A DNA stretch of 40,601 nt from Phycisphaerae bacterium (lineage in GTDB: Bacteria > Planctomycetota > Phycisphaerae > Phycisphaerales > UBA1924). The stretch is from NCBI GenBank assembly GCA_016795005.1, contig JAEUIV010000119.1, positions 1 through 40,601 on the forward strand. Reading direction: 5' to 3'. The position numbers and the translations under genes were made by a program. Below, in pieces: positions 1 to 40,601 of the stretch (position 1 is the stretch's first letter; the number at the start of each line of letters is the position of its first letter). The notes beneath the pieces are model-generated. The model had not been told where the DNA came from and searched no databases. It saw nothing but the letters and a program-made list of their open reading frames with translations.

Positions 1-91
1 GCGCCACCGTCCGCTTCTCGACCGTCACCAGCCGCACCGCCGCCTCGCGGAACTCCGCCGTGTACTTCCGCTTGCTCTGTCCCTTGACCAT
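1..91 (-). CDS. Partial IS3-like transposase orfA (HTH), cut by window edge
   Basis: The first 30 codons of a minus-strand gene are visible before the left edge. They read MVKGQSKRKYTAEFREAAV and onward, which is the start of the helix-turn-helix OrfA of IS3/IS1400-type transposases (the KRKYTAEFREAAVRLV pattern). This small DNA-binding subunit is normally followed by a DDE integrase OrfB. The ATG at 91-89 is preceded by a strong Shine-Dalgarno, GAAGGAGGT, 8 nt upstream on the minus strand. The element's outer end probably lies near 165-170, where the coding sequence of the neighbouring dockerin gene begins, but I cannot identify the terminal repeat with only one end in view. Family assignment rests on this short N-terminus, so IS66-like OrfA relatives cannot be excluded. 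Confidence 0.7.
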   Translation of the reverse strand, partial: MVKGQSKRKYTAEFREAAVRLVTVEKRTVA

Positions 92-350
92 CCGGTGGAC
101 CTCCTTCGGGAAGGATCGACGGATATCATCCCATCGATCCACCCCGTCCACCGCCAGTGGGCAACCTCATCCGGCTGCGTTTCATCAGGACACTGCGGCA
201 ATGATTGGATTGGGAATAGACGAGTACATCGGTTGGCCATGTAGGGCGATAAACCCTTGCGGCGATATGAATGGTGATGGTTTTGAAGACATTCAGGACC
301 GGGAGATTCTTGCTGCGGAGCCATATCCGTTCGAGGTTCGTTGTCGATGC

Positions 351-1219
351 CTAGGCTCTGTCTGACGGATCATCGGGGGCCAGGAGTCGGAGGTATCGCC
401 GCATGATGGCGAGGTTGACGAAGGCCAGGAAGCTCGACGCGAGCTTGTCGTAGCGCGTGCCCACGCGGCGGTTCTCCTTGAGCCACCCCACGCTCTGCTC
501 GACCCGGGCCCGGCGCTTGTAGGCGCGGCGGTCGAAGCGTTTCCGGCCCTCGCGTCTGACCTGATCGCTCCGCTGCGGGATCACGTCCTCGATGCCGCGG
601 CGCTCGAGGAACGCCCGCACCTTCGGGTAGCTGTACCCCTTGTCGCCCGCCATCTTCAGCGGCCAGCCGATCCAGCGCGGCGGCCGCACCTTCTCCATCA
701 CTTCGATGAAGCGCGTCGACTCGTGCGCCTGCCCGGCGCTGACGACGGCGGCCAGGGGAACTCCCTGACCGTCAGTGACCAGGTGGAGCTTTGATCCCCA
801 CCCGCCTCGCGAGCGACCCAGCGCGTGATCTCCCCGGCTTCCCGGGGCCTCTTCGCTTTTTTCGAAGCGCCCGCGGCAGAGCGCGAGGCGCGCACGCTCG
901 ACCCGTCCACGCACCAGAGGTCCCAGTCGATGTGCCCCTCTTTGTCCAGCCTGATGCGCAGCGCTTTGAGCACCTTGTCGAAGGTGCCGTCCTTCCGCCA
1001 GCGGCCGAAGCGGTGATAGACGCTCCCCCACTTGCCGTAACGCTCGGGCAGGTCGCGCCACGGCGCGCCCGTCCGCAGCACCCACAGGATGCCGTTGAAC
1101 ATCAGGCGGTGATCGTTCCACTTGCCGCCGCGCCTCTGCTTCGGCAGCAGGGGCTCGATCAGCCTCCACTGCGCATCCGAGAGATCGCCTCTGCCTTGCT
1201 TGCGTCCTGCGGTCGGCAT
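351..1219 (-). CDS. IS5-family DDE transposase made by -1 frameshifting
   Basis: The enzyme cuts and joins the IS ends through a DDE active site. The first frame starts at the ATG at 1219-1217, 6 nt after an AAGGAGG ribosome site, and carries an N-terminal domain (DLSDAQWRLIEPLLP) and the first catalytic Asp in WCVDGSS (about residue 105). The second frame carries the second Asp in MAGDKGY and the Glu in YKRRARVEQSVGWLKENRR. The frames must join near a run of six A on the coding strand (plus positions 857-862), where a -1 slip passes from the first frame to the second and gives a continuous product reaching HALGRSRGGWGSKLHLVTDG. The stop codon TAG uses the flanking TA target duplication (351-353). 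The frameshift is inferred from motif continuity and family habit; a simple inactivating indel is the alternative. Confidence 0.85.
354..370 (+). repeat. Left terminal inverted repeat of the IS5-family element
   Basis: The 17 bases GGCTCTGTCTGACGGAT match the reverse complement of 1319-1335 without a mismatch. The sequences diverge immediately inside both repeats. Confidence 0.9.
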
Positions 1220-1318
1220 CGTCGGCCTCCTTGCCGGAGGCGACAGTGTCGCGGACAATCAGACGAGGCGCAACCTGACAAGCGCCGAACGCCACGCCGA
1301 ACGGGCGCCGTACAAGTC

Positions 1319-1335
1319 ATCCGTCAGACAGAGCC
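1319..1335 (-). repeat. Right terminal inverted repeat of the IS5-family element
   Basis: This is the perfect inverted copy of 354-370. It lies about 100 nt upstream of the transposase start, so that interval holds the IS promoter and translation signals. Confidence 0.9.
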
Positions 1336-2002
1336 TAGGCGATCTTGATGGCGATGGAATCGCAGGGACATCGAAAGACATCGGCTTGATCCCACAGACC
1401 GATTGCCGAGTCAATCCGCTTTGTGTGCCCTGCAATCGCAACCAGTTTTGTTGGGGCGATGCGAATTTTGATGGACATGTGAACTTTGCCGATGTTTCAC
1501 TTGTTCTGAAGAATCTCGGTGAATACTGCCCATGCAACACCTGCGGAGCGGCCTATTGGTGCCCGGGAGATGTCGATTGTAACGGCATGGTCTGCAATCG
1601 GGATGTCCTCGCGGTTGTGGAGTCGCCAAACTACGGCCACGCTTGCGACTGGTTTGATTCGGACCATCCAACAGACCCGGATTCCACTGATCCTGCTTGT
1701 GAGACGCAGCCAACCTATCCAGGCCCGGGGGAACAGTGCGTCACTCCTCCTTGAGTCGGATCGCTCTGCGCGACGCATTCGTGTGACGGTGAGCCGGTTG
1801 CTGCGTACTGCTGGAACAACGCACACATGAGCGGGAGCCGCCTTTCTGCTGTCGGGCCAACCGGTTCTTAGTGCAGAAATGGTTGGATTCAGGCTCTCCA
1901 ACGCTCGATAGCCTCGAATCGGGCGACGACGCCTCCTGAACCCCCCCGCCATCTGTGCGTATCAACTACCAGAATCCTGCCGCGGCCCCGAGAGCACTCC
2001 TC

Positions 2003-3112
2003 ATGATCGCCCGCATCGAACAAGACCACCAGCGCTTCCGCCAGATCGTCAAGGGAAAGATCCGCGGCGACCTGCGCAAGTTCCTCTCCCGCCGCGAACT
2101 CATCGGCAAGGAGGGCCGCGGCCTCGTCTCCATCCCCATCCACGACATCGACACCCCCACCTTCCGCTACGGCGACAACTCCTCCGGCGTCGGCATCGGC
2201 GAGGGGCCGGGCGATCCGGGGGGCGGTGACACCGGCGGCGAGGAGCCGGGCCGGCACCTGCTTGAAGTGGATGTCTCGCTCGAGGAACTCGCCGACATCC
2301 TCGCCGAGGAACTGAAACTGCCGCGCATCCAGCCCAAGGGCGCCAGCCGACTCACCGCCGTGCGTGACAAGTACACGAACATCCGCACCGTCGGCCCGGC
2401 GGCCCTGCGCTCCTTCAAGCGCACTTACAAGGAAGCGCTCAAGCGCCAGGTGATGCTCGGCCAGTTCGACCCTGACAACCCCATCGTCATCCCGACGAAG
2501 CCCGACCTGCGCTTCCGCTCATGGAACGAGGTGCGCAAGCCGCAGAACAACGCCGTCATCATCTACATGATGGATGTCAGCGGCTCGATGGGCGATCAGC
2601 AGAAGGAACTCGTCCGCCTCGAGGCCTTCTGGATCGACACGTGGCTCCGGCGCAACTACGAGGGGATCGATTCGCGCTACATCGTCCACGATGTCGCCGC
2701 CCGCGAGGTGGACAAGGCGACCTTCTTCTCCATCCGAGAAGACGGCGGGACGCGCATCTCGTCCGCGTACCAGGCCTGCCGCGACCTCATCGCGCAGCGC
2801 TACAACCCCGCCGAGTGGAACATCTACCTGTTCCACTTCTCCGACGGCGACAACTCGAGCGAAGCGGACAACCGCGTCAGCGTGAAACTGCTGGTCGAGG
2901 ACCTGCTGCCGATCGCGAACCTCTTCGGCTATTGCCAGGTCACGAGCGCCTACGGCTCCGGGAACTTCATCAACGTCCTGCACGAGAGCATCACCGGGAG
3001 CCAGACCAGCCGGGGGAGCCGCGAGAACGACTCGAACCTCGTGACAAGCCGGGTGAACAGCCGGGACGACATTTACGACTCGCTGCGGACCTTCTTCGCG
3101 GCGGGGAAATAG
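2003..3112 (+). CDS. yeaH: DUF444/YeaH-family von Willebrand-like protein
   Basis: The protein belongs to the UPF0229/DUF444 family (YeaH; YhbH in sporulating Firmicutes), a stress-linked cytosolic protein of uncertain biochemistry. It normally works with the PrkA/YeaG kinase and SpoVR/YcgB. The N-terminus (DHQRFRQIVKGKIRGDLRKFL, then a GLVSIPIHDIDTPTFRYG segment and a Gly-rich linker) is diagnostic. The C-terminal half is a VWA-like fold with a MIDAS-type DVSGSMGD near residue 191, followed by WIDTWLRRNYEGID and LFHFSDGDNSSE. I chose the ATG at 2003 because family members begin just before this Gln-Phe-Arg region; the longer reading from 1955 adds an atypical 16 residues. No Shine-Dalgarno is evident. 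The usual prkA and spoVR partners are absent on both sides, so it is either orphaned or its partners lie elsewhere. Confidence 0.9.
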   Translation: MIARIEQDHQRFRQIVKGKIRGDLRKFLSRRELIGKEGRGLVSIPIHDIDTPTFRYGDNSSGVGIGEGPGDPGGGDTGGEEPGRHLLEVDVSLEELADILAEELKLPRIQPKGASRLTAVRDKYTNIRTVGPAALRSFKRTYKEALKRQVMLGQFDPDNPIVIPTKPDLRFRSWNEVRKPQNNAVIIYMMDVSGSMGDQQKELVRLEAFWIDTWLRRNYEGIDSRYIVHDVAAREVDKATFFSIREDGGTRISSAYQACRDLIAQRYNPAEWNIYLFHFSDGDNSSEADNRVSVKLLVEDLLPIANLFGYCQVTSAYGSGNFINVLHESITGSQTSRGSRENDSNLVTSRVNSRDDIYDSLRTFFAAGK

Positions 3113-3132
3113 CCCCGCAGCGCGAACACCGG

Positions 3133-3390
3133 TCACCCAAGCGTCTCGACGACCGAATACTGATCCAGGTTGACCACGACGAGTTCGCCGTCCGACTTCC
3201 TGAGTTCGAGGCGATCGAGCCAGAGCTTGTCGTCCTTGGCGTGGGCGAACCACGAGCCGGTCTTCTGCTGCCCGAAGCGGAGGACGGTCCCCTCGACGGT
3301 GGTAGTGGTGATGCCCTTGCCGAAGGGGATCTGCTGGGTGACGCGGACGAGTGTGCCGGGCTGGTAGTTGGAGACTGTCAGGGGTGGCAT
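3133..3390 (-). CDS. Small conserved-looking protein of unknown function (85 aa)
   Basis: This short cytosolic protein has no signal peptide and is rich in beta-strand-forming residues. It contains PGTLVRVTQQIPFGKG, then TVEGTVLRFGQQKTGSWFAH and DDKLWLDRLELRKSDGE, and reads like one small beta-barrel domain. Proteins of this pattern occur in other planctomycetes to my recollection, with no assigned role. It converges with the DUF444 gene, leaving 20 nt between stops. The ATG at 3390 is preferred over a TTG three codons earlier. A TAGACT box lies 9 nt upstream of the ATG, so the message may have only a very short leader. Function is not inferred. Confidence 0.65.
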   Translation of the reverse strand: MPPLTVSNYQPGTLVRVTQQIPFGKGITTTTVEGTVLRFGQQKTGSWFAHAKDDKLWLDRLELRKSDGELVVVNLDQYSVVETLG

Positions 3391-3555
3391 GGGTGACAAA
3401 GTCTAGCGAACGAGTGATTTCGGTGGAATGTGCGCGTCGAGCCGGAAGAATCGGCTTGCGAACCGGTCCGGGCGCGGCACACTGAGCTCGGTGCATCGTG
3501 CACCGCTGGACTTCTTCGAGAACGGCGAGCGCGGCTTCTAAACCAGGGGTTCTTC

Positions 3556-4791
3556 ATGCTGAAGAGAGTCTTGTTCGTTGGATCGCTCCTCATCGGCTCC
3601 CCCGCGCTCGCTGGTGATCTGACGCCTCCCGTCGGACCGGTCGCGCCGTCGCACAAGACGCTGACGCAGGTTGAGCCGCGCACGCCGATCGGGGCCGACA
3701 CCACTCCGGGAGACGCCAACTCGCTCTTCCGGATTGCTCAGTCCGGTTCGTACTATCTCACGGGGAACATCACCGGCCAGGCCTCGTTTCGTGGCATCGA
3801 GATCGCCTCGAGCAACGTGACCATCGACCTCAACGGCTACACGATGACGGGCGTGCCCCTGTCGCTTCAGGGGATCGCCACCGACGGCGTGCGCAGCAAC
3901 ATCACGATCCGCAACGGCGTGCTGCTCTCATGGGGTCAAGGCGGGATCAACCTCGTCGCCGGGGGATCGAGCGGGCAGCACACGGTGACCCAGGTGCGAT
4001 CCGAATCCAACGTGGGATTCGGGATCGCCGTGGGAGATCATTCGATCCTCAGCGATTGCGTCGCGCGCAACAACTCGGACAACGGCTTTAATGCGAATAG
4101 TTTCTGCATCTTCCGATCGTGCATTGCCAGGCTGAACAGCGGGCGCGGTTTCCGCACGTTCGGGAACTGCTCCTTCGTGGATTGCTCATCGAACCAGAAC
4201 TCGCTGGAAGGGTTCTTCGTGTTCGGAGACTGCATCTTCCGCGAATGCGTGGCCGCATCCAACTCCCTCGACGGCTTCGAAACCAACAGCGGAGTGAGCC
4301 TGATCGGGTGCATCGTGGTGAGCAATGGAGGAGACGGGTTGCTGCTGGACGATCGCTGCTCGGTGCTCGACAGCATCATCAGAAGCAACGTCGGCAGCGG
4401 AATCAACTCGGGGATCGGCGGGACAATCACCCGATGCACGATCGGATTGAACGGGCTGCACGGCCTCACGTGCGACTCGAACTCGCAGATTCTTGAGAAT
4501 ACGTCCGAGGCGAACGGCGCGACCGGAAGCGGCGCCGGGATCCACCTGAGCGGGTCGGACAATCGCGTCGAAGGGAATAACCTGGTGGGCAACGACTGGG
4601 GCGTTCAGGCGGCGGGCGCCGGGAACTTCATCGCGCGCAACACCGCTTCGGGCAATACGACCGCCAACTGGGATATCGCGGCAAACAACAAGTGCCTGGT
4701 CGTCCTCGGCGCGAATGCCGGCGCGTTCTCCGGCGATTCGGGCGGCACAAGCCCCGGTTCGACGAACCCGAACGCGAACTACACCTATTGA
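3556..4791 (+). CDS. Secreted right-handed parallel beta-helix protein
   Basis: The 411-residue product starts with a signal peptide (MLKRVLFVGSLLIGSPALA, then GDL). It continues with a domain read as a parallel beta-helix of the pectate-lyase or NosD superfamily. Repeated units of about 22 residues carry the Asn-x-(Gly/Phe) turns seen in RNNSDNGFNANSF, LNSGRGFRTFGN, SNQNSLEGFFVFGD and VVSNGGDGLLLDD. Many units contain an inward Cys (SDCVAR, RSCIAR, VDCSSN, RECVAA), suggesting a cysteine ladder. An N-terminal block (FRIAQSGSYYLTGNI, VTIDLNGYTM) is the usual entry cap. The ATG at 3556 follows CCAGGGG and yields a proper signal peptide; the longer frame from 3430 does not. Location is outside the cytoplasm. 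A carbohydrate-binding or surface role is plausible, but no catalytic residues could be assigned. Confidence 0.85.
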   Translation: MLKRVLFVGSLLIGSPALAGDLTPPVGPVAPSHKTLTQVEPRTPIGADTTPGDANSLFRIAQSGSYYLTGNITGQASFRGIEIASSNVTIDLNGYTMTGVPLSLQGIATDGVRSNITIRNGVLLSWGQGGINLVAGGSSGQHTVTQVRSESNVGFGIAVGDHSILSDCVARNNSDNGFNANSFCIFRSCIARLNSGRGFRTFGNCSFVDCSSNQNSLEGFFVFGDCIFRECVAASNSLDGFETNSGVSLIGCIVVSNGGDGLLLDDRCSVLDSIIRSNVGSGINSGIGGTITRCTIGLNGLHGLTCDSNSQILENTSEANGATGSGAGIHLSGSDNRVEGNNLVGNDWGVQAAGAGNFIARNTASGNTTANWDIAANNKCLVVLGANAGAFSGDSGGTSPGSTNPNANYTY

Positions 4792-4825
4792 GTCGAGAAT
4801 CTCGCGGAGAACACCCCGCCGGGGT

Positions 4826-5404
4826 TCAGCGCGCCGATCCGTCCCACCCGAAGAGCGGCGGAGGAACCGCGATGCCGATCGGCCAGACTCGGACGCTGTC
4901 CACCTTGTACGGCTCGAGCGGCGTGCGGCGGAGACGCACCGTGACGGGCTGAAACTCCGCCTGGTCGCCCGGCGCGCCGACGCCGTAGACGGGGCGGAGG
5001 ATTTCCACTTCTGACGTTCCGCCCGGGCGGAGCCAGACCCGCGTGATGTGATACACCGGGAGTGATTCGCTCTCGGCCTGAGGAAGACGGGCGCGCGGAT
5101 CGCCGAGTTTCATCATGAACTCCTGCGCTCGACGGGCGGTCATCCCCTCGGGGAGATTGACCACGTAGTCCCCTTCGACCGGGAAACGATTGACGACGTG
5201 GAGCAACGCCGTGCGCATGAGCGTCGGGACCGGCGCCACGTTGGGATCATTCACCGCGGCGTCGTCCTTCGCGGTTCCGATGGCGGGGTAGTTCGCATAG
5301 GACGCGCAGCCCGAAAGCATCCCGGCGGCGGCCAGCGTCAGCGTGCCGACCAGGGCGGCGAGTGTCCGAGTCCGAACGGTGTGCGTGCGCGAGGCGGTCA
5401 TCAT
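4826..5404 (-). CDS. Lipoprotein of unknown function
   Basis: The 192-residue product has an Arg-rich N-terminus, a hydrophobic stretch and a lipobox LSGC with Cys33, so it should be diacylated and anchored to a membrane. The mature part has no family I recognise. It contains NLPEGMTARRAQEFMMKLGDP and ends with VRVWPIGIAVPPPLFGWDG. The ATG at 5404 is chosen because AAGGGAG stands 6 nt upstream; a GTG at 5431 would place the Shine-Dalgarno inside the gene. The gene converges with the beta-helix gene and diverges from the epimerase gene. A TAGAGT box at 5430-5435 is the likely -10. Confidence 0.75.
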   Translation of the reverse strand: MMTASRTHTVRTRTLAALVGTLTLAAAGMLSGCASYANYPAIGTAKDDAAVNDPNVAPVPTLMRTALLHVVNRFPVEGDYVVNLPEGMTARRAQEFMMKLGDPRARLPQAESESLPVYHITRVWLRPGGTSEVEILRPVYGVGAPGDQAEFQPVTVRLRRTPLEPYKVDSVRVWPIGIAVPPPLFGWDGSAR

Positions 5405-5429
5405 CTGGCTCCCTTGCAACTGGACTTTC

Positions 5430-5435
5430 ACTCTA
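5430..5435 (-). promoter_or_regulatory. Putative -10 box for the lipoprotein gene at 4826-5404
   Basis: TAGAGT on the minus strand lies 25 nt before the ATG at 5404, leaving room for a short leader with the AAGGGAG ribosome site. No convincing -35 was seen. Confidence 0.35.
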
Positions 5436-5529
5436 ACGCTTTCGGCGGTTTGTGTGGAAGGGGTGCAGATACACCCGGAATTGCGGGTGACGCCCGGCCC
5501 GCGCGAGGATCGCGACCGACTCGGAACGC

Positions 5530-5535
5530 TATTCT
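5530..5535 (+). promoter_or_regulatory. Putative -10 box for the epimerase gene
   Basis: TATTCT lies 21 nt before the GTG at 5557, and the GAGAAGGAG ribosome site (5541-5549) falls between. The arrangement gives a short leader. Confidence 0.35.
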
Positions 5536-5556
5536 TGCCGGAGAAGGAGCGTCGAG

Positions 5557-6585
5557 GTGAGCAGCGGAGCGAGATCGGGAAAGTCCGGCGGCAAACGGTG
5601 CCTCGTCACCGGCGGCGCCGGGTTCATCGGTTCGCACCTGGTGGATCATCTGCTCGACCGGGGAGACGAGGTCGTGGTGGTGGACAACTTCTCCACCGGG
5701 AAGCGATCGAACTTGCGCGGGCACGAGAACGACACCCGCCTGCGGGTGATCGAGTCCGACGCTTCCGATGCGGTGCAAGGGTTCGGATCGCACGAGCGCT
5801 TCGATCAGGTCTACCACCTGGCCGCCGCGGTCGGCGTGAAGCGGATCATCGAGCAGCCGATCGAGAGCATCGAGACGAACATCCGCGAGACCTCGGCGGT
5901 GCTGCACTACGCGGCTTCGTGCGCCGCACGCCGGGAGACACCGCCCGCGGTGCTCATCGCGTCGAGTTCAGAGGTCTACGGCAAGGGCAGCAAAAGCCCC
6001 TTCAGCGAAGAAGACGATTGCGTCTACGGGCCGACCACGGCGCTGAGATGGTCGTACGCATGCACCAAGGCGATTGACGAGTACCTGGCGCTCGCGCACC
6101 ACGCGCGGTCGGGACTGCCCGTGGTCGTGGCGCGGTTCTTCAACACCGTCGGCCCGCGACAGGTGGGCGAGTACGGAATGGTCCTGCCGAACTTCATCGA
6201 CGCGGTGCTCGCCGGGCGCTCGCCGGAGGTCTACGGCGACGGGACGCAGACCCGGTGTTTCTGTGATGTTCGGGACATCGCGCCGGTGCTCCCCCGGATG
6301 ATCGAATCGTCCGCCTGCCACGGCCGAGTGTTCAATCTGGGGTCCGACTCGTCGATAAGCATTGCGGACCTGGCGCGTCTCGTCGCACGGACGCTTGGTT
6401 CCGATATTCAACCCGTGCTCATCCCATATGATCGGGCGTATGCTCCCGGATTCGAAGACCTCCGGCAGAGGCGCCCTGACCTCCGCCGGATCAGGGGAGC
6501 GGTGGGGTTCGAGCCGACGATCGACCTGGCGCGGACCATCCGCGATGTTGCCCGCACCCGGGGGTGGAGTGCGTCCGATCAATAA
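5557..6585 (+). CDS. NAD-dependent sugar-nucleotide epimerase/dehydratase (SDR)
   Basis: This is an extended short-chain dehydrogenase acting on nucleotide sugars, of the UDP-glucose 4-epimerase or UDP-glucuronate decarboxylase type. The Rossmann NAD site GGAGFIG is at residues 19-25. SSSEVYG (about 136-142) provides the catalytic Ser/Thr region, and Tyr167 and Lys171 in SYACTK form the YxxxK pair. The substrate-side motif FFNTVGPRQVGEYGMVLP and a C-terminal D-V-R-D-I segment (CFCDVRDIAPVL) are typical. Length (342) is normal. The GTG start is supported by a strong Shine-Dalgarno GAGAAGGAG. Only 28 nt separate it from the phosphoglycosyltransferase downstream, suggesting a common role in making a lipid-linked glycan. 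The exact sugar cannot be told from sequence. Confidence 0.9.
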   Translation: MSSGARSGKSGGKRCLVTGGAGFIGSHLVDHLLDRGDEVVVVDNFSTGKRSNLRGHENDTRLRVIESDASDAVQGFGSHERFDQVYHLAAAVGVKRIIEQPIESIETNIRETSAVLHYAASCAARRETPPAVLIASSSEVYGKGSKSPFSEEDDCVYGPTTALRWSYACTKAIDEYLALAHHARSGLPVVVARFFNTVGPRQVGEYGMVLPNFIDAVLAGRSPEVYGDGTQTRCFCDVRDIAPVLPRMIESSACHGRVFNLGSDSSISIADLARLVARTLGSDIQPVLIPYDRAYAPGFEDLRQRRPDLRRIRGAVGFEPTIDLARTIRDVARTRGWSASDQ

Positions 6586-6613
6586 GTGATTCCGCGACTC
6601 GTTTGACCCCGCG

Positions 6614-8038
6614 ATGGCGAACCCCACACCCCTCATCCTGGCATGGCAGGCCTCGCCGACCTCGTCGGACTTCGGGTCGTTGGCGAACGACCCGCTTGCC
6701 CCGGACGCGACGATCGAGCACGCGCTCCCGGTCCCATCCGTCGGCACCTCGCTGGATATTTTTCACGGGTACATCGGTGTCTTCATCGTCGCGTTCCTGG
6801 TCACGCTCGTGATGACCCCGATCATGCGACGCCTGGCCATCGCGAACGGGATCGTGGACCGCCCCAGCGAATCGCGCAAGATCCACCGTGTGCCCATCGC
6901 CTACCTGGGAGGGGTCGCGGTCTTCCTCGGGATGCTCGCCGCGATCACGTTCAGTTACGTCGCCCCGGACCTGGTGCTGGGCGGCAAGCCCGTCAGCATC
7001 CTCGAACCTCACCAGTCCCGCTTTGAGCAGTTGCCCGTGCCGATCTCCGTCGTGGTGGGAATGTTCGCCATCATGTTCACGGGGCTGCTCGACGACATCG
7101 CGCACCTGATCCCCCGGTCCAAGATCGGCGGACAACTTCTGGCGGCGGCGGCCCTTTCCTACCAGGACATCGGGACAAAGGTCGCCTCGGGACTCCTCCA
7201 GCCCATCGGCGCCTTCCTCGGAAACCAGGAACTCGTCTACCGCATCCCGCTCCCCTTCGAGATACCGGGCTACGGCTCGTCGCTCGTCATCGACCTTATC
7301 TACTGGTCCGGCGTCGTCATCATCGCCCTGTTCGTCCTCGGAGCCTGCAACGCCAGCAACCTCATCGACGGGCTGGACGGGCTGCTCAGCGGCGTGACCG
7401 CGATCGCCTCGATGGGGCTGCTGCTCATCGCGCTCTGGCTCGCCGCGTCGGACGACGGACGCCTCGATTCGGCGCGCGTCGTCCTCGCCCTCGCCCTGCT
7501 CGGCTCGTGCCTGGGGTTCCTCCCGCACAACTTCAACCCGGCGACCATCTTCCTGGGCGACGCGGGTTCGCTCCTCATGGGGTACGTGACCATCGTCATC
7601 GTGCTGATGCTGGGCGACACGGGCCGGACGCACCTCGTCGTCGCGGGGCTGATCATCTACTCAATCCCCATCATCGACACCGTTCTCGCCATGGTGCGAA
7701 GAAAGATGGCGGGCAAGTCCCTCTCCTCGGCGGACGATCAGCACCTCCACCACATGCTGAAGCGCGCGCTGGGCGTGCGCGGCGCCGTCATGACGCTGTA
7801 CGCCGCCGGGATCGCCTTCGCCGCGCTCGGGATCTGGCTGAGCATGGGCCGCGTCCGCGTCGTCTTCACCATCGCCATGGTCGTGTGGGCCTTCATCGGC
7901 GTGACGGCGGTCAAGGTGGCGCGCCGCCAGGCTCTGGAGGCCCAGGGGAAGGCGCTCGCCGAGGGCGGATCGCCCGCGACCGTCCGCCCCTCGGTGCGGA
8001 AGGACCCCGAGCCGCGAAAGCCGTCGCCGGCGCGATGA
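6614..8038 (+). CDS. WecA/MraY-type phosphoglycosyltransferase (polyprenyl-phosphate)
   Basis: This integral membrane enzyme transfers a sugar-1-phosphate from a UDP-sugar to undecaprenyl phosphate, the first step of a lipid-linked glycan. Family motifs are all visible: the Asp pair in GLLDD (160-161), NLIDGLDGL (249-257), FLGDAGS (313-319) and the cytoplasmic HLHH (377-380). About ten hydrophobic segments span the protein. The loop between the first membrane segments is long, and the 474-residue length exceeds the usual 340-370 because of an N-terminal extension of about 50 residues and a polar, proline-rich C-tail. The HLHH form points to WecA/TagO/RfbC relatives rather than to MraY itself. 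It follows the epimerase gene closely and probably shares its transcript. Lipid-sugar specificity (GlcNAc or other) is undetermined. Confidence 0.9.
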   Translation: MANPTPLILAWQASPTSSDFGSLANDPLAPDATIEHALPVPSVGTSLDIFHGYIGVFIVAFLVTLVMTPIMRRLAIANGIVDRPSESRKIHRVPIAYLGGVAVFLGMLAAITFSYVAPDLVLGGKPVSILEPHQSRFEQLPVPISVVVGMFAIMFTGLLDDIAHLIPRSKIGGQLLAAAALSYQDIGTKVASGLLQPIGAFLGNQELVYRIPLPFEIPGYGSSLVIDLIYWSGVVIIALFVLGACNASNLIDGLDGLLSGVTAIASMGLLLIALWLAASDDGRLDSARVVLALALLGSCLGFLPHNFNPATIFLGDAGSLLMGYVTIVIVLMLGDTGRTHLVVAGLIIYSIPIIDTVLAMVRRKMAGKSLSSADDQHLHHMLKRALGVRGAVMTLYAAGIAFAALGIWLSMGRVRVVFTIAMVVWAFIGVTAVKVARRQALEAQGKALAEGGSPATVRPSVRKDPEPRKPSPAR

Positions 8039-8149
8039 GCCGCGCCGGGACCTCGCGGCGCGCGAGGAAACTGGCTCCACCCCCGCGCCAGCCGCAACCC
8101 AGCCCCTGCTCCATGCGAATAGGCCGGCTTCCGTTCCCGGAGCCTGCCC

Positions 8150-9187
8150 ATGCCGCACCGCCTCCACCTGCTCGTCCTCTTTCTTGGCGTGATCGTTGCT
8201 TCGGGGGCCGCGTCCGCCGCGGACCAGCCGACGGCGCAGGCGCGCTACCTCCAGGACGAACTCGTTCGCGCGGCCGAGGCAAAGAACTGGACGCGCATGA
8301 TCGAAGTCGGGCTTCAGTTGCACCCGATGAACCCGCGGGGAGGTTCCACGGCGTTCAACCTGGCGCTCGCCTACGAACAATCGGGCGACCCCGCGAAGGC
8401 GGCGGAGTGGCTCGTGACCGCCGGACGCGATGGATTCGCCGGCGCGACGGTCGTGAGCACGACGCCTGAACTCGAAAACGCACGCAAGCAGCCTCGATAC
8501 AAGGAAGCGATCGAACTCATCCGCGCGAACCGCGCCCGGCAGTTCGAGGCGTTCAAGGCCGAGGCGGAGAAGACCGAGCCGATGGTCATCCTCCCGCCGA
8601 GGTACGACCCGTCCAAGCCGGCGCCGCTGATCATCGCGTTGCACGGCACGGGCGGGACCGGAAAGCAGATGGCCGATGCGTGGCGCGCCACCGCGTCGAG
8701 GTTCGGAGCCGTCCTCGTGTGCCCCGACGCCCTCCGCCCGGCGGGAAGCGGGTACCACTGGATGTTCATCGACGAATCGGAATGGCTGGTGCTGCGCACG
8801 CTCGAATGGACGAAGACGAAATACCCGATCGACGACTCAAAGGTGATCCTCACCGGCTTCTCACAGGGGGCGAACGTCACGATGCAGGTGACCACGAAGC
8901 ACCCCGACCTCTTCGACGGCGCGATCGTCTGCTGCGGACACTACGAGCCGCACGCGCAGCCGCTGCCGGAGAAGCCGCCGGCGCGCTGGCCCCGGTACGT
9001 CCTCCTGACCGGTGAGCACGACGAGGGTGCGGCGTCGAACCGGCAGTTCGCCGACCTGATCCGCTCGAGGGGAGGCGAGGTGGACCTGCACATCTACAAG
9101 GGCATGGGGCACAGCCTGCCCAAGGCTCGCGAGAAGGAGTTCAAGGACGCGGTGGACTTCGCGCTGGGGACGAGCCGAGGTCGTTGA
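8150..9187 (+). CDS. Secreted alpha/beta-hydrolase esterase with TPR-like N-terminus
   Basis: The 345-residue product begins with a signal peptide (cleavage near ASAADQ, about residue 23). A helical segment follows that resembles one or two tetratricopeptide repeats (AFNLALAYEQSGDPAKAAEWL). The C-terminal 190 residues form an esterase of the PHB-depolymerase or carbohydrate-esterase-1 type. Oxyanion region ALHGTGGTG lies at about 164-172, the nucleophile Ser238 is in GFSQGA, the probable acid Asp291 is in GEHDEGA, and His321 is in GMGHSLP. It should hydrolyse ester bonds outside the cytoplasm; the substrate is unknown. The ATG at 8150 follows CCCGGAGCC. The neighbouring pgpH gene converges on it with a 30-nt gap. 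Confidence 0.85.
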   Translation: MPHRLHLLVLFLGVIVASGAASAADQPTAQARYLQDELVRAAEAKNWTRMIEVGLQLHPMNPRGGSTAFNLALAYEQSGDPAKAAEWLVTAGRDGFAGATVVSTTPELENARKQPRYKEAIELIRANRARQFEAFKAEAEKTEPMVILPPRYDPSKPAPLIIALHGTGGTGKQMADAWRATASRFGAVLVCPDALRPAGSGYHWMFIDESEWLVLRTLEWTKTKYPIDDSKVILTGFSQGANVTMQVTTKHPDLFDGAIVCCGHYEPHAQPLPEKPPARWPRYVLLTGEHDEGAASNRQFADLIRSRGGEVDLHIYKGMGHSLPKAREKEFKDAVDFALGTSRGR

Positions 9188-9217
9188 ACGATCGAACCGG
9201 CCCCGCTCATCCGCCGG

Positions 9218-11560
9218 TCAACCCGCCCGCTCCGCGGGTCCACGTGAATCGGACGCCGCCGCGGTGCGCGAGTCGCTCTCGGCCGTCGGGTACGCGATCC
9301 GACCGTGATAAATGCTGGCGAGCGTCCGCGTGACCGCCTCCTCGATCCGGTGGAGTTCCGCGAGGGTAAGGTTGCACTCGTCGAACTGCCCGTCCATCAA
9401 TCGCTTGGTCGCCAGGTGATTCACGAGCGATTGGATGCGCGAAGGCGTCGGGTCGGGCATCGATCGCGTCGCCGATTCGACGGCGTCGCAGATCATCAGG
9501 ATGGCTTGCTCCTTGGTGCGCGGCTTGGGGCCGGGGTAGCGGTACTCGACTTCGTCGGGCGGAGCGGAGGCGCCCGGGTCGCCGTCCTCCTCTTCCGCTT
9601 CCCGCCGGGCGCGGTCGAAGAAGTACTCGACGAGCGTCGTCCCGTGGTGCGTCTCGATGTACCCGACGAGCGATCGGGGCAAGCGGTACTCCCGCGCGAG
9701 TTCGATGCCGTCCTTCACGTGGCCCACGATGACAAGCAGGCTCATCGCGGGGCTGAGCTTCGAGTGCCGATTGAAGCCGCGCGGCTGGTTCTCGACGAAA
9801 TAATCGGGCTTGTTCATCTTCCCGATGTCGTGGTACAGCGCGCCGACATACACGTGCAGCCCGTTCGCGCCGACCGCCTCCGCCGCCGCCTCGGCCAGGG
9901 TCGCCACGGTGTGCGAGTGATTAAACGTGCCGGGAGCCTGCAACTGCAGTTTGCGGAGGAGGGGCTGCTTCGGGTCACGCCATTCGCCCAGGGTCATGCC
10001 CGTCGTCACATCAAAGAGCCGTTCAACCGTGGGGAGGAACACGAGCGTGAGCGCCCCCGCGCCGAATCCGGCCAGCCCCGCGCGGAGGGCATCCGAGAAA
10101 ATTTCCCCCCACAGCTGCGTGCCCTGCGCCAGCAGCGGACGGCTCAGCAGGCTCACGGACACCACCGACAACGCCAGCCCCGCGCCCACCACGAGCGCCG
10201 CGCGAACCACGTCGTTCCGGCTCCGTACGTCGCGCAGTTGCCACGCGGAAAGCCCCGACGCCGCGAGGATCACCGCCACGTAGCCCAGCGGCAGCGAGAG
10301 CGCCGCGCCGACCACGGCGCACTGCGCCGCGGCCATCGCCAGCCCAAGCCTCGGCTCGAACGCGACCACCGCGATCATCGCCGTGAAAACAACCGGCGCC
10401 ACGGACATCCCCCAGAGCCAGCCGGGCTGCGCGATCGTCGCCCAGCACGCCGCACCGGCCCCCCCGGCCATCAGGATCGCCAATCCGAGGAACCGCATGG
10501 GCGTCCGCCCCAGTTCGCGGTAGAAAAGCCGCACGTACACCGCGAACACCGCCGTGATCACCAGCGCCACCCCCAGCACGCCGGCCCACCGCGCCATCCA
10601 CGCCGCCGGAGGCAGGCTCTGGCGGAACTGCGCGTCTTCCTGCTGAAGCAGGAACGTCTGCTCCGCCGTCAGCACCTGCCCCCGACGCGCCAGCACCTCA
10701 CCCACCCGGTACCGCGCCATCACCGGCGGAACCTCCGCCGCCGCCGCCGCCCGCCGGGCATCGGTCTCGGACTTATCAAAGACAAAGAGCGGCCGCGCAC
10801 CATGCGCCAGCCGGTGCGCCACCGCCTCGCCGATCGACCCCACGAAACCGGCGTCCGTCACCAGGGTCCGCAGGAGCGCGCTGTTGTCCGCCGAGGCGCT
10901 GATCGCCGCGGACTCGCGGACGTTCCGCGCCGCCCCCGCGGGGAGACGGAGTTCCATGCGCTGCGCCGGGTCCGCAAGAGCCAGCTGCAGCTCATCCTGG
11001 CTCACGATCGGCGTGTCCGCGAGCAGGTCCATCAACCGCGCCACGCGCCCGCCCCACGCTTCCATCTCCGACTCGCTCCCGCCGATGGCGCGGAGCGTGT
11101 CGAAGCGATCGGGGGTCAGGTTGAATGCGGCACGAATCTCCGGCGCCATCTCGTCAAATGATTGTGCCGTCACCGCCGCCACGGGCAGCGTGCGGATCGA
11201 CGCTTCCAGTTCGCGGTACGCGCTCTCATCGGCGTTGTACACACGGGGCATCACCACCGCGCGCTCGGCCCGGCGGCTCGCCGTGTTGGCGGCGTCGATC
11301 ACCTCGAACTCCACCCGCGCCGTCCGGGATTCATCGACGATCCGTCCCTCCGCGGGCAGCAGCCTCCCGCGCGACAGACCGATCACCGCCACGCACATGA
11401 GCACCAGGAGCACCACCACGCTCCCCGACGCGAGCACGCCCGGCTGCATCAGCCATTCGCGGAACTGCTCCAACGCCCCGCTCGGCGCGTGCCGACGGGT
11501 GCGCGAAGGCCCCCGCCCCTTGCCGCCGCGACCCCACCGATCAAGCCACCGCTCAGCCAC
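9218..11560 (-). CDS. pgpH: PgpH-like 7TM-HD phosphohydrolase (probable c-di-AMP phosphodiesterase)
   Basis: The 780-residue membrane protein matches the 7TM-HDED plus 7TMR-HD architecture: a short basic cytoplasmic tail, one membrane helix (about 44-63), a large extracytoplasmic region, a bundle of about seven membrane helices (about 320-500), then a cytoplasmic HD domain. Metal and catalytic residues are visible in FNHSHTVATL (about 547-550), the HD pair in YHDIGK (577-578), His614 in VGHVKDG, His638-His639 in THHGT and Asp692 in ICDAVE. Known relatives cleave c-di-AMP to pApA, which would make this a second-messenger enzyme of envelope homeostasis. The GTG start at 11560 overlaps the end of phoH by 8 nt, so the two are translationally coupled. 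An acidic insert (EAEEEDGDPGAS) interrupts the HD domain. Confidence 0.9.
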   Translation of the reverse strand: MAERWLDRWGRGGKGRGPSRTRRHAPSGALEQFREWLMQPGVLASGSVVVLLVLMCVAVIGLSRGRLLPAEGRIVDESRTARVEFEVIDAANTASRRAERAVVMPRVYNADESAYRELEASIRTLPVAAVTAQSFDEMAPEIRAAFNLTPDRFDTLRAIGGSESEMEAWGGRVARLMDLLADTPIVSQDELQLALADPAQRMELRLPAGAARNVRESAAISASADNSALLRTLVTDAGFVGSIGEAVAHRLAHGARPLFVFDKSETDARRAAAAAEVPPVMARYRVGEVLARRGQVLTAEQTFLLQQEDAQFRQSLPPAAWMARWAGVLGVALVITAVFAVYVRLFYRELGRTPMRFLGLAILMAGGAGAACWATIAQPGWLWGMSVAPVVFTAMIAVVAFEPRLGLAMAAAQCAVVGAALSLPLGYVAVILAASGLSAWQLRDVRSRNDVVRAALVVGAGLALSVVSVSLLSRPLLAQGTQLWGEIFSDALRAGLAGFGAGALTLVFLPTVERLFDVTTGMTLGEWRDPKQPLLRKLQLQAPGTFNHSHTVATLAEAAAEAVGANGLHVYVGALYHDIGKMNKPDYFVENQPRGFNRHSKLSPAMSLLVIVGHVKDGIELAREYRLPRSLVGYIETHHGTTLVEYFFDRARREAEEEDGDPGASAPPDEVEYRYPGPKPRTKEQAILMICDAVESATRSMPDPTPSRIQSLVNHLATKRLMDGQFDECNLTLAELHRIEEAVTRTLASIYHGRIAYPTAESDSRTAAASDSRGPAERAG

Positions 11561-12569
11561 GGTTCACCCCCGGAGGCTCGCGCACCGCGGGCGCATCCGT
11601 GTACGCCTCGATGATGCGCTGCACCAGCTCGTGACGCACGACATCGCTCGTGTCCAGCGCGCACATCGCCACGCCCGGAACGCGCCGGAGACGCCGGGCC
11701 GCGTCGATCAGCCCGCTCTCACCCGGCTCGGGAAGATCGATCTGCGTCGTGTCCCCCGTGATGACCATCTTCGAGCGCTGGCCCATCCGCGTGAGAAACA
11801 TCTGCATCTGCCCCCGGGTCGTGTTCTGCGCTTCGTCAAGAATGATCGCCGCGTCGTTCAGCGTCCGTCCGCGCATGTACGCCAGCGGAGAGATCTCAAC
11901 CACGTCGTTGGCGATGAATCGCTTGATCGTCGCGAAGTCCATCATGTCGTGGAGCGCGTCAAGCAGCGGGCGGAGGTACGGGTTGACCTTCGCGAACTGG
12001 TCTCCCGGGAGGAATCCGAGTTTCTCACCCGCTTCCACCGCCGGACGCGCCAGCACGAGTTTCTTGACCCGCCCGCTCTTCAGAAGATTGATCCCCGCCG
12101 CAACCGCGAGATACGTCTTGCCCGTCCCGGCGGGACCGATGCCGAAGACCAGGTCGTGCGACCGGATCGCATCGAGATACGCCTGCTGGTTCGGGCTTTT
12201 CGCCGTCACGGGGCGGCCGCCCGCGTACACGCTCATCCGCTCGCCATTCGCCGCGGCTTCATCCTCCCGCGCGGCCTGGCCCGGCCGATGACTCTTGGCG
12301 GCCTGCCAGCCCGCCTCCGCGATCGCGTCCATCACCTGCTGGCGGTTCATCGTCACCCCCCGGCCGGTCGCGCGGATCAGCGTGTCCAGCACAAGCGACG
12401 CCGCGTTGACCGCCTCGCCCTCGCCGAGAACGCGGACGGTACCCTCACGCGCCGTCAGGTTGACCCCGAGGGCTTCTCGGATCATCTTGAGGTTCCGCTC
12501 GCCGACCCCGTACACCGGCACGCGGTCAACCGAATCGGGGACTTGGATGGTCGTTTCCAACTCGGACAA
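11553..12569 (-). CDS. phoH: PhoH-family ATPase
   Basis: PhoH is a cytosolic P-loop ATPase linked to RNA metabolism. The N-terminal KH-like region (about 10-75: GVGERNLKMIREALGVNL) precedes the ATPase domain. Walker A GPAGTGKT is at 145-152, Walker B ILDEAQN at about 243-249, and the family block RPAVEAGEKLGFLPGD at about 175-190. The length (338) is standard. The reading frame is closed by a TGA only two codons upstream, so the start is TTG at 12569 or the TTG three codons later; no ATG lies nearby. It heads a two-gene unit with pgpH. In many bacteria phoH is followed by ybeY and an HD-domain gene, but ybeY is not here. Confidence 0.93.
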   Translation of the reverse strand: MSELETTIQVPDSVDRVPVYGVGERNLKMIREALGVNLTAREGTVRVLGEGEAVNAASLVLDTLIRATGRGVTMNRQQVMDAIAEAGWQAAKSHRPGQAAREDEAAANGERMSVYAGGRPVTAKSPNQQAYLDAIRSHDLVFGIGPAGTGKTYLAVAAGINLLKSGRVKKLVLARPAVEAGEKLGFLPGDQFAKVNPYLRPLLDALHDMMDFATIKRFIANDVVEISPLAYMRGRTLNDAAIILDEAQNTTRGQMQMFLTRMGQRSKMVITGDTTQIDLPEPGESGLIDAARRLRRVPGVAMCALDTSDVVRHELVQRIIEAYTDAPAVREPPGVNRG

Positions 12570-12640
12570 CTCGCTTCAGGCCCGCCGCCTTGCCGGATCG
12601 CCGGAGGCGGTGTGGGCCGGGAACCCATCCTCAGATCGTG

Positions 12641-12646
12641 ATTCTA
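12641..12646 (-). promoter_or_regulatory. Putative -10 box for phoH-pgpH
   Basis: TAGAAT on the minus strand lies about 70 nt before the TTG start of phoH, within the 106-nt gap between divergent genes. No good -35 is recognisable. Confidence 0.35.
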
Positions 12647-12675
12647 CGCCTTCAACACAAGCGGCGGCTCCAACA

Positions 12676-13128
12676 ATGAGCGAAACAATTAGGGCGATGG
12701 TCGGGACACTGGCGGCCCTGGCGCTCGCCTTCGCCACCGCGTGCGGACCGGATGAGCCGCGGCTCCTTCCCCTCACATCGCCCATCGCGCAAGATCATGA
12801 AGGCGCAAGAGTGACCATCAGCGCCCGGATCCGAGATGTCCGACCGGCCCTGATGCGGTCGTTGCCTTCGATCGAGTTCGCCCCCCTGCGCGAGAGCGGA
12901 AGCGCCCCAGAGGGGTTCCTCGACTTCGAACTTGTCGGGCTTCGCGGCGAGCCGGGGAGCGTCCGCGTGGAGTTCGCCGCGACCGACGGCTCGCTCCCCG
13001 CGCTGCGCGAACCGCGCCCGATGACCATCCGCGTTCGCATCGGACACTTCGGCGATGCCGAGCGGGAACGCTCGCTCGCGCGTCGAATGGCACGCGAAGC
13101 CCTGACGCTGGGAGACGACGGATCGTGA
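12676..13128 (+). CDS. Small putative lipoprotein heading the ABC transporter cassette
   Basis: The 150-residue product has an N-terminal hydrophobic segment ending in ATAC (Cys23), an imperfect lipobox, so it is probably an exported lipoprotein. The mature part (ARVTISARIRDVRPALMRSL, LDFELVGLRGEPGSVRVEFAA) reads as a single beta-rich domain with no family I recognise. Its stop overlaps the GTG of the following permease by four bases, which ties it to the transporter operon. An alternative ATG at 12697 would shorten the signal. The N-terminus is weakly supported by ribosome-site evidence. A role in the transporter is inferred from position only. Confidence 0.7.
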   Translation: MSETIRAMVGTLAALALAFATACGPDEPRLLPLTSPIAQDHEGARVTISARIRDVRPALMRSLPSIEFAPLRESGSAPEGFLDFELVGLRGEPGSVRVEFAATDGSLPALREPRPMTIRVRIGHFGDAERERSLARRMAREALTLGDDGS

Positions 13129-14132
13129 GCGCAACGAGATCACACCGCGCCGGCTCGAACCACCGCGTCGCGGGCTGGGTCGGCGCCGCGATTCTCGCCT
13201 TCATGCTGCTCGTCTGCCTCGGCTCGCTTCCCTTTACCCTTTCCTCCGCGGGCGCCGACGCGACCGGGCACACGCTCCCGCCCAGGTACCGCGCGGGCGA
13301 TCTGAATGCCTACCTCCTCCCACCGTCGTGGGCATCGATGCGCCCCGATGAACATTCCCGGCACACGTCCATCGGAGCCCCCGCGCACCTCCTGGGCACC
13401 GACAAGCTCGGCAATGATCTCCTCATCCGCTGCCTCACGGGAGGGGGCGTCTCGATCGGTATCGGCCTCGCCGCCGCCGCCATCAGCGTCGTCATCGGCA
13501 CCCTCTACGGCGCGCTCGCGGGCGCCGCCGGAGGACGCGTGGACGCACTCATGATGCGCATCGTCGATGTCCTGTACGGCCTTCCCTACGTGCTGATCGT
13601 CGTCCTGCTCGCGGTCGCGGGCGACGCCCTGATCGATCGGTACACCGCACGCGGCGGCGACCTGGACGGGAGCACGCGGACCGTCATCGAGATCGGCATC
13701 CTGCTCGTCGCGATCGGCGGCGTGTCCTGGCTCACCATGGCGCGCGTCATCCGGGGACAGGTGCTGAGCCTGCGGGCCCAGCCGTTCATGGAAGCCGCCC
13801 GGGCCTTGGGCGTGCCGTGGCCCAGGAAGTTCGTGAAACATCTGCTGCCGAATCTCGTCGGGCCGATCATCGTCTACGCCACGTTGACCGTGCCCCAGGC
13901 GATCCTCCAGGAGTCGTTCCTGAGTTTCCTGGGGATCGGTGTTCGCCCGCCCATGCCCAGTTGGGGCAACCTCGCCGCGGATGGGCTGACCGAACTGAAC
14001 CCGGTGCGCGTGCGATGGTGGCTCATCGTCTTCCCCTGCCTGCTGCTGGGCATCACCCTTCTGTCATTGAACTTCGTCGGCGAATGGATGCGCGAGCGAC
14101 TCGACCCAAGGCAAGCCGATCGCGCCGGCTGA
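13125..14132 (+). CDS. Peptide-type ABC transporter permease, C-type (DppC/OppC), copy 1
   Basis: The protein is an inner-membrane subunit of an oligopeptide/nickel-family importer. One N-terminal membrane helix (about 16-36) precedes an extracytoplasmic loop with the family hallmark HLLGTDKLGNDLLIRCLTGG. Five further helices carry the cytoplasmic coupling EAA motif EAARALGVPWPRKFVKHLLPN and the block QESFLSFLGIGVRPPMPSWGNL. The length is 335. An insert of about 35 residues (AGDALIDRYTARGGDLDGST) lengthens one extracytoplasmic loop compared with most relatives. The start GTG overlaps the previous stop. No B-type partner precedes it, whereas the B-type gene lies two genes downstream, so this copy is separated from its usual neighbour. 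Confidence 0.92.
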   Translation: MSATRSHRAGSNHRVAGWVGAAILAFMLLVCLGSLPFTLSSAGADATGHTLPPRYRAGDLNAYLLPPSWASMRPDEHSRHTSIGAPAHLLGTDKLGNDLLIRCLTGGGVSIGIGLAAAAISVVIGTLYGALAGAAGGRVDALMMRIVDVLYGLPYVLIVVLLAVAGDALIDRYTARGGDLDGSTRTVIEIGILLVAIGGVSWLTMARVIRGQVLSLRAQPFMEAARALGVPWPRKFVKHLLPNLVGPIIVYATLTVPQAILQESFLSFLGIGVRPPMPSWGNLAADGLTELNPVRVRWWLIVFPCLLLGITLLSLNFVGEWMRERLDPRQADRAG

Positions 14133-14160
14133 TTCTCCGCGACCAGCGGTCGGATTGGGA

Positions 14161-14166
14161 TATGCT
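14161..14166 (+). promoter_or_regulatory. Putative -10 box upstream of the substrate-binding protein
   Basis: TATGCT sits in the 85-nt gap between the first permease and the binding protein, 51 nt before the ATG at 14218. It suggests an internal promoter raising expression of the binding protein. Confidence 0.35.
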
Positions 14167-14217
14167 CTCCCCCGGCACGGAGGCTGGGCGGGGGAACGGG
14201 CCACGGAGATGACTCCG

Positions 14218-16083
14218 ATGGAAAACCGATTTGGTCTGAAGGACCTCATCTACTCGCTCGTCCTGTCCGTCCTCGCCGTCGCCCTCGTCCTGCTCATGGT
14301 GCAGGGGGAGCGACGCTGGAACGAAACACGCGCCCTCCGCGAGGCGGTCGAACGGCAGACGAAACTCCTCAGCGATCTCGAGCGAAGGCTCAACGCCCCG
14401 AGCACGCCGCCGGGCGTGCCAACCACTCACGCAAAGACCGATTCCTGGGCGCGTCCGGGCGTCCCCATCATCACCCCACCCGAGTGGTCATTCCCGAGCG
14501 ATCCGCGATCGCGCCCCGACTTCGCCGTCGGAGGAACGCTCACGGAACTCTTCGAGGGACGCATCAAGTCCATCACCCCCTACATGGCCAACGACGCCTT
14601 CTCGTTTCGCATCGTGAACGAGTCGGTCTGCGAGTCGCTCGCGGCGCTCGACGCCGCGACCCTCGAACTCCGCGCCGGCCTCGCCGAGGCGTGGCAATAC
14701 GACCCGGAGGGTCGGTGGCTCCGCGTGAAGATCCGCGATGAGGCCAGGTTCAGCGACGGCGAACCCGTCACCTCCGAAGATGTCCGATTCACCTTTATGG
14801 ACTACATCCTGAAGCGTGAGATCGAGACCGGCCCCTTCCGAGGCGACGCCGCGTTGATCGAGCGCATCGAGCCGATCACCGACAAGACGGTCGAGTTCAC
14901 TTTCCGGGAGCCGCGATTCAATAATCTCCGCACGGCGCTCCGCAACGCCATCCTGCCCGCGCACTTTTACAAACCGTTCACGCCGGAACAGATCAACGCC
15001 TCGACCGCGCTCCTCATGGGTTCGGGACCATACCGGCTCGAAACGCTCAACCCCGACCAGCAATGGAAATCCGACACCCCCCTGCTGCTCGTCCGCAACG
15101 AGCGCTACTGGGCGCCCACCGCCCGAACGCCCCCGATCGACCGGCTCCGGTTCATCTCCGTCCCCGACAACGGCACAAGGCTGATCGAACTCGAAGCCGG
15201 CCGCGGCGACATGATGCGCTCCACCCCCGAGCAGCACGCCTCCAGGAGCGCCGATCCGACATTCGCCGAACGATTCGACTCGCTCGCATGGACCAACATG
15301 CGATCGGGCTACACCATCCTCGCATGGAACGGCGGGCCGCGCCGTGGAAAGCCGACACCCTTCGCCGATGCGCGCATCCGCCGCGCCATGACGCTCGCGC
15401 TCGACCGCGAACGCATCAACCGCGATTTCTACGAAGGGCTGTGCGAAGTCGCCACCGGCCCGTTCCCGAAATGGCAGGCGGACCCATCCGTCACCCCGTG
15501 GCCCTTCGATCTCGACACCGCCGCGGCGCTCCTGGATGAAGCCGGATGGACCGACACCAACGCCGACGGGGTGCGAGAAAACGCCGCCGGAGACCCGCTC
15601 GCATGGGAACTCACCTATGTCCGCGGCAGCGTCGTCGGCGAGCGCGTCTCCCCCTACATCATCGACCAGTGCGCAAAGATCGGCGTGCGCGTCACCACGC
15701 GCGTGGTCGACGCCGCCACGCTCGCCGAACTGCGCAAGACCTTCGATTACGACGCGATCCCGACCCAATGGTCCTGGTCGGACCCCGAATACGACCCATT
15801 CCAGACGCTCCACTCGTCCCAGATCGACGGCGGCGACAACTGGATCCAGTACCGCAGCGCCGAGGCCGATGACCTGATCGAACAGGCACGCCGGACCATC
15901 GACCCCAAGGTCCGCGCCGGTCTGTGGCATCGACTGCATCGACGGCTCCACGAGGATCAACCCTGCACCTACCTCCTCAACGTGCCGTGGACGCGCTTTG
16001 TCAGCCGGCGGATCGAGAATGTCAACACCTACCCGGCCGGATTGGACCGAAGAGAATGGTTCATCCCAAGTTCCAGGCAGTAG
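14218..16083 (+). CDS. Membrane-anchored solute-binding protein, SBP_bac_5 family
   Basis: This is the extracytoplasmic receptor of a peptide-type importer. Instead of a cleaved signal or lipobox it has an uncleaved N-terminal membrane helix (about 8-29, LIYSLVLSVLAVALVLLMV) and a coiled-coil stalk (about 33-60, RALREAVERQTKLLSDLERRL). The family-5 domain follows: IRDEARFSDGEPVTSEDVRFTF, the DALIERIEPITD-like region, and EAGRGDMM, DARIRRAMTLALDRERI and AALLDEAGWTDTNADG. The length is 621. The ATG at 14218 is chosen because GGAG lies 9 nt upstream; an ATG at 14209 would leave the ribosome site touching the start. It lies between the C-type and B-type permease genes. The ligand is not evident. 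Confidence 0.92.
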   Translation: MENRFGLKDLIYSLVLSVLAVALVLLMVQGERRWNETRALREAVERQTKLLSDLERRLNAPSTPPGVPTTHAKTDSWARPGVPIITPPEWSFPSDPRSRPDFAVGGTLTELFEGRIKSITPYMANDAFSFRIVNESVCESLAALDAATLELRAGLAEAWQYDPEGRWLRVKIRDEARFSDGEPVTSEDVRFTFMDYILKREIETGPFRGDAALIERIEPITDKTVEFTFREPRFNNLRTALRNAILPAHFYKPFTPEQINASTALLMGSGPYRLETLNPDQQWKSDTPLLLVRNERYWAPTARTPPIDRLRFISVPDNGTRLIELEAGRGDMMRSTPEQHASRSADPTFAERFDSLAWTNMRSGYTILAWNGGPRRGKPTPFADARIRRAMTLALDRERINRDFYEGLCEVATGPFPKWQADPSVTPWPFDLDTAAALLDEAGWTDTNADGVRENAAGDPLAWELTYVRGSVVGERVSPYIIDQCAKIGVRVTTRVVDAATLAELRKTFDYDAIPTQWSWSDPEYDPFQTLHSSQIDGGDNWIQYRSAEADDLIEQARRTIDPKVRAGLWHRLHRRLHEDQPCTYLLNVPWTRFVSRRIENVNTYPAGLDRREWFIPSSRQ

Positions 16084-16134
16084 CGCGAGCCGATCGAGCC
16101 AGCGCCCGCGGCGCCGCCCTCGACCATCCCAGAC

Positions 16135-17154
16135 ATGACCACGTTCCTCACAAGGCGAGTGCTCCTGATGATCCCGACCCTGATCGGGATCACGCTCATC
16201 GTCTTCATGTTGATCGCGCTCTCCCCCGGCGGACTCTCGGGGGGCGCCGAGCGCGCCGCGTCAGGCGACGCCGCACAGCGTGCCGCCGAACGAGCCTATT
16301 TCAACGAACGCTTCGGCCTCGACGATCCGCTCCCGCTCCAGTATCTCCGCTGGCTGAACCGCGTCAGCCCCGTCCGCGTCGGCGGCCCGATCGGCGTCTC
16401 GTTCGGCACGCCGGACCTCGGCCTCTCGCTCGCGCGCTCCCGGCCCGTCGTCGAGGTGATCGCCGACGCGCTGCCGACCACCTTGCTGCTCAACCTGCTC
16501 TCACTGATCGTCATCTACATCATCGCGGTACCGCTCGGGATGCTGGCCGCGCTCCGGCGGGGAACCTGGGCCGACAACATCATCCGCGCGGCGCTCATCG
16601 CGCTCTGGTCGGCCCCTGTGGTCGTCGCCGCCGTGGCGCTGCAGGGATTCTTCGGACGACCTGGGCTTGACTGGCTCCCGTCGAGCGGGCTTCACTCCAT
16701 CGACGCACGCGATCTCCCCTTCTTCGACTACCTGCTCGACGGCGCGAGGCACCTGGTGCTCCCGGTCGCCTGTCTTTCCTACGGGTCGCTCGCGGTGCTC
16801 AGCCGCCAGACCCGCGCCGCCGTCCTCGAGAACCTCGCCGCCGATCACGTCCGCGCCGCGCGGGCAAGAGGACTCCCCGAGAGCGAGGTCTTCGCGCGCC
16901 ACGTCGTCCGCAACAGCCTCCTGCCGCAGATCACATTGCTCGCGGCGGTTCTCCCCACCATGCTCTCCGGCTCGATCATCGTCGAGCACGTGTTCAATCT
17001 CCACGGGATGGGCACGCTCATGCTCGAATCCATCGATCAGCGCGACCGAGAAGTGCTGATGGCGTGCGCGCTGATCGTGGCGCTGGTCAACGTCGTCTCG
17101 CTCCTGATCGCCGACGTGCTCTACGCCATCGCCGATCCGAGGGCGCGAGCATGA
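16135..17154 (+). CDS. Peptide-type ABC transporter permease, B-type (DppB/OppB)
   Basis: The 339-residue inner-membrane subunit opens with the B-type N-terminus (TTFLTRRVLLMIPTLIGITL) and ends with the block SGSIIVEHVFNLHGMGTLML, both specific to DppB-like proteins. The EAA coupling region is ADHVRAARARGLPESEVFARH followed by VVRNSLLPQITLL. About six membrane helices are present. The first extracytoplasmic region includes FNERFGLDDPLPLQYLRWL, also typical. The start has no strong Shine-Dalgarno. Its TGA overlaps the ATG of the second C-type permease (ATGA), so B and C' are made together. Confidence 0.93.
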   Translation: MTTFLTRRVLLMIPTLIGITLIVFMLIALSPGGLSGGAERAASGDAAQRAAERAYFNERFGLDDPLPLQYLRWLNRVSPVRVGGPIGVSFGTPDLGLSLARSRPVVEVIADALPTTLLLNLLSLIVIYIIAVPLGMLAALRRGTWADNIIRAALIALWSAPVVVAAVALQGFFGRPGLDWLPSSGLHSIDARDLPFFDYLLDGARHLVLPVACLSYGSLAVLSRQTRAAVLENLAADHVRAARARGLPESEVFARHVVRNSLLPQITLLAAVLPTMLSGSIIVEHVFNLHGMGTLMLESIDQRDREVLMACALIVALVNVVSLLIADVLYAIADPRARA

Positions 17155-18164
17155 GCCGCACGCCGGCCCATGCCGAGCGCCGCCGCCGCGCGCTCGCTCC
17201 CTCGAGGCTGTGGATCGCCTTCACGCTCGCCCTCGCCTTGCTCGCGCCGGTGATCGCAAACAGCCGCCCGATCGTCCTGGACCGCCTCGATGCGAGCGGG
17301 CGAGTGATCTCGCGCGAATATCCGCTCGCCGCGTCGCTGCTCGGGGAGGCGCTCACGCCCCTCGACTTCGCGGAGCGCGAGGAGCGCAACGAGGTTCGCG
17401 CCACCTTTACACTCGTCCCCTTCTCACCCAATGAACGCGCGGGGGATCGCAAGGCCTCGTTCCTCCCGCCGGGCGCCGCCGCCTCAGCCGGACGAACCCA
17501 CCTCCTCGGCACCGACCGCCACGGGCAGGACGTTCTGAGCAACCTCATCCACGGCTCGCGCCTCGCCATCAGCGTCGGGCTGATCGCCGCCGGACTCGCC
17601 ACGCTCATCGGAATCGTCCTCGGCGCCTTCATGGGTTACTTCGGCGGCTGGGTGGACACGATCCTGTCGCGCCTGGTCGAGGTCGTCATGGGCGTCCCGC
17701 TGCTGTTCGTGCTCGTGCTCGCCGCGGGGGTCATGCCCCGGAGCATCGAGGCGACGATGGCGTTGATCGCGTGCTTCACGTGGACCACCGCCGCGCGGTT
17801 CACACGCGCCGAGTTCATGAGGCTGCGAAACGCGGACTACGTGCTCGCGGCCCGGGCCGCCGGGATCCCGATGCGCTCGCTCCTCTTCCGCCACATGCTG
17901 CGCAACGCCGCGGCGCCGGTCCTGATCGACGCCTCGTTCACGATGGCCACCGCCGTGGTGCTCGAAGCGACGCTGAGCTACCTCGGGCTGGGGCCGCCCG
18001 ACCGCGCCTCGTGGGGCGCCCTCCTCGCCTCCGCCACGAGCGACGCCGGCGAGTTCCGCTGGTGGCTCGCCGCCTTCCCCGGCGCCGCGATCTTTCTCAC
18101 CGCGTTGAGTTACAACATCATGGGCGAATCCGCCCGCGACGAACTGGACCCGCGCGCCGCATGA
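17151..18164 (+). CDS. Peptide-type ABC transporter permease, C-type, copy 2
   Basis: This second C-type subunit pairs by position with the B-type permease. A membrane helix at about 20-37 is followed by an extracytoplasmic loop of some 95 residues, longer than in DppC and reminiscent of YejE-like subunits. The loop ends in the hallmark HLLGTDRHGQDVLSNLIHGSR. The EAA region is NADYVLAARAAGIPMRSLLFRH, and LEATLSYLGLGPPDRASWGALL marks the C-terminal half. The length is 337. Start and stop both overlap neighbours by ATGA. It differs clearly from copy 1 at 13125-14132, so this is not a recent duplication. Confidence 0.92.
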   Translation: MSRTPAHAERRRRALAPSRLWIAFTLALALLAPVIANSRPIVLDRLDASGRVISREYPLAASLLGEALTPLDFAEREERNEVRATFTLVPFSPNERAGDRKASFLPPGAAASAGRTHLLGTDRHGQDVLSNLIHGSRLAISVGLIAAGLATLIGIVLGAFMGYFGGWVDTILSRLVEVVMGVPLLFVLVLAAGVMPRSIEATMALIACFTWTTAARFTRAEFMRLRNADYVLAARAAGIPMRSLLFRHMLRNAAAPVLIDASFTMATAVVLEATLSYLGLGPPDRASWGALLASATSDAGEFRWWLAAFPGAAIFLTALSYNIMGESARDELDPRAA

Positions 18165-19219
18165 CCCCCCCACCCGCCAACGCCACACCGCTGCTCTCGA
18201 TCGAGGACCTCGCCGTCTCGTTCCCCGCGCCGGACGGCGGCCGGGTCTTCGCCGTCAACGGCGTGTCCCTCGACGTCCACCCGGGCCGCACCCTCGCGGT
18301 CGTGGGCGAATCGGGCAGCGGCAAGTCCGTCACCGCCATGAGCGTGCTCCGGCTCTTGCAATCACCCCCGGCAAGATACGAACGCGGCCGGATCATGTTC
18401 CGCGCCGCGGCCTCCGGCGTAGACCTGCTCAAACTCCCCGAACGCGAACTGCGACGGGTCCGAGGCGGAAAGATCGCCATGATCTTCCAGGAGCCGATGA
18501 CGAGCCTGAACCCCGTCTACACCATCGGCGAGCAGATCATCGAAGCCATCTCGCTCCACCAGGGGTTGACCGGACGCGACGCACGCGACGCCGCCGCCTC
18601 GGCCCTCGCCGAGGTCGGGATCGACCGCCCCGCCCACCGCCTCCGCGCGTACCCGCACGAGTTCTCCGGGGGGATGAGGCAGCGCGTCATGATCGCGATG
18701 GCCCTCGCCTGCAAGCCGGTCATGCTGATCGCCGATGAGCCGACGACCGCGCTCGATGTCACGATCCAGGCCCAGGTCCTCGAACTCCTGCGCACGCTGC
18801 GCGAGCAATCGGGCCTGGCGATGATGCTCATCACGCACGCCCTCGGCGTCGTCGCGGAGAACGCCGACACCGTCTGCGTCATGTACGCCGGCCGCGTTCT
18901 TGAGTATGCGTCGGTCCAGGACCTCTTCGATCGCCCGCTGCACCCCTACACGCGCGGATTGATGCGGTCGATCCCCAGCGCCTCCTCAAGAGTCTCAAGG
19001 CTGGCGACCGTCGCCGAAACCGTGAACAACCCGGCGGAGTTCGAGAGGCTCCCGGGCGCGAAACGGGGCATTCGGCCGTGGTGGCCCGGACATCCCGCCC
19101 CCGCGGATTCGTCCCCCGCCGCCGGACCGACCGGAGAGCACCTGCTCCATGAAGTCAATCCGGGGCACTGGGTCGCCTGCTGGCGGACCCGCGCCCTCGC
19201 CACCGCCGCGCTCGGTTAG
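18161..19219 (+). CDS. Peptide-type ABC transporter ATPase (DppD/OppD)
   Basis: The cytoplasmic nucleotide-binding subunit drives transport. Walker A GESGSGKS (49-56), Q-loop Gln110 in IFQEPMTSLNP, signature SGGMRQR (169-175), Walker B LIADEP (about 189-194) and the H-loop His226 in ITHALG are all present. The C-terminal extension with HPYTRGLMRSIPS and NPGHWVACW is specific to oligopeptide ATPases. After the H-loop His an Ala replaces the usual Asp (ITHDLG in most relatives). The length is 352. The ATG at 18161 overlaps the preceding stop. No second ATPase (OppF) follows, so it probably acts as a homodimer or with a subunit encoded elsewhere. Confidence 0.94.
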   Translation: MTPPPANATPLLSIEDLAVSFPAPDGGRVFAVNGVSLDVHPGRTLAVVGESGSGKSVTAMSVLRLLQSPPARYERGRIMFRAAASGVDLLKLPERELRRVRGGKIAMIFQEPMTSLNPVYTIGEQIIEAISLHQGLTGRDARDAAASALAEVGIDRPAHRLRAYPHEFSGGMRQRVMIAMALACKPVMLIADEPTTALDVTIQAQVLELLRTLREQSGLAMMLITHALGVVAENADTVCVMYAGRVLEYASVQDLFDRPLHPYTRGLMRSIPSASSRVSRLATVAETVNNPAEFERLPGAKRGIRPWWPGHPAPADSSPAAGPTGEHLLHEVNPGHWVACWRTRALATAALG

Positions 19220-19222
19220 ACG

Positions 19223-19228
19223 TACGAT
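19223..19228 (+). promoter_or_regulatory. TANNNT box 7 nt before the start at 19236
   Basis: TACGAT is followed by CAGTCCC and then ATG. No Shine-Dalgarno fits between, so a leaderless or near-leaderless message is likely. Confidence 0.42.
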
Positions 19229-19235
19229 CAGTCCC

Positions 19236-19895
19236 ATGCGCGCGGCCAATCCCTCAACTCGGCTCTGTCTCCTGCTCGTCGCCGCCGCCGCGGGCGGATG
19301 CACCGCCAAGGGAAGATGGTCGGAGACCGACGCCCTCCGCGAACAACTCGCCGACGCCGAACGCCGCATCACCACCCTCACCGCCGAGCGTGACGAGGCC
19401 CGCGCGATCATCGCCGAGGCAGACCGCGTGCGCCTCGGCACGGGGGAACTCTCCGCCGAAGCGGCCGCCGCCCTGCCAAGAGTCGCCACGCTCACCATCG
19501 ACCCGCTCAGCGGCCTGACCGACGCGAACCCCGACGATTCCACGCCGTTCGACGCCGTCGAGGTGTACCTGAAGCCCGCGGACGGGCGCGGTCGATTCGT
19601 TCAGATCGTCGGCTCCGTCTCCGTCCGCGCCGACCTGCTGCCCAGGACGGGAATGTCAAACGATGCGTCACCCCGCACGCTCGCCTCGGCGACCTTTGGC
19701 CCGGCCGAACTCCGCGAAGCGTACCGCTCGACCTTCCTGAGCACCCATTACACCCTCCGCATGCCGCTCCCCGATACACGCGACCTGGCCGCGAACAACC
19801 TGGCGATCAGCGTCGAGTTCCTCGACGCGCTGTCCGGGCGGGTCCACCGGGCGGAGCGCGTGCTGACCGTGGCGCGGCCGATCCTCTCAAGGTGA
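19236..19895 (+). CDS. Coiled-coil lipoprotein of unknown function
   Basis: The 219-residue product has a signal peptide with a lipobox ending AAGGC (Cys22). A short heptad-rich coiled coil follows (about 29-65, ETDALREQLADAERRITTLT and onward), then a beta-rich domain with AVEVYLKPADGRGRFVQIVG. I do not recognise the family. The ATG is preceded by a TACGAT box rather than a ribosome site. It lies 16 nt after the ATPase gene, so it may also be read through from the transporter operon. The next lipoprotein gene begins close to its end. Confidence 0.75.
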   Translation: MRAANPSTRLCLLLVAAAAGGCTAKGRWSETDALREQLADAERRITTLTAERDEARAIIAEADRVRLGTGELSAEAAAALPRVATLTIDPLSGLTDANPDDSTPFDAVEVYLKPADGRGRFVQIVGSVSVRADLLPRTGMSNDASPRTLASATFGPAELREAYRSTFLSTHYTLRMPLPDTRDLAANNLAISVEFLDALSGRVHRAERVLTVARPILSR

Positions 19896-19936
19896 CGAGG
19901 AGTCATTCCTCCACACCCCCCGCCGACGCTTCCCAT

Positions 19937-19942
19937 TACACT
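19937..19942 (+). promoter_or_regulatory. TANNNT box 6 nt before the GTG at 19949
   Basis: TACACT, then GGTGCC, then GTG. The spacing matches the leaderless pattern and argues for the GTG at 19949 over an upstream GTG at 19892. Confidence 0.45.
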
Positions 19943-19948
19943 GGTGCC

Positions 19949-20158
19949 GTGGCACGCATCGTCCCGACCATGCTCATCCTCGCGCTCGTCATCGCCGCAC
20001 CGTCCGGCTGCGGCAAGGCCCTGCTCTCACCCAAGGACGAGCGATCCCAGTACGACCGCTACGACCGCGTCCGCAACGACTACGCCCCGCAGTACGTGCA
20101 GGACGAATACGGGCGCCAGCTGCCCAACGTGCGCGCGAGATTGAAGCCGCGGGATTGA
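19949..20158 (+). CDS. Very small lipoprotein (69 aa)
   Basis: The product has a hydrophobic signal (ARIVPTMLILALVIAA) and a Cys at residue 21 in PSGC, a permissive lipobox. The mature part is short, charged and tyrosine-rich (SQYDRYDRVRNDYAPQYVQDEYG), with no recognisable domain. An upstream GTG at 19892 overlaps the previous stop and would add 19 polar residues in front of the signal. The TACACT box 6 nt before 19949 makes the shorter form more likely. It is anchored in a membrane; function is unknown. Confidence 0.68.
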   Translation: MARIVPTMLILALVIAAPSGCGKALLSPKDERSQYDRYDRVRNDYAPQYVQDEYGRQLPNVRARLKPRD

Positions 20159-20184
20159 CCCGGATAACGCCGCAGGATCAGCGC

Positions 20185-20895
20185 ATGTGGACGCCGATGC
20201 CCAGGACGCGCGTCGCCGAGCGGATGGATTCGCCGGAGATCGACCCCGGAGCGCACCAGGCAGCGCTGCAAGGTCTCGCGCGGCTGAACCGCCTGAGCGG
20301 GAGCGCACGCATCCTGTGGCCGGCGCTGCGGGACATGGCACGCCGGGCGGGCCGGGCCGTCACCGTTTTGGACGTCGCGACCGGGTCGGGGGACATCCCG
20401 GTCCGACTCGCGAGGCGAGCGCGGGCGTGCGCCCTCGACATCGAGTGGCACGCCTGCGACGTGAGCGAACGCGCGATCACCCACGCCGTGGCACGAGCCG
20501 CACGCGAAGGCGTCCGGCTCACCGGACACGTCACCGACGCAACCCGCGACAGGTTGCCGGGACGATTCGACGCCGTCACGTGCAGCCTGTTCCTGCACCA
20601 TCTTGATGAGCCGGAAGTGGTACGCGCGCTGAAGGCGATGGCCGACGCCGCCGGCAGGCTCCTCCTGGTCTCCGATCTGCGCCGGACTCGAGCGGGGTTG
20701 ATGCTGGCGCGCATCGTGCCGCGCCTCGTCACAACATCGAGCATCGTCCACTTCGACGCGGCGGCCTCGGTGCGAGCCGCGTACCAACCCCGCGAACTCG
20801 CCGCGCTCGCCGATCGGGCGGGCCTCGCCGGATCGACACTCCGGCACGCCTGGCCCGAGCGTATGCTCCTCACGTGGACGCGCCAGACAGCCTGA
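20185..20895 (+). CDS. Class I SAM methyltransferase of the type III PKS cluster
   Basis: The 236-residue enzyme transfers a methyl group from S-adenosylmethionine. The SAM-binding Rossmann motif VLDVATGSGDIPVRLA is at about 61-76, an acidic ribose-binding residue follows in HACDVSE, and the post-motif region TCSLFLHHLDEPEV is typical. The N-terminus (ERMDSPEIDPGAHQAALQGL) resembles methyltransferases that accompany type III polyketide synthases. The likely role is O- or C-methylation of the polyketide product. The ATG at 20185 is preferred, with AGGA 8 nt upstream; a TTG at 20155 overlapping the previous stop is an alternative. The FAD oxidoreductase gene overlaps its end by 22 nt. Confidence 0.85.
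   Translation: MWTPMPRTRVAERMDSPEIDPGAHQAALQGLARLNRLSGSARILWPALRDMARRAGRAVTVLDVATGSGDIPVRLARRARACALDIEWHACDVSERAITHAVARAAREGVRLTGHVTDATRDRLPGRFDAVTCSLFLHHLDEPEVVRALKAMADAAGRLLLVSDLRRTRAGLMLARIVPRLVTTSSIVHFDAAASVRAAYQPRELAALADRAGLAGSTLRHAWPERMLLTWTRQTA
20862..20867 (+). promoter_or_regulatory. TANNNT box 6 nt before the GTG at 20874
   Basis: TATGCT, then CCTCAC, then GTG, lying inside the end of the methyltransferase gene. It could launch a leaderless transcript for the oxidoreductase and the polyketide synthase. Confidence 0.42.
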
Positions 20896-22040
20896 TCGCA
20901 ACCATCTCGCCGAGCGACGCGGCACGAGGCGAATGGGACGCCATCGTCATCGGCGCCGGCCCGACCGGCTCCGTCGCGGGCGCGGGATTGGCCCGATCGG
21001 GGATGCGGACGCTGATCGTCGATCGAACCGTACACCCGCGCGAAAAAGTGTGCGGCGGCTGCCTCTCGTCGGCGGGAACTCGCGCGCTGGCTCGCCTCGG
21101 GCTGAGCCGCGCGGTCAACGACGCAATGCCCTTGCGGACACTCCGCCTGCACGCCGGCGGACGATCCGCCTCCGTCTCGATCGAGGGCTACGTGGCCATC
21201 GGACGCCGGACGCTCGACGCGCGCCTCGCGGCACTCGCGCTCGAGGCGGGCGCGAGACTGCTCTGGCCGGCCTCGGCACGCCTGCTCCCGGGAGGCGACG
21301 TACAGATCACCAGTCCGAGCGGCGACTTCCGAACAGCCGCGGCGGCGGTCATCGTCGCCGATGGTCTGAGCGGAACAAGCCTCCGCGATGACCCCGCATC
21401 GGCGTGGATCGTCCGCCCGCAAAGCCGCATCGGCGCCGGCGCAATCCTCGATTCGTCCCCGCTTCCGCTCCGTGAAGACGAGGTCGCGATGCTCTGCCAC
21501 CGCGAAGGCTACCTCGGGCTGGTCCGGCTGCCCTGCGGACGAGTCAACGCCGCCGCGGCGTTCGACCCGCGCGCCGCCCGAAACGCGGGCGGCCCGGCGC
21601 GCCTCGCCGCGCGACTGATCGAGCGAGCCGGCGGCGATGCACAGGCGATCGATCGCGCCCGGTGGAAGGGCACCCCCGCGCTGACACGCCGACGCGCACG
21701 CATCGAAGCCCGTTGCATGCTCGTCGCGGGGGACGCCGCGCGGTACGTCGAGCCGTTCACCGGCGAAGGAATGACCTGGGCGATCGAGAGCGGCGAGTCC
21801 GTCGTCCCGCACGCCCTCTCGATGGCACGCCGCGAATACCGAACAGGCCAATGGACCCGCGCGAGCACGCGCCTCCTCCGCCGGCGACATCTCACGTGCG
21901 CCGCCGTCGCGGGAGTGCTGCGCTCGCCCCTCGCCCTCGAAATGATCGTCACCCTCGGCGCCGCGCGGCCGTCGCTCGCCTCGATGCTCGGACGGTGGAT
22001 CGGCCTGTCGTCACCCCAACAGGTCGGAGCCTCCGCATGA
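20874..22040 (+). CDS. FAD-dependent oxidoreductase (geranylgeranyl-reductase-like)
   Basis: The 388-residue flavoprotein has the N-terminal dinucleotide fold GAGPTGSVAG (27-36). The family block HPREKVCGGCLSSAG (about 54-68) and the second FAD motif MLVAGDAARYVEPFTGEGM complete the group-A flavin monooxygenase / geranylgeranyl reductase pattern. It probably reduces or hydroxylates the lipid-like polyketide; which one cannot be told. It sits between the methyltransferase and the type III polyketide synthase and overlaps both, the latter by ATGA. The GTG start fits a TATGCT box placed 6 nt upstream. Confidence 0.88.
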   Translation: MDAPDSLIATISPSDAARGEWDAIVIGAGPTGSVAGAGLARSGMRTLIVDRTVHPREKVCGGCLSSAGTRALARLGLSRAVNDAMPLRTLRLHAGGRSASVSIEGYVAIGRRTLDARLAALALEAGARLLWPASARLLPGGDVQITSPSGDFRTAAAAVIVADGLSGTSLRDDPASAWIVRPQSRIGAGAILDSSPLPLREDEVAMLCHREGYLGLVRLPCGRVNAAAAFDPRAARNAGGPARLAARLIERAGGDAQAIDRARWKGTPALTRRRARIEARCMLVAGDAARYVEPFTGEGMTWAIESGESVVPHALSMARREYRTGQWTRASTRLLRRRHLTCAAVAGVLRSPLALEMIVTLGAARPSLASMLGRWIGLSSPQQVGASA

Positions 22041-23101
22041 CCGCGCGCCTCGCCTCGATCGGCCTGGCCGTTCCCACGGGACGACTCGGAATCGACCGGG
22101 CGATCTCGCTCGCGTCCGTCCTCGCCGCCGAGGGGGTACGCGCCGAAACCATCGAGGCAATCCATCGGCGCAGCGGCATCGACGAACGGGGCTGCGCCAT
22201 CATCGGCCCGGATGGAGAACAGACGCTCTACAGCGCCACCCGCGACCGACGCGGACCGACCACGTCACAGCGCCTTTCCCGGTACACCGCCCACGCGACG
22301 GCGCTCGCCGTCAACGCCTCGCGCGATGCCCTGCACCGCGCCCGCGTCGACCCCGACCGCATCACCCATCTCATCACCGTGTCATGCAGCGGGTTCGACG
22401 CCCCGGGCTTCGATCAATCGCTCATGCTCGCGGTCGGGCTGCGATCCACCGTCCGCCGGACGCACATCGGGTTCATGGGCTGCCACGCCGCCGTCAACGC
22501 GCTCGCGACGGCGGAGGCGTTCGCCCGCGCGGATGCGCACGCCGTCGTACTCCTCTGCTGCGTCGAGGTGTGCAGCCTGCATTACCACTACAGCGAGCGC
22601 GTCGATCAACTCGTGGCGAACGCACTCTTCTCCGACGGCGCCGCGGCGGCGATCGTCGCCGCGACCGCTCCGGAAGACGCGCCGACGCTCGCCGGATTCT
22701 CCTCGGCGATCTTCGACCACAGCGCCGGAGAGATGTCCTGGCGCATCGGCGACCACGGATTCGAGATGACCCTCTCCCCATCCATCCCCGACACGCTCCG
22801 GCGCGTCGTTCCGGGATGGGTCGGCTCATTCCTCGATCTTCACGCGATCGCGCGCCGGGACGTGGGAGGATGGGCGATCCACCCGGGCGGGCCACGCATC
22901 GTCCGCGCGGTCACGGACGCGCTCGGACTCGACACCGAGGCCGGGGCGGCCTCGCTGGAGGTGCTCCGCCATCACGGAAACATGTCCTCGCCGACCGTGC
23001 TCTTCATCCTGCGAAGGCTGTGGGACGCCGGGTTCCCGAAGCCGTGGGTCGCCCTCGCATTCGGGCCGGGCGTCGCGGGCGAAGCGCTCATCGTCCGTTG
23101 A
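22037..23101 (+). CDS. Type III polyketide synthase (chalcone/stilbene synthase family)
   Basis: This homodimeric condensing enzyme extends an acyl-CoA starter with malonyl-CoA and cyclises the chain. The catalytic triad is present: Cys149 in GFMGCHAAVNAL, His282 in WAIHPGGPRI and Asn315 in HHGNMSSPTV. The C-terminal loop LAFGPGVAGEALIVR is the family GFGPG-like motif. The length (354) is normal. The bacterial relatives closest in pattern make alkylresorcinols or alkylpyrones, and clusters with a methyltransferase and an FAD oxidoreductase are common in planctomycetes. Starter length and product are not predictable by eye. The ATG overlaps the oxidoreductase stop. No transporter or acyl-ligase gene is adjacent. 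Confidence 0.92.
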   Translation: MTARLASIGLAVPTGRLGIDRAISLASVLAAEGVRAETIEAIHRRSGIDERGCAIIGPDGEQTLYSATRDRRGPTTSQRLSRYTAHATALAVNASRDALHRARVDPDRITHLITVSCSGFDAPGFDQSLMLAVGLRSTVRRTHIGFMGCHAAVNALATAEAFARADAHAVVLLCCVEVCSLHYHYSERVDQLVANALFSDGAAAAIVAATAPEDAPTLAGFSSAIFDHSAGEMSWRIGDHGFEMTLSPSIPDTLRRVVPGWVGSFLDLHAIARRDVGGWAIHPGGPRIVRAVTDALGLDTEAGAASLEVLRHHGNMSSPTVLFILRRLWDAGFPKPWVALAFGPGVAGEALIVR

Positions 23102-23221
23102 CGCCGTGTTCGGCACAACCGATGGGGCCGGCGTGCACGTGACGGATTCCTTGTGGTCGGCAAGCCCAATCCGAGAACAGCCCTTCACGCCGCCGGACGG
23201 GCAATCTCTCACCGCACGTCC

Positions 23222-23227
23222 TATAAT
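23222..23227 (+). promoter_or_regulatory. Consensus -10 box upstream of the PGRP-like gene
   Basis: A perfect TATAAT lies 128 nt before the ATG at 23355. No matching -35 is seen at 16-18 nt. The implied leader is long and contains an AT-rich stretch (about 23260-23287), so other starts are possible. Confidence 0.4.
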
Positions 23228-23354
23228 CGCGCCCGCACGATCCATCGGGGCGCTTCAGCAAAGTTTGAGAAAATCTTGGAAATTGGCGAGGAGCACCCAC
23301 CACGGGGCCGATGCATGGTGTATCAGTGAGGGATCGATCGAGAGTGTCCGCCGA

Positions 23355-24023
23355 ATGACCAACGCCTCCACACGCCGACGTATCAACGCACCGCGACTGG
23401 CACGCACGCATGTCGTCTGGGGCGCGCTCGTCGCGGCGATGACCGGCGTGGGCGGGTTGCTCCTGGCCCTTGACCGCAGCCCCGCCGCGCCGGCGGAGGC
23501 CGTCGCGCTTGTGAACCTCGAACGCGCCAACTCGAACAACGAGTTCGCCGCGATCTTCGACACCAAGACCCCGATCAAGCCGGGCGCCTGGACCGGGATC
23601 GTCATCCACCACTCGGGCGGAGCCATCGGCTCGGCCGAGACGCTCACGAAGCAGCACAACGCCCGCGGATTCAAGGGGCTTGGATATCACTTCGTCATCT
23701 CCAACGGACAGGGCGCGCCGGACGGACAGATCTTCGTGGGATACCGCTGGTCCGAACAACTCCCGGGGGTACACGTCGCCGGGTCCAAGGCGGAGCAGTA
23801 CAACCGGCAGACCATCGGCATCTGCCTCATCGGCGATGGCGAGAGACGCGAGTTCACCTCGGCTCAGATCGCCCGCCTGGCGGAACTGGTTTCCTCGCTC
23901 CAGTCCAGGCTCCAGATCCCGGACCGCAACGTCGTGCTCCACCGCGACATCTCCCCCACCGCCAGCCCCGGCCGCCTCTTCCCCGAAGCCACGTTCAGGC
24001 AACTCCTCGCCGACGCGAACTGA
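23355..24023 (+). CDS. PGRP/amidase_2-fold protein, membrane-anchored, Cys ligand replaced
   Basis: A basic N-terminus and one membrane helix (about 19-38) anchor the protein, and the rest is an N-acetylmuramoyl-L-alanine amidase fold of the T7-lysozyme/PGRP type. Visible residues are the zinc His85 in IVIHHSGG, the active-site Tyr111 in GLGYHFVIS, the family HV pair in PGVHVAG (140-141), and the second zinc His196 in VVLHRDISPTASPG. The third ligand, normally Cys eight residues after that His, is Ser204. In animal PGRPs this change marks members that bind but do not cut peptidoglycan. It may therefore be a wall sensor, or use another ligand. The ATG at 23355 gives the best N-terminus, although the frame is open upstream to 23106. 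Confidence 0.82.
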   Translation: MTNASTRRRINAPRLARTHVVWGALVAAMTGVGGLLLALDRSPAAPAEAVALVNLERANSNNEFAAIFDTKTPIKPGAWTGIVIHHSGGAIGSAETLTKQHNARGFKGLGYHFVISNGQGAPDGQIFVGYRWSEQLPGVHVAGSKAEQYNRQTIGICLIGDGERREFTSAQIARLAELVSSLQSRLQIPDRNVVLHRDISPTASPGRLFPEATFRQLLADAN

Positions 24024-24197
24024 GCCGGGCAACCCATCCAGTCACCCCGCCCAACGGCCGATGATCACCCTCGATCAGTCGGGTTTTCCATTTTTTGTGC
24101 AATTCCCGGCATCATCATCGCCGGACATTGCCCCGATGGAGGCTTGACGCCATACTGAGGGGTTCGGGACGGGTGGCCCGGACCGGGACCGTTGGGG

Positions 24198-25163
24198 ATG
24201 GCCCCGCAATCGACCGTATCTCCCGCGTCAGTGGGGACTTGCACCTCCGAATCCGTGACGAACTTGAAAGCCTTCGAGCCAGCCAAACCGGGAACCACCC
24301 TCGCGGGTTTCAACGTCCTTGCCGAGATCGGACGGGGGGCCGCGTCCATTATCTACGCCGTGCAGGACCCCAAGACCAAGCAGGTCTGGGCGCTGAAGCA
24401 CGTCGAAAAACGGGAACCGAAGGACGCACGCTTCATCGAGCAGACCGAGCGGGAGTACGAGATCGGGAGCAAGGTCAACCACCCGGCCGTCAGGCGGATC
24501 GAGCGGATCATCAAGACCCGCGAGATGCTCATCAGCGTGAAGGAAGTCTTCCTGGTCATGGAGTACGTCGACGGGGTCAGCATCGAGAAGAAGACACCCG
24601 GGACCTTTGAAAAAGCCATCGACGTGTTCTCACAGGTCGCTTCGGGACTTTCCGCGATGCACCGCGCCGGGTTCGTTCACGCGGACATGAAGCCCCAGAA
24701 CGTGGTCATCATGGCCGACGGCCGGGTGAAGATCATCGACCTGGGGCAGGCGTGCGCGATCGGCACCGTCAAGGAACGCATCCAGGGGACGCCGGACTAC
24801 ATCGCCCCCGAACAGGTCCATCGCCGAGCCATCACGCCCAAGACCGACATTTACAACCTGGGCGCCACGATGTACTGGCTCTTCACGGGCAAGAACATCC
24901 CCACCGCGATGCCGAAGGAGGGCGGGTCGATGGTCGCCAGCCTCGACGATCACATGATCGAGAAGCCCAAGCCGGTGCGCGAACTCAACCCCCGCTGCCC
25001 CGAACTCCTGTCGGACCTCATCATGGCGTGCGTCCAGATCGACCCCGAGCAGCGACCCGCCGACATGGAAGAGGTGTTCCAGCGGCTCGATCTAGTCCGC
25101 GCCAAGATGGCCGCGGCACAGAATCCGCAGGCGGCGCCCGCCCTGGATGACACGGCGATCTGA
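24198..25163 (+). CDS. Cytosolic Ser/Thr protein kinase, non-RD
   Basis: The 321-residue protein is a Hanks-type kinase with no membrane helix or sensor domain. The Gly-loop GRGAAS lies near residue 46, the ATP-binding Lys67 is in WALKHVEK, and a Glu at about 86-88 sits in the C-helix. The catalytic loop reads HADMKPQN (161-168) in place of HRDxKPxN, and the metal motif is DLG (181-183) in place of DFG. The activation segment GTPDYIAPEQ and DIYNLGATMYWLFTG are intact. Loss of Arg before the catalytic Asp means activation-loop phosphorylation is probably not required. A polar leader of about 37 residues precedes the domain. ATG 24198 is preferred to TTG 24192. The substrate is unknown. Confidence 0.9.
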   Translation: MAPQSTVSPASVGTCTSESVTNLKAFEPAKPGTTLAGFNVLAEIGRGAASIIYAVQDPKTKQVWALKHVEKREPKDARFIEQTEREYEIGSKVNHPAVRRIERIIKTREMLISVKEVFLVMEYVDGVSIEKKTPGTFEKAIDVFSQVASGLSAMHRAGFVHADMKPQNVVIMADGRVKIIDLGQACAIGTVKERIQGTPDYIAPEQVHRRAITPKTDIYNLGATMYWLFTGKNIPTAMPKEGGSMVASLDDHMIEKPKPVRELNPRCPELLSDLIMACVQIDPEQRPADMEEVFQRLDLVRAKMAAAQNPQAAPALDDTAI

Positions 25164-25226
25164 AAAAATCCGGCTTCTGCCGAGCAACCGAAAACGCGCC
25201 GTGTTTCGACCGGCACGCTCACCCGA

Positions 25227-25232
25227 TACTCT
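25227..25232 (+). promoter_or_regulatory. TANNNT box 6 nt before glyA
   Basis: TACTCT, then CTTGGC, then ATG at 25239. No ribosome site fits between, suggesting a leaderless glyA message. Confidence 0.45.
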
Positions 25233-25238
25233 CTTGGC

Positions 25239-26543
25239 ATGTCCCACCCGCTCGATGAAGCCGTCGCCGATCTCATCCGCGCCACCGATCCGGCCGCCGC
25301 CGACCTGCTGGAGCGCGAATCCGCGCGACAGACGTCGACCCTCGAACTCATCGCGAGCGAGAACCACGTCTCCCCCGCCGTGATGCACGCGATGGGGACG
25401 TGCCTGACGAACAAGTACGCCGAGGGATACCCCGGCGCGCGGTACTACGGCGGGTGCGAGTTCCACGATCAGGTCGAGAACCTGGCGCGCGAGCGCGCGA
25501 AGCAGATGTTCGGCTGCTCATTCGCCAATGTTCAGCCGCACTCCGGCGCGCAGGCCAACACCGCGGTGTTCATGGCGCTGATGCCGCCGGGGAGCACGTT
25601 TGCATCGCTGGTTCTGAAGGACGGCGGGCACCTGTCGCACGGGATGAAGATCAACTTCAGCGGGCACTACTACACGCCCGTCCACTACCCCTTGCACTAT
25701 GACCTCGGGCACCCCGAGGCGGAGCGTATCGACTATGACGCGGTGCGGCGCGTGTGCCTGGAGCACCGCCCGAAGATGCTGCTGTGCGGGTACAGCGCGT
25801 ACCCGAGGACGATCGATTTCGCTCGATTCCGCGCGATCGCGGATGAATGCGGGGCGCTGCTGATGGCGGACATCGCGCACATCGCGGGTTTGTGCGCCGC
25901 GGGGGTGCATCCGTCTCCGTTCCCGCACGCGCACGTGGTGACGACGACGACGCACAAGACGCTCCGCGGGCCGCGGGGCGGGCTGATCCTGACCAACGAC
26001 GAGGAGATCGCCCGGAAGATCGACAAGGCGGTGTTCCCCGGCGTGCAGGGCGGGCCGCTGATGCACGTGATCCTGTCGAAGGCGATCGCGTTCGGCGAGG
26101 TGCTGAAGCCCGATTTCAAGGTGTACGCGAAGCAGGTCGTGAAGAATGCGCAGGCGCTGGCGGGGGCGCTGACGGAGCGGGGCTTCCGCATGACCACGGG
26201 GGGGACGGACAACCACCTGATGCTGGTCGATCTGCGCGCGCGGAAGGAGACGTTGACCGGCGCGGACGCGGAGAAGTGGCTCGAATCGGCGGGGATCATC
26301 TGCAATAAGAACGGGGTTCCGAACGATTCGCGGCCGCCGAAGGTGACGAGCGGGGTCCGTCTCGGGACGCCGGCGCTGACGACGCGCGGGTTCAAGGAGG
26401 CGGAGATGTCCCTGGTCGCCGGGCTGATCGATCGGGTGCTTGATTCGTCGGGCGACGCGGCGGTGTGTGATCAGACGCGGAACGAGATCCGGGCGTTGTG
26501 CGAGGCGTTCCCGATGCCGGGGCACGCGGCGGTACAGAGGTGA
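25239..26543 (+). CDS. glyA: Serine hydroxymethyltransferase
   Basis: This cytosolic PLP enzyme converts serine and tetrahydrofolate to glycine and methylene-tetrahydrofolate. The PLP-binding Lys240 is in [14 protein letters not shown]. Other family motifs are [10 protein letters not shown] (about 36-45), [15 protein letters not shown] (58-72), [11 protein letters not shown] (100-110) and the Asp-His pair in MADIAHIAG (209-217). Length 434 is standard. The ATG follows a TACTCT box by 6 nt. Codon use shifts toward G-ending codons compared with the genes just upstream. It sits tail to tail with a sorting-tail protein gene, with a hairpin between. Confidence 0.97.
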
Positions 26544-26586
26544 GCGATTCCGCCCGCGTCGATCTCCCGCACGGACAATCTGCAAG

Positions 26587-26620
26587 AAAAAACCTCCTCG
26601 ATCGGGGTTGATCGAGGAGG
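26587..26620 (-). terminator. Intrinsic terminator for the sorting-tail protein gene
   Basis: A perfect 11-bp stem (26593-26603 with 26610-26620, CCTCCTCGATC pairing GATCGAGGAGG) with a 6-nt loop is followed on the minus strand by six T (A run at 26587-26592). It lies about 25 nt past the stop at 26646. On the plus strand the bases after the stem are only T-rich, so any effect on glyA is weaker. Confidence 0.88.
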
Positions 26621-26645
26621 TCGTTGTGTTGTTGGATTGGTTTTT

Positions 26646-27365
26646 TCAGCGGCGGCGGCGGCCGGCGAAGATCGCGGCGATGCCGAGGAGGCTGGCGGCG
26701 CCCGGGGTGGGATGATGCGGCTCGCTGAGGTCCGTGCCGTACTGGAACTGGATGTTGTTGATGCGTGCCATCGGGTCGAAGCCCGAGGGGAGTCCGGAGA
26801 GTGTGAAGACGACGCTGTTCTTGATGAGCGGTCGTCCGCCGGTGACGGCGGAGTTTCCGGTGGCCGGGTTATCGCCGGCCGAGGTGATGCCGTAGTTCAG
26901 CCCGTCGAGCGCGGCCGGTGGATCGAGGTCCGGTCCCGGGAAGGTCGGGCCGCCGAAGAGGCCGAGGCCGCTGCTGCTGATGCCGTAGTCGGTGCTCTCC
27001 GGGCCGCCGCCGGCGAGCGCGCCGTTGTAGCCCCATTCACCGCCCACGACCCCCCCCGCGGGCTGCGAGGCGAAAAGCACCACTGAGCCGGTGTTCAGGA
27101 TGGCCGAGACCGACGTGAGCGCCAAGGACGCGCCCGAGACATCCCAGAAGACACCCGTGAGCACGTCGGCCGGCACCATCACGTCGGCTGAGGCCGAGTT
27201 TGTCAGCGTGACAATCAGTTTCGATGAGTCCATCGAGTCGACTTCAAAGCGGACGGTGCCCTGAAGGTTGCCGCTGGTCGAGGTGAACTGAAGCATCCCC
27301 GCGGACGCGGTCGAGCCGATCGCGGCGATCGCGGACGCACAGACAGAACGAATAAACCGACGCAT
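26646..27365 (-). CDS. Secreted protein with PEP-CTERM-like sorting tail
   Basis: The 239-residue product has a signal peptide (MRRFIRSVCASAIAAIGSTASA, given here as 1-22) and a C-terminal tail of TPGAASLLGIAAIFAGRRRR type: a Thr-Pro-Gly, a hydrophobic helix and four Arg. This is the planctomycete variant of PEP-CTERM sorting signals, processed at the membrane by an exosortase-like enzyme in related systems. The body is rich in beta-strand and Gly/Ser/Thr (VTLTNSASADVMVPADVL, LTGVFWDVSGASLAL). It is likely a surface or matrix protein of unknown role. The ATG at 27365 is set by GGGAGG 5 nt upstream. The gene ends in a clear intrinsic terminator. Confidence 0.87.
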   Translation of the reverse strand: MRRFIRSVCASAIAAIGSTASAGMLQFTSTSGNLQGTVRFEVDSMDSSKLIVTLTNSASADVMVPADVLTGVFWDVSGASLALTSVSAILNTGSVVLFASQPAGGVVGGEWGYNGALAGGGPESTDYGISSSGLGLFGGPTFPGPDLDPPAALDGLNYGITSAGDNPATGNSAVTGGRPLIKNSVVFTLSGLPSGFDPMARINNIQFQYGTDLSEPHHPTPGAASLLGIAAIFAGRRRR

Positions 27366-27675
27366 GTTTCCTCCCTCTTGCCCGGGCTTCCACCCGAGCC
27401 TCACTCTCAGAATGACCACTGTGCCGGACGGCCCGGAACAAATGTGACGTGTACGCTGATTAAACTAAGCGATTCCGACTTGGGTGCAACCTAAACGGGT
27501 GCTTTTTCTCGATTCTGGGCAAAAATAGAGCGGAACGCTGCTGTCATATCCAAACATAAACCAAATAAAAATGCCACCCCGTGCCCGGCTGAGGCCGCGG
27601 GCCGAAGTTTCCGGGCTTCAGGCGGAATCGAGTGGATTGATTGTTGGCAGCGTGTCCGGTGGATCCGCTCGGTTT
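27366..27675. other. AT-richer intergenic region between two minus-strand genes
   Basis: These 310 bases hold no convincing gene. The part from about 27450 to 27575 is visibly richer in A and T than anything nearby, as expected for the promoter of the sorting-tail protein gene. On the minus strand a TTGCAC followed 19 nt later by TTTAAT (about 27455-27488) is a weak promoter candidate. No clear terminator for glyS is seen after its stop at 27676. Confidence 0.5.
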
Positions 27676-29259
27676 TCAGGGGTTGAGCCTGGCGCGGAGG
27701 AACGGAACCACCTGATCCATGGCGATGCGTTCCTGCCCGCCGGAATCGCGGTCGCGGACGGTGACGGTGTGGTTGGAGAGGGTTTCGCCGTCGATGGTGA
27801 AGCAGAAGGGGCAGCCCGCTTCGTCCATTCGGGCGTAGCGTTTTCCGATGGACTGCTTGGCGTCGGTTTCGATGAGTCCGGTGCGGCCGAAGTTTTTCAT
27901 GAGGTCGGCGTGGAGTTTTTCGGCGACCTCGGGCATGCCGTCCTTGTTGACGAGCGGGAAGACGGCGGCCTTGATGGGTGCGATGCGGGGGTGGAACTTC
28001 ATGAACTCGGGGCTCGCGCGTGCGGCGTCCTTTGTGTAGGCCTCGCAGAGGAGGGCGAGGACGCCGCGGTCAAGGCCGGCGCTGGGTTCGATGACGTGGG
28101 GGAGGTAGCGTTCGCCCTTGGGCTGGCCGTTGGGGGCGAGTTCGCCGCGGGTGGTGTCGTTGTATTCGAGTTTCGCGCCCGAGTGCTTCTGGTGCTGGGT
28201 GAGGTCGAAGTTGCCGCGGTAGGCGATCCCCTCCAGTTCGCCGAAGCCGGGGGCGGTGAAGGGGAAGCGGTACTCGATGTCGCTGGTGGCCTTGGAGTAG
28301 TGGGCGAGTTCGTCGGCGGCGTGCTCGCGGAGGATGAGGTTGTCGCCTCCCAGCCCGATGGACTTCCACCACTCCATGCGCCAGTCGCGCCAGAAGGCGT
28401 ACCAGTCCATCGCCTGCGATTCGTGGCAGAAGAACTCGATCTCCATCTGCTCGAACTCGCGCGAGCGGAAGGTGAAGTTGCGCGGCGTGACCTCGTTGCG
28501 GAAGGCCTTGCCGGTCTGGGCGATGCCGAAGGGGACCTTGACGCGGTTGGTGTCCACGACGTTCTTGAAGTTGATGAAGATGCCCTGGGCGGTCTCGGGG
28601 CGGAGGTAGGCCTTGTTCGCCTCGTCGCGAATCGCGCCCGGAATCGTGTCAAACATCAGATTAAACATCCGTGGCTCGGTCAGTGTGCCGGGCTTTTCCG
28701 CGTCCGGGGCGATGACCCGCGTCCATGGCTGCGGCAAGGTGTTGAGCGCCACGCTCCGCACCTCGCCGAATGTCTTTTCGGCCTTTTTTCGCTGCTTGGC
28801 CTCGCTTGGTTGATCTCCGACGTATGCGAAGACCGGCTTGTCGCCGGGATCGCCCGACGCGGGGACGAAGACCATCACGTGGTCATATCGGTACCGGCCT
28901 CGGGTTTCCCGGCAATCCACCATCGGGTCATTGAACCCCCCGACGTGCCCGCTCGCCTCCCACACTTTCGGGTTCTGGATGATGCAGGTGTCCAGCGGCA
29001 GGTTCGTCACCGGCTCGGCGTCCGGACCTTTGCGTCCCCAGCAGGGGAGCATGACGACATCCTGCCACCATGCTTCGCGGAGGTTGCGCTTGAGCATGGT
29101 TCCCAGCGGGCCGTAGTCCCAGAAGCCGTTGATCCCGCCGTAGATCTCGGAGGCCTGGTAGATGAAGCCCCGGCGCTTGCAGAGCGACATGATGTCGTCC
29201 ATGGACTTGCCCGCGGTCGGGGCTTGCGGCGTCGGGCTTGGCGTGTGCGGGTCGGACAT
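27676..29259 (-). CDS. glyS: Glycyl-tRNA synthetase, single-chain (alpha2) type
   Basis: This cytosolic class II synthetase charges tRNA-Gly. The N-terminal catalytic region begins with DIMSLCKRRGFIYQASEIYGG and DYGPLGTMLKRNLREAWW. Motif 2 is FRNEVTPRNFTFRSREFEQ, and motif 3 is EPSAGLDRGVLALL. The C-terminal anticodon-binding domain has RIAPIKAAVFPLV and GKRYARMDEAGCPFCFTID. At 527 residues it matches the eukaryote-like homodimer rather than the alpha2-beta2 form. The ATG at 29259 is preferred over the much longer upstream frame; AGGAG lies 10 nt before it and a TACGAT box a little further out. Confidence 0.96.
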   Translation of the reverse strand: MSDPHTPSPTPQAPTAGKSMDDIMSLCKRRGFIYQASEIYGGINGFWDYGPLGTMLKRNLREAWWQDVVMLPCWGRKGPDAEPVTNLPLDTCIIQNPKVWEASGHVGGFNDPMVDCRETRGRYRYDHVMVFVPASGDPGDKPVFAYVGDQPSEAKQRKKAEKTFGEVRSVALNTLPQPWTRVIAPDAEKPGTLTEPRMFNLMFDTIPGAIRDEANKAYLRPETAQGIFINFKNVVDTNRVKVPFGIAQTGKAFRNEVTPRNFTFRSREFEQMEIEFFCHESQAMDWYAFWRDWRMEWWKSIGLGGDNLILREHAADELAHYSKATSDIEYRFPFTAPGFGELEGIAYRGNFDLTQHQKHSGAKLEYNDTTRGELAPNGQPKGERYLPHVIEPSAGLDRGVLALLCEAYTKDAARASPEFMKFHPRIAPIKAAVFPLVNKDGMPEVAEKLHADLMKNFGRTGLIETDAKQSIGKRYARMDEAGCPFCFTIDGETLSNHTVTVRDRDSGGQERIAMDQVVPFLRARLNP

Positions 29260-29286
29260 GGCGATGGCGCTCCTGTGGAGGGGGGC

Positions 29287-29292
29287 ATCGTA
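29287..29292 (-). promoter_or_regulatory. Putative -10 box for glyS
   Basis: TACGAT on the minus strand lies 27 nt before the ATG, leaving a short leader that contains the AGGAG ribosome site. Confidence 0.4.
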
Positions 29293-29365
29293 GCGGGGTG
29301 TTGTGAGCGGAAGAGTTCGGCTCGGGCGGGGGGCGTCCGCCGGGTGAAGGACGGAAGAATCAGAG

Positions 29366-29388
29366 GACACCGGCGCTTCGCCGGCGTC
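29366..29388 (-). terminator. Possible hairpin terminator after the RicT gene
   Basis: A GC-rich hairpin (29366-29374 with 29380-29388, one A-C mismatch, 5-nt loop) lies 28 nt past the stop of the RicT gene. The bases after it on the minus strand are only moderately T-rich, so termination is uncertain. Confidence 0.4.
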
Positions 29389-29415
29389 ACGAGCGGGGGG
29401 AGGCGGTGAAGGTGT

Positions 29416-30750
29416 TCAGGGGCCGAAGGCGGGGCCTCCGCCGCCGAAGGGACCGCCGCGGCCGCCCTTTTTTCTTCGGCGTCGGCGTTTGCCTCCGCCG
29501 GGTTGTGGTGAGCCTGGGGCGCCTGGTGTGCCCTGGTCCGACTGCGGACGTTGCGGGTGCGGCGGGCGCTGTTGTTGCGGCGGCGGCGCGCCCGGAGTTG
29601 ATGGGCGTTGCTGGCGCGGCGGTTGTTCCTGTCGCGAGCGGTCGCGGAAGTCTCGCTGGCGGTCGGGCGGCGGGGGATTCCTGTTCGGCGCACCGGGGGC
29701 GCTCGGTGATGCCGGCGGGGCCTGTCGCTGGGGCTGTGATCGTCGTTCGACCTCGCGCGCGGGCATTCCTCGGAGCGGATCGGACGCGGGTGGAGGGGTG
29801 ACGGCTTCTGGCGCGGTGACTTCTTCGACGGGGACGGCGATCTCCGTGCCGTCGGCTTCGAGTTTGACGAGAACGAGTTGCGTGAGGATCTGGCGGTCGA
29901 TGACGATGCCGACGCCCTGGGGGGTGCCGACGCGCTTTTTCATCTTGGGGAGTCGCTTGACGAGTTCGTCGTAGGTTGAGTCTTCGTAGCGGAGGCAGCA
30001 CATGAGTCGGCCGCAGCGGCCGGAGATTTTCATGGGGTCGAGCGTGGCTTTCTGGGTCTTTGCGCTCTTGATGGAGATGGGCTTGAGGACCTTGAGGAAC
30101 TGCTTGCAGCAGCAGTGCTGGCCGCATTTTTCGTAGTCGGCGGTGAGGCGTGCCTCGTCGCGTGCGCCGACCTGTCGGAGTTCGATGCGTGTCTTGAACT
30201 CGTGGGAGAGTTCGGTGACGAGGTCTCGGAAATCGACGCGGTCTTCGGAGGCGAAGTAGAAGGTGAGGCGTTCACCGCCGAGGATCGGTTCGGCGTCGAC
30301 GATTTTCATGGGGAGGTTGACGTAGGCGGCCTGTTCGCGCGCGAAGCGGACCATCCTGGGGCGGAGTGAATCGAGGCGCGAGTGCTCGTTCATGTCCTCG
30401 ATGGTTGCGACGCGGATGACCCTTCCGTCGGTGAAGAAGGGGTAGTCCTGTCCGCCGGAGTTTTCGATGTATTCGAGCATTTCCTGGCGGGAGACGCTCT
30501 TGGAGCATCCGGCGTTGGGGCAGGTGCTGGTGAGCATTTCGCCGAGTTCGGTTCCTCGGTGTGTTCGGACGACGATCTTGGATCCGCAGCCGGGCTTGGC
30601 GGTTCCGTCGTAGGGGTACTCGCCGATGAGTTTCATGAGTCCGAAGCGGACGACCATGGTTTTCGGGATGCTGAGGCGTGCGTAGGCCTCGGCGTCGATT
30701 CGGTCCTGTTCGAGGTCGGCCTCGAACTGGGGGAGGGGCATGATGGGCAT
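29416..30750 (-). CDS. ricT: PSP1/RicT (YaaT)-like protein with basic disordered tail
   Basis: The PSP1 domain of RicT/YaaT is clear in the central part. A Cys-rich block CGQHCCCKQFLKVLKPISIKS, then KISGRCGRLMCCLRYE, matches the Fe-S-linked cysteines of the Bacillus Y-complex, which tunes RNase Y and mRNA processing. An N-terminal segment also has TCPNAGC, an additional Cys pair. The last 125 residues or so are Pro/Gln/Arg-rich and end in a KRRRRRKKGGRGG run and Gly-rich tail, suggesting nucleic-acid binding; RicT from Firmicutes lacks this. The ATG at 30750 is chosen because family similarity starts just after it; no strong ribosome site is seen. The length is 444. No ricA or ricF partner is adjacent. 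Confidence 0.88.
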   Translation of the reverse strand: MPIMPLPQFEADLEQDRIDAEAYARLSIPKTMVVRFGLMKLIGEYPYDGTAKPGCGSKIVVRTHRGTELGEMLTSTCPNAGCSKSVSRQEMLEYIENSGGQDYPFFTDGRVIRVATIEDMNEHSRLDSLRPRMVRFAREQAAYVNLPMKIVDAEPILGGERLTFYFASEDRVDFRDLVTELSHEFKTRIELRQVGARDEARLTADYEKCGQHCCCKQFLKVLKPISIKSAKTQKATLDPMKISGRCGRLMCCLRYEDSTYDELVKRLPKMKKRVGTPQGVGIVIDRQILTQLVLVKLEADGTEIAVPVEEVTAPEAVTPPPASDPLRGMPAREVERRSQPQRQAPPASPSAPGAPNRNPPPPDRQRDFRDRSRQEQPPRQQRPSTPGAPPPQQQRPPHPQRPQSDQGTPGAPGSPQPGGGKRRRRRKKGGRGGPFGGGGPAFGP

Positions 30751-30894
30751 GTTGGTTGTGCTTTCGCGTTGCGCGGCGACCGATCGCGGCGGCCCGCGTC
30801 GGTGGTCGTGATGGAGTTGTCGCCGGGCTGAGTTGGTTCCCCGCAAGGCAGTCCGGCGCGCCGCGCGGGTGCAAACGCGAATCAAGACGTGGGG

Positions 30895-30900
30895 AGTGTA
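30895..30900 (-). promoter_or_regulatory. Putative -10 box for the RicT gene
   Basis: TACACT on the minus strand about 145 nt before the start, implying a long leader. Support comes only from the box and the absence of a closer one. Confidence 0.3.
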
Positions 30901-30970
30901 GCGGATAGCGGAGGCTAGATAATTGCGGCTCGCGTTGGAAAGGCAGGAGTGGTCGAGCCCGACGGCATCG

Positions 30971-31213
30971 CTACGGGGTAGCAAAGGACTGAGGGCCCAC
31001 CCAGATAGAGAGCACGGTGGGGTCCGGCGAATCACGGGCGCCTTTGCTCGGAATCCCTGTTACATCAACTGTAGCGAAGTATGGCGGGATGCCGCTCTGA
31101 GACACTTCTGAAGTGATCGTTGAGGACAGCACTGGTTCCGCCCGAATGCTCGAACTACAGATTATCCCGCATGCGAGAGAAAACAGCAGTCTGAACGTGG
31201 TTTCGTTCTTCAT
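30971..31213 (-). CDS. Short secreted protein (80 aa), possibly a truncated gene
   Basis: A strong ribosome site (GGGAGGTTCC directly before ATG at 31213) and a signal peptide (NETTFRLLFSLACGIICSSS, cleavage near SIRA-EP) make this a real gene. The mature part is only about 55 residues (LSSTITSEVSQSGIPPYFAT and onward) with no recognised motif. It lies in a patch clearly richer in A and T than its surroundings. The short mature part could be the remnant of a longer secreted protein cut by a stop codon, or a genuine small secreted peptide. No continuation in another frame was seen downstream. Confidence 0.6.
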   Translation of the reverse strand: MKNETTFRLLFSLACGIICSSSIRAEPVLSSTITSEVSQSGIPPYFATVDVTGIPSKGARDSPDPTVLSIWVGPQSFATP

Positions 31214-31434
31214 GGAACCTCCCTCGAACTGACGTGGAGAACGGATACAGCGAAAGTGTGACACCAAAAACGTAGCAGTCAAGAGCGCCAAATCGTTGGA
31301 ATCACCATAGTTTTCTGAATTTGCACTCGCTGCGGATCCCGACAGACCTCAGTTCCGACAAAATACCGGCACATTCGCCAATGCGAGTATCGGCCCAACT
31401 TATTTGGTTCTGTAACTCATCCGAACCGGATCGA

Positions 31435-31770
31435 TCATCGCCTGGAGCCTGGGGCGCCCTTGGCCTGTTCGAAGAGTTCGGGGAGTCGGGCGACCTGGTA
31501 CAGCTCGATTGATTTCTGGTTCTGCACGCCGTAGATGGAGATGGTTTCGCGCGTGATGTCGAGGACGGCGAGGAACTCTTCTCCGCCGCCGGCGTCGGCG
31601 GTGAGGAGGCGCACCTGTCCGGCTTCGGCGATGTTGCCGGCGTAGGCGGGTTCGGGTGTGCCGAGGCGTCCGGCTTGGACGGTCAGCATGGCGGCGATGA
31701 TGAAGGCGCTCGCCCAGAGTGCGGCGGCGGAGGGGTCAAGGCGACGGTGTTGGGTCGTGGTGGATGACAT
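31435..31770 (-). CDS. Small membrane-anchored protein, third gene of a mini-operon
   Basis: The 111-residue protein has one membrane helix near the N-terminus (about 16-34, AAALWASAFIIAAMLTVQAG) and an extracytoplasmic beta-rich part (FLAVLDITRETISIYGVQNQKSIELYQVARLPELFEQA). Family is unknown. The ATG is only 2 nt after the stop of the preceding gene, with GGGGG 9 nt upstream inside that gene. The two products share a phrase type: a short sensor-like strand with IYGV/IYVYD and a Gln-rich stretch, hinting at a common origin. Confidence 0.72.
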   Translation of the reverse strand: MSSTTTQHRRLDPSAAALWASAFIIAAMLTVQAGRLGTPEPAYAGNIAEAGQVRLLTADAGGGEEFLAVLDITRETISIYGVQNQKSIELYQVARLPELFEQAKGAPGSRR

Positions 31771-31772
31771 GT

Positions 31773-32072
31773 TCAGCGTCCCCCTTTCTGAGCGTGTTCC
31801 GCGTCGGCGGCGAGGTCGCGGTGGCCGAGGGTCTGGAGCATTTTGCGGCTGCGGTCCCAGCGGAGGGCGAGCATTTCCTGATTCGCGGTGTCGTAGACGT
31901 AGATGGCGGCTTCGGCGACGCCCTGGATCCGGCCGTCCACGATGGCGTACTGGCCGGTGGCGCGTTTGGGTCGGGTCTGCGCGTTGGCGCCCGGCGCGAG
32001 GGTGACCAGGGCGAGGAGGCCCATGAGGAGGGCGTTGAGGGCGATCAGCCCTGTGTGCGTTCGGCGTGGCAT
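31773..32072 (-). CDS. Small exported protein, second gene of a mini-operon
   Basis: The 99-residue product has a signal peptide (THTGLIALNALLMGLLALVT, cleavage near ANAQ). The mature domain is ATGQYAIVDGRIQGVAEAAI followed by VYDTANQEMLALRWDRSRKML, which resembles a short beta-propeller-like strand set. No known family was recognised. The ATG at 32072 is fixed by AGGAG 8 nt upstream. It sits 31 nt after the first gene and is nearly fused to the third. Confidence 0.72.
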   Translation of the reverse strand: MPRRTHTGLIALNALLMGLLALVTLAPGANAQTRPKRATGQYAIVDGRIQGVAEAAIYVYDTANQEMLALRWDRSRKMLQTLGHRDLAADAEHAQKGGR

Positions 32073-32103
32073 GAGACTGACTCCTGCGTGTGGTTGTGTC
32101 GGC

Positions 32104-32364
32104 TCAGTCCTGGTGCGTTCGTCCGCTGGGAAGGACGGCGAGCGCGACGGCGGCGCCGGCGAGGGCGAAGGTGAGGAGGTATGGGACAGCGATGGCGGGT
32201 TTTTCCGGTGCGGCCGGTGCGGGCGGTCGGACATCCTTTGGGGCCGCCTTGCTCGGGGCGGCGTCGTCGTCGCCGATCTGCTTCATTCCCTGTCGCGCGA
32301 GGGCCGGGAGCGAGAGAGTCAGCCAGAGCGTCGCGGCGAGCGCGGTGCGAGTGCGGATAGTCAT
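32104..32364 (-). CDS. Small protein with signal peptide and C-terminal membrane helix, first gene of a mini-operon
   Basis: The 86-residue product has a signal peptide (RTALAATLWLTLSLPALA, cleavage near ARQ), a proline/alanine-rich linker (AAPKDVRPPAPAAPEKPA) and a C-terminal membrane helix (YLLTFALAGAAVALAVL). Most of the mature chain would be outside the cytoplasm. The ATG at 32364 is preceded by a TATCGT box 6 nt upstream and, 17 nt further, TTGAGC, so transcription probably begins right at the start codon. It heads the unit 32364 to 31435. Confidence 0.7.
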   Translation of the reverse strand: MTIRTRTALAATLWLTLSLPALARQGMKQIGDDDAAPSKAAPKDVRPPAPAAPEKPAIAVPYLLTFALAGAAVALAVLPSGRTHQD

Positions 32365-32370
32365 GCCATC

Positions 32371-32376
32371 ACGATA
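32371..32376 (-). promoter_or_regulatory. TANNNT box 6 nt before the small-protein operon
   Basis: On the minus strand TATCGT, then GATGGC, then ATG. A TTGAGC at 32394-32399 stands 17 nt upstream as a plausible -35, the best -35 match among the leaderless sites. Confidence 0.5.
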
Positions 32377-32414
32377 CGGCGGTGGGCGTTCCGGCTCAAG
32401 GGTCGCCTAGCGGT

Positions 32415-32972
32415 TCATCGTGCGGCTTCGAGGAGCGGCTGGCTGAGGCGTTCGAAGTCGGTTGCGGCGAGGTGGACGGTGCGCCACCTGGGGCTTCGGA
32501 CGCGCATGTGCTCGAAGTAGGCGTTGGCGCGGACGACGCGGATGGCGTACCAGCGTCCCCGGTCCTCGAACATTTCCTGGAAGAGTGCGTCGGGGGGCTG
32601 CCCCTCGCACCAGTAGATGAAGAGGAAGGCTCCCTCGAACCCCCGGCCGAAGAGTCGCTCCCATTGTCGCATGGAATCGACATCGTCCTGAGTGACCCAG
32701 GATTCGAGGCGTCCGCGGGCGAGGGGCGAGGTGAGGTTTCGCGGGACTCTTCGGCCCTTGACGTCGATGAGGAAGTTGGCGCGGCCGCCGTAGATCACGA
32801 AGTCGAAGGACTTGAGGGTGAGTTGTTCGGTTTTCGAATCGTTCTCGATTCGGAGCGGGGCGCGGTCGGGGAGAAGGGTCTTCTTTGCTTCATCCACGGC
32901 GATGTAGGGGATGCGTCGCGCGCGGAGGTAGTTCTCGAACGCTCGTTCGTAATGGTGCCTTCGCTGGGCCAC
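32415..32972 (-). CDS. HYExAFE family protein, putative PD-(D/E)XK-like fold
   Basis: The 185-residue protein carries the signature His-Tyr-Glu-x-Ala-Phe-Glu at residues 7-13 (HYERAFENYLRARRIPYIAV), which names a planctomycete family of unknown function. What can be seen beyond that is a nuclease-like core: SFDFVIY (Asp57), a short strand, then FLIDVKGRR (Asp70, Lys72), giving the D-x12-D-x-K spacing of PD-(D/E)XK enzymes. A helix with QDDVDSMRQWERLFG follows. The protein is cytosolic. A nucleic-acid role is inference from this motif only. The GTG start is 6 nt after a TACGCT box. It is transcribed just ahead of the small-protein operon, with separate signals. Confidence 0.8.
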   Translation of the reverse strand: MAQRRHHYERAFENYLRARRIPYIAVDEAKKTLLPDRAPLRIENDSKTEQLTLKSFDFVIYGGRANFLIDVKGRRVPRNLTSPLARGRLESWVTQDDVDSMRQWERLFGRGFEGAFLFIYWCEGQPPDALFQEMFEDRGRWYAIRVVRANAYFEHMRVRSPRWRTVHLAATDFERLSQPLLEAAR

Positions 32973-32978
32973 GCGGGA

Positions 32979-32984
32979 AGCGTA
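32979..32984 (-). promoter_or_regulatory. TANNNT box 6 nt before the HYExAFE gene
   Basis: On the minus strand TACGCT, then TCCCGC, then GTG. The exact spacing supports both a leaderless message and the GTG start. Confidence 0.45.
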
Positions 32985-33024
32985 ACAGTGGAGTGACGCG
33001 GACGGGAAGTGGGTGTCCGGCGTG

Positions 33025-34290
33025 TCAGTGCTGTTGTGGAACCGGCGCGGGCGAAGCGAGGCGATCGAGGATGATGGGGATGGCCGGCGGAGTGGGGTTG
33101 GCGATGCCGATCGCGTTTCGGGCGGCCTCGACGGGTTCGAGGACGCGGATCATCGAACGATGATCGGCGGCGACGGTGACAACATCCGAAACGCCCTGGA
33201 GCCTTGCGGAGGATGCGGGGACCACGCCGTCACCCACTTCTTCCCAGACGCTGGCGGTCCCGTTGCGAAGGGAAGCGGCTCGTTCTTCGCCGAGGATCCG
33301 GGTGAAATAGGAGCTTTCCAGGGCGTCGGTGATGCGTTGCCGGCCCGAGGAGGCGACTTCCCCGACGACGATCGTGATGGCGACGTTTTCGGGGAGGGGT
33401 CGCTTGTTGAGTTCCGTGAGGAAGGTTGATCCCGGGTGGAGGTCGTCGCCCGCCTCGCCGTGGCCGTCCACCATGAATCCGAGGAGACCGGAGGTGGTCT
33501 TGTTTTCACACTTCATCCACCGGACGAACTGGTCCCGTACCTCCATCGCCTGTCGGAGGCCCGCGAGGGGCGAACCGAGGTTCGGCGTGCCGAGCATGAT
33601 GAGGCGCGGGACGGCGGGGAGGTCGGCGCGTGCATCCGCGCCGCTTCGGAGGAACTCCGGGCGAGTGAGCGTGTCGCGCGCGACGAGTCCTCCCATCGAG
33701 TGGGCGACGATGTCCACGGTTCGGACATCGCGCGAGCGGAGTTCCCGGAGCGATTCGATGAGCGCGTTCGCGGAGGCGGCGATGCGTTGATCGTTCGGAT
33801 AGTTAAAACGGAGGACGGCGTAGCCGGCGTGGGCGATGGCGGGGGCGGCGTTGTCCCAGATGGAGCCTCCTTCGTCGAGGCCGTGGATCAGCAGAACGAC
33901 GCGCGTCGGGAGCGGCGTGCCCTCGGCGATGCGTGCCCACGGTCCGTTGGAGGAATGACAGGCGGGGGCGTAGGCGAAGAGTCCGACGGTGGCGGCGTGT
34001 TCCTGCCTTGCCTGTTCGAGTGCGCAGTTGAACTTTTCGGTCACGGCGTCCTCGGCGGAGCGCGCGTAGCCGTTGACGGCCTCGTTCGAGAGGTTTTCGC
34101 GGAGCCACCTGCGTGCGGCGTCGGCGGCGGTGGCGGTCTCCGCGAGCAGTCGATCGGCGACGCCGACGGCTGGCGAGAGGGTCGGAGCGGACTCCGTTTC
34201 CGTCGCGTCTTCGGGTCGGGCGGTGGCGGAGACGGCGAGGAGGGCGGTCGTCAAGAGAGCGAGCGCGGACGATCGGATTCGACGTGGCAT
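33025..34290 (-). CDS. Secreted alpha/beta-hydrolase (lipase/esterase-like)
   Basis: The 421-residue product has a signal peptide (cleavage near SATARPE). A helical N-terminal part (about 40-120) is followed by an alpha/beta-hydrolase domain. The oxyanion motif is LLIHGLDEGG (about 133-142), the nucleophile Ser198 is in VAHSMGGLVA, the acid is probably the Asp in GDGVVP (about 353), and His377 is in AADHRSM. This matches PGAP1/triacylglycerol-lipase-like members. It acts outside the cytoplasm on an unknown ester. The ATG at 34290 is 6 nt after a TATCGT box. It is separated from the HYExAFE gene by about 50 nt but has its own start signal. Confidence 0.86.
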   Translation of the reverse strand: MPRRIRSSALALLTTALLAVSATARPEDATETESAPTLSPAVGVADRLLAETATAADAARRWLRENLSNEAVNGYARSAEDAVTEKFNCALEQARQEHAATVGLFAYAPACHSSNGPWARIAEGTPLPTRVVLLIHGLDEGGSIWDNAAPAIAHAGYAVLRFNYPNDQRIAASANALIESLRELRSRDVRTVDIVAHSMGGLVARDTLTRPEFLRSGADARADLPAVPRLIMLGTPNLGSPLAGLRQAMEVRDQFVRWMKCENKTTSGLLGFMVDGHGEAGDDLHPGSTFLTELNKRPLPENVAITIVVGEVASSGRQRITDALESSYFTRILGEERAASLRNGTASVWEEVGDGVVPASSARLQGVSDVVTVAADHRSMIRVLEPVEAARNAIGIANPTPPAIPIILDRLASPAPVPQQH

Positions 34291-34296
34291 GGCGTA

Positions 34297-34302
34297 ACGA
34301 TA
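34297..34302 (-). promoter_or_regulatory. TANNNT box 6 nt before the secreted hydrolase
   Basis: On the minus strand TATCGT, then TACGCC, then ATG, with no ribosome site. It is identical to the box of the small-protein operon at 32371-32376. Confidence 0.45.
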
Positions 34303-34347
34303 GTTCGGAAACGGAGGGTGAGGCTTGCACCCCCCGTCGGGGGAGGG

Positions 34348-34842
34348 CTACTTGCCGATGTAGACGGAGCCGGTGGCGGAGACGACTCGGACATTGAGGT
34401 CGCCGGAGGGGCTGGTGATGGTCAGGATGGCATCGTCGGGGTGTGTGAGCCTTCCGAATGCGTCGAAGGTGACGGCGGAGGCGGGCAGTTCCTTTGCGGA
34501 GAGGCCGATGCCCGCGAGGTAGTTGTTTGCTCCGGCGCCGAAGACGACTTCGTACGGGGATCCATCGGGGCGGTTGATGGGTGATTCTGGATCGGAGGCT
34601 CGCGCGAGCCAGTATGTTTTTTTTTCGGCGTCGATGCGCACGACGGTGGGGTCGGCGGGGTGTTCGAGCGTGGCGGACTGCGCGTATTCGAGGTCGGCGG
34701 CGAGGATGGTGGCGGCGCTGATGAGTTTGAGCGAATCGTTGGGCCGCAGCGAGGGCGCGGCGACGACGCTGATGATCGCGAGGATGGCGATGGTCAGCAT
34801 CAGATCGAGCAGCGTGAAGGCTCGGGGGCATCGGGGGATCAA
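34348..34842 (-). CDS. GspH-like minor pseudopilin
   Basis: The protein begins with a type IV prepilin leader, CPRA followed by FTLLDLMLTIAILAIISVVAA, cleaved before Phe. The usual Glu at mature position 5 is Asp. A C-terminal beta-domain follows (SAVTFDAFGRLTHPDDAILTIT, then a strand ending VVSATGSVYIGK), the GspH/FimT pattern. It would sit at the tip of a type II secretion or type IV pilus-like fibre. The start is TTG, overlapping the TGA of the previous gene (TTGA), so it is the last gene of the four-gene pseudopilin operon. Confidence 0.83.
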   Translation of the reverse strand: MIPRCPRAFTLLDLMLTIAILAIISVVAAPSLRPNDSLKLISAATILAADLEYAQSATLEHPADPTVVRIDAEKKTYWLARASDPESPINRPDGSPYEVVFGAGANNYLAGIGLSAKELPASAVTFDAFGRLTHPDDAILTITSPSGDLNVRVVSATGSVYIGK

Positions 34843-36554
34843 TTCTCGTAGCCCTCCGCGCGCTGCGCCTGGGTTCGGAAGCGGGCTTTTCCCTGGACAC
34901 GCGGGCTGGGCGTTCCGCTGGCGGCGACGATGACGGTGGCCGCGCTATCGTCCGCAATCAGTTCGTCTTCCCAGGCGGCGGGGGCCGCGGCGACCGGTCG
35001 GACGAGCAGGTTCGGGGTGGACAGGGCGGACCAATAGGTATCGAGGGTGGACTTGAGCGCGGTCTGGTACGCCTCGGCGCCCGTCGCGGGCGCGACCGAG
35101 CCGAGGTAGGTGGTGACCGGCGGAATGGGGAGTCGGTCCAGGTAGAGGGGTCCGGCGAGTTCGGTGAATCCCGCGCGCGGGTCGAGGCGGGTGTCGTAGA
35201 GGAGTTGCGACCGGCCGCGCAGGGTGAACGCCCCGCAGACGGCGCGTCCGATGAGCGCTGATTCGCCGTCGATGGTCAGGGTTGACTGCGGGGCGTAGAT
35301 CGAGGCGAGGATCATGGCCCGCGAGTTGATGGTCCAGGCCGGCGCGGCGGAACCGCCGTCGGCGGTGTTGAGGGTGGAGAGATAGACCTGGTCCGCGAGC
35401 GGGTGGTTCATGGCGTCTTTCGGCGCCCGGCTGGAATCGCGCGCGATGGTGCGATTCAGTCCGATGGCGCAATCGGTGAGGGTGACGTTTCGTCCGAGGT
35501 AGAACTCGATTCTGGAATCCGCGGTCGCGGGTTCGATGGCGCCGAAGGTTCGGACGATGGTGGCGCCGCTGGCCTGGACGATGACGTCGCCGGCGAAGCG
35601 CAGGACGCCCGAAGATTCGACGGTGATGTTGGTGAACTTGTAGACCGTCTTGGCGCCGACCTGGCCGAGGGTGACAACGGCGCCGTTCTGGATGGTGAGC
35701 GCGCTGTAGTTTCCCTGTGTCAGGGTCTGGGTGACGCCGTTGAGCAGGGGCAGCACGATTGAAAGGATCGGGAGCGTCGCGACTTCCGGCGGTGATTTCT
35801 CGCGGATGAGGGGTATGGTGTAGGGAAGGCGCGTGCCGTCGTAGTACTTTGCGTCGGTGAGCGCGGCGTCCATCGCGAGCGAGGCGTTGTTGTCCGTGAA
35901 GAGGGCGGTTCGCCGCAGCTTGGCGTTCCCGTCGATGTTGAGGGCGGCGGCGCTCGAGAAGCCCGTGCCGATCTTGATGGGGACCAGCGAGTCCGGTTCG
36001 GTCGAGTAGGGCGAGGGGGCGATGACGGAGTCGGTCTCCACGGTGAGGCTGTTCCCGGCGAAGACGGCGAACTCGGCGAGGCGTGCATCGGCGGCGATGT
36101 TCAGCGGCACCGGGTTCGCGAGGCTGACGCGCTTCTGGACGGTTGCGGTCATCGATCCGACGGTTGCGACAGCGGTCATGAGGAGTTCCCGGTCGCCTGG
36201 CTGCGGGGTCGAGCCGTCGAGACGGGTGAGGCGGACGTTTGCGGTGCCCCCTTCGATCGAGAAGTTTCGGACGAGTTCGCCGGTCTTTGCGTTGGCGTAA
36301 GAAACGCCGTCGGCTTCGGATTGGAGGATGGCTTCCGCGCAGCCCGCGGCGGCGTGCGCGCCCCATCGCGCGGCGGCGTCGTCGCAGGCGTTCTTTCCGA
36401 TCTGGGCGGCCGGCTGGCGCGAGGTGATGGCGACGCCGGCGAGCACGACACCGACGCCGAGCGCGATCAGGACGAGGATCATGGCGACGCCTCGGCGCGG
36501 GTGGTGTTGGGGTCGGGGTGTGAAGCCGGATTCGTGAGTGAGAGGGGTGTTCAT
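34839..36554 (-). CDS. PilX/GspK-like pseudopilin with large beta-solenoid domain
   Basis: An N-terminal class-III-like leader (RRG followed by VAMILVLIALGVGVVLAGVAI) lacks the Glu at mature position 5, as is usual for PilX and GspK. The remaining 480 residues form a repetitive beta-rich domain with short strands such as SALTIQNGAVVTLGQ, GVLRFAGDVIVQASG and ASIYAPQSTLTIDGESALIG. This resembles the polymer-forming or adhesin-like domain (DUF7305 type) fused to PilX proteins. It is likely surface-exposed. The length is 571. The ATG at 36554 is fixed by AGGGAG 7 nt upstream. It overlaps the downstream GspH-like gene and follows the GspJ-like gene by 35 nt. Confidence 0.82.
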   Translation of the reverse strand: MNTPLTHESGFTPRPQHHPRRGVAMILVLIALGVGVVLAGVAITSRQPAAQIGKNACDDAAARWGAHAAAGCAEAILQSEADGVSYANAKTGELVRNFSIEGGTANVRLTRLDGSTPQPGDRELLMTAVATVGSMTATVQKRVSLANPVPLNIAADARLAEFAVFAGNSLTVETDSVIAPSPYSTEPDSLVPIKIGTGFSSAAALNIDGNAKLRRTALFTDNNASLAMDAALTDAKYYDGTRLPYTIPLIREKSPPEVATLPILSIVLPLLNGVTQTLTQGNYSALTIQNGAVVTLGQVGAKTVYKFTNITVESSGVLRFAGDVIVQASGATIVRTFGAIEPATADSRIEFYLGRNVTLTDCAIGLNRTIARDSSRAPKDAMNHPLADQVYLSTLNTADGGSAAPAWTINSRAMILASIYAPQSTLTIDGESALIGRAVCGAFTLRGRSQLLYDTRLDPRAGFTELAGPLYLDRLPIPPVTTYLGSVAPATGAEAYQTALKSTLDTYWSALSTPNLLVRPVAAAPAAWEDELIADDSAATVIVAASGTPSPRVQGKARFRTQAQRAEGYEN

Positions 36555-36589
36555 GCAGTTTCTCCCTGCTGGAAGTCGGAGCGGAGGTT

Positions 36590-37228
36590 TCAGTTTGGCG
36601 TGAGGTGGTTCGGGAAGGAGTGGACGGTGAGGACGGAAGGGGGATGATCGGAGCGGTCGTTCATGGTGAGGGTGAATCGGAAGACGGCGGCGTCCCGCGG
36701 ATTGATGGTGTCGTGCTCGAGGTGAGCCGAGGCGACCTCGTCGCAGAGGGTCTCGGACCGGGTGTAGCCGTTTTTCCGCTGGACGAGCATCTCGCTGAGG
36801 AAATCCGCGCCGCTGCTGAGGGCGACATCGGAATCGTCCTGGAGTTCCTTGGGCCAGGCGTCGGGGAAGGCGACGCGCTCGACGGTGATGGTGCCGTCGG
36901 GGTTGTTGGTCCAGACGGCGCGGATCTCTCTCAGGTTGACGGTGTTGGATCGCTTCTTGTCGTCCAGCCAGAGCGCGAAGCCTCGTTGATTGTCGTTCTG
37001 GAGGAGACAGAGCGCCGGCTCGGTGTAGGCGCGGAGGCGGACGTAGGCGGCGTGCGCTCGCGTGAGGGCGCTGCGGGAATCCGTGTCGGCGGTGATGTTT
37101 CGCGCGACGGTGGTGAGGACGGCCGAGAGGGCCATCCCCGCGATGACGGTGATGGCGGTGGCGAGGAGGAGTTCGAGCACGGTGAGCGCGCGTCGGCGTG
37201 CCGGGTTGTGTTGTGGGGAGGTGTTCAT
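36590..37228 (-). CDS. PilW/GspJ-like minor pseudopilin
   Basis: A basic leader RRRA precedes the mature start LTVLELLLATAITVIAGMAL with Glu at position 5, the prepilin motif. The 212-residue body has a helical stem and a beta-domain (IRAVWTNNPDGTITVERVAF, then a helix with SEMLVQRKNGYTRS), similar to PilW/GspJ. It would join the tip complex with the I-like and K/X-like partners. The ATG overlaps the stop of the upstream gene (ATGA). Confidence 0.82.
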   Translation of the reverse strand: MNTSPQHNPARRRALTVLELLLATAITVIAGMALSAVLTTVARNITADTDSRSALTRAHAAYVRLRAYTEPALCLLQNDNQRGFALWLDDKKRSNTVNLREIRAVWTNNPDGTITVERVAFPDAWPKELQDDSDVALSSGADFLSEMLVQRKNGYTRSETLCDEVASAHLEHDTINPRDAAVFRFTLTMNDRSDHPPSVLTVHSFPNHLTPN

Positions 37229-37683
37229 GCCGGTGGTTCCGGGATGAAGGTTTCGATCGTCGCGAGTGTTCGTGACGCGTCGCGGACCTCGACGACGACG
37301 CGAAGCCCCTTGACCCAGATGTTGAGTTCGGGGTAGTAGAGGAGTTGTTCGGTGACATCGGCGCGGCGTCCGAGCGCCCAGGCCGTGGCGGTGTAGGCGT
37401 TGCCCGAGAGGGTTTGGATGGAGCCGACGGGCTGGTCGAGGTTGTCCTTGATCTTGAGGTTCTCGTAGTCGAGGACGACGAGTTCGGCCATGAGATCGTC
37501 GGCGGCCATGGCGGCGAGGATCTGTTTCTGGCCCTCGAACGAGAGTTGCTGCGAGGTGGTGACGGCGGAGATGACGGCGAGGACGACCATCCCGAGGAGG
37601 GTGGAGGCGACGAGTGCCTCGATGAGCGTGAAGGCCGAGGTCGCGGCCGATCGTCGCAGTGGGTTGCTTGGAATGGTGGTCAC
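37225..37683 (-). CDS. PilV/GspI-like minor pseudopilin
   Basis: The mature start FTLIEALVASTLLGMVVL after SA is a canonical prepilin site with Glu at position 5. The body is short (about 130 residues) with VKGLRVVVEVRDASRTLAT in the C-terminal beta-sheet. It is the first gene of the pseudopilin operon. Start choice is uncertain: the GTG at 37683 gives a typical leader with GAGG 9 nt upstream, while a GTG at 37737 would lengthen the leader without a ribosome site. The partners are the J-, K/X- and H-like genes downstream; no secretin or ATPase gene is nearby. Confidence 0.8.
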   Translation of the reverse strand: MTTIPSNPLRRSAATSAFTLIEALVASTLLGMVVLAVISAVTTSQQLSFEGQKQILAAMAADDLMAELVVLDYENLKIKDNLDQPVGSIQTLSGNAYTATAWALGRRADVTEQLLYYPELNIWVKGLRVVVEVRDASRTLATIETFIPEPPA

Positions 37684-37911
37684 GGCAGCGCCTCTGAGGA
37701 GTGAAGTTTGGCGGCGGCTTTTTCCCGCCGGCGTCACTTATTGAAGATCGAATTCACGGGTTGGAGGCGCGGGTGTCGCGGGGCATGAATGCGCGGCGGG
37801 ATCGGCTATCGGGCGTCAGAGGCCGAATAGTTCCGCGCGGCGCGAGGGTCCGAGTATCGGGGCGCGTCGGGGTGGCTTGCATCCGTTCGCATCTCCCCGG
37901 ACCATCACGGG

Positions 37912-39576
37912 ATGCCCCTCCAAGCCCCGGTGCGCGTGTGGCGGTTTCTGCTTGCCGACCTTGTGCGGCTCGGGGTGCTTGCGGGCGCGTCGCTGGTGGT
38001 GGTGATCTCGTTCGCGTTCTCGGTGCGGTTCCTGGCGGAGGGTCGGATCGACCTGCCGGGGGCGCTGCGGCTGTCGGTGCTGGCGATGGTTCCGATGCTC
38101 CAGTACGCGCTGCCGTTTGCGTGCGGCTTTGCGGCGACGCTGGCGTATCACCGGTTTGCCTCGGACAACGAGGCGACGGCGTGCAGCGCGGGGGGGATCA
38201 GCCACCGCGCGGTGCTGGTGCCCGCGGCGGTGGTGGGGCTTGTGCTGGCGGTCGCGGTGGCGGTGCTGGCACACCAGGTGATCCCCCGGTTCCTGCGGAA
38301 GATGGAGGAGATCGTGACGCGCGATCTGACGGGGCTGATCACGTTGTCGATCCGCCGGGGCGAGAGCGTGCGGCTGGGCAACATCGAGCTTCACGCGAGG
38401 GAAGCGGTGCAGGCCGGGCCGGACCCGACGGTGGGCGCGTTCGAGCGGCTGCGGTTGTCCCGTGTGCTGGCGGCGACGCTGGATCGTGACGGCCGGGTGC
38501 AGGGGTACATCAGCGCGGATGAAGTGTCGGTGTGGCTGTACCAGGTTGAATCGGCGGGGCAGTCGTTCACGGAAGCGCAGTTCCTGTTTCGCGGGGCGTC
38601 CGGGGAGGGAACGGGCGACACGGTGCGGAGCGGTTCGTTCGCGTCGCAGCGCGTGCGGATCCCCAGCAACTTCACGGATGATCCGAAGTACCTGACGTTT
38701 TCCGAGTTGCGTGCTTTGCGCGCGCGTCCGGAGAACCTGAACAAGGTTGACCTGCTCCGGCGTCGGCTGGCGATGCGGTTGTCCGAGACGACGGGCGCGG
38801 AGTCGCTGTCGTCGAGCCTGTCCGACGGCGGCGAGGCGACGCTCGTCCGCGCGGGTGGCGAGCGCGTGGTGTTGCGTGCGTCGATGCTGGAGCCGACGGA
38901 CGACGCGCGGTGGCGCATCGTGCCTCGCGCGGGCGAGCCGATCGGTGTGGTACGGACGACGCGCTCCGGGACGACCATTCGACTTTCAGCGGGGGCCGGG
39001 TGGATCGAGCCGGAGGAGGAGGACATTCCGGCCGGGCCGCGGATGCGTGCGACGTTCCGGCTGGTCCTGGAGTCCGTTCGCTTGTCGGAGGATGAGGATG
39101 TTCCGTCACGTGGGGATCGACAGACTCTGGCGGGGCTTTCGCCGGAGGATTCCGGGCGGGACGGTTTGCTGGAGAAGTCCGTGTCCGAGTTGCTCGACCT
39201 GGCGACGCGGGAGAGCGGGCGGTACGGCGCGTCGGTCGGGGTGGCGACGCGGCAGGCGGCGGCGCTGCTGCGGAGCAAGACTCAGGACGTGCAGCGCGAG
39301 GTGACGAGCAAGCAGAACGAGCGGGCGGCGTACGCGGTGGCGTGCATCCTGACGCTGCTGGCTGGCGCGGTGACGGCCCTTCGTCGGCGGGAGGCGTTGC
39401 CGCTGCCGGTGTACCTGTGGTCGTTCTTCCCCGCGCTGGCGTCGGTGATCACGATCAGCGCGGGGCAGGGTTTGACGCACAAGGAGGGGTGGCCGGGGCT
39501 GATCCTGCTGTGGGGGGGCGTGGCGGGTCTGGGGCTGATCCTGGCGCGCGAGTATGCGCGGCTTGTGCGACACTGA
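37912..39576 (+). CDS. YjgP/YjgQ (LptF/LptG)-type permease
   Basis: The 554-residue inner-membrane protein has the family plan: three N-terminal membrane helices, a large extracytoplasmic domain (about 130-460) and three C-terminal helices (about 478-495, 503-525, 530-548). The conserved early block is PFACGFAATLAYHRFASDNEATACSAGG-like, in which the Glu-Ala-Thr-Ala and Gly-Gly follow the second helix, as in LptF/G (EltALraaGis). LptF and LptG extract lipopolysaccharide from the inner membrane with LptB. Here the extracytoplasmic domain is much larger than in E. coli (about 360 residues), so the cargo may differ. The partner permease is not in the window. The start ATG has only a weak upstream site. 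Confidence 0.85.
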   Translation: MPLQAPVRVWRFLLADLVRLGVLAGASLVVVISFAFSVRFLAEGRIDLPGALRLSVLAMVPMLQYALPFACGFAATLAYHRFASDNEATACSAGGISHRAVLVPAAVVGLVLAVAVAVLAHQVIPRFLRKMEEIVTRDLTGLITLSIRRGESVRLGNIELHAREAVQAGPDPTVGAFERLRLSRVLAATLDRDGRVQGYISADEVSVWLYQVESAGQSFTEAQFLFRGASGEGTGDTVRSGSFASQRVRIPSNFTDDPKYLTFSELRALRARPENLNKVDLLRRRLAMRLSETTGAESLSSSLSDGGEATLVRAGGERVVLRASMLEPTDDARWRIVPRAGEPIGVVRTTRSGTTIRLSAGAGWIEPEEEDIPAGPRMRATFRLVLESVRLSEDEDVPSRGDRQTLAGLSPEDSGRDGLLEKSVSELLDLATRESGRYGASVGVATRQAAALLRSKTQDVQREVTSKQNERAAYAVACILTLLAGAVTALRRREALPLPVYLWSFFPALASVITISAGQGLTHKEGWPGLILLWGGVAGLGLILAREYARLVRH

Positions 39577-39606
39577 AGCGAATCTTCACACCGAGGCCGC
39601 GCGAGC

Positions 39607-40601
39607 ATGACGAGCGATGAGCGAACAAGCGATGGGCGGATCGGGCGTGCGGCGATGCTGCTTGTTCTCGGTGTGACGCTGGCGCGGATCGTGTACCTGG
39701 TGTGGCTGTGCCCCTATGAACTGGCGGCGGACGAGGCGCAATACTGGGACTGGTCGCGTGCGTCGCATCTTGATCTGTCGTACTACAGCAAGGGGCCGGG
39801 GGTCGCGTGGCTGATCGCGGCGAGCACCCGTGTGTTCGGCGATGCGGAGTGGGCGATCCGGCTTCCGGCGGCGCTGAGCGCCGGGGTGTCCATGCTCGCG
39901 GTTGCGGCGCTGGCGGGCAAGGTCGGCGGGAGTCGGGCGGCGTTCGCCGCGGCGGTGGCGTTCTGCTGCGTGCCCGCGTACCACGCGACGGCGATCCTGA
40001 TGACGATCGATTCGCCTTACATCGCGTGCTGGGCGCTGGCGGCGCTGGCGGCGTGGTCGCTGCGCGAGCGCGGGTCGCTCGGCGGGTGGCTGTCGCTGGC
40101 GGCGTGCCTGGGAGTCGGGTTCCTGTTCAAGTACACGATCCTGCTGCTGGTTCCGGGGCTTGTGGCGTGGTGGTGGCTTGAGCGCGGGCGGGAGCGTGTC
40201 GCGGCGTCGGTGCTGGTCCGCGCATCGGCGGCGCTGGTGGTGTTCGCGCTCATTGTTTCGCCGGTGTTCATCTGGAACGCGCGGAACGGCTGGCCGACGG
40301 TGTCACACCTGCTCGGTCATCTCGGCGCGGCGGGCGGGGACCTGCCCGCGAAGGCGACGCCGCGCCCGGTTGATCCGCGGTGGAGCCTTGAGTTTCTCGG
40401 CACGCAAATCGGTCTGATCGGGCCGATCCTGGCGGCGATGGCGCTGGCGGTTGCGGATGCATCAAGGAACCGACTGGTTGACACGGACGGGTGGCGCGTG
40501 GCGCGGTTCGGTCTGGCGACGTCGCTGCCGATTCTTGTGTTTTATTTCGCGGTGTCGTTCACGACGGATGTGGAGGGCAACTGGCCCATCGCGGGGTACA
40601 C
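39607..40601 (+). CDS. GT39/ArnT-like glycosyltransferase, truncated at window end
   Basis: The gene runs off the right edge with 331 codons visible and no stop. The N-terminus has the GT39/ArnT acceptor motif YELAADEAQYWDWSRASHLD, where the Asp-Glu pair after the first membrane helix is catalytic, then YYSKGPGVAWLIA and AEWAIRLPAAL. Many membrane helices follow. Such enzymes use a polyprenyl-phosphate sugar donor to modify lipids or proteins outside the cytoplasm. Only 30 nt separate it from the permease, with GAGG 10 nt before the ATG, so they likely share a transcript. The full length and donor are not visible. Confidence 0.85.
   Translation, partial: MTSDERTSDGRIGRAAMLLVLGVTLARIVYLVWLCPYELAADEAQYWDWSRASHLDLSYYSKGPGVAWLIAASTRVFGDAEWAIRLPAALSAGVSMLAVAALAGKVGGSRAAFAAAVAFCCVPAYHATAILMTIDSPYIACWALAALAAWSLRERGSLGGWLSLAACLGVGFLFKYTILLLVPGLVAWWWLERGRERVAASVLVRASAALVVFALIVSPVFIWNARNGWPTVSHLLGHLGAAGGDLPAKATPRPVDPRWSLEFLGTQIGLIGPILAAMALAVADASRNRLVDTDGWRVARFGLATSLPILVFYFAVSFTTDVEGNWPIAGY

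Follow-up and report, generated by a model that had tools for sequence, protein, structure and literature searches.

Introduction

Archaeal Hjc, a Holliday junction resolvase with a PD-(D/E)XK fold, provides the closest described structures for the protein considered here. According to PMC1913061, the active site of Hjc in structure 1gef consists of E9 (motif I), D33 (motif II), E46 and K48 (motif III), and D61 (motif IV), and across the superfamily the carboxylates bind metal ions while the lysine positions the attacking water. VRR-Nuc domains have the Hjc fold as well, yet FAN1 cuts 5-prime flaps (PMC4103454). COG4636, the family treated in PMC551604, is different from HYExAFE, the family described below.

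To our knowledge, the recombination enzymes of planctomycetes have been little studied. HYExAFE (NCBIfam NF038001) was previously without an assigned function; the NCBIfam entry that was seen gives only a name, and a literature search for the family name and accession, with most subscription journals lying outside its scope, returned no mention of either. In this report a fold, an active site and a likely function are added to the family, and this new functional assignment sits inside the known PD-(D/E)XK superfamily. A family defined by its signature and present in 87 of 392 sampled genomes of its phylum thereby gains a predicted fold, a full set of candidate active-site residues and a possible nuclease role that can be put to the test.

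The HYExAFE gene and its conserved residues

The window is the whole stretch of DNA that was analyzed, 40,601 nucleotides long. Its HYExAFE open reading frame lies on the minus strand and runs from a GTG start at 32972 down to 32415, encoding 185 amino acids plus a stop. An earlier note on this DNA had placed the gene correctly at 32415-32972, leaving the minus strand unstated. The computed match to NF038001 covers residues 3-181 at 212.3 bits (E 3.8e-63), where the curated cut-off is 60 bits, and the window protein is a full-length member of the family. A Pfam search of the 185-residue protein gave no match, and a sequence search of solved structures returned nothing meaningfully related to it.

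Conservation was assessed over 122 distinct rows, made up of the window protein and 121 rows of relatives, out of 128 that were aligned. Six rows were removed, namely the short pieces L107, L109 and L069, a duplicate, and two rows that copy the window gene; one of the 87 carrier genomes (G204) is absent from the set. The gene and the codons of interest are as follows.

32415..32972, minus strand: HYExAFE gene, predicted Hjc-like PD-(D/E)XK nuclease (NF038001, E 3.8e-63)
32946..32948, minus strand: Glu9 codon, putative motif I metal ligand and the Glu of HYE, counterpart of Hjc E9 (E or D in 119/119 ungapped rows; N-terminal pairing of low confidence)
32811..32813, minus strand: Lys54 codon, invariant lysine specific to this family, three positions ahead of the motif II Asp (K in 122/122 rows)
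32802..32804, minus strand: Asp57 codon, motif II, paired by hhalign with Hjc D33 (D in 122/122 rows)
32763..32765, minus strand: Asp70 codon, motif III acid, paired by hhalign with Hjc E46 (D in 80 and E in 42 of 122 rows)
32757..32759, minus strand: Lys72 codon, predicted catalytic lysine of motif III, paired by hhalign with Hjc K48 (K in 122/122 rows)
32682..32684, minus strand: Asp97 codon, motif IV, paired by hhalign with Hjc D61 (D in 122/122 rows)
32478..32498, minus strand: C-terminal RSxxWxT signature of the family at residues 159-165 (R 112/121, S 120/121, W 121/121, T 120/121)

Seven residues, K54, D57, K72, G73, W92, D97 and F118, are invariant in all 122 rows. Among the 160 columns that hold at least 100 letters, only four (9, 57, 70 and 97) are acidic in at least 97% of rows, and because all four align with active-site carboxylates of Hjc, the conservation of the active site goes beyond chance. 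The first reading of this gene had singled out Asp57, Asp70 and Lys72 as residues that should be invariant. This holds for 57 and 72, while position 70 is either Asp or Glu and is acidic throughout the set. The same reading took Glu13 as an extra ligand in the first helix, a proposal that the alignment does not bear out: column 13 holds Glu in 99 of the 122 rows, with Ser in 14, Thr in 3, Lys in 2, a gap in 3 and one other residue, whereas column 9 holds Glu in 96, Asp in 23 and a gap in 3. The candidate for the extra ligand in helix 1 is, on the strength of the alignment, Glu9 and not Glu13. Asp97 of motif IV, which the earlier note overlooked, probably belongs to the candidate active site as well. 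If the nuclease reading is true, the HYE motif that gives the family its name would be the metal-binding motif I.

Predicted fold and structural neighbors

The fold was predicted with AlphaFold2 for the window protein aligned with 38 relatives (pLDDT 87.5, pTM 0.84), and again for a shorter homologue, L055, with 36 other rows (pLDDT 90.3, pTM 0.87). The window model places helices at residues 7-18, 26-33 and 95-108 and strands at 23-25, 58-61, 66-76 and 112-122; its first strand is short and is followed by the extra helix 26-33. This is the predicted core of the PD-(D/E)XK superfamily, in which D57 precedes one strand, residues 70 and 72 stand on the next, and D97 lies in the second core helix. 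The motif II Asp and the motif III (D/E)xK, both retained in every row, are thus found on the neighboring strands 58-61 and 66-76 of the model.

In a Foldseek search of the PDB, Hjc-type resolvases fill the first 13 rows for the window model and the first 15 for the L055 model. The best match to the window model has an E-value of 1.1e-4 and TM-scores of 0.73 (normalized to the Hjc chain) and 0.50 (normalized to the model), and the best match to the L055 model has an E-value of 2.5e-5. With VIA-align, A. fulgidus Hjc is the top entry for both models, at Z 12.6 for the window model (rmsd 2.8, all 121 residues of the 121-residue chain, 22% identity) and Z 12.4 for the L055 model (rmsd 3.2, 122 of 125 residues). 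The first 17 entries for the former and the first 15 for the latter are all Hjc, Hje or RecU/PrfA resolvases; on the two models the other Hjc and Hje structures score Z 9.2 to 10.4 and RecU scores 8.4 to 9.4. Scores below 8 are to be read as a possibly common arrangement, and every Hjc row exceeds 8. The restriction enzymes NhoI and Eco15I reach Z 8.7 and splicing endonucleases reach Z up to 7.4. On these models A. fulgidus Hjc alone stands well clear; below it, the weaker-scoring resolvases overlap in part with the top restriction enzymes. In a library of viral structures, named Holliday junction resolvases appear near the top with TM-scores of at most 0.56.

The PD-(D/E)XK reading that had been made from residue spacing is therefore borne out by the fold check on both models, for which PD-(D/E)XK resolvases are the top solved structures. 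The family almost certainly has this fold with its active site intact.

Sequence comparison with Hjc and other nucleases

A profile of 63 HYExAFE members was compared by hhalign with four Hjc sequences. At default settings hhalign pairs D57 with D33, D70 with E46, K72 with K48 and D97 with D61, and also W104 and F108 with Hjc F68 and F72. The pairing of E9 with E9 appears only when the confidence filter is lowered or off; the VIA alignment begins at residue 5 of the model against residue 5 of the Hjc chain and fits this register, which is of low confidence everywhere outside residues 56-112. The hhalign score of 24.2 compares with a mean of 11.1 (sd 1.9, max 17.6) over 100 column-shuffled Hjc alignments and with 12.4 for the reversed alignment, the shuffle being a lenient control because it also destroys the order of neighboring columns. 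Formal support is weak, at a probability of 11% and an E-value of 0.0028 with an Hjc profile of four sequences. The profile-profile comparison at default settings gave probabilities of 4.1% and 1.5% for two HYExAFE alignments, and hhalign in global mode gave a score of 12.2. P. furiosus Hjc, used as a query against phages and viral contigs, retrieved no Hjc relatives, and the Hjc profile therefore holds only four sequences.

The Pfam Hjc model PF01870, applied at E up to 1, matches none of the 63 HYExAFE members, and the window's own genome is also without a match. Three further residues that are invariant across the four Hjc sequences compared, R10, R25 and K81, are not answered in the family: Arg occupies column 10 in 48 of 119 rows and column 25 in 5 of 119, and no lysine lies near the position of K81. 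The missing Pfam match and the absence of these three residues argue against plain membership in Hjc, and they count, as does the weak profile-profile support, against the main reading given below. A search for canonical Hjc in planctomycetes with PF01870 gave matches in 47 of 392 genomes at E of at most 0.01, of which 16 are over the cut-off and most are partial and weak.

Other nuclease families give fainter signals. The RecU model PF03838, applied at E up to 1, finds none of the 63 members. Pfam SfsA matches 3 of 63 (best E 0.0054) and NERD 1 of 63 (E 0.27), too weakly for use; we take both to be PD-(D/E)XK families. PHROGs gave weak matches alone (best E 0.014), and the PADLOC model HEC-02B matches 4 of 63 weakly (best E 0.00098). 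In the other direction, the HYExAFE profile weakly matches four proteins of about 940 amino acids (E 3e-4 to 1e-3), over profile positions 40 to 108 at most. Two of these, L071 and L072, are BPTD_3080 restriction endonucleases (NF046055), and a C-terminal stretch in both reads RPDFLxRLKNGxMLxLEVKG, i.e., a PD and an ExK motif. L071 also matches a TnsA-like model, and similar weak matches to the HYExAFE profile are held by L073 and L074.

Distribution, inheritance and gene neighborhood

Of the 392 genomes sampled from the phylum of the window, 87 carry NF038001; none of 14 control genomes does. When the sample is confined to genomes with at least 90% completeness and at most 5% contamination, the count is 73 of 216. 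The gene is single copy, in that no genome has two NF038001 matches over the cut-off; an extra weak match in G357 is a fragment. In G157 a partial second HYExAFE-like match (C69:430-789) reaches 44.8 bits, below the cut-off, and is perhaps a diverged second copy. A scan of contigs from named genomes gave 39 loci, 37 of them labelled as Planctomycetota or Phycisphaer* lineages. Of the others, L053 is labelled Proteobacteria (MAG SZAS LIN-22), which would reflect either a mislabelled bin or a transfer, and L062 is labelled "uncultured bacterium".

A gene tree of 84 rows was built by a quick method, with nine rows outside any group left uncounted. The nine bacterial families taken together require 8 changes on this tree, which is the minimum possible, against a mean of 45.2 when the labels are shuffled; taken singly, f31, f1, f3 and f7 do not each form one clade. 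HYExAFE is inherited vertically. No HYExAFE match was found on 72,556 plasmid and 50,697 phage records, and among viral contigs two stretches fit a pattern, neither of which encodes a HYExAFE relative.

Of the 114 loci whose upstream flank measures 1.4 kb or more, 30 have a same-strand gene of the hisS cluster no more than 1.5 kb upstream of HYExAFE; these 30 span seven bacterial families, and the count is likely a lower bound because many flanks are short. Two members of this cluster exceed the cut-off for hisS and stay below the one for hisZ. The arrangement of hisS with HYExAFE, seen for example in L006, L011, L078 and L108, is possibly an old operon. Downstream of HYExAFE, a PSP1-domain gene recurs in 29 loci, and two short proteins without a Pfam match recur in 38 and 37 of 121 loci. 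In the window, two minus-strand open reading frames just downstream (31773-32234 and 31435-31770) resemble this short pair, as judged by eye. Other recurrent neighbors include ketoacyl synthase, MlaD, an ABC ATPase, signal peptidase, an alpha/beta hydrolase and bioB (eleven clusters of 30 being named). No recombination genes were seen among the neighbor representatives scanned. Similarly, the ten representatives of recurrent neighbors scanned by Pfam, from 30 clusters, include no methyltransferase or helicase.

The single copy, the tree that follows bacterial families, the frequent hisS gene upstream and the lack of plasmid or phage matches together indicate a housekeeping gene and not a restriction enzyme. 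HYExAFE has the profile of a stable chromosomal gene, not of a restriction or defense cassette.

Known resolvases in HYExAFE carriers

RuvC (PF02075) was found in 341 of the 392 genomes, in 79 of 87 carriers versus 262 of 305 non-carriers (Fisher p 0.28), and either RuvC or RusA is present in 85 of the 87 carriers. In the eight carriers without RuvC, the model TIGR00228 gave no match at its cut-off (two RuvC-positive relatives were searched alongside), RuvA is over its cut-off in 8/8 and RuvB in 7/8. Six of the eight belong to a single genus, g123 (G104, G120, G193, G237, G247 and G273). The other two are G282, which is 54% complete, and G388, in which an assembly gap is possible because its ruvA begins at base 221 of the contig. 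A RecU model found none in the seven carrier genomes tested.

HYExAFE was considered as a replacement for RuvC and rejected in this role, since the two show no anticorrelation over the 392 genomes, RuvC being present in 79 of 87 carriers, and the carrier genus that lacks RuvC has RusA. If HYExAFE is a resolvase, it acts beside another resolvase. As RuvC accompanies it in so many carriers, no junction resolvase is missing for it to supply, and this counts against the resolvase reading.

Two further observations concern RuvC itself. Genus g123 has RuvA in 6/6 genomes, RuvB in 6/6, RuvC at the cut-off in 0/6 and RusA in 6/6 (loci L192-L195), an apparent chromosomal swap of RuvC for RusA. Eight genomes of family f16 (G009, G040, G060, G079, G097, G113, G129 and G144) have neither a RuvC match nor HYExAFE.

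Proposed function

Taken together, these observations make it reasonably probable that HYExAFE is an Hjc-like, metal-dependent nuclease that acts on branched DNA. The parts of this account differ in firmness. Judging from the retained residues and the predicted fold, the protein is very probably an active nuclease. By analogy with its structural neighbors, DNA is the likely substrate in preference to RNA, and a preference for branched DNA has somewhat better than an even chance; the branched substrate is suggested because Hjc and RecU are the nearest folds. A shared fold does not establish a substrate.

From the invariance of the residues and the fold, we infer that Glu9, Asp57, Asp70 and probably Asp97 would be carboxylates that hold divalent metal ions, with Lys72 orienting the attacking water. 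Catalysis would then follow the superfamily mechanism. By the same analogy we infer that the protein might form an Hjc-like dimer and nick branched DNA such as four-way junctions. In the cell its chromosomal gene could serve repair or recombination, with the enzyme acting alongside RuvC or RusA. Should it indeed cut DNA junctions, these bacteria would hold an archaeal-type resolvase in addition to RuvC. A bolder proposal, offered tentatively and with the odds somewhat against it, is that many planctomycetes possess a further Holliday junction resolvase, of archaeal Hjc type, vertically inherited and chromosomal beside RuvABC, which would use DNA-binding residues of its own (Lys54 and RSxxWxT) and resolve junctions without RuvAB.

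An alternative possibility is that the protein is a PD-(D/E)XK nuclease acting on some other DNA structure, such as a flap, fork, nick, or damaged or end DNA, and thus serves general repair instead of junction resolution. The active-site and fold evidence would be identical, nearly every carrier already has RuvC or RusA, FAN1 offers a precedent for flap cutting with an Hjc fold, and HYExAFE does not conserve R10, R25 and K81 of Hjc. On the other hand, resolvases are the closest solved structures on both models, with A. fulgidus Hjc about 4 Z above the best restriction enzyme, the other Hjc structures lying only 0.5 to 2 above it. We regard this alternative as rather unlikely.

It is improbable that HYExAFE is instead a nuclease that processes RNA in connection with tRNA or translation; the hisS-cluster gene upstream, the PSP1-domain gene downstream and the scores of the splicing endonucleases would speak for such a role. 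The candidate active site is the full PD-(D/E)XK set, and splicing endonucleases use a different catalytic set, which counts against the idea; neighbors such as ketoacyl synthase, MlaD, signal peptidase and bioB suggest plain housekeeping DNA. Very improbable is an inactive protein that keeps the nuclease fold for binding or regulation, given that the five catalytic positions are retained in every ungapped row and that the free exchange of Asp and Glu at residue 70 keeps the charge. Least probable of all is a restriction or anti-phage defense nuclease, for which the same fold in HincII, NhoI and Eco15I at lower scores, the HEC-02B matches and the BPTD_3080 core relatives might speak, and against which stand the lack of a second match over the cut-off in any genome, the vertical tree, the plasmid and phage records without a match and the ten scanned neighbor representatives without a methyltransferase or helicase.

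Comparison with known systems

The Hjc-like nuclease reading can be set against three described groups. BPTD_3080 restriction endonucleases (NF046055) have in common with HYExAFE the core D and ExK stretch and differ by their length. RecU/PrfA (PF03838) forms the second-best structural group, with best Z-scores of 9.4 and 9.1 at 5 to 8% identity. Archaeal Hjc (PF01870; PDB 2wcw, 1gef, 1hh1) comes nearest, and the predicted HYExAFE fold spans the whole chain of A. fulgidus Hjc. All five active-site positions of Hjc have their counterparts in the family as E/D9, D57, D/E70, K72 and D97, and the Hjc aromatics F68 and F72 are answered by W104 (119/122) and mostly by F108 (98/120). Unlike Hjc, HYExAFE is without conserved R10, R25 and K81, has no PF01870 match and occurs in a bacterial host. 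It also carries features of its own: Lys54, which is invariant, a conserved segment resembling VDExRR, the C-terminal RSxxWxT and, around residues 36-49, a loop whose length varies.
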